Assembly: GCA_013336525.1 (NCBI GenBank)
Contig: JAAXTM010000006.1
Location: forward strand, 62,001-126,000
Direction: 5' to 3'
Length of the DNA: 64,000 nt
DNA from: Geobacteraceae bacterium
GTDB lineage: Bacteria; Desulfobacterota; Desulfuromonadia; Geobacterales; Pseudopelobacteraceae
Shown here: piece after piece, positions 1 to 64,000 of the stretch
Layout: every line of letters starts with the position of its first letter
Numbering within the stretch: position 1 is the stretch's first letter
Notes under the pieces: model-generated
Told to the model about the DNA's origin: nothing
Seen by the model: the letters and a program-made list of their open reading frames with translations, nothing else
The model's database searches: none
Program-made: the position numbers and the translations under genes

Positions 1-55
1 CAACCGCGCCGTTGTTGAATGGGGTGACTATTGCGACAATGCTTCCTTTGAACAT
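1..55 (-). CDS. dapA: 4-hydroxy-tetrahydrodipicolinate synthase, N-terminus only (runs off window)
   Basis: Reverse strand from 55 reads MFKGSIVAIVTPFNNGAV, the DapA N-terminus, preceded by AGGAGG RBS. Confidence 0.85.
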   Translation of the reverse strand, partial: MFKGSIVAIVTPFNNGAV

Positions 56-204
56 AATGAGAATACCTCCTGGTTGAATTTACAGAAAACGGCGACGTTT
101 TGCTGCCTTTTGGCAGAAAAACGGCACAAATTTATGAAAAAGTGGACATTCATAGCACAGATTAACGCGGGAAGTCAAAAACTATGGAGAACTTTTTTCC
201 TCTT

Positions 205-1209
205 TTACCCTGCCTCGGCGACGGAAACGCCGTTGCGGCCGGCAGCCTTAGCGCGGTACAGAGCCGCATCGGCCCGCTTCAGCAGTGCCTCATCGCTATC
301 ATCACTGCAAGCTTCGGCAACCCCGATTGAAAGCGTCATGGAAAGCGTAGTAGAATCAAGAATAAAGCGGCTTGCCCGCACCTCTTCACAAAGTTTCCAG
401 GCAACTTCCGTTGCCGCCTTAGCGTCAGTCTTGATCAGGATAACCGCATATTCATCGCCACCAAACCGCGCAAGAAAATCACTGCCACGCAAAGAAGCTT
501 TTATCTTCAGAGCAACCCCTTTTAAAACCCGGTCACCGGCCGGATGCCCGTAAGAATCATTGATAATCTTAAAATCATCAAGATCGATCATCATAAGAGA
601 AAAAGGGTCACCGTACCTTTTACGTAGAGCTATCATCTCATTGAGTTTTTCATCGAAATAGCTTCGGTTTGCAAGTTGGGTCAAGCCATCAATCCGCACT
701 GCTGTGCGAAGGTCCTCAATCTGGAGCTGCTGTTCTGTCAGTACCGTACGGGAAATGGCCAGTTCGCTCTTCAAAACAGCATTGCTTAAAATCACACGAT
801 CAATTTCCGCCATTAAAAGTGAGTGAGCATCCCTTAAATCCGCCGGCAACTCCAGGGTGTTTATTGTACTTTTCACATCAACAAGCACAAGAGAAGAATC
901 ACTGGCAGCTTTTTCAGTCCGCTGAATATTTGTCGCCATAATCAGCATGACATTCCTGATCGCTTGTGCAGAATCGTACAAACTCTGTTCGCGTGGATCT
1001 ACCGGCGGCTGAGCGGCCTCGCTCTCATCCATCTCTTCGTCTGTCTCTGAAGACCTGCGGAGAACCCTTGGCAACATTGAAAACAATCGCCCTACCCCGC
1101 TAAAGAGGTTAAACTCTTCACCGGAGTTGATTTTACCGACAACAAAAAGAATCAGCATGCCGGCTATCAGGCCGGATCCAAACACAAGGAGATATGCTGT
1201 AATGCTCAC
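205..1209 (-). CDS. GGDEF-domain diguanylate cyclase with N-terminal TM segment
   Basis: RxGGDEY motif with upstream RGSD I-site; GTG start at 1209 (VSITAYLLVFGSG...) with AGGAGG RBS preferred over the longer listed ORF start. Confidence 0.88.
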   Translation of the reverse strand: MSITAYLLVFGSGLIAGMLILFVVGKINSGEEFNLFSGVGRLFSMLPRVLRRSSETDEEMDESEAAQPPVDPREQSLYDSAQAIRNVMLIMATNIQRTEKAASDSSLVLVDVKSTINTLELPADLRDAHSLLMAEIDRVILSNAVLKSELAISRTVLTEQQLQIEDLRTAVRIDGLTQLANRSYFDEKLNEMIALRKRYGDPFSLMMIDLDDFKIINDSYGHPAGDRVLKGVALKIKASLRGSDFLARFGGDEYAVILIKTDAKAATEVAWKLCEEVRASRFILDSTTLSMTLSIGVAEACSDDSDEALLKRADAALYRAKAAGRNGVSVAEAG

Positions 1210-1313
1210 TATAAAGACCTCCTGAACTAAAAACTTTTGGCAATCTATTGTAATCGTTCTTGTCAGAGTATCAAGAACTTTGTACAACACAAGTGAAAAC
1301 AAAGGAGTAACTG

Positions 1314-1883
1314 ATGACTGAAGAACTGAACCGCTGTCCATGGTGCGGTAACGATACACTTTACCGCGACTATCACGATCATGAATGGGGGGTGCCGCTT
1401 CATGACGACACACGCCTGTTTGAGATGCTGACTCTTGAGGGGGCGCAAGCCGGGTTGTCCTGGCTTACTGTCCTGAGAAAACGGGAGGGTTACCGCCGTG
1501 CCTTTGCAGGATTTGACATTCAAACAGTCGCGAATTTCAGTGATGAGGACGTCGCCAGACTTCTGGCTGATTCCTCTATTATCCGTAACCGCCTTAAAAT
1601 TGCTTCAACCATTAGCAATGCCAAGGCAGTGATGGAGGTGCAGAATCACCACGGAAGTTTTAACAGTTATCTCTGGAGTTTTGTAGACGGAGTACCGATC
1701 GTCAACCAACGGAAAACAATGGGTGAAGTCCCTGCCAGCACACCGCTTTCAGATACCATGAGCAGGGAGTTGAAGCGCATCGGCTTCCGCTTTGTCGGGA
1801 CAACCATCTGTTATGCCTTCATGCAGGCAACCGGAATGGTCAATGACCACCTTACCGGCTGTTTCTGCCATGGCAGAAACTAA
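1314..1883 (+). CDS. tag: DNA-3-methyladenine glycosylase I
   Basis: RCPWCGNDTLYRDYHDHEWGVPLHDD...GAQAGLSWLTVLRKR signature. Confidence 0.95.
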   Translation: MTEELNRCPWCGNDTLYRDYHDHEWGVPLHDDTRLFEMLTLEGAQAGLSWLTVLRKREGYRRAFAGFDIQTVANFSDEDVARLLADSSIIRNRLKIASTISNAKAVMEVQNHHGSFNSYLWSFVDGVPIVNQRKTMGEVPASTPLSDTMSRELKRIGFRFVGTTICYAFMQATGMVNDHLTGCFCHGRN

Positions 1884-2132
1884 TGAGTTTACGCCCATAA
1901 GCTCCGGACGTGAAACTGTTGGTTTCCGTTCTGGAAAGCGGGGATTTTTTCTCCTGGCAAGGAAATCCAGAGTTTGCGCGGAGGCGTACATTGGTACGCC
2001 GCACAAGCAAAGTTGAAGATTGACGCCGACAGGGGGGAAAAGCATCCTTTCCGGACGGAAACTAATGATAAATCACTCCCATCAGCCCGCAAGACATGCT
2101 ACAGTTATACAATTTTAAATAGAGGATCGTTC

Positions 2133-2747
2133 ATGCTTATCCCCAACACATCCCCGACTTTTCTCCCTTGGGAGGATAATGACCCCGCTCCGTCGTGGAG
2201 CGAAATATTTGGCAACGACAATCCCATAGCGCTTGAAATAGGGTGCGGCGTCGGCGATTTTATCGTCCAGATGGCTGTTCTGCACCCCGATCTTAATTTT
2301 ATTGCGCTTGATTTTTACAACAAGGGATGCATAAAAACCTGCAAGCGGATCGACACGAGCGGACTCACAAATGTGCGGGTATTGCGAGCCGAGGCACGCA
2401 GCTTCATCGAAGCCTGCATACCGGCTGAAACACTGAGAATGGTTGTCATCAACTGCCCTGACCCATGGCCCAAACTGCGCCACCGGAAAAGGCGCCTCGT
2501 CAACACCGGATTTGTTGCCGACCTTTCACGCTTCATGGAGCCGGAAGCCGATTTTTATTTTGCTACCGATTTTGTTGACTACGGCCTGGACGTCGCCGAG
2601 TTTATGGCTGAACAGAGCGGATTCTCCAACCAACTCAAACCTGACACTTTTCGTCATCACCTGGAAAAATATCCGGTTTCAAAATACATGCGCCGGTTCC
2701 TGGATATGGGACAACCGATTTATTACGTTCATTACAGGAAAAATTAG
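2133..2747 (+). CDS. trmB: tRNA (guanine-N7-)-methyltransferase
   Basis: [26 protein letters not shown] motifs; start placed at MLIPNTSP. Confidence 0.93.
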
Positions 2748-2768
2748 AATCACTGGCTGGGGGAAATC

Positions 2769-3116
2769 ATGGACGAACATACCGACTGCAAGGGGCTCAG
2801 TTTTTTCAAACCGCGTGGAGCAACGATGCGGAGCGAGGTACGCGTCATCAAGTTAATTCTGTCAGGATGGCTTATTGCTATTGTCGGGTTTCAGCTCTTT
2901 GCATATTTTCTGGAAGCTGGCTACTCCGAACTGCTGCTCTCTGATCTGGTTTTTTTTAACCTGCCGATTCAATTTTGGCTGAGCGGCCAACTGCTGCCGC
3001 TCTGGTTCATCATTCTCTGCGGACTGTTTAATTTCTGGATGGACCGCCACACAACCAAACCTACAGAAGGATCTCTCCGTTTTCGCTTGAAGCCGGTTAA
3101 AAAGGAGGACAACTAA
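2769..3116 (+). CDS. DUF4212-like small subunit associated with sodium:solute symporter
   Basis: Two TM helices, directly upstream of SSS symporter; DUF4212-like composition. Confidence 0.6.
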   Translation: MDEHTDCKGLSFFKPRGATMRSEVRVIKLILSGWLIAIVGFQLFAYFLEAGYSELLLSDLVFFNLPIQFWLSGQLLPLWFIILCGLFNFWMDRHTTKPTEGSLRFRLKPVKKEDN

Positions 3117-4646
3117 ATGGCATACGGTATGATGCAGCTTGTACCAATGGCTATTGTGGCAGGCATATTTGTACTCTTTATTTTTTCAGGGCTGCGCAAT
3201 CGCAGCAAACAGAACTCAGAGTACGGATTCAGCGGCAACTATTCCGGCCGAGTCGGCATAGGAGCCGGCATTGCCAGCAACTGGATGAGTGCCGCCAGTT
3301 TTATGGGTCTGGCCGGCGTGTTTTATCTGAAGGGCTATTTCGCCATGGCCTACGTAGTCGGATGGACCGGAGGCTATGTCCTGCTGCTGGTGCTGATGGC
3401 TACACAGATCAGACGTTTTGGAAAATTTACGGCACCCGATTTTGTCGGTTTCCGCTATGAATCTGACGCAGCCCGCACCTTGGCGGCACTTATTTCAATC
3501 ATCATCGCGATCATTTACTGCGTCGCCCAATTTCGAGGCATCGCCCTGCTGGTCTCCTGGCTGTTCGGCATCGCTTATATCCCGGCAGTCGTAATCGGGA
3601 CTTCACTGCTTGTGTCACACGTAGTTGTATCAGGCGCCATGGGAGTAGCACGCAACCAGAAACTGCAATATTTTGTATTGATCATTACCTTTATTTTGCC
3701 GTTGATGCTTTTGACCCGAAAGCTGGGATATTTCTGGATATTACCCCAGTTCGGCTACGGGGCTGCCATCGGGGAGCTGCAGCAGCAATTCGGCCTTAAC
3801 TGGTCAGAACCATTTGCAAAAACATCCCTGTTCGAGTGGTTTGCACTCTGCTTTACGTTGATGTTCGGTACCGCCGGACTACCGCACGTATTATCCCGCT
3901 TCTACATGGTCCCAGGAATTCGGGACGCACGCTGGGGGGTAGTCTGGGGTTTATTCTTTATTGCTCTGATCTACTGGTCGGCGCCGGCTTACGGTGTACT
4001 TGCCAGGCTTTTTGAAGCACGGAACGGCCTGGCACTCAATACTGGCAGCGCCGATGCCGTCGACATGATTGTACTCTCTGCAGCTGGTCTGGGTGGGCTG
4101 CCCCTCTGGGCGTTAGGCCTTCTGGCCGCCGGCGGCATGAGCGCCGCTTTTTCAACAGCAGCCGGGCTATTGATGACCGGATCTGCTTCCTTTTCATATG
4201 ACATTTATCCTCGCCTGATCCGGCCTGGCGCCTCTGACCGTGACAAGGTCTTTGCCGCAAAAGGCTTCTTCCTGATCTTGGCCGCGGCAGTTATGGTACT
4301 GACCTTTCAGCCGCTGGGAATGATCGCCGAGATTGCCGCCTTTGCCTTTGCCTTGGCCGGCAACACCATATTTCCGGCCTTCCTCCTTGGGATATGGTGG
4401 CCAAGAGCCAATGCTGCCGGCGTCATCTGTGGCATGCTGACCGGTCTGTTCATAAGTTTTGCCTCTCTCTTGGTCGGCGACTGGCTGCCATTCATCTCAC
4501 AACTGTTCCCGCTAACGTCGTCCGCCTTTATCGGTGCACCACTTGTCATGGCTGTCATGATTGTCACATCATTACTTACCGCACCACCATCTGCGGCCAT
4601 TCGGCTCTTTATAAGCCGTAATGTGCATGACTCTCCGGTCGATTAA
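3117..4646 (+). CDS. sodium:solute symporter family protein
   Basis: SSS-family membrane protein: ASNWMSAASFMGLAGVFYLKGY, AAGGMSAAFSTAAGLLMT. Confidence 0.9.
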   Translation: MAYGMMQLVPMAIVAGIFVLFIFSGLRNRSKQNSEYGFSGNYSGRVGIGAGIASNWMSAASFMGLAGVFYLKGYFAMAYVVGWTGGYVLLLVLMATQIRRFGKFTAPDFVGFRYESDAARTLAALISIIIAIIYCVAQFRGIALLVSWLFGIAYIPAVVIGTSLLVSHVVVSGAMGVARNQKLQYFVLIITFILPLMLLTRKLGYFWILPQFGYGAAIGELQQQFGLNWSEPFAKTSLFEWFALCFTLMFGTAGLPHVLSRFYMVPGIRDARWGVVWGLFFIALIYWSAPAYGVLARLFEARNGLALNTGSADAVDMIVLSAAGLGGLPLWALGLLAAGGMSAAFSTAAGLLMTGSASFSYDIYPRLIRPGASDRDKVFAAKGFFLILAAAVMVLTFQPLGMIAEIAAFAFALAGNTIFPAFLLGIWWPRANAAGVICGMLTGLFISFASLLVGDWLPFISQLFPLTSSAFIGAPLVMAVMIVTSLLTAPPSAAIRLFISRNVHDSPVD

Positions 4647-5878
4647 TGGACATCCTTTTATCTACAAAAGGCGGTGACATCACCGCCAGGCGTGCGGTTG
4701 AAGATTTTGCCGCTGAATACAGACAGTCCCTGCTGGATCAGGCTGTTTCAGATAGCAGGGGCAGCTCTGAAAGCGTTTTTGCGGAGACACTTGCGGCCGT
4801 TGAAAACACCATCGCCATGCATCAAAATCTGCTGAAGAGCTTGAACAGTCTCATTGAAAAAGTTGAGACAGCTTCTCCTGACTCACTAAAAGAAATAACC
4901 GGTGCTTTCTACAGCGAGCTATATCGTCATTTTGGGCATTTCAGTTCGGCTCCGGCATTCTATCAACTGAGCATGGACTTTTTGCAGCGGCTAAGCGCCG
5001 CCATCATTGCCCAGGCGACGGACCAGCTCGGCCTGTTTGCCCGTCATCTGCCCGAGATGACGCTGATAGCGATAGGCCCGGCCGGACGCTGCGAATATTC
5101 GCCATTTTGTCCACTGCAGCTGCTGCTTGTCCATGGAGAAGTTGCAGAGTCTCAACTCCAGACCATTGATCTGTTCTGCCATGCCCTTCATAGCGGATTT
5201 GAAGAGACCGGACTGTTTATTGATCCGGCAGTCACTCCGCGCAGTACAATCTGGAGGGGAACGCTGCTGCAGTGGCAGCAACGTTGTGAAGATGGACTCC
5301 GCCCGCATGCAGATGAGGAATTAATCAATCTGTGCCGCCTTGTTGACCAATACCCTCTCCGCCCTGCAGAGGGTTTTGCCATAGAGCTGAAGAAGATCAG
5401 CACTGCTGCCCTGAGCAGAAACCGGCCGGCACAGGCAAATCTGATTGAACGGATGAAATCCCTTTCGAACGGCCTTGGCCTCATGGGAAGACTGAAGCTG
5501 GAGCGCAGCGGACGTGGGCAGGGGCAGTTCAGACTGCTTGATCATGGCCTGCTGCCGCTTTCTGCAGCTTTATCCGCGCTGGCCCTGATAAAGGGAAGCG
5601 CAGCCGTTTCCAGCTGCGAAAGAATTCATGACCTGCTTAAAAAGCGTGAACTCGACGTCGAACTGGCGGAGCGCATGATGACCACCTGGCATAGCCTGCA
5701 TGGCTTACGACTGCAGCGGGAGCAATCTTTTCAAATTGAGCACCATGCCAACGAGACTTTATTTTTGAACCCGAATGAGCTGACTGCTGAACAGCGGCAG
5801 TCACTTGAAAAAACCCTTGAATCAGTTGCAATCATTCAGCGTCATGTTGAAATTGTTTTCTCCGGAATGAGGGAATAG
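4646..5878 (+). CDS. putative nucleotidyltransferase substrate-binding (DUF294-like) protein
   Basis: IGPAGRCEYSPFCPLQLLLVHG resembles GlnD-like/DUF294 signature; overlaps stop of symporter gene. Confidence 0.7.
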   Translation: MDILLSTKGGDITARRAVEDFAAEYRQSLLDQAVSDSRGSSESVFAETLAAVENTIAMHQNLLKSLNSLIEKVETASPDSLKEITGAFYSELYRHFGHFSSAPAFYQLSMDFLQRLSAAIIAQATDQLGLFARHLPEMTLIAIGPAGRCEYSPFCPLQLLLVHGEVAESQLQTIDLFCHALHSGFEETGLFIDPAVTPRSTIWRGTLLQWQQRCEDGLRPHADEELINLCRLVDQYPLRPAEGFAIELKKISTAALSRNRPAQANLIERMKSLSNGLGLMGRLKLERSGRGQGQFRLLDHGLLPLSAALSALALIKGSAAVSSCERIHDLLKKRELDVELAERMMTTWHSLHGLRLQREQSFQIEHHANETLFLNPNELTAEQRQSLEKTLESVAIIQRHVEIVFSGMRE

Positions 5879-5884
5879 CGAACC

Positions 5885-6730
5885 ATGATTTTATCGCTTT
5901 CAAGTGGAAGTCTTTTTACCCTGCCGCTGCAAAGGGTTTTCGAACTGGCTGCTGAATCCGGGTACGACGGGCTTGAGCTGATTATAAATCAGGATTTTCA
6001 GAGAGTTAACGCCGCAAAGCTGGTGCGTTCACTTCAGGAGATTGCAACGATCCATTCCATTCATGCCCCGTTTATGGAGCTGGATGGCTGGGGTGGACCT
6101 ATTGACTCTCTTAAACGTTCAATTGAACTGGCGGCTGAATGTGACATCCCGCTGGTTAATTTCCATCCCCCTTCCTGGATGGGATTAGAAGTTGGCTTCT
6201 GGCGCTGGCTCTACAGCATACACGACTATCAGAACGAGCTTGGGCTGGGCGGGAAAGTAGCCGTTGCAATGGAGAATATGCCGTGGGTCGGGAAGTGGAA
6301 GATCAACCCTAATATTCTCTCAAACATGCAGCGGATGGTTGATTTTATCAGGGACCACAACCTGTACATGACATTCGACTGCACCCATATAGGGTCGGGG
6401 AAAACCGACTTTATCAACGACTTCTTTCTTTGTTACGACTCTGACCGCATTCTTAATATCCATTTTTCAGACTATGGACATGGACGCGAGCATCTGCTTC
6501 CAGGGCATGGGATCCTGCCGCTTACCCGATTCCTTAACCACCTGCGCAGCACTGAGTATCAAAGCACTGTCACACTGGAACTCGACCCTAGGGAGCTTCC
6601 CAAGGCGGAACATAATATCCTTGAAAGCCTGAAGGATATACTCTCCTTCCTGCGCAAGGAGACAACTCTCCAGACAGACTCTCAGCGCCAGTATACTCAG
6701 GAAACAATTCAGATAACTTCAAATCAATAA
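5885..6730 (+). CDS. sugar phosphate isomerase/epimerase family (xylose isomerase-like TIM barrel)
   Basis: ESGYDGLELIIN, HAPFMELDGWG, TFDCTHIG, HFSDYGHGREHLLPGHG. Confidence 0.82.
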   Translation: MILSLSSGSLFTLPLQRVFELAAESGYDGLELIINQDFQRVNAAKLVRSLQEIATIHSIHAPFMELDGWGGPIDSLKRSIELAAECDIPLVNFHPPSWMGLEVGFWRWLYSIHDYQNELGLGGKVAVAMENMPWVGKWKINPNILSNMQRMVDFIRDHNLYMTFDCTHIGSGKTDFINDFFLCYDSDRILNIHFSDYGHGREHLLPGHGILPLTRFLNHLRSTEYQSTVTLELDPRELPKAEHNILESLKDILSFLRKETTLQTDSQRQYTQETIQITSNQ

Positions 6731-6786
6731 GCTATCATATTCCATGAGCCTGGCAACAATATCGCAGATTGAAATGACCTATTTCC

Positions 6787-7638
6787 ATGCCCGATAAATA
6801 TATTGAAAAAAAGTTTCTCTATTTAATTATCGTCTCTCTCCTTCTGCACATGGGAGTGTTTGCAGGGCTTTATTATTTTCCTGCATTACCAAAAGAACTT
6901 CCCAAAGAGCCGGTTTTTATAGATTTACAACAGATGCCCGAATTAAAACAACCAATTGAACCGCATCAGCAGGAGACTAAGCGGCGTTCCGAACAACGCA
7001 TCAGAGTCCCTAAAGAGAGTGCTCCTCGCGGTGATGCACCACAAGATATCCAGGCTATTAAAAAGCAGGCTGTTCCACCAACCGAACGACAATCCTCACC
7101 AGGCGCCAAAACCAGCCCACCGTCCCAGGCCGCACAAAGACAGCCTCCTGTCGCTCCAGGCTCTTCTGCTGCAAGCCTGTTGAAACCAAAACAACCGACA
7201 ATGCAGCAACAACCGTCCGTACAGAACCTTTTCCCGGGAGCCAGCCGTTTGGCAAAACTGGAAGATAGCTATCGGCGCAAGTTTGAAAACGACATCGCTG
7301 ATGGCGACACACGCTTTCTAAACAGTGATGATATCGTATTCGGTTCTTTCCTGCGCCGCTTCGAAGGAGCTGTCTATGGTGTATGGCGCTACCCGCAGGA
7401 AGCCGCTATGAGAGGGATAGAAGGGATCACGCCGGTCAGGATCACCTTCAATCGGCAGGGTGAAATCACCAAGGTACAGCAACTTGAAAGCTCCGGCGCC
7501 CGTATACTGGACGAAGAGGTGCTGCGCACCCTAAGGGCCATCGGACCGGTGGGCGGCTTTCCCAAAGGATATGACAAGGATGAGTTCCATTTGATCGCGT
7601 TTTTTCAGTATGGCGGAGCAAGAAGGTCGTTAAGGTGA
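6787..7638 (+). CDS. TonB family protein (energy transducer)
   Basis: N-terminal TM, Pro/Gln-rich linker, C-terminal TonB fold ([28 protein letters not shown]). Confidence 0.85.
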
Positions 7639-9041
7639 ACAAGATCAATGGCTTCCTGATATCCGCTCCGCAAAGCGGCAGCGGCAAGACAACGGTCAGC
7701 CTGGCGATAATGGCGGCACTCGTGCGGCGGGGTCTGAGCGTATCGCCCTTCAAATGCGGACCCGATTTTATTGACCCGGGTTATCACCGCCTGGTAACCG
7801 GCCGTCCTTCGATTAACCTCGATGGCTGGATGTGCGGTGAGACGTTTGTACGTGAGACTTTTCTTGCCAATCTGGACAGCCGGTCAATCGCTGTCATTGA
7901 AGGAGCGATGGGGCTTTTTGACGGCATCGGCGCATCTTCCAAGGAAGGTAGCAGCGCCCAGATTTCTTCCATTACAGGGGCGCCGGTTGTTTTAGTCGTT
8001 AATGCACGCGGCATGGCGGCCAGCGCTGCGGCGCTGGTCAAAGGCTTTGCCGGCTTTGACCCACAGGTCAGGCTGGCGGGTGTAATCTTCAACAACGTCG
8101 GCAGTGACAGTCATGCTGCACTTCTCAAGGAAGCACTGGCCTGTCATTGCCCGGATATTTTCTGCTTTGGCTGTATCCCCCGCGATGAGTCGCTGGTTAT
8201 CCCTTCGCGCCACCTGGGATTGACAACGGCGGAAGACAACCCGCTTTCTGACGATTTTATCGGGCGACTGGCAGATAGTGCCGAACGTTTTCTGGATCTT
8301 GAACAACTGGCTGAACTGGCCTTTAATTCCCCCCAAACGGCTGACAAGCCACAGGTAATCAGGAATATCGAGCCGTGTGTCCGTATCGCTGTTGCCCGCG
8401 ACCCCGCGTTCTGCTTCATGTACGAGGACAATCTGCGCCTGCTGCGCGAAGCCGGAGCTGAACTCACTTTTTTTTCGCCGCTTAACGATGCCGCACTGCC
8501 GACCGACATCCATGGCATCTATCTGCCTGGCGGCTATCCCGAGCTGTATGCCGCGGAACTGGCCAAGAATGTTGCCATGAAAAATTCCATCCGTGCAGCT
8601 GTCGCTGAGGATATGCCGGTTTATGCGGAGTGTGGCGGTTTTGTATACCTCACCGAAGGGATTGACGCTTCTGACAATCAATTATCTGCAGATTTTGCGG
8701 GTGTTTTTCCGGTACGCTGCCGGATGCTGCCACGCAGGAAGGCGCTTGGCTATCGACAGGTAGAGCTGGCAGGTGATGTCTCCGTCGGCGCTGCAGGAAC
8801 TGTGATCCGGGGCCATGAGTTTCACTACTCTGATATAGGCACAATGCCAGGAGAGATTGAGCTTTGTTACCAGGTGTCACGGCAGGGGGTTATATTAGGG
8901 GCAGAGGGCTTCCGAATTAAAAACTGTCTTGCTTCATATATTCATCTGCATTTTGGAAGTAACCTGGAAATCGCCGGAACTTTTGTGGCCGCATGCAAAG
9001 GGAAACTTTCCCGCTCTAAACACGCAGGAAACGACATCTAA
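7635..9041 (+). CDS. cbiA: cobyrinate a,c-diamide synthase
   Basis: [50 protein letters not shown]. Confidence 0.92.
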
Positions 9042-9043
9042 TA

Positions 9044-9132
9044 CCAATTTCAAATCAAAGATGAAATCAAGGAGGCGAGGATTGAGGTGCCGAAGACGAG
9101 CCAACGATGATAGCGCTTTGATTTGAAATTGG
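9044..9132. repeat. inverted-repeat element with 17-bp perfect arms (MITE-like or terminator)
   Basis: CCAATTTCAAATCAAAG at 9044-9060 and its reverse complement CTTTGATTTGAAATTGG at 9116-9132. Confidence 0.8.
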
Positions 9133-9141
9133 AATAAGCTG

Positions 9142-10050
9142 CTATATCATGGTCATGGTATTGAATAGAATATCAACCTCACGGCTGATGGATTCATATT
9201 CCTCATCCAGATCGGAAAGAAAATGTTCCAGGCAAGCAGCCAGCGGAGCTGTCGAATACTTTACCAGAACTTCCCAGGCGTTTTCTTCTGACGGCCCCGG
9301 AATACTGGCCTGTGCGACACTGCTGGCGGTGACATGCGACAGGCAGTAAAAATCAGCCAAAGAAACGATTGCCGTCAGCAGCGGGTCCTCGGTGGCCATT
9401 TCCGAAGAGTGATGGTGAGAGATGACATCACAGTAAACGGAAGGAAAATTCCAGCGCTGCGCCAGACATAGCCCAACCTCGCAATGTGTTGTGCCGAAAA
9501 ACTCGTATTCCGCTTCGTGAGTGGTTTGGCTGGTATTACTGATGTTGGTCAGCATCAGGCCGTATTCTTCTTTGCAGTAATGCCCCAGGAAAACCTTGCC
9601 GATATCGTGGAGAATCCCCACCAAATAGGCTTTTTCAGAGTCCGGGTAGCCAACCATTGTCGATATCCGCCTGGAGATCGCTCCGACACTGAAGGAATGT
9701 ATCCAGAACATCTTCATGTCGAATGGCTGTTCCTTCTTTTTGAAACCATCTACAAAATAACTGGTCAGAATCATCTCGCGCACGCTTTTGAAACCAAGAA
9801 ACAGCAGAGCGCGTTTGACTGACACAATGGAATTGTTAGTGCGATACAATGGTGAATTTACGACTCTGATAACCCTGGCAGCCAACACCTGATCCGACAG
9901 AATCAGGTCGGCAATGTCATCCGGGGCGGCATCCTGATCTTCAAGCAGACTGACAACTTTGGAAACGATAGCGGGTATGGTCGGCAGATCGCTTATATCC
10001 TTGAAAAGCTTTCTGGCTTTTATCATCATTGCTACTTTATCCACAAACAC
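9142..10050 (-). CDS. HDOD domain-containing signalling protein
   Basis: LPTIPAIVSKVVSLLED..., HSFSVGAISR, LVGILHDIGKVFL. Confidence 0.88.
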   Translation of the reverse strand: MFVDKVAMMIKARKLFKDISDLPTIPAIVSKVVSLLEDQDAAPDDIADLILSDQVLAARVIRVVNSPLYRTNNSIVSVKRALLFLGFKSVREMILTSYFVDGFKKKEQPFDMKMFWIHSFSVGAISRRISTMVGYPDSEKAYLVGILHDIGKVFLGHYCKEEYGLMLTNISNTSQTTHEAEYEFFGTTHCEVGLCLAQRWNFPSVYCDVISHHHSSEMATEDPLLTAIVSLADFYCLSHVTASSVAQASIPGPSEENAWEVLVKYSTAPLAACLEHFLSDLDEEYESISREVDILFNTMTMI

Positions 10051-10059
10051 TCCCCTCTG

Positions 10060-13090
<3,031 letters not shown>

Positions 13091-13091
<1 letters not shown>

Positions 13092-14935
13092 CAGAAGTTC
13101 ACCCTCACTCCGCCTTCAAACCAGCGGGATGCATTTGGCGCAATTTCGTCCTGATACTGTTTCCCGTTGAAAAGGTTGTGGCCGGAGAAGAACAGTTCAA
13201 ACGAGTTGTTTTCACGTTTAATGAGTGTGGCGCCCAGATGGAGGTCCCAGATCAAACCGGCGTATTGGCCGCCGTACCCGGGGACTGCGTTCCAATAAAT
13301 GTGGCGGCCGGTAAGAGCGCCACGATAGGTTTTGTCGTCGTAGCGTAGCGCCAGCTGTACCGTATGGCGAGGGTCTGCATACACCTTTGATCCGTCACTG
13401 GCGTGGATGCTGTCGGTGAACGTGTACCCTGCCCCAACAGAGGTGTTGTAGAGCGGCGTGGTCCGGACTTCTAATTCTGCGCCTTTGGCGACGCGAGACT
13501 CCGGAATAGAAGAGTCCAGGTTCCGTAGATTTCTCACATTTGTGAGCTCATTGCGGAAAAGCGTCCCCTTCACCCAGAGGTACGGTACGGTGGAACTTTC
13601 GATACCAATTTGACTCGTCCATACCTTTTCCGGCTGACGATCATTAAGCAGAGAGGGGAGGCTGAAACCACGGGCCGTGTACCCCCGCACCAGGGTGGCA
13701 TCGGTAAGTTGCCAGACAGCGCCAAGAGAGGGGCTAAACTGATCGCCACCGGTGACGGTTCGGTCAAAACGAGCGCCGGGTATGACGGAAACCGGGCCAA
13801 AGGTGGAGGTGTCGTTCAAGTAGACACCCCAGCGATTCACCGTTCTGTCCAGCATATCAACATGGACAAATGCATCATTTGCCTTTAATTCGGCATGCTC
13901 GTAGTCCGCTCCCACTACCAATAAATTGTCAACTCCGCGCCATACCAGTTTGGCACTCGCACCGCTCGCCAGTTCGCGGCTGTTAATGGTTTGTGTCGGG
14001 GTGTTGTCAGAAATCTGGGCAGAAAAGGTGTCTTGATGTCTGGATGAGTAACGACCAAGCAGCTCAAGCTCAAGTCCGTTGGCCAAAGACTTGCGCATTC
14101 CCATGGAAGCGGAAATGGTGTGAAGAGACTGGTCTTCCTTGTTATCCCAGCCGATATTGTCGCCCCACAATGTTCCACGGTCTGCCCGGTCATACTTGAA
14201 GGTAGACCAGAACTGGCCATTGTCGGGGAGACTCCATAATAATTTGGTATAGATGCCGTTTGACGAGACAGCTGTATGCGGAGTCAGCCCATTCGTGCCG
14301 AGAAAGCCGCCGGAGAGATAGTATCCCATACGGCCCGTAGTGCCGAAAAGCTCCGCTCTGGTGTCGGCTGTGGTCCGTTCACCGATGGAGGCGCTGACAG
14401 AGCCTCCATCGGCACGGTCAGTACCTGATGACTTGGTGATGACGTTTATTACCCCTCCCAATGCCTGACCCCAGACAGAGGAGGCGGCACCCTTGACGAT
14501 CTCGATCCGTTCGATGATTTGAGCCGGAACCAGACTTACGTCAGAGAAGTTTTCCCCCAGGGTGTTGAGCGGTATGCCATCAAGCAGCACCAGTACATGC
14601 GCAACAGATGAAGATTGAATGCTTGTGAAGACGATATTTCCCTGAGCACCGCGCGGATCGGTCTGGATGCCTGGGATGGTTATCAATACGTCGGCCAGGG
14701 TGTGGGCGTTGAGCAGCCGGATGTCGACGGCAGTGATGACGGTGACGTTTTCGGCGGTTTGTGATAGCGGTTTGGGCACGCGGGAAGACGCGGAAGTTTG
14801 TTCCTGAAAGGCGTTAAACAAGTCAAGGGTGTCTTCGTTCTCCTCGCCCCATGAGAGTGAGGGAGACAGACAAATAGTCAGGCATATGAACAAAAGAATC
14901 GCCTGTAGGCTATGTGATTTGTAGACTGTTTTCAT
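13091..14935 (-). CDS. TonB-dependent outer-membrane receptor
   Basis: Plug domain TAENVTVITAVDIRLLNAHTLADVLITIPGI, C-terminal beta-barrel ending ...GGVRVNF. Confidence 0.9.
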
Positions 14936-15011
14936 AGAAGATCTTTTTTAATTAACAGAAAAAATGTTATTTTGTCCATCAATTTAAATATACAGAAAGG
15001 AGGTGATACGA

Positions 15012-15113
15012 ATGAGTGAGGAAAATAATGATTTGGTAGTGTTGGTGGAAGGGCAAAGCGAAGAGTCTGTGCAGGCATGCACCTGCACGACTGGGCCAAC
15101 TGCGGTCAGGTAG
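15012..15113 (+). CDS. putative radical-SAM-modified RiPP precursor peptide (geopeptide-like), 33 aa
   Basis: ATG after AGGAGGTGAT RBS; MSEENNDLVVLVEGQSEESVQACTCTTGPTAVR; immediately upstream of rSAM/SPASM maturase; too short for the ORF track. Confidence 0.72.
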   Translation: MSEENNDLVVLVEGQSEESVQACTCTTGPTAVR

Positions 15114-15119
15114 TCAACC

Positions 15120-15145
15120 GGCAGGGAGGGCATTTACTCCCTGCC
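15120..15145 (+). terminator. hairpin between precursor peptide and maturase (attenuator/processing candidate)
   Basis: Perfect 9-bp stem GGCAGGGAG / CTCCCTGCC with 8-nt loop, no strong U-tract. Confidence 0.65.
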
Positions 15146-15169
15146 AACCTATTTCATGGAGCAACTTAA

Positions 15170-16519
15170 ATGGAGCTGTCACGCTATCTGAAGGTTTATT
15201 CCAGCACCGACAAGCCGGGGCGGGTTTTATTGTTCGCCACAAGACTCTGCGCGGTGCTGGAGTTGTCTGAATCGCTCTGGTCAAAGGTCTGCTCTGGTGG
15301 TGATTTGGCGGAGAAGGAGATTGAAACCTTGCTGCGTCTGAAGGTCATGGTGCCGAATCATTCTGTCGAACGGGAAGAGCTGCTGGATACCTTCAATCGT
15401 GCCAACCGGATGAAACGGCCCTTCACAGCCCTGGTGACGCTGACGCTGGAGTGCAACCTGGCTTGCCCGTACTGCTTTGAAGAACCCTTCCGGGGAAGCT
15501 TGAGAATGACTGATGATACGGCTGGGGTGTTGATCGCCATGCTGGAAAACAAGATGAAAGCGGGACTGGATGTGAAAGTCGATTTCTACGGTGGTGAGGC
15601 ATTGATGGAACTGCCTCGCCTGAAGTCGATTGCCGGTCGCCTTCACGAAGCAGCGCGTGTTAACGGTGTTGTTTTTGAGTTTTTTATCATCAGCAACGGC
15701 ACGCTGCTAAACCGTCAGGTTGTGCAGGAATTGCTTCCGCTTGGCTTGATCGGCGCGAAGTTGACCCTCGACGGCCCATCTGATATTCATGACCAACAAC
15801 GTCCCTTTGCCTCCGGTCGCGGGAGTTTTGCTCCAATCCTTAAAAACATTAAAGAGATCTCTGGTCTGATTTCGCTTGAGCTGGGCAGCAATTATACCCG
15901 CGATAACTATCTCCGTTTTCCGGAAATGCTTGATATTCTACTGCAGGAAGGTGTTACCCCGGATAAGCTGGCGGCGGTAGGTTTCTTTCCGGTTTTCCCC
16001 AAATCGGACGGCAGCATGAGCGGCGAGTGCAACTCGGCCTGTTCCGCATGTGACGAGCCCTGGATGATCGAGGCCGGTCTTTTTCTGCGCGGTGAAATAC
16101 TACGCCGCGGATTTGTTGCCCCGAAGACAAGAATGGCCGGCTGCATGATCGAGTTCGACAATGATATCGTGGTTGGCTACGATGGTTCACTCTACAAATG
16201 CCCGGTGTTCATGGGACAGGAAGAAATGTGTGTGGGCACCCTTGCAGACGGCATCAACGATTACCGCCAATCCCACAACCTCGATGTCTGGAAAAACAAT
16301 GAATGCCTGGAGTGCGCCTATCTGCCGCTCTGCTTCGGCGGCTGCCGCTTCTTTAACAAACTGAAAACCGGCAGCATCAACGGCGTCGATTGCCGCCGCG
16401 TCATGCTGGATGCTTCATTGGAAAGAATCGTATTGCAGGATCTGGCATCGAGATGCGATAAGGGAAAACGAATTCCTCCATTGTTACAGTCTATTTCAAA
16501 TCCTGACGGAGTCGCTTGA
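15170..16519 (+). CDS. radical SAM/SPASM peptide maturase (geopeptide maturase-like)
   Basis: LECNLACPYCFE (CxxxCxxC) and C-terminal SPASM cysteines (CPVFMG...CLECAYLPLCFGGCRF...C). Confidence 0.87.
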   Translation: MELSRYLKVYSSTDKPGRVLLFATRLCAVLELSESLWSKVCSGGDLAEKEIETLLRLKVMVPNHSVEREELLDTFNRANRMKRPFTALVTLTLECNLACPYCFEEPFRGSLRMTDDTAGVLIAMLENKMKAGLDVKVDFYGGEALMELPRLKSIAGRLHEAARVNGVVFEFFIISNGTLLNRQVVQELLPLGLIGAKLTLDGPSDIHDQQRPFASGRGSFAPILKNIKEISGLISLELGSNYTRDNYLRFPEMLDILLQEGVTPDKLAAVGFFPVFPKSDGSMSGECNSACSACDEPWMIEAGLFLRGEILRRGFVAPKTRMAGCMIEFDNDIVVGYDGSLYKCPVFMGQEEMCVGTLADGINDYRQSHNLDVWKNNECLECAYLPLCFGGCRFFNKLKTGSINGVDCRRVMLDASLERIVLQDLASRCDKGKRIPPLLQSISNPDGVA

Positions 16520-16523
16520 CAGT

Positions 16524-17300
16524 ATGGAACAGTCACATCTTGATGATCTCATCCGCTGGTTCGACAGCTACGTCGAGCCGTTTCTTGACACAGATGAAGA
16601 AGGTGCACGGAATATCCACCTCAAAATCGAGCATACCCGAAAAGTGTGTGAAGCGATGGCGTTGTTATCTGAAGGTGAAAACCTTTCTGAGAACGAGGCT
16701 CGCATAGCCTCGGTTGTTGCCCTGCTGCACGATGTCGGACGTTTTCCGCAGTACCGTCGCTGGCGTACTTTTCTAGACAGCGAATCGGACAATCATGCAC
16801 GTCTTGCCATCGATGTAATCAGGGAAGAAAATATCCTGTCCGGTATTGCCTTGCCTGAGCAGGTTTTGATCGAGGAGGCGGTCCGGTTTCACAATTTATT
16901 GAAACCACCCGAAAAGATTCAATCCCCTACCAGACAATATATCAACCTGATCCGCGATGCAGACAAGCTTGATATCTGGCGTATTTTCGTCGAACTGCTG
17001 GCCCAGCCACCGGAAGAACGTGCTTCGGCAGCGACTCTCGGACTGCCTGAACTTCCAGATACGGCATCTGTGCAATGCATCGCAGCACTGAATTCCGGCT
17101 CGATTGTACCGCTTGACACGATCACCTGTTTCAATGATTTCAAACTGCTGCAGATTTCCTGGGTTTATGACCTTACCTATGACACTTCACGCCGGATACT
17201 GCGTGAACGTGGCTATATTCAGGCACTTGCAGCCACGCTCCCTGAACAGGACAACATTCGTGAGGCCGTGTCAAAGGCGCTTGCTTCTCTTTCAGCTTGA
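16524..17300 (+). CDS. HD domain-containing phosphohydrolase
   Basis: HTRKVCEAM..., VALLHDVGRFPQYRRW, ESDNHARL; start placed at MEQSHLDD. Confidence 0.8.
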   Translation: MEQSHLDDLIRWFDSYVEPFLDTDEEGARNIHLKIEHTRKVCEAMALLSEGENLSENEARIASVVALLHDVGRFPQYRRWRTFLDSESDNHARLAIDVIREENILSGIALPEQVLIEEAVRFHNLLKPPEKIQSPTRQYINLIRDADKLDIWRIFVELLAQPPEERASAATLGLPELPDTASVQCIAALNSGSIVPLDTITCFNDFKLLQISWVYDLTYDTSRRILRERGYIQALAATLPEQDNIREAVSKALASLSA

Positions 17301-17355
17301 CATATATGACTCCGCTTTACACAATGCCATTTCTACTTTTCTATAGGAGTCCTTG

Positions 17356-19785
17356 ATGTCTGACCAATACCTGATACCCACTGATAAACTACGCTGGAAC
17401 TGCGATCCGGACCTTCTCGGCTTTGAAACAACGGCAGAGCTTCCTGATTTCAGTGACGCCATCGGACAGAAGCGGGCACTGCGCTCCATTGAATTTGGCC
17501 TGGGGGTTGATGGCTCCGGCTTCAATCTGTATATATCCGGCGAAACCGGCACCGGTCGCACCTCCACTATCGCCAGCATTCTCAAAAAACGCGCAAAAAA
17601 CGAGCCACAGCCGCACGACTGGGTATATGTCAATAACTTCAAGGACTCGGACTCCGCTATTTCACTCGATCTCCCCGCCGGAAAAGGGAGTGAACTGGCA
17701 GCAGACATGAAGGAGCTGATCGAGGCTTTTCGAAATGACATTCCCAAGGCGCTTGAAAGCAGTGAGTATGAAAGCAAACGAGCCGAATTACTTGAGAGCT
17801 ACCAGACTGCTTCTAACAATCTTTTTCAGGGGCTTGAGAAGGATGCTGAAAAGTTGGGATTTTCGCTACAGAGAACCGTCTCAGGCTTAGTGATAGTTCC
17901 GCAGAAAGCCGGGCATAATTACACTCAGGAAGAATATGATGCGCTTAACGAAAAGAAACGTCAGAAACTTGAAAAACTTGGTAAGGAACTGACTGAGCAG
18001 CTCAATGAAGTTTTGCGTCAGGTACGTGAGCAGGAAAAGATAACAAAGGACGCTCTGGCTCAGGCTGATCGCGATCTCGGCATGTCCTGTTTGGGACACC
18101 GTCTTGATCCGTTAAGAGAAAAGTATGGTGAACTTGAAAAGGTGCTCGGCTATCTAGAATCTGTCCAGGAAGACATTTTGATCAATCTGGACGATTTTAA
18201 ACCGCAATCAGTCCAACCTCAGATTCCGGGCATCAAGCTACCACGACAAGAGCCATCCTTTGACCGTTATCAGGTCAATGTACTGGTGGATAACAAAGAT
18301 ACTGACGGCGCGCCCGTCGTATTTGAATCAAACCCGACGTACAACAACCTCTTCGGGCGAATTGAACACGTCATGCAGTACGGCGGTGTGGCTGTTACCG
18401 ATTTCACCATGATTCGTTCCGGTGCCCTGCATCGCGCTAACGGTGGATATCTGGTCATCGACGCACGCGAAGTGCTGATAAATCCTTTTGTCTGGGATTC
18501 TCTAAAGCGCTGCATCCGCAATAATGAAATCAGAATCGAAGACGTGCTTGAACAGTACCGTTTTATGACCATGGTTTCGCTCAAACCGGAACCGGTCCAT
18601 ATGCGTGCTAAAATTGTGTTGATCGGCACCCCCTGGATTTATTACCTGCTGTTTCACCTTGACCCTGATTATCGTAAGTTTTTCAAAGTAAAAGCAGAAT
18701 TTGATAGTCGTGTCGAACGAACTCCGGAAATCATGCATGATTATTCGCTTTTTGTCGCCAGCCATTGCCGGGCCGAAGGACTGCTGCCATTTCACAATAG
18801 CGGTGTTGCTGCACTGCTGGAGCACACCGCACGCATGGCCGACGACCAGTCCAAGCTCTCATCACAATTCATGGAGATCGCCGATTTCATCCGTGAAATC
18901 AGTTTTTGGGCCACAAAAGCCGACCGCACCATCATAAGTGGTGATGATGTTCGCGCCGCTGCCAAAGAGAGCCTTTATCGTGTCAATCGCATTGAAGAGC
19001 GGATGCAGGAGCTGTACGATGATGGAATTCTCATGGTCGACACCTCTGGTGCCGTTGTCGGGCAAATCAACGGCCTCTCAGTCATTGGCCTCGGGGATCA
19101 CACCTTTGGCCGCCCGACCCGCATCACCGCAACGGTCTATACCGGACAGGACGGAATGATCAACATTGAACGCGAAGTCAAACTTTCCGGACCGATCCAT
19201 GACAAGGGGGTCCTGATCCTGACCGGCTATCTGGGAGGCACCTTTGCTTCAGAACGTCCACTGTCATTATCAGCTTCAATCTGTTTCGAGCAGTCCTACG
19301 ACGGCATCGAGGGGGACAGCGCCTCTTCTACTGAACTCTACGCACTGCTGTCGGCTCTTTCCGGTGTCGCCATCAAACAGGGGATTGCGGTTACCGGCAG
19401 CGTCAATCAGCGCGGCATAGTTCAACCTATAGGCGGTGTTAATCACAAAATCGAAGGTTTTTTTGCAGTCTGCCGGTCTCAGGGGCTGACCGGAGAACAG
19501 GGGGTCATGATTCCTAAATCTAACGAACGTCACCTTATGCTGCACGAAGATGTGGTTAACGCTGTCGATGCCGGACAGTTTCATATCTGGAGTGTAGAAA
19601 CAATTGAGCAGGGGATTGAAATCCTCACCAACACCAAAGCGGGACAGCGCGGCAAGAACGGGAAGTTTCCCAAAGGTTCAATTTACCAGTTGGTCGATGC
19701 GCGTTTACTGGCCATGGCAGACCGACTGAAGGATCAAAAAAAGAAACCGAAGGCAAAAAAGCGGACAGTCTCAAAAACGATATAA
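17356..19785 (+). CDS. ATP-binding Lon-like protease (LonB-type)
   Basis: Walker A ISGETGTGRTS; C-terminal Lon domain with GDSASSTELYALLSALSG catalytic Ser and VNHKIEGFF Lys. Confidence 0.9.
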   Translation: MSDQYLIPTDKLRWNCDPDLLGFETTAELPDFSDAIGQKRALRSIEFGLGVDGSGFNLYISGETGTGRTSTIASILKKRAKNEPQPHDWVYVNNFKDSDSAISLDLPAGKGSELAADMKELIEAFRNDIPKALESSEYESKRAELLESYQTASNNLFQGLEKDAEKLGFSLQRTVSGLVIVPQKAGHNYTQEEYDALNEKKRQKLEKLGKELTEQLNEVLRQVREQEKITKDALAQADRDLGMSCLGHRLDPLREKYGELEKVLGYLESVQEDILINLDDFKPQSVQPQIPGIKLPRQEPSFDRYQVNVLVDNKDTDGAPVVFESNPTYNNLFGRIEHVMQYGGVAVTDFTMIRSGALHRANGGYLVIDAREVLINPFVWDSLKRCIRNNEIRIEDVLEQYRFMTMVSLKPEPVHMRAKIVLIGTPWIYYLLFHLDPDYRKFFKVKAEFDSRVERTPEIMHDYSLFVASHCRAEGLLPFHNSGVAALLEHTARMADDQSKLSSQFMEIADFIREISFWATKADRTIISGDDVRAAAKESLYRVNRIEERMQELYDDGILMVDTSGAVVGQINGLSVIGLGDHTFGRPTRITATVYTGQDGMINIEREVKLSGPIHDKGVLILTGYLGGTFASERPLSLSASICFEQSYDGIEGDSASSTELYALLSALSGVAIKQGIAVTGSVNQRGIVQPIGGVNHKIEGFFAVCRSQGLTGEQGVMIPKSNERHLMLHEDVVNAVDAGQFHIWSVETIEQGIEILTNTKAGQRGKNGKFPKGSIYQLVDARLLAMADRLKDQKKKPKAKKRTVSKTI

Positions 19786-19811
19786 GATAATAGAAAGGGG
19801 GGGTACACATA

Positions 19812-20219
19812 ATGGGCATACAGTGGAGAGATTCATTGGCAATCGGAGTTGAAGCTGTTGACAACCAGCACAAGGAGCTTCTGCTTCGCTTTGACAGGCT
19901 ATTGAACGCATGTCAAGCAGGGCAAGGGATTGAAGAACTCAAAAGATTACAGAAGTTTCTTGGGGAGTACGTGCAGACCCATTTCAGTGATGAGGAAGAA
20001 CTTCAGCGCCTGCACCATTATCCCGGTTATGAAGCCCATCACGCAGAACACGTCTATTTTATTGATCAGATTAAAAAGCTGGAAGCCGAAACTATAAAAG
20101 ATGGCGTTTCCACTCACCATGTTGTCGAGACCAACAACATGCTCCTGAAATGGCTGCTTAATCATATTTCCAAAGTAGACAAGGAACTGGGAGCATTTAT
20201 CAAATCCGGCACCCCCTGA
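19812..20219 (+). CDS. bacteriohemerythrin
   Basis: VEAVDNQHKELL, HFSDEEELQRLHHYPGYEAHHAEH, LLKWLLNHISKVDK. Confidence 0.95.
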   Translation: MGIQWRDSLAIGVEAVDNQHKELLLRFDRLLNACQAGQGIEELKRLQKFLGEYVQTHFSDEEELQRLHHYPGYEAHHAEHVYFIDQIKKLEAETIKDGVSTHHVVETNNMLLKWLLNHISKVDKELGAFIKSGTP

Positions 20220-20225
20220 CAAAGA

Positions 20226-20260
20226 TGGAACGGGGGCCCAAACTCTGCGCCCCTGTTCCA
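20226..20260 (+). terminator. hairpin downstream of bacteriohemerythrin gene
   Basis: TGGAACGGGGGC ... GCCCCTGTTCCA stem. Confidence 0.55.
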
Positions 20261-20286
20261 TATCAACACTTATAATCCCCCCACAA

Positions 20287-20466
20287 TCAGCTGCAGTCGG
20301 AACGCCAGAGGCATTCTGCCTGACCACATTCAGAAACCTGCCCGGTCTCGAAACAGACGTCGTTACCTTCTGACAGCTGTATGGCTCGTATCAATTCAGC
20401 TTTTTTCAGTTTACCAACCTTTATGTCATGCTGCTTTGCGATCTTTTTGATCTCTTCAAGATTCAT
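20287..20466 (-). CDS. small SAP/Rho-N-like domain protein with Cys-rich tail (59 aa)
   Basis: Reverse strand MNLEEIKKIAKQHDIKVGKLKKAELIRAIQLSEGNDVCFETGQVSECGQAECLWRSDCS*; absent from ORF track because of length. Confidence 0.75.
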   Translation of the reverse strand: MNLEEIKKIAKQHDIKVGKLKKAELIRAIQLSEGNDVCFETGQVSECGQAECLWRSDCS

Positions 20467-20550
20467 TTTAACTTCTCCTGCTTATCTAGTAATGACCAAC
20501 AAACAACGGCATTCTACCGTACTATCCCACATAGTCAAGTACTGGATACA

Positions 20551-20586
20551 AAAAAAGAGGCGAACAATGACTGTTCGCCTCTTTTT
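20551..20586. terminator. bidirectional intrinsic terminator
   Basis: AAAAAAGAGGCGAACAatgactGTTCGCCTCTTTTT. Confidence 0.9.
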
Positions 20587-20606
20587 AATATTACTTGTGA
20601 CTGAAT

Positions 20607-21497
20607 CTACACCGTTATTCCGGCAATTCTCTGCAACGCTTCGCGATATTTGTCGGCTGTCTTATCCAGAATTTCCTGAGGGAGCACAGGTGCAGGAGCG
20701 CACTTTCCCCAGTCAAGAGTTTCCAGGTAATCACGCAGGAACTGTTTATCGAAACTCGGCTGCTGTCCACCAGGCTGATATGCTTCCTTCAGCCAGAACC
20801 GGCTTGAGTCAGGGGTCATGCACTCATCTATAATAATCAGTTCACCATTATAAACGCCAAACTCGAATTTGGTATCGGCAATAATGATCCCCTTTTTATC
20901 AGCCAGATCTCGCGCACGGATATAAATCTTAAGGGTGTAATCACGAGCTTTTTCCGCAAGATCACGACCACAGAGTTCCACCATTTTTTCAAAGGTGATT
21001 GTTTCATCGTGAGCGCCTAGATCGGCTTTGGTAGAAGGGGTGAAGATCGGCTCCGGGAGACGATCGGATTCTTTAAGACCAACTGGTAATTTAATGCCGC
21101 TGATCTCGCCTGTTGCCTTGTAATCCTTCCAGCCCGAACCTGAGACATAACCACGCACAATACATTCAACCGGCAGCGGCGTTGCTTTTTTTACCAGCAT
21201 CGAACGCCCTTTGAGAATTTCAGCGTAAGGCTGGCATTCAGCGGGGTAGTCAGCAACATCAATAGATATAATGTGGTTAGGTACGATGTCTTCCATCTGG
21301 CGGAACCAGAAGGCAGATATCTGGGTCAGAACGAATCCCTTATCTGGAATCGGCTCATTCATGATTACATCAAAAGCCGAAATCCGGTCAGATGTCACCA
21401 GCAAAAGTGTCTCACCCAGGTCATAAATATCACGTACCTTACCTCGGGCTATCAGATTCAAACCGGGAAAATCTGTTTGTAGTACAAGTGTTGACAT
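20607..21497 (-). CDS. purC: phosphoribosylaminoimidazole-succinocarboxamide synthase
   Basis: [50 protein letters not shown]. Confidence 0.95.
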
Positions 21498-21506
21498 ATC
21501 AGTCTC

Positions 21507-23093
21507 CTATTTATCGGTAATCAGCGCCTGATTTATCTCTATTTTAGCTTTTGCCCGTAGCCCTTTGCTCCATTCAGCCAAGGCATCTTCCTGCTTCTTG
21601 GGAAGCATCTTCTTTTTCAGTTCTTCCCTGGTTGCATCAAACTGGACTTTTGGAGCATCCGTACGGCTTTTCACCCTAACAGCATACCAGCGATTGCCAA
21701 CTTTAAAAGGAGTTGCTGGAGCCTGTGAAGCAGATAGTTTAAAAACTGCCTCTACTATTTCCGGAGAAGCACCGATAGCCGGAATATCACCTTTTGCAGA
21801 GTAACCGAAACTTCCGGTAGTCTGGGTTTTAAGGGCCACTTTTGTCGACAACTGTTTTGCCACGTTTTCAGCTTTTGTCTTCGCCAGCTCGACCGCTTTG
21901 GCAGCTTTGGCTTTTTCCTCAACGACCCCTCTGATTTCAGCAAGTGCCGGTACAGTTGAAGCTTTACGCTCTTTGGCCTTGAAAATATATATTCCCTTTG
22001 CTGTTTCAACCGGTCCGCCAAGCTCACCCTGTTTAAGCTCAAGGGCTTTTTTGATAACGGCTGCTTCACCAATTAGTGTTGTAGCAGGTGTACTTGCACT
22101 GAATAGAGCCGTTTCCTGAACCTTTTGTTTCAACTCACCGGCAATCAGATTCAAGTCACCTGACTTGATATTTTTATACAGCGTGTCGGCAGCCAGTTCA
22201 AACACTTGCTTGGCCGTCTTTTGCTTGATTGCTTCAGCCTTAACCTTTTCCTTTACTTCAGTTAAAGGCTGAATACCGTCCTTTCCCTGCCATCGGTCAA
22301 TATTTTTCTGGTAAAAAGTTTGAATCTCCTCTTCCGATACAGAAGTTTTTGCGGCCTGGGAAGTCGGGTCAAGCATAATATACGAAAGAGCCACTTTTTC
22401 GGCAGTTTTAAAATCATTAGGGAATTTCTGCAGATATTCGTTCAGGTCGGCATCAGTCAGCTTTACCTCCCCGATTACATCTGAAGGGGCGTATGCAACA
22501 TATTCAAGGTCCAGTTTGTCATTTTCTTTTTTGTACTGTGCCAGTGCGTCCTCGTCAGTGACAACGGCCTTGGCCTTGATCGTCTGCTGAACTTTCCTGA
22601 GCATGACTTCAGCTTCCTGCCCCTGCTCATAATCTTTCGCAGTCATGCGGTTTGACTTTAAGATCTGCTGGTATTGGTCAAAGCTGAATTTTCCACCCAC
22701 CTGAAACATAGGCATTGATTCTATTGAGGCAGAAACCTCATCTTTTGAGACTTTGATCCCGAGTGATTTGGCCTCCTTCATCGCCAACAGATTGTCAATC
22801 AGGCTATCGAGTGCAATTTTTCTCAACCCCAGCATCTTTTCCATCTCTGGCGGTATAGATTGGCCGTATATTTGCTGGTACATGCTTCTGATACGCTGAT
22901 AAGCGCTCTGGTAATCTTCGAGAGAAATTGTTGTGCCGTTTACCTTGGCAGCATACCCCCCTTTGCCACCACCCATTCCATCACTGCCCTTTCCCCACAC
23001 AAGAAAGATAGTGCCCACAAAAGAAAGGACGATGATTACAAAGACGATCTTGATGACAATTGAATCTTTCTGCTTACGCATGGTACTCAGCAT
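21507..23093 (-). CDS. SurA N-terminal/PpiD-like peptidylprolyl isomerase
   Basis: MLSTMRKQKDSIVIKIVFVIIVLSFVGTIFLVWG TM anchor then SurA_N-like and parvulin-like domain; start trimmed. Confidence 0.83.
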   Translation of the reverse strand: MLSTMRKQKDSIVIKIVFVIIVLSFVGTIFLVWGKGSDGMGGGKGGYAAKVNGTTISLEDYQSAYQRIRSMYQQIYGQSIPPEMEKMLGLRKIALDSLIDNLLAMKEAKSLGIKVSKDEVSASIESMPMFQVGGKFSFDQYQQILKSNRMTAKDYEQGQEAEVMLRKVQQTIKAKAVVTDEDALAQYKKENDKLDLEYVAYAPSDVIGEVKLTDADLNEYLQKFPNDFKTAEKVALSYIMLDPTSQAAKTSVSEEEIQTFYQKNIDRWQGKDGIQPLTEVKEKVKAEAIKQKTAKQVFELAADTLYKNIKSGDLNLIAGELKQKVQETALFSASTPATTLIGEAAVIKKALELKQGELGGPVETAKGIYIFKAKERKASTVPALAEIRGVVEEKAKAAKAVELAKTKAENVAKQLSTKVALKTQTTGSFGYSAKGDIPAIGASPEIVEAVFKLSASQAPATPFKVGNRWYAVRVKSRTDAPKVQFDATREELKKKMLPKKQEDALAEWSKGLRAKAKIEINQALITDK

Positions 23094-23408
23094 AAATGGT
23101 GCTCCTTGAATTGTTGAAAGTACAAAAAACGCCGCCAAGGGCGGCGGGAGCGAATACTACTATACGTACACACTGATTGCAAGCGCTTGTTTATAGCGCT
23201 CCCAGCCCCGACAAACAGGACAGGTACTAATAACAAAATTTATCTCCTGCAAAACTCATAAAACAAACATCTGCTTGCTAATTCTTGTATTAACAGCTGA
23301 GAGTATTTGATTTAGCCTGAATATATTCTTGAGTTTACGCGGCTGTTCAGGTACGATTTTTAATTTAGAAGCAATTTATCTGTCATCACTTGATCATACG
23401 GGAGCCCT

Positions 23409-24500
23409 ATGAGTACAGAATTTATTCCAAAATGGATAGCATGGGAAACCACGCAAAAATGTAACCTTCACTGTGTGCACTGCCGTTGTTCCTCTGACCT
23501 GACCTCTTCAGAAGGTGACTTTACTACTGAAGAAGGAAAAAAACTCCTGAAAGATATTGCAGATTTTTCTAAACCGGTAGTTGTGCTTTCAGGCGGGGAG
23601 CCACTATTGCGACCCGACATATTTGAACTTGCCGAGTACGGGACATCCCTTGGCCTGCGGATGTGTATGGCTACCAATGGCTCATTAGTTACTGACGAAA
23701 TATGCCAGAAGATGAAGAAAGCCGACATAAAGATGGTCTCGCTGTCACTTGATGGATCAAATGCCGAAGTACACGACAATTTCCGCCAGTCTCCCGGCTC
23801 ATTCGATGGAGTTGTTCGCGCAGCAGAAATATTCCGGAGAAATGGCCAAAAGTTTCTGATTAATTCCTCTTTTACCAAACGAAATCAGACCGACATTGCC
23901 GCCACCTTCAAAACGGCAAAGTCTCTTGGGGCAACCGCCTGGTATATGTTCATGATAGTCCCGACCGGGCGCGGTGAAGAGATCATGAGTGAACTCATCT
24001 CAAAAGAGGATTACGAAGAGATTCTGGACTGGCACTATCAGCAGGAAAAGATGGAGGACGATATTCTGATGCGTCCTACCTGTGCCCCCCACTATTACCG
24101 GATCGTGCCGCAGAAAGCAAAGGCCGAGGGGACCACTTTCGAGCGCCGTTCATTGACTTTCTCTACAGGTGGCGGCAAGGGTTGCATCGCGGCACAATCC
24201 ATCTGCCTGATTGATTGCTACGGCAACCTGAAACCCTGTTCGTACTTTCATCGCACTGCAGGCAATGTCAAGCAGACCCCTTTCAAGGAGTTGTGGGAGA
24301 ATTCGGAAATATTCAAGAACCTGCGTGACTTCAAGGCGTACAAGGGCAAATGCGGGGAATGCGAATATATTAACGTCTGCGGTGGTTGTCGTGCCCGCGC
24401 CGATGCTATTCATGGGGATTACATGGAAGAAGAACCGTTCTGCAACTATGTTCCCATCCGCACCCAGCGCCGCGAGGAAGCAGAAAGTAAAAATAAGTAG
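23409..24500 (+). CDS. radical SAM/SPASM protein, AhbC/AhbD/NirJ-like (heme b synthase AhbD candidate)
   Basis: [19 protein letters not shown] CxxC... [31 protein letters not shown]. Confidence 0.72.
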
Positions 24501-24546
24501 TTGACACGACCACCGACATTACGTTATAAGTTCGGTTCATTTTTAC

Positions 24547-24622
24547 GCCCAGGTAGCTCAGTCGGTAGAGCAGAGGATTGAAAATCCTCGTGTCGGCGGT
24601 TCGATTCCGTCCCTGGGCACCA
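24547..24622 (+). tRNA. tRNA-Phe (GAA)
   Basis: GCCCAGG/CCTGGGC acceptor, anticodon loop TTGAAAA, GTTCGATTC T-loop, encoded CCA. Confidence 0.97.
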
Positions 24623-24636
24623 CTAATAAAATCAAG

Positions 24637-24668
24637 AGGTTAGCCCACAAAGCTAGCCTTTTTTTTTA
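24637..24668 (+). terminator. intrinsic terminator after tRNA-Phe
   Basis: AGGTTAGC...GCTAGCCT followed by T-run. Confidence 0.85.
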
Positions 24669-24856
24669 CCTTGTTGACGCAGATTTTGATGCAGAAATCT
24701 ACTGCAAGCAACCATCCCTCTGTTCTGTCACCTACTTCGAACAACACAAATTGTGCTTCATAGTAATAGTACTATCTGCGCTTTGCCTTCAACTTACCAA
24801 TAATCCTTACCTATAATTATGATTACTTCCATTTCAAGAATAAACCACTTGACGCG

Positions 24857-24875
24857 AATAGACGACCGGTCTATT
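24857..24875. promoter_or_regulatory. candidate TetR operator overlapping a sigma70-like promoter
   Basis: AATAGAC-GACCG-GTCTATT inverted repeat between TTGACG (24849) and TATTTT (24872). Confidence 0.65.
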
Positions 24876-24883
24876 TTGCAATT

Positions 24884-25468
24884 ATGGAAAGAAAAGATAC
24901 AAAAGCTGAGATAATTGCCAAGGGTACCGAGATGATCTCTCTGTATGGGTACAACGCCACTGGCATCGACGCGGTACTTAAACAGGTACATGTACCCAAG
25001 GGTTCTTTTTATCATTACTTCGCCAGCAAAGAAGAATTTGGTCTGGCAGTTATAGATCATTTCGCAGAGCGCTACGAACTGCGTCTTGACATTTTTTTTA
25101 ATGACACTGGAGTAACTCCGTTAAACCGTATCAGAAACTACATGGAGAAAGGTCTGGCCCGACTCACCAAAAACCAGTGCACAAAAGGATGCTTGATTGG
25201 CAATCTGGGTCAGGAGCTGGCTGATCATAATGAACGGTTCCGAGCTCGCCTTGACGAAATATTTCTTTCATGGAACAACCGCTTTGCTGCTTGTCTTCGT
25301 GAAGCTCAGGAAATTGGCGAATTTGCCAAGGAACAGGATGCTGATGTTATTGCAGGGTTTATTCTTTCAGGCTGGGAAGGCTCTATTCTCCGGGCTAAAG
25401 TAAAGAGGTCTCCACAACCGATACAGGATTATATCGATACCATTTTTTCAACAGTATTGAAGAAATAG
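24884..25468 (+). CDS. TetR/AcrR family transcriptional regulator
   Basis: AEIIAKGTEMISLYGYNATGIDAVLKQVHVPKGSFYHYFASKEEF. Confidence 0.93.
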   Translation: MERKDTKAEIIAKGTEMISLYGYNATGIDAVLKQVHVPKGSFYHYFASKEEFGLAVIDHFAERYELRLDIFFNDTGVTPLNRIRNYMEKGLARLTKNQCTKGCLIGNLGQELADHNERFRARLDEIFLSWNNRFAACLREAQEIGEFAKEQDADVIAGFILSGWEGSILRAKVKRSPQPIQDYIDTIFSTVLKK

Positions 25469-25504
25469 CAGCAGATAATTCCACCTATGTCACCAGGAGT
25501 TAGC

Positions 25505-26506
25505 ATGGAATCGTCAACACTGTTCAAGGCACTGGTAGTAGACAAACCCACCGATAAGCAGTTTGCGCGTACTATCCGGGAACGAAGTATCAGCGACTTG
25601 CCGCATGGAGACCTGCTGGTGCGTGTACACTACTCGTCTCTCAACTACAAGGATGCCCTCTCGGCAACCGGACACCCCGGAGTAACGCGTCAGTTTCCAC
25701 ACACCCCTGGGATAGACGCAGCAGGTGAGGTTGTTGCCTGCGACAATGGGACCTATGAAGCTGGAGACAAGGTCATCGTCACCGGTAACGATCTGGGGAT
25801 GGAAACTGACGGCGGCTGGGGGCAGTACATTCGTATACCTTCCGATTGGGCTGTGCGGCTTCCGGCAGGACTTTCTCTGCAAGAAGCGATGGCGATCGGC
25901 ACTGCCGGCCTAACGGCGGCGCTGTGTGCACTGAAGCTGGAGCAGGCAGGTGTAAAACCTGCAGACGGCGATATTCTCGTCACCGGGGCCACCGGAGGTG
26001 TTGGCAGTATTGCCGTATCCATCCTTAACCAGGCCGGGTACCGGGTAGTTGCCGCCACCGGCAAAGCTTCCGACGAAGCATTTTTGCGCACCCTTGGGGC
26101 TGCGGAGGTTATCACGCGTGATGAGGTGACAACAGGGTCGGAACGCCCCATGTTGAAAGAGCGCTGGGCAGGTGTCGTAGATGTGGTCGGAGGAGAGACC
26201 CTGGCAGCGGCGATCAAGTCAACCCGTTATGGAGGCGTTGTCACCTGCTGTGGCCTGGTCGGTTCCATCGAACTCCCCCTGAACGTCTACCCCTTCATTC
26301 TGCGCGGGGTGAGTCTGATTGGCATCGATTCGGTCAACTGCCCTGCCCCGATACGCCGGCAGGCTTGGGAAAAGCTTGCCGGCATATGGAAGCCGGCGCA
26401 TCTGACAGAGGTAGTGACAGAGGTCCCACTGGAAGGTCTGGAGGAAAAAATTCGGGCTATACTGCAGGGGGGGATCCGGGGACGGGTCATAGTGAAACTG
26501 CCGTAG
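25505..26506 (+). CDS. YhdH/YhfP-family (AcuI-like) quinone oxidoreductase
   Basis: SSLNYKDALSATGHPGVTRQFPHTPGIDAAGEV; DILVTGATGGVGSIAVSIL. Confidence 0.9.
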   Translation: MESSTLFKALVVDKPTDKQFARTIRERSISDLPHGDLLVRVHYSSLNYKDALSATGHPGVTRQFPHTPGIDAAGEVVACDNGTYEAGDKVIVTGNDLGMETDGGWGQYIRIPSDWAVRLPAGLSLQEAMAIGTAGLTAALCALKLEQAGVKPADGDILVTGATGGVGSIAVSILNQAGYRVVAATGKASDEAFLRTLGAAEVITRDEVTTGSERPMLKERWAGVVDVVGGETLAAAIKSTRYGGVVTCCGLVGSIELPLNVYPFILRGVSLIGIDSVNCPAPIRRQAWEKLAGIWKPAHLTEVVTEVPLEGLEEKIRAILQGGIRGRVIVKLP

Positions 26507-26537
26507 TTTAATTTATAAATTCAATTAGGAGGGCCAC

Positions 26538-27320
26538 ATGCAGCTGGAAAATCTGATATTTGACATTAGCGAAAGAATCGCAATTATTACAGTGAACCGC
26601 CCGTCTGCCATGAATGCCATGACTGTATCAACCCTGGAGGAGCTTGAACGTGTTGTTGCTGAAATCACACTCAATCCAGACATCAGGGCGGCAATAATTA
26701 CTGGAGCAGGCGCAAAGGCGTTCATCGCAGGTGCCGATATTGCTGCAATGCGCGATATGACGTCCATGCAGGCACGCGAGTTAGCTCTGCAGGCACACCG
26801 GATCTATGCCGCCATTGAAAAATCACCTAAAACATTTATAGCAGCAGTAAACGGCTATGCGCTTGGAGGTGGCTGCGAGCTTGCCATGGCGTGCGACATC
26901 CGGCTGGCATCCGAGAATGCGAAATTCGGCCAGCCGGAAATAAACATCGGCATTCTGCCGGGTTTTGGAGGCACCCAGCGTCTACCGCGACTGGTCGGAA
27001 AAGGACGGGCCCTGGAAATCATTCTGACCGGCGACATGATTGATGCCAGTGAAGCTTTGCGTATCGGTCTTGTCAACCGTGTTGTGCCTCAAGCCGAATT
27101 GCTGGATGAAGCGAGGAGTATGGCGCGGAAAATTTCAGCGAAGGGACTTGTCGCAATTAAACTCTGCAAGGAGGCGGTCGGCAATGGGCTGGAAATGGAT
27201 CTGACCAGGGCGTGCGCCTACGAAGCCGAGTTGTTCGGCTATAGCTTCTCCACGGCTGATCAGAAAGAGGGAATGGGTGCATTTTTGGAAAAGAGGTCGG
27301 CTGTTTTCCGTGACTGCTGA
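26538..27320 (+). CDS. enoyl-CoA hydratase/isomerase family (crotonase)
   Basis: NRPSAMNAM, AFIAGADIAAM, AVNGYALGGGCELAMACDIRLA, NIGILPGFGGTQRLPRLVG. Confidence 0.93.
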   Translation: MQLENLIFDISERIAIITVNRPSAMNAMTVSTLEELERVVAEITLNPDIRAAIITGAGAKAFIAGADIAAMRDMTSMQARELALQAHRIYAAIEKSPKTFIAAVNGYALGGGCELAMACDIRLASENAKFGQPEINIGILPGFGGTQRLPRLVGKGRALEIILTGDMIDASEALRIGLVNRVVPQAELLDEARSMARKISAKGLVAIKLCKEAVGNGLEMDLTRACAYEAELFGYSFSTADQKEGMGAFLEKRSAVFRDC

Positions 27321-28006
27321 AGCGAAAAACACGGCTTGATGCTATCACATAAATCAGTCCCAAGCTTCGCATAGAAAGGGCCAACACCATTCTTCCGGCA
27401 ATGGGCCCTCTTATTCACCCCCCCCCTCAGCAACCATGCCAATGCTAAACAGCCTCATTACACATATTTGCTGCCTGTGCCCCTGTCGGCATAGCAGACT
27501 CCGCTTATCCACATCTCAAAGCGAAAACCGCACAAATAAATCATGACCACTGCAGCCCCAATACCCTGTGTTTTTTTTGGTTCTTTTGGGGCATATAGCC
27601 CAGACAATTCCGTTAACATAACTCAATCAAACAACATCACATTACTTTTAGACAACAACACTTGCATTTAGCAGTCTGTTTTTTGAAATTCCTTTTATGA
27701 AAGCTCATTTTTATTTGTAAATGTAATGCTCATTTAATTGATAATAGAAAAATTGTATTTTTTAAAAAGTTGAATGAGTTTGAAGGTATTGCAATTTGAT
27801 CTGAACGACTTCCATCTTTGAATCTGTATACTGAAACAATTCAAGCACTGTGATGTCGTTTAATCTTATAACCATTAAAGCGGCAAACAACCCCGTCCAT
27901 CAGGATCAATATATTTGAAGCTTGTGTATTGGCATATCCATTGCTTGTTTACTTTTCGTACATCTGGTGCGCATGTAACAATCAACAATCGGCAAGGAGT
28001 TAATGC

Positions 28007-29494
28007 ATGGCAACAAATGCTAAAATATTAGTGGCAGAGAATGACCCCACCGCATCACATCATTTGCGCAAATCGTTGCTGTGTATGGGATATCAAATAA
28101 CGGGAGAGGCCCGGACAGGGGAAGAGGTCATTGAGAGTATTGAGTCAAACCTTCCCGACATTATTCTCATGGATATTAACCTTGGCGGTAAAATTGACGG
28201 GATAAGCGCTGTCCAAAAAGTGCAGGCCACGCTTAACACCCCAGTTATTTATATTACTGCAAACTCTGACAGCAAAACATTTGAGCGCGCCAGAGTGACT
28301 GAACCGTATGCCTATATTGTCAAACCATACGAGATATATCAGATGCAGAATGCCATCGAAATTGCTCTATTCAATCACGGCCTGAAAAATCAGCTAAAGA
28401 GCAGTGAAAATAGATATCGAACGATATTTGAGGTAAGTGACAATGCCATGATGCTTGTGGATGAAAATTCAACCATAACCATGGTGAATAAGCAGTTCGA
28501 AACGCTTACAGGGTTCTCCAAAGAATCGGTGGAAAACCTGAAACGTTGGACTGATTTTTTTGATGACAATGAGTGTACGAAGTTTGAGAAAAGACTCCAC
28601 CTGGCGGTCAATAACCCTTCAGCACCCCGGCCACATTTCGAGTCATTTCTAGTTGATAAAAAAGGGGACACCAAGTTTGTCTATACTAACGTCAAAAAAA
28701 TCCCCGATAGCGACACTGTTATTGTTTCAATGAATGACATTTCGGATCTCAAGCTGGCGGAGAAGGAAATTAATTTATTAAACCAGGAGCTTATCAGCAC
28801 AAATGAAGGATTAAAACAAGAGATCACCTTACGTGAGAGCGTCGAAAAACAGCTGCGCTACAAAGCCACCCACGACCACCTGACCGGCCTGCCCAATCGT
28901 GTCCTGCTCTTCGACCGTCTGAAACAGTCATTTGCTTTCGAAGCACGGCATAATACACTTATTGCATTGATGATCCTGGATCTGGATAATTTCAAAAACG
29001 TCAACGACACTTTGGGGCATCTTTGCGGCGATATTCTTCTGAAAAAAATCGCCGAAGGACTGCAAAAATGCATGCGCCAGTATGACACAGTCGGCAGAAT
29101 GGGTGGCGACGAATTTGTTTTAATTATTAATGATGCCGAAACCATACATGGCATAATCACCTTTGCTGAAAAAATCCAGGCGGTCTTCCAGAAACCTTTC
29201 GATATCCTCGGACATGAAACATATGTGACTACCAGCATAGGAGTGGCTGTCTGTCCTCTGCATGGCTCCACAATAGAGGAACTGTTAAAAAAAGCCGATA
29301 TGGCTATGTATCTGGCAAAAAAAGAGGGGAGAAATACATTTAGATTTTACTCTGACTCAATGGATATCAAGGACAGCCATCGACAAAATGATATGAGAAC
29401 AAAAAGACGTTTAGATCAGATGCAGGAATACTCTCTGGATCATTCGCTATCCCGTACCGGCGAGGAACCGGTGAAAAACACGTTGGTGCACTAA
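28007..29494 (+). CDS. response regulator-PAS-GGDEF diguanylate cyclase
   Basis: REC DIILMDINLGGKIDG, PAS, MGGDEF with RQYD I-site and canonical GHxxGD. Confidence 0.9.
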   Translation: MATNAKILVAENDPTASHHLRKSLLCMGYQITGEARTGEEVIESIESNLPDIILMDINLGGKIDGISAVQKVQATLNTPVIYITANSDSKTFERARVTEPYAYIVKPYEIYQMQNAIEIALFNHGLKNQLKSSENRYRTIFEVSDNAMMLVDENSTITMVNKQFETLTGFSKESVENLKRWTDFFDDNECTKFEKRLHLAVNNPSAPRPHFESFLVDKKGDTKFVYTNVKKIPDSDTVIVSMNDISDLKLAEKEINLLNQELISTNEGLKQEITLRESVEKQLRYKATHDHLTGLPNRVLLFDRLKQSFAFEARHNTLIALMILDLDNFKNVNDTLGHLCGDILLKKIAEGLQKCMRQYDTVGRMGGDEFVLIINDAETIHGIITFAEKIQAVFQKPFDILGHETYVTTSIGVAVCPLHGSTIEELLKKADMAMYLAKKEGRNTFRFYSDSMDIKDSHRQNDMRTKRRLDQMQEYSLDHSLSRTGEEPVKNTLVH

Positions 29495-29526
29495 AACAGC
29501 AAAATTATGCCATTAAAGTAAGCGTC

Positions 29527-32500
29527 CTATATCTTTAACCACTTTTCCAGTACAGCAAGCAAATCATTCAATATAAGCGGCTTTGGCAGATGATCATTCA
29601 TTCCAGCGGCTATACATTCGTCACGATCCTGCTGCATGGCATTTCCGGTAAGCGCAATTACCGGTATGTTGTGATTACGCACATTTGAAGCAGGATTACG
29701 GATGATTACGGTGACTTCGTAGCCACTCATTTCGGGCATCATGCAATCCAGCAGCACAAGAGCATAATCATTCTCCTCAAGCAGCTGCAAAGCCTCTTTG
29801 CCATCAGCAGCAACATCAACCAGATAGCCGTGAGTCTTCAGTAGATTGGGCACTATTTTCCTGGCTATCGGGTCATCATCGGTCAGAAGAATGCGAATAG
29901 GAGGTCCCCCTGCAACATCCACCCGCCGGATGGAAACTTTAGTCACCTCCCCAAACGGACAAGGGTCAGGAATGGATATTTTATCTGCCTTCTCCAATAC
30001 CACTGTAAACCAGAATGTCGTCCCCTCCCCCGCAACACTCTCAACACCGATAGCCCCCCCCATCAATTCCACCAGCTGTTTGCAAATTGCCAGTCCCAAT
30101 CCGGTCCCGCCATATGTGCGCGTAGTTGAACTATCAGCCTGGGTAAATGGCTCAAAGATATGATCCAGTTTTTCGGCGGCGATGCCGATACCGCTGTCAA
30201 CAACAAGAAAACGGAGTGTAGTGGTATGCTCATCTTCGTCGATTTTTTGAATGTGAAGCTTTACTGACCCCTTAGGGGTGAACTTAATTGCATTGCCTAC
30301 CAGATTGGTTACAATCTGGCGCAGTCGCCCTGCGTCACCTTTCAAGGCCGTTGGAACGTCGGCATCAAACGACGAATCGAGTTCCACCCCTTTTCCTGCA
30401 GCCGAAAGCAATAAGAGATTCATAACATCAGAAATAACCGGCCGCAGGTCAAAATCAGATTTTTCCAGCTCTATCTTGTTTGCTTCAATTTTGGATAGGT
30501 CGAGTATATCGTTAAGCAGATGGACCAGCTCAACTCCGGATTTTATGGCACTTTCGGCATATTCATGTTGTTCTGGAGTCAGCTCGGAATGTTGGAGCAG
30601 CTGCATCATGCCGATGACGCCGTTCATTGGGGTGCGTATCTCGTGGCTCATGGTGGCCAGGAACCGGCTCTTGGCAATGCTGGCCGCTTCGGCGGCCGCC
30701 TTGGCCTGATGTAACTCCACTTCCATTAACTTACGCTCTGTAATGTCGTATGCAGTCCCGCTGGCGCCGACAATATTTCCACTTTTATCGCTTATAATAA
30801 TGGCATTTAAAACCAGATGGATTTCGTTGCCGGATTTGCCTTTGAACATTGTTTCATAGTGATCTACCGAGTGGTCTTCCATCCACCGGTTGAAATCTAT
30901 CAATTCACACTCGGCAGTATCAAGGTTCTGAAAGTCTCTGAATTTTTTACCGAGCATTTCATCAAGTTCGTAACCAAGTACATGCTCCCAAGCCAGATTG
31001 AGGTAGGTAAATCTGCCCTCAGCGTCACACTGCCAGATCAGATCCTGCGATGTCTCGACCAGTGAGTGATAAAGAACCTCCGATTTCCTGAGAGATTCTT
31101 CTGCCTGCTTGCGCTCTTCAATTTCGGCAATTAATTCCTTATTAGTTATATCCAACTCAGTTGTTCGCTCCTCTACACGTTTCTCAAGCGACTCGTTGAT
31201 CTGTTTGACTTCAAAGAACTGCCCTGACAACGAATCGGCCATCTCCCTAAAATTATTGATCAGATGATTTGCCTCTTTTATACCACTCTCAGGCCAAATG
31301 ATATCTTTGCCAGGGGTTGCCAACCTGGCCGGCAGTTCGTACGTCAAGGTACGAAGCAAGTTCAAGGCAGCAACAATCTGACGGCTCAATAACTCCGCAA
31401 GGGCAAGCGCTACAAACAGAATCAGGGACAGCGTGATCAGTCTTCCCGAATACTTATGGTATAACAACCGATGGGAGGGTGACGCAGGCTGTTCCAGAAT
31501 CAGCTTCCATTCAGCCAGGTCACCGATGACCGTTTCTACAACATAAAACGATTGCTTCCAGCGATCGAAATATGGGGTATCAGGAGTAACCACCGGTACC
31601 CACTGGCTGACCATTTTGTCGAGACGGTTAAGTGTTCCTTTACCACGATCAAACGGCGTCATAACCGTTTGATCAGCACGGTTGGTCATAATAACATTGC
31701 CGTTTTTATCCAGCAGCGTGTAGAGCATGATATTATGATCCGAGCTCTTATCTAGATGTTCCCGTACCTGCTCCATGCTCAGGATACCGGCGACATAGCC
31801 TCCATATTCCCCAGCAATTAGAACCGGTGCAAGCACAGCGACTATCGGCTTGGGGGTGCCGATCCTGCCCATAACAACTTCAGAGAGCATTGGCTTAAGT
31901 TCTCGTTTAAGTTGAGGTATGAAGGGGCGATCTGCAAAGTTTTTACCGATGTTATTCTGGCCCAGTTCGTCGAGCAACGGATAAAAAGCTGTGGATGTTG
32001 CATTTTTGTCCAAAGCTCCAACTCTCAGAAAGTTAACATCCGATTTTTTTGCCTGTTCAAGGTATGGTTGCATCTGTTGCGGGGATTTTGATGCTGCCAT
32101 CTCTGCAAGATTGGTAATTGCAGACTTTCTGTTCAACACCCAGGTTTCCAGCCTGTCAGTCACGCGGTTGCTGTCCTGAATAAGTGTTGTGCGAATATGA
32201 CTTTCTGTTTCTTTAAAATCTGATCTGCTGTCAACCGCCAGCATAAGCAGCGCTGGACACAGTACGAAAAAAGCCAGCAGGTTGTAGATGATCTCACGGT
32301 ATGACGTCAGCGATGAGCGCGTTCGCAGTGCAAAACAGGCATAGAGCAGTCTGGCGACAAGCGCATTGGCAATGCCGTTAACTGCCTGTTTGACCATAAA
32401 AAAAGTTGTCTGACTGGAAGGAAGATGCATGACGAAGTGATATAAAAGGTAGACCAGCGGCATGCCGATCAGAAGCCAGTAGAGGGCATCAGCCAGCACC

Positions 32501-32805
32501 ATCCCCATCTTACGGCGCCCCATAAGCCAGCCGACTGCTGCCACCTCTGCGGTCATGGTAATAATGGCATAGGGGTGGTTCCAGAGGAAGTAGGTATAGC
32601 TTGAAATGATGGCAGCTGCCAGAACACCGCGACCAAGACCGAAAAACTGCAGTGCCAGCATCGCAAAGATGCTGCCGAAGATAAAAGCGACACTGTGCAA
32701 AAGCGGGTAATTGTAATAGTTGCCCGCCAGACCAAAGGCAGTCAGCACCAGGAAAAGCGGGGTGCTGTATTTATCGGGTATGATAGAAGTCGGTATCGTG
32801 GCCAT
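29527..32805 (-). CDS. hybrid sensor histidine kinase (MASE-like TM/Cache-like, PAS, HisKA-HATPase, REC)
   Basis: [56 protein letters not shown]. Confidence 0.9.
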
Positions 32806-32823
32806 TGTTGTCAGGAAACCCTT

Positions 32824-33006
32824 AGGAGCTGTAAATGAATAACTTGATTAATATTGCGCTCTGATTTAGGCCGAATTTGGCTGAACTGATTGAGGCAAGC
32901 CGCAGACGTAGCAGAGCTACGTTGAGGACTTGGTGATTGAAGTTCGGTCAAAAATGGCCTGAAGATGAGATGCAAGATGGTCATGTTATTTGTTTACAGC
33001 TCCTTA
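32824..33006. mobile_element. MITE-like element, ~183 bp
   Basis: Terminal inverted repeats (T)AGGAGCTGTAAATGAATAAC / GTTATTTGTTTACAGCTCC(TTA), TTA flanks on both sides, internal nested inverted repeats. Confidence 0.6.
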
Positions 33007-33260
33007 GATCAGAAAATAATTCTGCCGCTGAAACTTTAACTCATTTTCAGGACATTGCAACCATATCAACTGCAATCTATAAATATGTCGAAAAACTTTA
33101 CAATACATAGTAACATGCCATACTATTAAAAGCATTAACCATGCCATTACTGTCACTTAGCATCAAGGCATACTATTTGCTTATTTTTATGCTAACCTGT
33201 GCGACTGTGAAAATGACTGAACATCATCTATCCCCACTCGCATTCATCGAGGAGATCTTA

Positions 33261-33614
33261 ATGGAAAGCAGAAACTTCACCAGAGTTGATTTTTGCGAAT
33301 GCGTTTCTATTAAGCATGACGACCAGATTTTTTTTGGCGATATAAAAAATCTGAGTCTGCAGGGTTTATTCATTAAAACACCTGAAAAGTTACCACTGAG
33401 TACCCCTGTTGAAATTACATTCTTTTTCTCTCGTAATTCGTCTATGTATCTGAATGCTAATGTGGTGCGCTGTGAAGAGGCAGGACTGGGAATTCAGATA
33501 AGTGGAATGGATGTAAAATCGTTCGTTCATCTGAGAAATGTTGTAAGCATGCAGTGCAACGATCATGATCTCCTGATGCAGGAGACCCTAAAGGTCACAA
33601 ACTGCATCCATTGA
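33261..33614 (+). CDS. PilZ domain protein (c-di-GMP receptor candidate)
   Basis: RNFTR (RxxxR) and NLSLQG (D/NxSxxG); GGAG RBS before ATG 33261. Confidence 0.78.
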   Translation: MESRNFTRVDFCECVSIKHDDQIFFGDIKNLSLQGLFIKTPEKLPLSTPVEITFFFSRNSSMYLNANVVRCEEAGLGIQISGMDVKSFVHLRNVVSMQCNDHDLLMQETLKVTNCIH

Positions 33615-33723
33615 GCAGACGCAAGAGCAAGAAGTAAATCGTTACTCGATTAGTATAGTTATCCTGTTATCATGCCTGAGCTTATATCGAATTCATCCTG
33701 GTACATTTCCTCACTTTTTTAGC

Positions 33724-34497
33724 TTGTCGGATTTCTTTACACTGCCAACAGCATATCTAAAGTATGCAGCAAGATCACTCACAAGGAATCCACCTTTGAC
33801 CAATCGGCACATCGACCGTTCTGCCTTTTATCGCTATCTCCCATTTGCCGTTTTTATGGGTTTCATTGGACTTGACGAGTTCATACGTTTTCTTGCCGGC
33901 CAGGGTCTTTTCACCCTTGCACCAACAACGATCTATTACCTCTATCCGGTCAAAACCCTAACCGTTGGCTGTTTTCTGTTCCTGTTCAGAAAACAGTACC
34001 ACGAACTGAAATTAAAAGACTTCGCCAATATCCCGACAACCCTCGCATCATGCGGGATCGGCCTACTGGTCTTCGCTCTCTGGATCAAGATGGACTGGAC
34101 TTTTGGCGCTGCAAGCGTCCCTCAAGGATTCAATCCGGAACTTCTACCGGGTCGAAGCATCCAGATTTCCATGACTTTGATCAGGGTTGCCGGAGCGGTG
34201 TTGGTTGTCCCGTTGATGGAAGAGCTGTTCTGGCGCTCGTTTCTGATCCGTTACATCATTGACAAAGATTTCGGCTCCGTCCCTATGGGCACATTTACCT
34301 GGGCATCATTTCTGTTCACCATAGTACTGTTCGGACTTGAACATAATTTCATCCTGGCTGGAATCATGGCCGGAGTCTTTTTCAACCTGTTGCTCTATAA
34401 AACCCGCAGTCTTGCCCAGTGCGTTCTGGCTCACGCCATAGCCAATCTGGCACTTGCTGTATATGTTGTTTCTACCGGGAAATGGCAGTTTTGGTGA
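33724..34497 (+). CDS. CAAX prenyl protease-related protein (PEP-CTERM-locus type)
   Basis: VPLMEELFWRSFLIRY, LEHNFILAGIMAGVFFNLL; non-ATG start likely. Confidence 0.8.
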   Translation: MSDFFTLPTAYLKYAARSLTRNPPLTNRHIDRSAFYRYLPFAVFMGFIGLDEFIRFLAGQGLFTLAPTTIYYLYPVKTLTVGCFLFLFRKQYHELKLKDFANIPTTLASCGIGLLVFALWIKMDWTFGAASVPQGFNPELLPGRSIQISMTLIRVAGAVLVVPLMEELFWRSFLIRYIIDKDFGSVPMGTFTWASFLFTIVLFGLEHNFILAGIMAGVFFNLLLYKTRSLAQCVLAHAIANLALAVYVVSTGKWQFW

Positions 34498-34618
34498 ACT
34501 GCTGAATATGCAACAGACTAACAAAAACAACGTAGAGACGATATTTTAATTAAGTCGATAAACTTTACACTTATTTATATTATCACCATAAAATCCTTTA
34601 GCTACAGCTACTTGCGTG

Positions 34619-34635
34619 TTGGCCCGGTTTCTGCA
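34619..34635 (+). promoter_or_regulatory. sigma-54 promoter of PEP-CTERM gene
   Basis: TTGG-CCCGGTTTCT-GCA: GG-N10-GC spacing, about 65 bp upstream of ATG. Confidence 0.65.
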
Positions 34636-34698
34636 TTACATATCACCATATAACTAAACTACACATTTAAATGATAAAATCATCACAGGAGCTCATAA

Positions 34699-35409
34699 AT
34701 GAATCAATCAATTAAAGTATCTCTGGGAACCATCATATCACTGTTAACTTTTTCGTTCAGCGCATGGGCGTATCCGGTTAATGTGGGTGACATGGTAAAG
34801 ATGTATAACAATGACAATTCTTCTGTAGCGTATGAGGGGTACTACCAGACTGCCTTGAAGAACCCTAATGGTACTTATGGTAGCCAGTTCGGCGTATTTT
34901 GTGTAGAAAAAGATGAATATTTCACCCCCGGCGGTGTCTACTCTGTGAACAGCATTTCTGATTCGGCTTATGGTGGGGGTGTAAACATCAGCGACAACTT
35001 CACAGGCGACAAGCTCGACTATGCCACCAAATGGCTGTACTCTCATTTTATGCAAAAAAACTTGCTCAGTATAGTTGGTGGAATTAACGCCTACAACTTA
35101 GATTACGAATTGCAGCAGGCGATCTGGAAAATCGAGGGTGAATATCCCAATACTTTAATTTCTGGCGATGCAAATAAACTTTATAATGCGGCTATGGCCG
35201 CTCAAAATATGCAGACACTTGAACTGTTAGCTTACGATGTGAAAGTTATGAATCTAGTTACTCTCAACAGCAATGGCACTATCAAAGAGTATAATCAATC
35301 ACAGCTTATCGCACAGCCAGTTCCAGAACCCGGCACCATGATGCTTCTTGGAGTTGGCATGCTTGGCCTTGCAATTTTCGGCAAACGCCGCATGAACAAG
35401 GATTCTTAA
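34699..35409 (+). CDS. PEP-CTERM sorting domain-containing secreted protein
   Basis: Signal peptide; C-terminus VPEPGTMMLLGVGMLGLAIFGKRRMNKDS. Confidence 0.93.
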   Translation: MNQSIKVSLGTIISLLTFSFSAWAYPVNVGDMVKMYNNDNSSVAYEGYYQTALKNPNGTYGSQFGVFCVEKDEYFTPGGVYSVNSISDSAYGGGVNISDNFTGDKLDYATKWLYSHFMQKNLLSIVGGINAYNLDYELQQAIWKIEGEYPNTLISGDANKLYNAAMAAQNMQTLELLAYDVKVMNLVTLNSNGTIKEYNQSQLIAQPVPEPGTMMLLGVGMLGLAIFGKRRMNKDS

Positions 35410-35429
35410 TAAAAATCCCCATCATAATT

Positions 35430-35470
35430 AACAAGAAAAGGCACTGCGCTTGCGGTGCCTTTTCTTGTTT
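35430..35470 (+). terminator. intrinsic terminator
   Basis: AACAAGAAAAGGCAC...GTGCCTTTTCTTGTTT. Confidence 0.92.
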
Positions 35471-35515
35471 GTCAGAAGGTCTTATACTCCTGTCTATTCT
35501 CAATACTTCAAAATT

Positions 35516-36919
35516 TTATGGCATCTGGTCCACAGCTTTTTCCGTTGATGACAGAGGAGTCAAGCTGTGCTTCTTCATCAGGTCGTAGAGTGTCGGCCTG
35601 CTCACCCCCAACTCCTCGGCAGCCCTGACAACATTACCATGCTGGCGATCAATTGCTGCTGAAATCATTTCCAGCTCAACCTTATCCCTGGCTTCCCGTA
35701 AGCTGATGATCGGCACGGTATCCTCCATTAAAGCCGACAGTTCCATTTTGCAGCCAAGATCAGACGGCTCCAGAGCCGCGGCATCGCTCATGAGGATCGC
35801 ACGCTGCACCCGATTTTGCAATTCACGCACATTTCCGGGCCAATCATAGCTCTTAAGAAAATCTATCGATGCTGAACTGAAGCGACGTACTTTTTTCTGA
35901 TACTCTTTATTGAACACCCTGAGGAAATAATTGGCCAGCATCAGGATGTCGTCGCCTCGCTCACGCAACGGGGGCAGATTTATTGAAATCACACTGCTCC
36001 GGTAATACAGATCCTCACGAAACTGCCCCTCTTTAATAGCCTTGGCAATATCCACGTTGGTGGCGCAGACCGTCCTGGTATCAATCGGAATATCCTGCCT
36101 TCCCCCTACCCGCTGGATGACCCCTTCCTGAAGAAAACGAAGCAGCTTGACCTGAAGATTGAATGGAAGCTCCCCTATTTCGTCGAGAAACAGTGTGCCC
36201 TTGTCGGCGTATTGAAGCTTTCCCTGCACTTGAGCATGGGCACCAGTAAATGATCCTTTCTCATGGCCGAACAATTCGGACTCCAGAAGATTGTCCGGAA
36301 TGGCGCCGCAATTAATCGGGACAAAAGGACCCTTTTTGCGCAGACTGGCCTCATGGATCGCCTTGGCAACCAACTCTTTTCCGGTGCCGTTTTCTCCCGT
36401 AATAAAAATTGATACATCAGATGGTGCCACTTTTTTAATGGTTGAGAAGAGTGACAGCATCTCAGGACAGTGGCCAATCATGCCTCCGGATTCATTCGAT
36501 TTTTCTTCAATTTTGCGCTGCAGTGCGCGGTTCTGATCTTCAAGAGTGGATATGTAAAACGCCCTCCTGAGAACAACCAGCATTTCGTTTATCACAGGCG
36601 GTTTGGGAAAGAAGTCGTAGGCTCCCAATTGCATCGCTCTCAGAGCATTTTCGCGTTCACTGTTGCCGGTCAGCATGATCACCTTAACGTAAGGATCCAG
36701 CTCAAGCAACTCTGCCAGACCACGAAAACCTTCAACTGAAGTATCTACGTGTGGAGGGAGGCCAAGGTCAAGAATCACCACCCGGGGCTGATTCTTCTTG
36801 AACAAACCGATTCCTTCATTAACATCAGCGGCCAGCAGAACCGTATAATCTTCGCCCAAACCCCATTTAAGCTGCTGGCGAAGATCTGAATTGTCATCAA
36901 TGATTAGTAGTTTTTCCAC
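35516..36919 (-). CDS. prsR: PEP-CTERM-box response regulator / sigma-54-dependent activator (PrsR-like)
   Basis: REC + AAA (GENGTGKELVAKAIH, GAFTGA-type FTGAHAQVQGKL) + Fis HTH; adjacent to PrsK-like kinase. Confidence 0.88.
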   Translation of the reverse strand: MEKLLIIDDNSDLRQQLKWGLGEDYTVLLAADVNEGIGLFKKNQPRVVILDLGLPPHVDTSVEGFRGLAELLELDPYVKVIMLTGNSERENALRAMQLGAYDFFPKPPVINEMLVVLRRAFYISTLEDQNRALQRKIEEKSNESGGMIGHCPEMLSLFSTIKKVAPSDVSIFITGENGTGKELVAKAIHEASLRKKGPFVPINCGAIPDNLLESELFGHEKGSFTGAHAQVQGKLQYADKGTLFLDEIGELPFNLQVKLLRFLQEGVIQRVGGRQDIPIDTRTVCATNVDIAKAIKEGQFREDLYYRSSVISINLPPLRERGDDILMLANYFLRVFNKEYQKKVRRFSSASIDFLKSYDWPGNVRELQNRVQRAILMSDAAALEPSDLGCKMELSALMEDTVPIISLREARDKVELEMISAAIDRQHGNVVRAAEELGVSRPTLYDLMKKHSLTPLSSTEKAVDQMP

Positions 36920-37237
36920 AAGAACCTCTCAACGTATAAACTACAGTTGAAACAGACATATACAGAGTGCAGTAAAATAGTATGAAGTTAAAAAAATCCA
37001 GCCTCGGGATTACTTGGATTGCTCTGGATTTTAACTTCAAAAGTTTAAACATTAAAAAAGCAGTTATCCGCTGATAAATCAAACACTTGAAACAAATACT
37101 GCTTTAACCAAAAAAAAGATCCTGTTTTTTTTAATAACTATCAGTTTTATCTGCGTTAATCTGCAGAATCTGTGGACCGATAGCCGTTTATAGGTTAAAT
37201 CACAGGTAATCCTGCGAAATCCTGAAGCTCAGCTTTT

Positions 37238-39304
37238 TTATTCAGCCTCAGCTTGTTGACTCTCACTGGCAGCAAACCACACGGTGAAAACTGAACCGCT
37301 TCCCACCACGCTACTCACTTCAATTCTGCCGCCATGCGCTTCTACAATCTGTCGGCACTGGTACAAACCAATTCCAAGTCCCTGTTCCTTGGTAGTCTTG
37401 AAGGGCCTGAAAAGTTCTCTTTGTAAAAAGCCGATTGGCATCCCGCAACCTCGATCAATCACCTTAATAAACGGCTGCCCGCAGGATCGCCCGACTTCTA
37501 TTGCAACCGGATCATCTGTGACAGTTGCTTCAATCCCGTTGATAAGAAGATTCATGACAACTTTCTGAATCTCGCTTTCATCGAGGCGCACAATTTCAGA
37601 TGTTCCTGAAACTAAAACCTTCTTACCCACAACCAAATGTGCAGTTCTCTCGGCCAATTCCAGCAAGTTCACCTGCTGCTGATTGATAAGGTCCTGTTCA
37701 CCAAGATTTTTCATCCTGCTGATCAGCTTTTTCATCTTAACAACAGTATTCCCCAATGAAGCAAGCATATCATTCTGAAAATCGGTATTCTGTATATGCC
37801 TGGCAGCATTTTCAACAATCAGTGACAGATTGGACACCAGATTTTTCAGGTCATGGGCAACGAAGGTTGCAACAGTGCCAATTGCCTCAATTTCACGGGC
37901 ATGGGTGATCTGTTCGGACTGTTTTTGGTGAAGAAGCGCCAACGAAGCCTGCCTGGCGATAGTTTTCATCAAATCGTAGTCTTCATATATAAAGGACTCA
38001 TTGGTATCAATAGATTTACCAAGAGCAATGAAACCTTCCAGATTCTTACCGTCAAAAAGCGGAATTACAATGAATATGCTGTTTTCACCGAAAAAATATC
38101 CGTTTTCCTCCAGTATTTCAGAAGTGTCATCCCTGATATTGATTACCCAGGCATTTCCCTTCATGAATTTTATCAGTGAATTGTCGGCTGTCAATACATC
38201 CGGAATTCGCTCCATATTATAACCAGCAGACATGCAGTATCCGTTATAAACCTCCTCGTACAGGAAAAGGACCGCGCCTCCGGTTCCAAAAATCTCGCAA
38301 TATGCCGAAAGAATTCTCTGCTGAAGTTCATCCAGAGTCCTGGCCGTTGCAAGTAACTCGGTAAAACGCAGCCACTGGGTCCGGTAATCGTGTTTATTCT
38401 GGTAAAAGTTTTTATGGAGTACAACCTTGACTTCCCGCCGGAATCGATCGGAAAGCATGAGAGCCAGCAAGACAATTCCGATCAAAAAGGCCACGGATAC
38501 AGTCACAGTGCGCGGGAAATAGCCACCGAGATACTTCATCCCTTCTCCCAGGATACCTATCATAATCAGATAGATACCAACGGCGAACAGAACAAAGGAC
38601 TTGAAAGCAATCTGCCGGGACACCTGAATGCAAACTTTACCACGACGACACGCCAGCGAATAGGCTATAAGCGCCGCTGCAACAATATAAAGAAAAGAGC
38701 GCAACGGCAGGTAATTCATATTCAGCGAGCGGTATAGCAATGCCTGACTATAGTAGAATACCTGAACCGCCAAAATGGTGCCGATTCCAATTATTTCATA
38801 CTTGATTTTCCAGAATGAATCGGGTGATGCATTGGTAAGAGTCACTTCAAAGTTGACTATTGCATAAATCAGACAGGCCATCAAAGCGATATAAAAGAAA
38901 TAACCGGCGTTACCGAGGAACAGAAGCCTTTCGTCCGGGAAATCCGGGGCATAGAAAAATGAATTCAAGGGGAGGATAATAGATACAGCCAGAAACAATA
39001 GTGTAGAAGCAACAACCCCTTTTAAGATCGGACTGATCTTCCATGGGCCGGACTGGCGGGCAAACGTAAGACTGCAGAGAATCCAGAACAGGGGGAGAAG
39101 AGCCTCTGCAAACAAGGCACATTTTTTCCAGAAAAAAGCATCAGATGCATGAAGAGACAGCAGGTCGAACAGTTCAAGCAGAGCAGTCGCGGTTATAGCT
39201 GCAGAAAGGAACAGGCCTGTTCTGCAGCGATCCTTAAAGAGGGCATAACCGGCGCCGGCAAGCAAAATAATAATTGCAGCTATGGAGATGATAACATTAC
39301 CCAT
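37238..39304 (-). CDS. prsK: PEP-CTERM system histidine kinase (PrsK-like)
   Basis: Multi-TM N-terminus, GAF, FVAHDLKNLVSNLSLIVENAA H-box, GIGLYQCRQIVEAHGG. Confidence 0.88.
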   Translation of the reverse strand: MGNVIISIAAIIILLAGAGYALFKDRCRTGLFLSAAITATALLELFDLLSLHASDAFFWKKCALFAEALLPLFWILCSLTFARQSGPWKISPILKGVVASTLLFLAVSIILPLNSFFYAPDFPDERLLFLGNAGYFFYIALMACLIYAIVNFEVTLTNASPDSFWKIKYEIIGIGTILAVQVFYYSQALLYRSLNMNYLPLRSFLYIVAAALIAYSLACRRGKVCIQVSRQIAFKSFVLFAVGIYLIMIGILGEGMKYLGGYFPRTVTVSVAFLIGIVLLALMLSDRFRREVKVVLHKNFYQNKHDYRTQWLRFTELLATARTLDELQQRILSAYCEIFGTGGAVLFLYEEVYNGYCMSAGYNMERIPDVLTADNSLIKFMKGNAWVINIRDDTSEILEENGYFFGENSIFIVIPLFDGKNLEGFIALGKSIDTNESFIYEDYDLMKTIARQASLALLHQKQSEQITHAREIEAIGTVATFVAHDLKNLVSNLSLIVENAARHIQNTDFQNDMLASLGNTVVKMKKLISRMKNLGEQDLINQQQVNLLELAERTAHLVVGKKVLVSGTSEIVRLDESEIQKVVMNLLINGIEATVTDDPVAIEVGRSCGQPFIKVIDRGCGMPIGFLQRELFRPFKTTKEQGLGIGLYQCRQIVEAHGGRIEVSSVVGSGSVFTVWFAASESQQAEAE

Positions 39305-39316
39305 ATTTCAAGTAGC

Positions 39317-40342
39317 TCATAAGTTTGCCTCATACCATGGAAGGGCTGCATCAAGCCCTGCATCAATAGTATGACTCGGTTCATAACCCAAAAGACGTGC
39401 CGCCTTGCTGATATCTGCCTGAGAGTGGAGCACATCTCCTTTCCTGAAATCGCGATATACCGGTGCATTGCCCTTAAGATGCGGATAATGCAGCAATAGT
39501 CGGCTATGAAGCATTCCGAAAAGTTCATTTAGCGACGTGCGGGCGTTCACTGCCGTATTGTATACCTGGTTTACCGCAGCGGCCTCAGCAGTTGTAGCGG
39601 CCAGCAAATTCATCTGAATTACGTTCTGAACATAGCAGAAATCTCTGCTGGTTTCACCGTTGCCGTTGATGTAAACCGTTTCTCCCTTGATAAGCGCCCT
39701 TATCCAGCACGGAATTACTGCAGCATAGGCCCCCTCCGGGTCCTGGCGGGGGCCGAACACGTTGAAGTAGCGAAGCCCGATCAACTCCATTCCGTAAGTC
39801 CTGGCAAAGACATCTGCATACAACTCATTCACGTATTTTGTCACCGCATACGGTGAAAGCGGCTTTCCGATGGTGTCTTCAACCTTGGGAAGCCCCGGAT
39901 GATCACCATAGGTCGAGCTGCTGGCAGCGTAGACAAACCTTTTCACACCCGCATCACGGGCTGCCACAAGCATATTCAAAAAACCACTGACATTGCTTTC
40001 ATTGCTGGCAATCGGATCTGCAATGGAACGAGGCACCGATCCAAGCGCAGCCTCATGAAGTATGTAATCAGCGTTCTGGCAGACTTCACGGCAGGTGGAT
40101 AATTCGCGGATGTCCCCTTCTATAAAGCTGAACTGCCGCCACTGTTTTTCGGTGACAGAGTTCCGCACTTCATCAAGATTGCCGCGTTTACCGGTCGAAA
40201 AGTTATCCAGACCAATGACCCGCTGGTCCAGCCGGAGCAGTTTTTCCAGCAGATTCGAACCAATAAAGCCGGCGCAGCCAGTGACCAGCCATGTTTTTGG
40301 ATCAGATTGTAATTGGTTGAGTACTGTTTCATAACGGTTCAT
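39317..40342 (-). CDS. NAD-dependent epimerase (UDP-GlcNAc/GlcNAcA C4-epimerase, WbpP/TviC-like)
   Basis: [18 protein letters not shown], YxxxK ([12 protein letters not shown]). Confidence 0.88.
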
Positions 40343-40597
40343 AACAACTCCAGTTTTGATGCGATATCAATTATGCAATATCCGGCAAGGGTTGAAACAA
40401 ATGTAACTGTTGTGGACTAAAAACTGGAAGCATCTCTCGCAAAGCCGCGACCAAAAGTAGGCGCTTTTAAGCGAGCCGCAAAGAAAGTCTAAATCACATA
40501 TTCATGATTTAACCCCAAAGCTTATAGACTTTAGATCTTGGTTTCTTTCCGTCTTTGCGGCTTTGCGTGAGATGAATTGCCGTTTAGGTTTATTGAT

Positions 40598-41884
40598 CTA
40601 CAGTCTCCAGACCCGTATTCCAGCCGCTGTCATCGCCCTCTGATCGTACATTCCCTTGACATCTATCAGCACCGGATAATCACCCATATAGCGGCTGATC
40701 TCTTCCGGGGACCAGGTAAGAAACTGACGGTGGGCAACCGCTGCAATCACCGCTGCAGCAGGTTTTAGCTCCGTTATCGGCACCAGTTTAACCCCGTACT
40801 CATGTATCGCTTCGTCAGGGTCGGCCATCGGATCACACACCTGAACATCAATACCATAATCCTGCAGCTCCCGAATAATATCGATTACTTTGGAATTGCG
40901 CAGATCGGGGCAATTTTCCTTGAAGGTCAAACCCAGGACAGTCACGACATTCCCCAGAATATTGTGGCCTGAATGGATCATCTCCCTGATGGCGCGTTGG
41001 GCAACAAACTTCCCCATGCCGTCGTTAATTCTGCGGCCGGCCAAAATAACCTGTGGAATATAGCCGATCTTTTCAGCCTTGTGGGTCAGGTAATAGGGAT
41101 CAACGCCTATACAGTGCCCGCCAACCAGACCCGGCTTGAACTTGAGGAAATTCCACTTGGTGCCGGCTGCTTCAAGGACATCGTTCGTATCAATGCCCAT
41201 GCGATCAAAAATCAAAGCCAGTTCGTTCATCAGGGCAATATTCAGGTCTCGCTGCGTATTCTCAATGACCTTCGCTGCCTCGGCAACCTTTATAGAAGCA
41301 GCCCGGTGAACTCCGGCGGTAACCACCGACTCATACACCCTGGCAACAATTTCCAGGGTCTCCGCATCCTGGCCGGAAACCACTTTTTTTATTTTGGTAA
41401 AAGTATGTTCTTTATCCCCCGGATTGATCCTCTCCGGGCTGTAACCCACGGTAAAGTCACGCCCGCAGAGCAGGCCGGAAACCCGCTCCAGCACAGGCAC
41501 ACATTCATCCTCTGTCACACCCGGATAAACCGTTGATTCATAGACAACAATATCGCCCTTTTTCAGCGCCTTACCAACTGTTTCAGATGCCCGGTACATC
41601 AGACTAAGATCCGGCTGATGCGCCTCATCAACCGGAGTCGGTACAGCCACTATGTGAAAATCAGCCTGTGCAAGCTCTTCAATCTTTTCAGTAAAAAGAA
41701 TATCAGCACCCTGCAAATCTGCGGTTGTCACTTCGCCGGTCCGATCATACCCGGTCTGCAGCTCTTTGATCCTCAGCTGGTTGATATCAAAACCGACCGT
41801 CCGGCGAACCTTGCCAAAAGCCACGGCTACCGGCAAGCCGACATAGCCGAGTCCAATAACAGAAATTATTCTATCACCGTTCAT
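40598..41884 (-). CDS. nucleotide sugar dehydrogenase (TviB/WbpO-like)
   Basis: ISVIGLGYVGLPVAVAFG; FKPGLVGGHCIGVDPYYLTHKAE; start trimmed to MNGDRI. Confidence 0.93.
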   Translation of the reverse strand: MNGDRIISVIGLGYVGLPVAVAFGKVRRTVGFDINQLRIKELQTGYDRTGEVTTADLQGADILFTEKIEELAQADFHIVAVPTPVDEAHQPDLSLMYRASETVGKALKKGDIVVYESTVYPGVTEDECVPVLERVSGLLCGRDFTVGYSPERINPGDKEHTFTKIKKVVSGQDAETLEIVARVYESVVTAGVHRAASIKVAEAAKVIENTQRDLNIALMNELALIFDRMGIDTNDVLEAAGTKWNFLKFKPGLVGGHCIGVDPYYLTHKAEKIGYIPQVILAGRRINDGMGKFVAQRAIREMIHSGHNILGNVVTVLGLTFKENCPDLRNSKVIDIIRELQDYGIDVQVCDPMADPDEAIHEYGVKLVPITELKPAAAVIAAVAHRQFLTWSPEEISRYMGDYPVLIDVKGMYDQRAMTAAGIRVWRL

Positions 41885-42448
41885 TAAATCCCCTTTTTTG
41901 ACAAACATCGACAATGTCATGAAGTAGTAAAGAGAGTATGTTGTTCATCCTGGAAACGGCATTTAAACCGCCGAACACGCCGCCAGAAGTAGGCGCTTCT
42001 AAGCGATGAACGCAGATAAAACCAAGCTTTAGATCGAAATAACGACTAACCTTTTTGTTTAAACCAAGATTTGACCCAAGTCTTTGATTTCTCTGCGTGT
42101 ATCTGCGTTCATCAGCGGTTAACTGCATTTTTTAGGTTCATATCAGCTTAGAAATATACAAGATTCCTGGCCGCATAGTATAGATTTTTTTTAACATGCA
42201 CAACTACTGACATCGCATTCCTCAATAATCATGATATATATAGCAGCGTAATCGTTAATCCTATAAAAAGCAGTTGATCGCGCAAAGGCGCTAAGTTCGC
42301 CAAGAAAATCAAACCGTTATAAGCAATAATCCCATCCCCGTTTTGGTAGGGCATTATTGATTCTAAGCTACTGACTTTCTTTGCGTCTTTGCGTCTTCGC
42401 GAGAGTAATTTGACGTATTTAGGTTAATATCCACCAAGGAGATATTAT

Positions 42449-43159
42449 ATGATCTGGAAAACAGTCGGCCATAATAAATCTGCCTCCATAATCAAAAATA
42501 TTCCTCTGTTTTCAGAACTTTCAGATGAAGAAATAGAACTTATTGAACACATTATTATCAAAAAGAATTATGCCAAGGATCAGATAGTACTGTTTGAAGA
42601 AGATACCGGCAATTACATGTATATTGTCTATTCTGGAATGGTCCGGGTTGTCAAGCAGAGCTTAGAAGGGCGTGAACAGATCATTACCATTCACAAAAAG
42701 AGTGGTTTTTTTGGCGAAATGTCGCTCCTGGACGGCAAGACCGCTCCTGCAACTATCATCGCTCATGAAGATGCCGTTATCGGGCTTCTTTCGAAAGATG
42801 ATTTTGAGAAGCACCTTCTCAGCAATGAAACTATAGGCAGAAAAATCATCGATCTATTATGTGCGCAATTGCGCGACTCCTGGGCAATGATAAAGATACT
42901 CAGCTTTGACAATGCCGAACACAGGATTATGGCAGTTCTTGAGCGTATGCATGAATTGTACGGTATGGTCGATGACCGGGGCGGGATTATAAATGTCAAG
43001 CTGACTCACCAGCAGATTGCCAACTATGCGTCAGTGACACGTGAGACGGCAACAAGGGTGCTTAACCGGCTTGAAAAAGAAGCGGCTATACAGGTGCTGG
43101 ATGGGAAAACTATTCTGCTGACAAAAAAATTCTTTGAACTGACCAAAACCATTGGTTAG
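42449..43159 (+). CDS. Crp/Fnr family transcriptional regulator
   Basis: cNMP-binding fold (GFFGEMSLLDGKTAPATI) and HTH HQQIANYASVTRETATRVLNRLE with RETxxR recognition helix. Confidence 0.93.
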   Translation: MIWKTVGHNKSASIIKNIPLFSELSDEEIELIEHIIIKKNYAKDQIVLFEEDTGNYMYIVYSGMVRVVKQSLEGREQIITIHKKSGFFGEMSLLDGKTAPATIIAHEDAVIGLLSKDDFEKHLLSNETIGRKIIDLLCAQLRDSWAMIKILSFDNAEHRIMAVLERMHELYGMVDDRGGIINVKLTHQQIANYASVTRETATRVLNRLEKEAAIQVLDGKTILLTKKFFELTKTIG

Positions 43160-43176
43160 ATTGTATATTCTCTAGT

Positions 43177-43623
43177 TTATTGGATTTGAACACCGCTGCA
43201 ATTAAATACAGAGGTGATAGTAGCCCCAAGCAAATCTGCAGGCAAAACATTACTAAAACTTATCTTCATCACCTCTCCTGAGCCAAAGCCTGTGGAACCT
43301 GTAATAAAGACTTCGGTTCCAGTTAGTCCTATAGTTCCAGGCGTTACGCTAGATCCAATAGGAGTAACCCCGGAGGATATTGCACTGACAAAAGTTACAG
43401 TAGCCGGATAAGTTATTTGCACAGATAAACCGCATGCAGTTGCTGCAGGTAGTCCAGAGACAGTAACAGTTCCAACGGCATTAGACCCTGTTATTACGGA
43501 GTTCATTGACGCGGTAATTAGTGCCGCTGGAGTGGTTCCTCCTCCACCCCCTCCACCGCCGCAGCCACTTAACAAAACTGCCGACAGACCAGCTATCAAA
43601 ACCATTATTTTAAATACTTTCAT
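43177..43623 (-). CDS. putative lipoprotein with cohesin-like/surface domain
   Basis: Lipobox LSGC followed by poly-Gly; remaining beta-rich sequence. Confidence 0.65.
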   Translation of the reverse strand: MKVFKIMVLIAGLSAVLLSGCGGGGGGGGTTPAALITASMNSVITGSNAVGTVTVSGLPAATACGLSVQITYPATVTFVSAISSGVTPIGSSVTPGTIGLTGTEVFITGSTGFGSGEVMKISFSNVLPADLLGATITSVFNCSGVQIQ

Positions 43624-43725
43624 ATTCAACCCCCATTACTGTCTCAATGCGTTTCATAAATAAGAAAGGCGACATTTAGTGCCGCCTTTCCTATGATGTA
43701 ATTATTTTACTACTGATTTTGGTCT

Positions 43726-50724: not shown

Positions 50725-51738
50725 TTACTTCACCAAGGCCAGGTCGGCAATTACAGGAAGATGATCAGACCCGATATCCGGGCCAACTACGCTGAGAAGT
50801 GGCGTGAACCTTTTCCCTGTCAGGATATGATCTATTCTAACGCTATACGAAAAATTGCGCACTGACACTCGCTGGGACCATCCATAGCCACACCCGGCCT
50901 CAGAAAATGCATTTGTGAAATCATCCCATACAGACTTGTAAATACTGCTATCTACCGGCGTATTAAAATCACCGGCAATGATTTTCGGAAGCGATAATGT
51001 ATCTATATAGCGACGAACTTCTTGCGCAGCACGGTGCCGAAAAGCGGTTTCCTCAAGACACAATCCACTCCGCGAAGGACGCAAAAACGTATATCGGTCA
51101 AGTATCTGCATCAGACCAAAACGGGGCGTCGGCAACTGCAAAGAGCAGACAGCTACATCTCCACCGGGGGTCTGTGCATTTACATGCAAAAGACATGTCG
51201 ATGGCCACTCACCTTTTGGCGGCATAACCTGTACAAGGTTAACCTTGCGTAACGGAAACCTGGAAAGAACAGCCAAACCACGCGCTGTAATCATATACCA
51301 GCCAGGCGGCAACGAAAGCTTAATCTCTTCAGGACACTCCTGCAGTGCAACAATATCGGCAGATGATTCGCTAATTACCGAAACTAAATGTGACGTATCG
51401 TATTTTGCCGAGTCGAGATTACAGGTTAAAACTCTCAGCTTCTTAGTTCCTGAATAGTCGGAGTGGGTAACTTTGCTTAGTGGGAGATTGAAGTGCATGA
51501 AGGGTCCAACAATAATAAGCGCCGCAATCCCGAGCGGAAGTAACAATCGCCTATCATAATATACCGCAAGGGGAACAAGCAGAAACAGTGGTAAAGCCAG
51601 CAACCAGCGAGGTCCAAACAACAACATGGTAGCAGGCCACCAACGGTCACCACTGACATACATAAACAACAGTGCTGAAAAAACCAGTGCCGTATAAGAA
51701 TACGCAACCCATTGCAGATAGCGGCCAATTTTATTCAT
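50725..51738 (-). CDS. endonuclease/exonuclease/phosphatase family membrane protein
   Basis: LTCNLDS..., ADIVALQECPEE, IIAGDFNTP, RIDHIL, SDHLPV. Confidence 0.85.
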   Translation of the reverse strand: MNKIGRYLQWVAYSYTALVFSALLFMYVSGDRWWPATMLLFGPRWLLALPLFLLVPLAVYYDRRLLLPLGIAALIIVGPFMHFNLPLSKVTHSDYSGTKKLRVLTCNLDSAKYDTSHLVSVISESSADIVALQECPEEIKLSLPPGWYMITARGLAVLSRFPLRKVNLVQVMPPKGEWPSTCLLHVNAQTPGGDVAVCSLQLPTPRFGLMQILDRYTFLRPSRSGLCLEETAFRHRAAQEVRRYIDTLSLPKIIAGDFNTPVDSSIYKSVWDDFTNAFSEAGCGYGWSQRVSVRNFSYSVRIDHILTGKRFTPLLSVVGPDIGSDHLPVIADLALVK

Positions 51739-51782
51739 TATTATCGTTATAATTTAGAAATCCTGACACTAACTTCAATCTG

Positions 51783-52047
51783 TTCGCCGCCGTCAAAAGT
51801 ATTACTGGATGTTGTTTGAAGCGTTTATGAAAACATACATCCAGTTAGCTGTTTTATCAGTCACTTTTAAGCGATGAACGCGGAGAAATCAAATGATATA
51901 AATAAATTCTGACTGAACAAAAAAATTGTCTGTAGCTAATAAAAGCCTGATTTTATAGGCGTTCATCCGCGTTTATCTGTGGTAAATGCTTTTCAATGCT
52001 TAATCCTGAGGATGTCCTGAAGCTAAGTCGATTTTCAGCTTCGGGAT
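51783..52047. repeat. intergenic long inverted-repeat element (copy G) with nested ACTGGATGT hairpin at 51804-51845
   Basis: Same module order as copy E: AAAAGTATTACTGGATGTTGTTTG...ACATCCAGTTAG, TTTTAAGCGATGAACGCGGAG, GCGTTCATCCGCGTTTATCTGTGG, TCCTGAAGCT...AGCTTCGGGATTAC. Confidence 0.7.
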
Positions 52048-52167
52048 TACAACTCAAAAACAGTCCTCTGTCCTCTGCTTAAACAAAGTGTAAACTTTCC
52101 CGACAGACAGAAAAAGGCGCTGCAAACGCAACGCCTTTTTTTGCCAAACTATGTATGGTGGTTGGTC

Positions 52168-52932
52168 TTAGGCGTTTTTGTTCATGCGGCGTTTGCCGAA
52201 TACTGCAAGACCAAGCATACCCATTCCGAGGAGTACCATAGTGCCAGGCTCAGGGACTGGAACTTGCTCATAGATTACATCATTAGCGCAGTTAACACCC
52301 CACCCAATGATGAAGCCCATATCACCAACAGCAAATCTACCATTATTAAAGTCAAATGAAGTTACTGTGGCGTCAGTAAGACCTGCAAAATATACAGTTC
52401 CTATTTGATTTATGTTATATGGGTTGTCATTATAATAACGGCTGTTCAGTAAATCAGCCGATACGGCAATCGCGTGATCGTTGCGGATAGTGAGGTCTGT
52501 ACCACCTGTTGTCACGTAATTGGATATAGGGTTAATTCCCTTTACAGAACTGAGACCAGCACCCGTAATATTGAACAAGGCATAATCGCCTGCGGCTTGA
52601 CCGCTTCTAACAATATAATCCCATGTTGTATCTGTGGCATTGTTCAACACATTAATAAACAGGTCCGTTGTGTAAAGATCGGACCAGCTATTGCTAAAGC
52701 TTAAATCCTGTGTAAATGTTATCTGACTCAATGTGCGGTCGGCCTCGATAGTAGCAGTACCACCAGTGATATCCGGGTGACCAATGACATCTTTAGAATT
52801 ATCCCCTGGGTCAGTCGTACTTTCCCATGTAGGCCAGAATTTTGCCGTATCCCCAAAAGTAGAGACAGCATAGGACGTTTGACTAAATGCAAGTTGCGCG
52901 ATAATGCCAAGTGTAAATAATACTTTCTTCAT
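52168..52932 (-). CDS. PEP-CTERM sorting domain-containing secreted protein
   Basis: Signal peptide; C-terminus VPVPEPGTMVLLGMGMLGLAVFGKRRMNKNA. Confidence 0.93.
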   Translation of the reverse strand: MKKVLFTLGIIAQLAFSQTSYAVSTFGDTAKFWPTWESTTDPGDNSKDVIGHPDITGGTATIEADRTLSQITFTQDLSFSNSWSDLYTTDLFINVLNNATDTTWDYIVRSGQAAGDYALFNITGAGLSSVKGINPISNYVTTGGTDLTIRNDHAIAVSADLLNSRYYNDNPYNINQIGTVYFAGLTDATVTSFDFNNGRFAVGDMGFIIGWGVNCANDVIYEQVPVPEPGTMVLLGMGMLGLAVFGKRRMNKNA

Positions 52933-53012
52933 GACTTTGTTCCTCCATTATTTGTGGTAGAGCATATTTAGTGGGTTAATTAATAATCCAAAAGTGTGCT
53001 GTACACTGTTTT

Positions 53013-53029
53013 AGCATTAATAGTGCCAA
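53013..53029 (-). promoter_or_regulatory. sigma-54 promoter of PEP-CTERM gene
   Basis: Reverse strand TTGGCACTATTAATGCT, GG-N10-GC. Confidence 0.7.
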
Positions 53030-53131
53030 CTAAATAACATACTGTTTAAAAAGCATATTAACATTAGAAGAGAAGTCATTATGGGGATTTGTAAAGAATT
53101 TCGACAGGGGGTATTCGGGATAGACCGTCCA

Positions 53132-53164
53132 CCTGTGACGCTACCCGTCAGGCAGCGTCACAGG
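53132..53164. terminator. perfect 11-bp hairpin downstream of beta-helix gene
   Basis: CCTGTGACGCT-ACCCGTCAGGC-AGCGTCACAGG. Confidence 0.6.
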
Positions 53165-53200
53165 AAACCTTCAAGTGCTTTTGAAAGTGAACTGCATCAG

Positions 53201-55714
53201 TTAAGGCATGCGAATAAGTGCTTTTGGCGCTGCGGGTGGAGTAACCGGGTTGTTAACCGTTAAGGAAACAGCTGCAGAAGTCCCCACATTGTTGGCGGCA
53301 TCGTATGCTTTTGCTGATAGAGAGTATATTCCATTTACCACAGTCTTGGTGTTCCAACTGAAACTGAATGGAGAAACCAAAGCGGTGTACAGTGGCGAGC
53401 TGTTTAAATAATAAACAACCCTATTCACCCCAATGTTGTCAAAGGTTCCGACAGTAACTGGAACCACACCCATTATCGTGGCAGATGTGGCTGGTGAAGT
53501 TATAGAGACCGTAGGGGAATTAGTGTCAAATGATCCGGCAACATCTAAAAGGATTTCTAACTCACCGGTGGCAGTTCCGGCAAAATTCTGAATTGCACTG
53601 GCAACACCATCTTTTTCGGCAATCAGTTTGTAAGGCGCAAATGTAGTCGTAGTCAAACCAGCTGTGCTGCATTCCAGGCCTTTACCCTCTTTCTTAAATT
53701 CCGGAAGGACAATACTTACAAAGCCACTGTCACTGGTTGTTCCAACATATGTGTTAGATTTGCTGTCGGTGGCCGTTACAGTTGCACCAGGAATAAATTG
53801 TCCCAAAGCATTCTTTATTGTTATATTTGCGCTCCATTTTACGGTTAAATCACTCTGCCCTGAAGTATTCCAACAGAACTGACTCGGAAAACTTGTCATA
53901 TAGATAGTATCTAAAAGGCTATTTCCCGTTTCAGGTCCAATCCAGTAACCGTACTCTATAGGCGCAACTGTTGGCGTGCCAGTTTGAACTAGCGTATTGG
54001 AACGTAATGTAACACCTTTAACTGATGATCCGTCGTTACCGCCGAATCGCACAGCTTGATGTGAACTGGTAAACGTATTGTGGTGTATATCAAGTGTCCC
54101 ACCGGTTGTCATATCAACCGTTTGTAGTGAAAGGGCATTTGCATCTTTTCCTGTTCCGGAAGCAGATACGGTTATCTTGTTATCATGGATTGCTATATTG
54201 TCTGTTGCAGAACTGGCATTGATATTGATGCCATACGCCCTGTGGGCACCTTTTACATCAGTACTAGCAGTTATTGTGTTGTTTTTGACTATTAGATTTT
54301 CATGCCTACCAATACTGCTTCCCCAATTCCTTATTCTGATACCCACTACCTCAAGTCCAGCTTCGTCGTACTCAGCGTTTCTTGTCTCGTACAAACCAAG
54401 GATATTATTATTTGATATAGTTACGTTTTTTGTACCTTTTTCTGGAGTTGGAGAGTTACACCCTGAAGCTGCGTCAACGAGAATCCCACGACCCTTGATA
54501 GGTGTAATATTATTATTATCAATCGTAGTATTCAAGACGCCTGATATTCCAATTGCATAACCTTCTGTCACTGTTTCATTCTGCGATATAGAGTTACCTG
54601 ATATCAATGAAGTAACACTCTCGTTTCCGGCGTAACAGCTATAATAAAAAATTCCATATTGCGGTACATTGGAAATATTATTATTTGTAATCGTGTGACT
54701 ACCTTTTGACATTGAGAATGACATGCCACCCGTTCCGTGCATACGGTTAAACACTGACAGAGAGGTGCTGTTTATATTAGAATTGGTGACCGTTGGACTG
54801 ATGCAGTAAAAGCAATCGATCCCATGCGTATTGATTCCATTCATGTTTATAGTCATATTGCTGATAACCCAATTTGTTCCTATATATCTGATGCCGTTTG
54901 ACCTTACACCGTTGCCGACACCTTGACTAATTGTCCCATTTATTATTGTTACATCATTTGCCGCACCGTAATAGTCAGGCCCATCTGGCTCGTATGATGT
55001 TGTTTTTTGATAAGAATCCTGTACTACACCGTAATCATAGGCTGGCTTTATTGAAATCATACCGATTGTCTTTGGACTCGTACCAAAACCGGTTAATTGC
55101 AAGTATACTGCCGTATCAACTGTTGGCTTATACTGCCGTAACAAATCAAGATCACCTGCATCAGCATATCCACGATTCAAGTAATCCCCGGTGACTGTTT
55201 TTGCAAAAAGGACCGAATTATCAGACGCTTTTTTCAATTCAATGAGATATGAGTCTGTACTCGCCCCTTGGGCAAAAGCAAAGCCCAAGTATGTTTTCCC
55301 TCCTCTCAAAGTAAAAGTGGTGCTTTTCAAAGATGCTGTTGCTGATATCACTGCATCCCAACTTCCAAATGGAAATTTAGAAGCTGTTTTTGTTGCGGTT
55401 CCGCTTATTAATGTCCAGTTTGTTGGGGTAGAGCCATCGATCCAGTTTGAAAATGTATCGTTAGCGACTGTTGCCACATTGCCGTTCCCGAATGTAGCAG
55501 TATGGCCATTAAAGTCGAGAGTAATATTATTACCTTTAACGATGAAACAGGTTGTATCACACACGTAGTCGTCCTGTAGCGTGGTATTTGCAGTAATTGC
55601 TATAGGCTGAGTCAAGTGTGTAAGAGCAAAACATTTAGGCGGTTGCAAGAATGATAATGCAAAAACGAACCAGAATCCCGCTGACATAATGTATGCTTTA
55701 GTTTGCTTTTCCAT
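53201..55714 (-). CDS. secreted right-handed parallel beta-helix protein with C-terminal Ig-like domain
   Basis: Signal peptide; NNITLDFNGHTATFG and many NNxI/TISNNNI repeats; Ig-like SPTVSITSPATSATIMGVVPV. Confidence 0.82.
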   Translation of the reverse strand: MEKQTKAYIMSAGFWFVFALSFLQPPKCFALTHLTQPIAITANTTLQDDYVCDTTCFIVKGNNITLDFNGHTATFGNGNVATVANDTFSNWIDGSTPTNWTLISGTATKTASKFPFGSWDAVISATASLKSTTFTLRGGKTYLGFAFAQGASTDSYLIELKKASDNSVLFAKTVTGDYLNRGYADAGDLDLLRQYKPTVDTAVYLQLTGFGTSPKTIGMISIKPAYDYGVVQDSYQKTTSYEPDGPDYYGAANDVTIINGTISQGVGNGVRSNGIRYIGTNWVISNMTINMNGINTHGIDCFYCISPTVTNSNINSTSLSVFNRMHGTGGMSFSMSKGSHTITNNNISNVPQYGIFYYSCYAGNESVTSLISGNSISQNETVTEGYAIGISGVLNTTIDNNNITPIKGRGILVDAASGCNSPTPEKGTKNVTISNNNILGLYETRNAEYDEAGLEVVGIRIRNWGSSIGRHENLIVKNNTITASTDVKGAHRAYGININASSATDNIAIHDNKITVSASGTGKDANALSLQTVDMTTGGTLDIHHNTFTSSHQAVRFGGNDGSSVKGVTLRSNTLVQTGTPTVAPIEYGYWIGPETGNSLLDTIYMTSFPSQFCWNTSGQSDLTVKWSANITIKNALGQFIPGATVTATDSKSNTYVGTTSDSGFVSIVLPEFKKEGKGLECSTAGLTTTTFAPYKLIAEKDGVASAIQNFAGTATGELEILLDVAGSFDTNSPTVSITSPATSATIMGVVPVTVGTFDNIGVNRVVYYLNSSPLYTALVSPFSFSWNTKTVVNGIYSLSAKAYDAANNVGTSAAVSLTVNNPVTPPAAPKALIRMP

Positions 55715-55759
55715 TTTCGTTCTCCTTTACTGATCTAGTGTCATTGAAGTTATTTCCAT

Positions 55760-55796
55760 AAAAAAACAGGCCGCCATTCTGGCATAACCTGTTTTT
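55760..55796 (-). terminator. intrinsic terminator in riboswitch leader
   Basis: Reverse strand AACAGG...GCCAGAATGGC...CCTGTTTTTTT. Confidence 0.8.
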
Positions 55797-55877
55797 TCGA
55801 TAACCCGGCTATCCTGAGTAATTTCAGGACCCGCAGCTTTGTGACCCCAGGTTACCCTGAGTTTACCTGTTCGAAAA
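55794..55877 (-). ncRNA. GEMM-I cyclic dinucleotide riboswitch aptamer (G20-type)
   Basis: Reverse strand TTTTCGAACAGGTAAACTCAGG-GTAA-CCTGGGGTCACAAAGCTGCGGGTCCTGAaattacTCAGGATAGCCGGGTTATCGAAAA. Confidence 0.82.
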
Positions 55878-55926
55878 CAGATGATTCAGTTTATATGTCA
55901 AAATATTGCGAAATCCAAAAATCTTA

Positions 55927-55942
55927 AGTGATGATCATCACA
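55927..55942. promoter_or_regulatory. CRP-type binding site
   Basis: AGTGA-TGATCA-TCACA. Confidence 0.58.
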
Positions 55943-56008
55943 AAGCAGCGTATTAACTTACAAAAATATGGTTTTCACTTCACTAATTAAAGCGACTCCA
56001 GAGCAATT

Positions 56009-57367
56009 CTAACAGAATTGATTAGGAATTTTAGAGATGCAAAAGCGATACTTTCCTGAACTTTCCGACTGAATCGACTCAGTATACTCTATTGTGTGTC
56101 TCATTCTATCACCAAAACGTTCTAAAGCAAGTCGATTGATATCAGACTCCGTCTGCTCAGAAAAGCATTCCCCCTTCACAATCCTGAATATCAGGTAATC
56201 TATCTCTTCTTGAACAATCTGCATCTGCTTCACGCCAGGTAGATGCATGGCAAAATTTTCAGTGAGCGAAATCCCCGAAATATAATTACCATCAGGTGTC
56301 ACCACATAATCTGCCACACGACCTTCTAAAGAGTCCATAATCGGGTAGGTGCAGCCACAGTGGCAAGACGTTTTCGTCGAAGGCACGCCAACGTCACCGA
56401 CTTTATATCGAATAAATGGCATTCCATAATTGGTTAGATCAGTAACCACAATAGCCCCCGGTTCACCCGGAGGGACCGGTTTACCATCCCTTATAAATTC
56501 GACTAACAGAGTGTCGCAATTCAGGTGCATATTTCCTTCCGGACACTCACAGGCTATTAAACTTACCTCTTCGCACCCATAACGATTTGTCACCCGACAA
56601 CCAAAAACCTCCTCAATTGCCTGTCTTTCAAAATCGTGTAGAACCATACACGTGCTGATGATACCTCGCGGTTTTATTCCAGAAAGCCCTTTACTCTGCA
56701 TAAAACGGGCAAAAAGAAAGAGCGAATGAGCATGGCCGAAGAGAATAGCAGGAGGTTTTTTACACAGCGTTTGATGAAAACGACTCATCTCTTTCTCATC
56801 CATTTTGAGAGTGTCGAGATAATCGTACCGTGTCAGTAACAGGTTGCGAAGATACAATCGCCAGTTCAATTTATTATCCGGGTTCCCCCATATGGCACCC
56901 ACTCGCTCACCAATATCCCACCCCGCCCAACGGTCGTAGGTCATGGTAACAGCGCGCTTCCACTGTGAACTTTCCTCATCGACAAAGAATTCAAGCGAAA
57001 CACCAGTAGACCCGGAAGTTTTTCTTGGTATAAGCTGATTTTTTTGATAATTACGAGCAATCATTTGTTCAGAGTTGGAACGTATTTTATCTTTCGTGAG
57101 AATGGGAAAATTCAGAAAATCAGAAGTTTTTTTTATATTTTCTGGTCTGAATTGGTCCATATCAAAAATCAGCCTATAGAAACTGGTATTTTCATAGGCA
57201 TGCACAAGAAGCTTACTTAGGAGCTGCCATTGATCAGTCTGTACTAACTGCCGCTTACGATATTTTGCACCATTCAACTGTTGAAGATGTTGTAAATAAG
57301 GTGTACCTTCCTTGGCAGCCCAAAGCGGTGCTATTATGTTTCGGATAAATAAACTGCTAAGGCTCAT
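56009..57367 (-). CDS. phenylacetate-CoA ligase/CapK-like AMP-binding protein
   Basis: RKTSGSTGVSLEFF; NRYGCEEVSLIACEC; VTDLTNYGMPFIRYKVGDVG. Confidence 0.88.
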   Translation of the reverse strand: MSLSSLFIRNIIAPLWAAKEGTPYLQHLQQLNGAKYRKRQLVQTDQWQLLSKLLVHAYENTSFYRLIFDMDQFRPENIKKTSDFLNFPILTKDKIRSNSEQMIARNYQKNQLIPRKTSGSTGVSLEFFVDEESSQWKRAVTMTYDRWAGWDIGERVGAIWGNPDNKLNWRLYLRNLLLTRYDYLDTLKMDEKEMSRFHQTLCKKPPAILFGHAHSLFLFARFMQSKGLSGIKPRGIISTCMVLHDFERQAIEEVFGCRVTNRYGCEEVSLIACECPEGNMHLNCDTLLVEFIRDGKPVPPGEPGAIVVTDLTNYGMPFIRYKVGDVGVPSTKTSCHCGCTYPIMDSLEGRVADYVVTPDGNYISGISLTENFAMHLPGVKQMQIVQEEIDYLIFRIVKGECFSEQTESDINRLALERFGDRMRHTIEYTESIQSESSGKYRFCISKIPNQFC

Positions 57368-57419
57368 TTGAGACCCTCAGTATATCTTGAATAATTGAGA
57401 ATGGTACTCGTGAATGCGG

Positions 57420-58529
57420 TCACAATAATACCTCTCTTAGATACAAATAGTTTAAAGTCGCTTCTGCCATAGACTTATTATTATCAAGTGTAGGCAGTTT
57501 CTCGCACAATATACTTAAAATGGATTGGATACTTTGTGATTCATAATTGATTATCTGGTTAGCACTGAGATTGATCATCTTACTAAATTCGATACATTTT
57601 TCATGGTAAGGCAGCATAAGTAATGGAACATTTAGTGAATATGCAAAAACTATAGAGTGAAGACGCATACCAATTAAACACCGCATTTTTTTAATTGTCA
57701 TAGCCATGTTGTTTAGATTGCCATCATATTCATAATAAAGAAGGCGATCTTTATATTCAGGCATCTGGCTAATTAGATTCTGACATAAAGCCCTATCGCC
57801 AACATCTTTATTTGAGTTAAAACAAAGTAATAAAATTTTTTGCGACACATTATTAGCCAATATTTCTTTTATTAGATTACAAACATAGTTATTCCGAGCG
57901 ACTTCTTTGTTTGTGTCTCCATTTGAATGCCGTTCAAAATTGCACAGCGAAAAACCAATTATGTCTTCGTTATAACTTTGCCTAACACAATTAATAATAT
58001 TAGGTTCACATGCTTTTGATATAAGCACGCCTAAGTCATTAGTTTTATGATAATTAATGTCTATATTCATACTTGATATTCTATCGTAGCTTGTAGAATC
58101 TCTAACTGTTAATAAGTCAAAGTATTTCAAAAGTTCTTTACATTCTAATTCAGCTGCTACGTTCTTAAATGGACCAATTGATACTCCAATACCACAAACA
58201 ATCTGCCTACCTTTTTTTTTAAAACAATTCTTCCAAAGATTAAGACTACCAAAAGTATGGAAATTAGACCCTCCACAAAACAGATTAAGGTCGAATTTGT
58301 TAGCAACCCTTTTATATCTGTATTCCCGGTATTTATACTCAAACCTATCTGGGATATATTTGGTATAAATTGGACTTACCCTGCCATATTCAGAAGTGAA
58401 TGCAGTATTTGAAGTTAGAGATAAAGATGTGTTTATTTTATATTCTTTAGTAGCCCATTGCGTTACTTTAACAAATGCATCATCACCTGCATTTGAATAT
58501 CCATAATATCCAACTAATAATGTTTTCAT
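57420..58529 (-). CDS. polysaccharide pyruvyl transferase family protein
   Basis: YYGYSNAGDDAFVKV; LIGMRLHSIVFAYSLNVPLLMLPYHEKC. Confidence 0.88.
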   Translation of the reverse strand: MKTLLVGYYGYSNAGDDAFVKVTQWATKEYKINTSLSLTSNTAFTSEYGRVSPIYTKYIPDRFEYKYREYRYKRVANKFDLNLFCGGSNFHTFGSLNLWKNCFKKKGRQIVCGIGVSIGPFKNVAAELECKELLKYFDLLTVRDSTSYDRISSMNIDINYHKTNDLGVLISKACEPNIINCVRQSYNEDIIGFSLCNFERHSNGDTNKEVARNNYVCNLIKEILANNVSQKILLLCFNSNKDVGDRALCQNLISQMPEYKDRLLYYEYDGNLNNMAMTIKKMRCLIGMRLHSIVFAYSLNVPLLMLPYHEKCIEFSKMINLSANQIINYESQSIQSILSILCEKLPTLDNNKSMAEATLNYLYLREVLL

Positions 58530-59437
58530 TTAGCCACCTCTTTGCGACGCCCATTGATAATTAATAATAAAATTGAGCGAATAAGCATTACAATAGTTTC
58601 AATGCGGAAGGGATAAAGAATTGTTGACAGTGTAAAAAGCTTTAAAGCATTACCGATATCATCCTGATCATAATAATTATGAGCCATTGATTTATAAGTA
58701 TCCGCATAGAATTTAATGTAAGTCATTATACTTATTTGAGTAGAAATTTCGCTATTGCAGGTGTTTTTTGAAAAAACTATAAAAGCATGATAATACATTC
58801 TAAAATTATTTTTTGTCAGACTTCCTGGCGTTATCCTGTAGTAAACAAGTTTCTCATCTAAAAAAACAAACTTAAATTTGCTTGAAATGCGTATCCATAA
58901 ATCATAATCCTCAGACACCGTAAGTTTAGTATCAAAATATCCACACTGTTCAAAACATTCTTTTCTGACTAAAACAGATGAAAGGCAAATAAAGTTACTG
59001 ATCAGTATATTATTAAGAATATAACCTTCATAATGCTTTCTTTTATTGGTAGAAACAAACTGAGAATTCTTATCAATCAATTGCCTGTCTGTATAGCTAA
59101 CTCCAATACTCTCATCATTTTCAAGGGATCTAATTTGTTTACCAATTTTATTTGCAGCCCAGACATCATCTGAATCTATAAAAGCAATATAGTCACCTGT
59201 TGCTGCCAAAATTCCCGTATTGCGAGCACTTGATACTCCATGATTAGCTGTGTTGATAAGTTTTACTTTTTCATTGAATTTTGAAATAACTTTATCTGCA
59301 GAGTCATCGGTTGATCCATCATTTACAACTATTACTTCCATGTTATTATAATCTTGATTAAAAACTGAAGTAATAGTTTCTAATATAAAAACACTTGAAT
59401 TATACATTGGGATTATTACTGAGACTTTGCTACACAT
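58526..59437 (-). CDS. glycosyltransferase family 2
   Basis: VSVIIPMYNSSVFILETITSVFNQDYNNMEVIVVNDGSTDDS; AFIDSDDVW. Confidence 0.95.
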   Translation of the reverse strand: MCSKVSVIIPMYNSSVFILETITSVFNQDYNNMEVIVVNDGSTDDSADKVISKFNEKVKLINTANHGVSSARNTGILAATGDYIAFIDSDDVWAANKIGKQIRSLENDESIGVSYTDRQLIDKNSQFVSTNKRKHYEGYILNNILISNFICLSSVLVRKECFEQCGYFDTKLTVSEDYDLWIRISSKFKFVFLDEKLVYYRITPGSLTKNNFRMYYHAFIVFSKNTCNSEISTQISIMTYIKFYADTYKSMAHNYYDQDDIGNALKLFTLSTILYPFRIETIVMLIRSILLLIINGRRKEVAK

Positions 59438-59451
59438 ATATAGATCCTATA

Positions 59452-64000: not shown

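Follow-up and report, generated by a model that had tools for sequence, protein, structure and literature searches.

A geopeptide-type radical SAM cassette with a CxC precursor peptide beside a TonB-dependent receptor and a periplasmic binding protein

A precursor peptide gene, a hairpin, a radical SAM maturase, a TonB-dependent receptor, and a periplasmic binding protein were conserved jointly across the order and beyond, usually along with a membrane kinase. The cassette that we describe, found in the window (the entire stretch of 64,000 nucleotides from a Geobacteraceae bacterium that was analyzed), is real and is a new variant of a system known from computation. On balance we favor, with only modest confidence, an explanation in which the whole cassette is a geopeptide-type radical SAM RiPP system coupled to uptake and sensing components of its own. 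The first-pass annotation of this DNA had described the precursor and the maturase correctly but had overlooked the divergent TonB receptor and the binding protein. The contents that it gave for the span 15012-16519 were right, but the extent was not, as the cassette covers at least 12243-16519 (Table 1).

Table 1. Positions of the cassette features in the window.
Feature	Position	Strand	Remarks
Periplasmic binding protein, PF04392	12243-13091	-	N-terminal signal-like segment; start overlaps the end of the receptor gene
TonB-dependent outer-membrane receptor (Plug and barrel)	13091-14935	-	Pfam; divergent from precursor and maturase
Candidate shared operator/promoter, AACAGA-N12-TTGTCCA	14954-14978	.	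Between the divergent genes
RBS, AGGAGGTGAT	14998-15007	+	4 nt before the ATG
Geopeptide-type precursor, MSEENNDLVVLVEGQSEESVQACTCTTGPTAVR, 33 aa	15012-15113	+	ATG at 15012, stop at 15111-15113
GC-rich hairpin, 9 bp, 8-nt loop	15120-15145	+	Between precursor and maturase; z -2.7
Radical SAM/SPASM maturase, TIGR04280	15170-16519	+	449 aa, 619 bits

Judging from its sequence and its recurrence, the small ORF upstream of the maturase gene is a real precursor gene, beyond what would be expected by chance. The strong RBS and the 33-aa ORF that had been claimed were both present. The predicted peptide has an acidic leader with an LVVLVEG motif, followed by the core CTCTTGPTAVR, and it meets two features of the wider family: an SD-preceded short ORF 5' of a maturase gene and an [LIV]xVLxEG leader. 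For 128 of the 145 homologous maturases, we found upstream an SD-preceded counterpart with a leader of this type and a CC or CxC core. The annotation had named lack of such conservation as grounds for refuting its proposal, and this did not occur. We built a profile from 26 CC precursors and ran it on the 58,101 short ORFs of 82 loci. The profile matched the window peptide, which was absent from the seed, at an E-value of 2e-6, and essentially all matches with E < 1e-4 were immediately 5' of maturases. The leader-motif pattern occurred once in the window's own genome, at this very site, and searches with this pattern and with the NCBIfam geopeptide model TIGR04229 found no further geopeptides there. 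In the precursor alignment, only the two cysteines were invariant, and the Leu and Gly of the leader were more than 90% conserved.

The window peptide, as classified by its leader, belongs to a VVLxEG class that is poorly covered by TIGR04229. This model (curated cut-off of 30 bits) matched the peptides of 23 of 50 relatives, did not match the window peptide at E up to 1, and found nothing above its cut-off in a search of the whole genome, in agreement with the earlier description of the precursor as unlisted. The model also missed CC relatives that share the leader class of the window peptide (nine peptides tested singly). The core cysteines of 133 distinct precursors were CC in 129, CTC in 3, and CIC in 1. 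The CxC core that the annotation had singled out is present in the window peptide, but it is the exception in a family in which vicinal CC is the rule. The peptide lacks both a TIGR04229 match and the vicinal CC; its position, leader, and profile match assign it to the wider family. There are three other CxC members (CTC, CTC, and CIC): one at L071, from the same genus, one that is the first copy at L092, beside a truncated maturase, and one at L284, an orphan that adjoins a receptor and a binding protein with no maturase nearby. The core at L089 is a CC preceded by CT (...CTCC...). The possibility that the CxC members are a single lineage was ruled out, since their maturases do not form a clade. 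The existence of a CxC class indicates that the current peptide model does not span the whole geopeptide family. The core tails (7-13 residues long, with small residues prevailing in most) were highly variable and diversified by clade while the cysteines remained constant, and no conserved acceptor residue was found in the cores of the precursor set.

The gene directly after the precursor encodes a radical SAM/SPASM protein, as had been claimed, with the CxxxCxxC motif at C95, C99, and C102 and seven SPASM cysteines (C325, C344, C379, C382, C388, C392, and C408). It matched TIGR04280, the NCBIfam geopeptide maturase model, with 619.3 bits over positions 1-427 of 428 (curated cut-off of 400 bits). 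This match, together with the conservation of the small ORF beside homologous maturases, supports the geopeptide-system layout that the annotation had proposed. All ten Fe-S cysteines were invariant across 49 sequences, and the window maturase is intact. Within the same order, 102 of 141 genomes had TIGR04280, as did 40 of 395 genomes drawn from the phylum, 31 of these above the cut-off. A scan of genome contigs found one relative, the maturase of which has an in-frame TAG. At the locus of a close relative (L033:5001-6275; the same locus appears as L064), the TAG is at about L033:5890 and the CC-core precursor is intact; in-frame stops in the maturase were also seen in the relatives G419 and G469.

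We compared the cassette with known peptide systems. It shares with the NCBIfam geopeptide system (TIGR04280 with TIGR04229) the gene order, the leader motif, two core cysteines, and a maturase above the cut-off, and differs from it in having a peptide that is CxC rather than CC and unmatched by TIGR04229. We found no publication on geopeptides, on TIGR04280, or on a Geobacter radical SAM protein with TonB. The closest solved structure, both by profile (2e-34) and by fold, was CteB (5WGG/5WHY; about 20% identity), a thioether synthase with an RRE (PMC8326336). The window maturase is like CteB and the SCIFF and ranthipeptide maturases in its radical SAM core, its two-cluster SPASM domain, and an N-terminal region at the position of the RRE. 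This region (residues 18-80) is predicted, with low confidence (pLDDT 38-69), to have the RRE-like order strand-strand-helix-helix-helix. The structural model was mediocre overall (pLDDT 71) and came from a shallow alignment of distant homologues; the radical SAM proteins that a search of IMG/VR yielded were all distant, and they served as this alignment. The window peptide, with two cysteines in 33 residues, does not qualify as a SCIFF peptide, for which six cysteines in about 45 residues are characteristic. Similarity by profile was also found to PapB, of the freyrasin-type ranthipeptides (5e-37). The PapB linkage joins Cys to Asp or Glu, but Asp or Glu was present in only 9 of the 133 geopeptide tails. 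That the tails are nearly free of these residues and rich in small ones argues against PapB-type bonds and for bonds to small downstream residues. Thioether crosslinking of the cysteines is an inference by analogy, and the chemistry is untested.

A hairpin of at least 7 bp was present between precursor and maturase in 79 of 100 loci, compared to 14% of shuffles; the median z was -3.2, and the sequences of the hairpins differed. We infer that the hairpin in the window is likely an attenuator or a means of ending or protecting the mRNA, such that precursor is kept in excess over maturase. The candidate operator/promoter between the divergent genes was directional, occurring in 31 of 86 divergent loci (1.2 in shuffles) and in none on the other strand, and it was absent from co-oriented loci. 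It was also present in the orphan modules that have a precursor (L282, L284, and L286); among the precursor-free receptor modules, only L287 has TGTCCA, and there it is farther out. Read on its reverse strand, the element could be a receptor promoter (TGGACA-17-TTAATT), for which we have no test. There was no clear enrichment of a sigma-54, Fur, or sigma-70 consensus promoter in the intergenic region, and no riboswitch was matched by Rfam at the cassette locus.

The receptor and the binding protein are the strongest clue to geopeptide function. We collected about 140 maturase loci with flanks, of which 115 had adequate flank to count neighbors within 5 kb of the maturase. The receptor was found in 112 of these, the binding protein in 107, and a sensor histidine kinase in 101; the orientation was divergent in 87 and co-oriented at short range in 17. 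The window's own genome encodes only 4 Plug proteins and 3 PF04392 proteins, so the presence of both beside the maturase is not due to chance. That precursor and maturase are accompanied by this module in about a hundred loci suggests an extracellular role for the peptides, as metal carriers or signals that the producing cell re-imports. The receptor was nearest to CirA and BtuB, and the nearest structures to the binding protein were 3LKV, 6HNI, and 3LFT. No ABC permease or ATPase was beside the binding protein gene in the window, and none recurred across the neighborhoods. The kinase that usually adjoins the binding protein is of the HAMP/HATPase type, sometimes with a sigma-54 response regulator nearby, and relatives of this kinase have a periplasmic domain similar to sCache_4. 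In the window's own genome the kinase is unlinked to the cassette; a 64%-identical copy of the sensor domain is at G000:C24:57310-58062, within a HAMP/HATPase/receiver protein. Near this unlinked kinase (L305:4123-6084, on the same contig), proteins resembling a cation-diffusion transporter, a permease, CcdA, and rhodanese were noted by eye. Whether these neighbors hint at a metal or thiol signal remains open.

The module tended to be present or absent along with the maturase. In 58 near-complete genomes (hand-tallied counts), the binding-protein subfamily was strong in 49 of 50 that have a maturase versus 2 of 8 that do not (Fisher p 5e-6), and receptor homologues above 500 bits were absent from 6 of the 8 maturase-free genomes. 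Two maturase-free genomes, G508 and G406, retain the receptor module. G508 also has a precursor beside the receptor and binding protein (L282:5604-5703) with no maturase detectable in the genome, and is possibly a receiver-only strain or one that lost its maturase recently. In G153, the orphan precursor MREEHDDLLVLEEGSDTEMPMTCICTTSVTKIK (L284:9443-9545) is beside a receptor and binding protein, two maturases are encoded elsewhere in the genome, and maturation in trans is possible. There were also receptor-binding protein-kinase modules with neither precursor nor maturase (L280, L289, and L290-L296), some with more distant receptors. These indicate a wider family of ligand-sensing modules in the order, one that extends past the geopeptides and may have other ligands.

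We examined whether the core of the peptide tracks the receptor. The prediction that the core follows the receptor and the leader follows the maturase was only partly met. In a partial Mantel analysis of 110 loci, the correlation of core with receptor, given maturase, was 0.144, and that of core with maturase, given receptor, was 0.257, the reverse of the prediction. The prediction held only among loci with similar maturases, in which core distance correlated better with the receptor (rho of 0.54) than with the maturase (rho of 0.31). Where nearest neighbors were discordant, the core sided with the receptor in only 33 cases versus 20. In the receptor tree, the receptors of L062, L068, L089, and L113 were outside the clade of their maturases and grouped with receptors from loci with similarly ending cores. 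This covariation is suggestive of recognition of the core by the receptor, with mixed support.

In the explanation that we favor, the LVVLxEG strand of the leader would dock on the RRE-like N-terminal region of the maturase, which would then form one or two thioethers between the core cysteines and the small residues just C-terminal to them (TTGPTA), as inferred from CteB and the sactisynthase type. The trimmed product would exit the cell and either bind a ligand or itself serve as a signal; a metal is the most likely ligand because of the two cysteines and the CirA/BtuB-like receptor. The TonB receptor would re-import the product, the periplasmic protein would bind it, and the kinase would receive the report. 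The persistence of precursors beside the receptor without a maturase (L282 and L284) supports this explanation. Against it are the Mantel result, the precursor-free modules, the lack of a conserved acceptor, the mediocre model, and the fact that no exporter or leader peptidase recurred in the cassette neighborhoods.

It is less likely, but cannot be set aside, that the modified peptide is purely an intercellular or self-sensing pheromone, perceived through the receptor, binding protein, and kinase with no metal or cargo. A binding protein that has no ABC permease and usually sits by a HAMP/HATPase kinase, sometimes with a sigma-54 response regulator, fits such a role, as do the diversification of the core tails by clade and the listener-like maturase-free strains (G508 and G406) that keep the module, G508 with its orphan precursor as well. 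However, no route of export was found, TonB uptake is an expensive way to receive nothing but a signal, the window's genome has its kinase away from the cassette, and the invariance of two cysteines suggests chemistry or metal and not recognition alone. The missing exporter and dedicated peptidase would pose no difficulty if the peptide never left the cell and served there as a cofactor, a metal chaperone, or a redox carrier, and if the receptor and binding protein imported a partner (a metal, for example) and were merely co-regulated. The shared element in the divergent intergenic region and the metal-dependent anaerobic life of Geobacter relatives are in keeping with this. Mere co-regulation, however, would not be expected to produce either the covariation of core and receptor among close maturases or the precursors that persist by a receptor without a maturase, and we consider an intracellular role improbable. 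We give very little credence to the notion that the small ORF is an artifact or a relic, with the maturase having another substrate. The failure of TIGR04229, the CxC in place of CC, and the maturase stops in some related loci (L033) could be read in that way, but the ORF retains a strong RBS, the leader motif, two cysteines, and the downstream hairpin, there are three additional CxC members, and the window maturase is intact with every Fe-S cysteine.

The layout in the window, where the peptide gene has a TonB receptor gene and a binding protein gene as neighbors, is like that of methanobactin, in which the peptide is recaptured by the TonB receptor MbnT and the periplasmic MbnE (PMC7558416); peptide uptake in our case is inferred. 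Both systems have a small ribosomal peptide with cysteine chemistry. They differ in that here there is a radical SAM enzyme, the binding protein is PF04392 and not OppA-like, there is no exporter gene, and copper binding has not been shown. Neither MbnB nor MbnC was among the scanned neighbors (DNA ligase, HDOD, HD, LonB-like, hemerythrin, and others). Because Geobacter relatives rely on extracellular metals and electron transfer, releasing a peptide and recapturing it would add a new element to their biology. We offer only tentatively, as something that falls short of an even chance, the broader view that geopeptides are phylum-wide radical SAM-crosslinked peptides that are released and then recognized by a private receptor, periplasmic protein, and kinase, with fast-changing cores matched to receptors and some strains having only the receptor. 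This would amount to a second, chemically unrelated instance of the methanobactin principle or to RiPP signaling in Gram-negative bacteria. NCBIfam names geopeptides by computation only; their association with a receptor, a binding protein, and a kinase at more than 100 loci provides a concrete functional handle and proteins to test.

Elsewhere in the window there is a second radical SAM/SPASM protein (23409-24500, + strand) that is nearest to the heme b synthase AhbD, at 440.6 bits, below the cut-off of 500 bits. There are also three c-di-GMP-I riboswitches (45811-45885, 48888-48964, and 55796-55877, - strand), 5' of genes for secreted dockerin-like or fibronectin-like proteins and a large repeat-rich secreted protein. 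The region adjoins an exosortase/EpsI-like pair (49164-50646) and a PEP-CTERM-like protein (52168-52932). The names of these proteins were assigned by eye, and the region is probably a surface or EPS island controlled by c-di-GMP.
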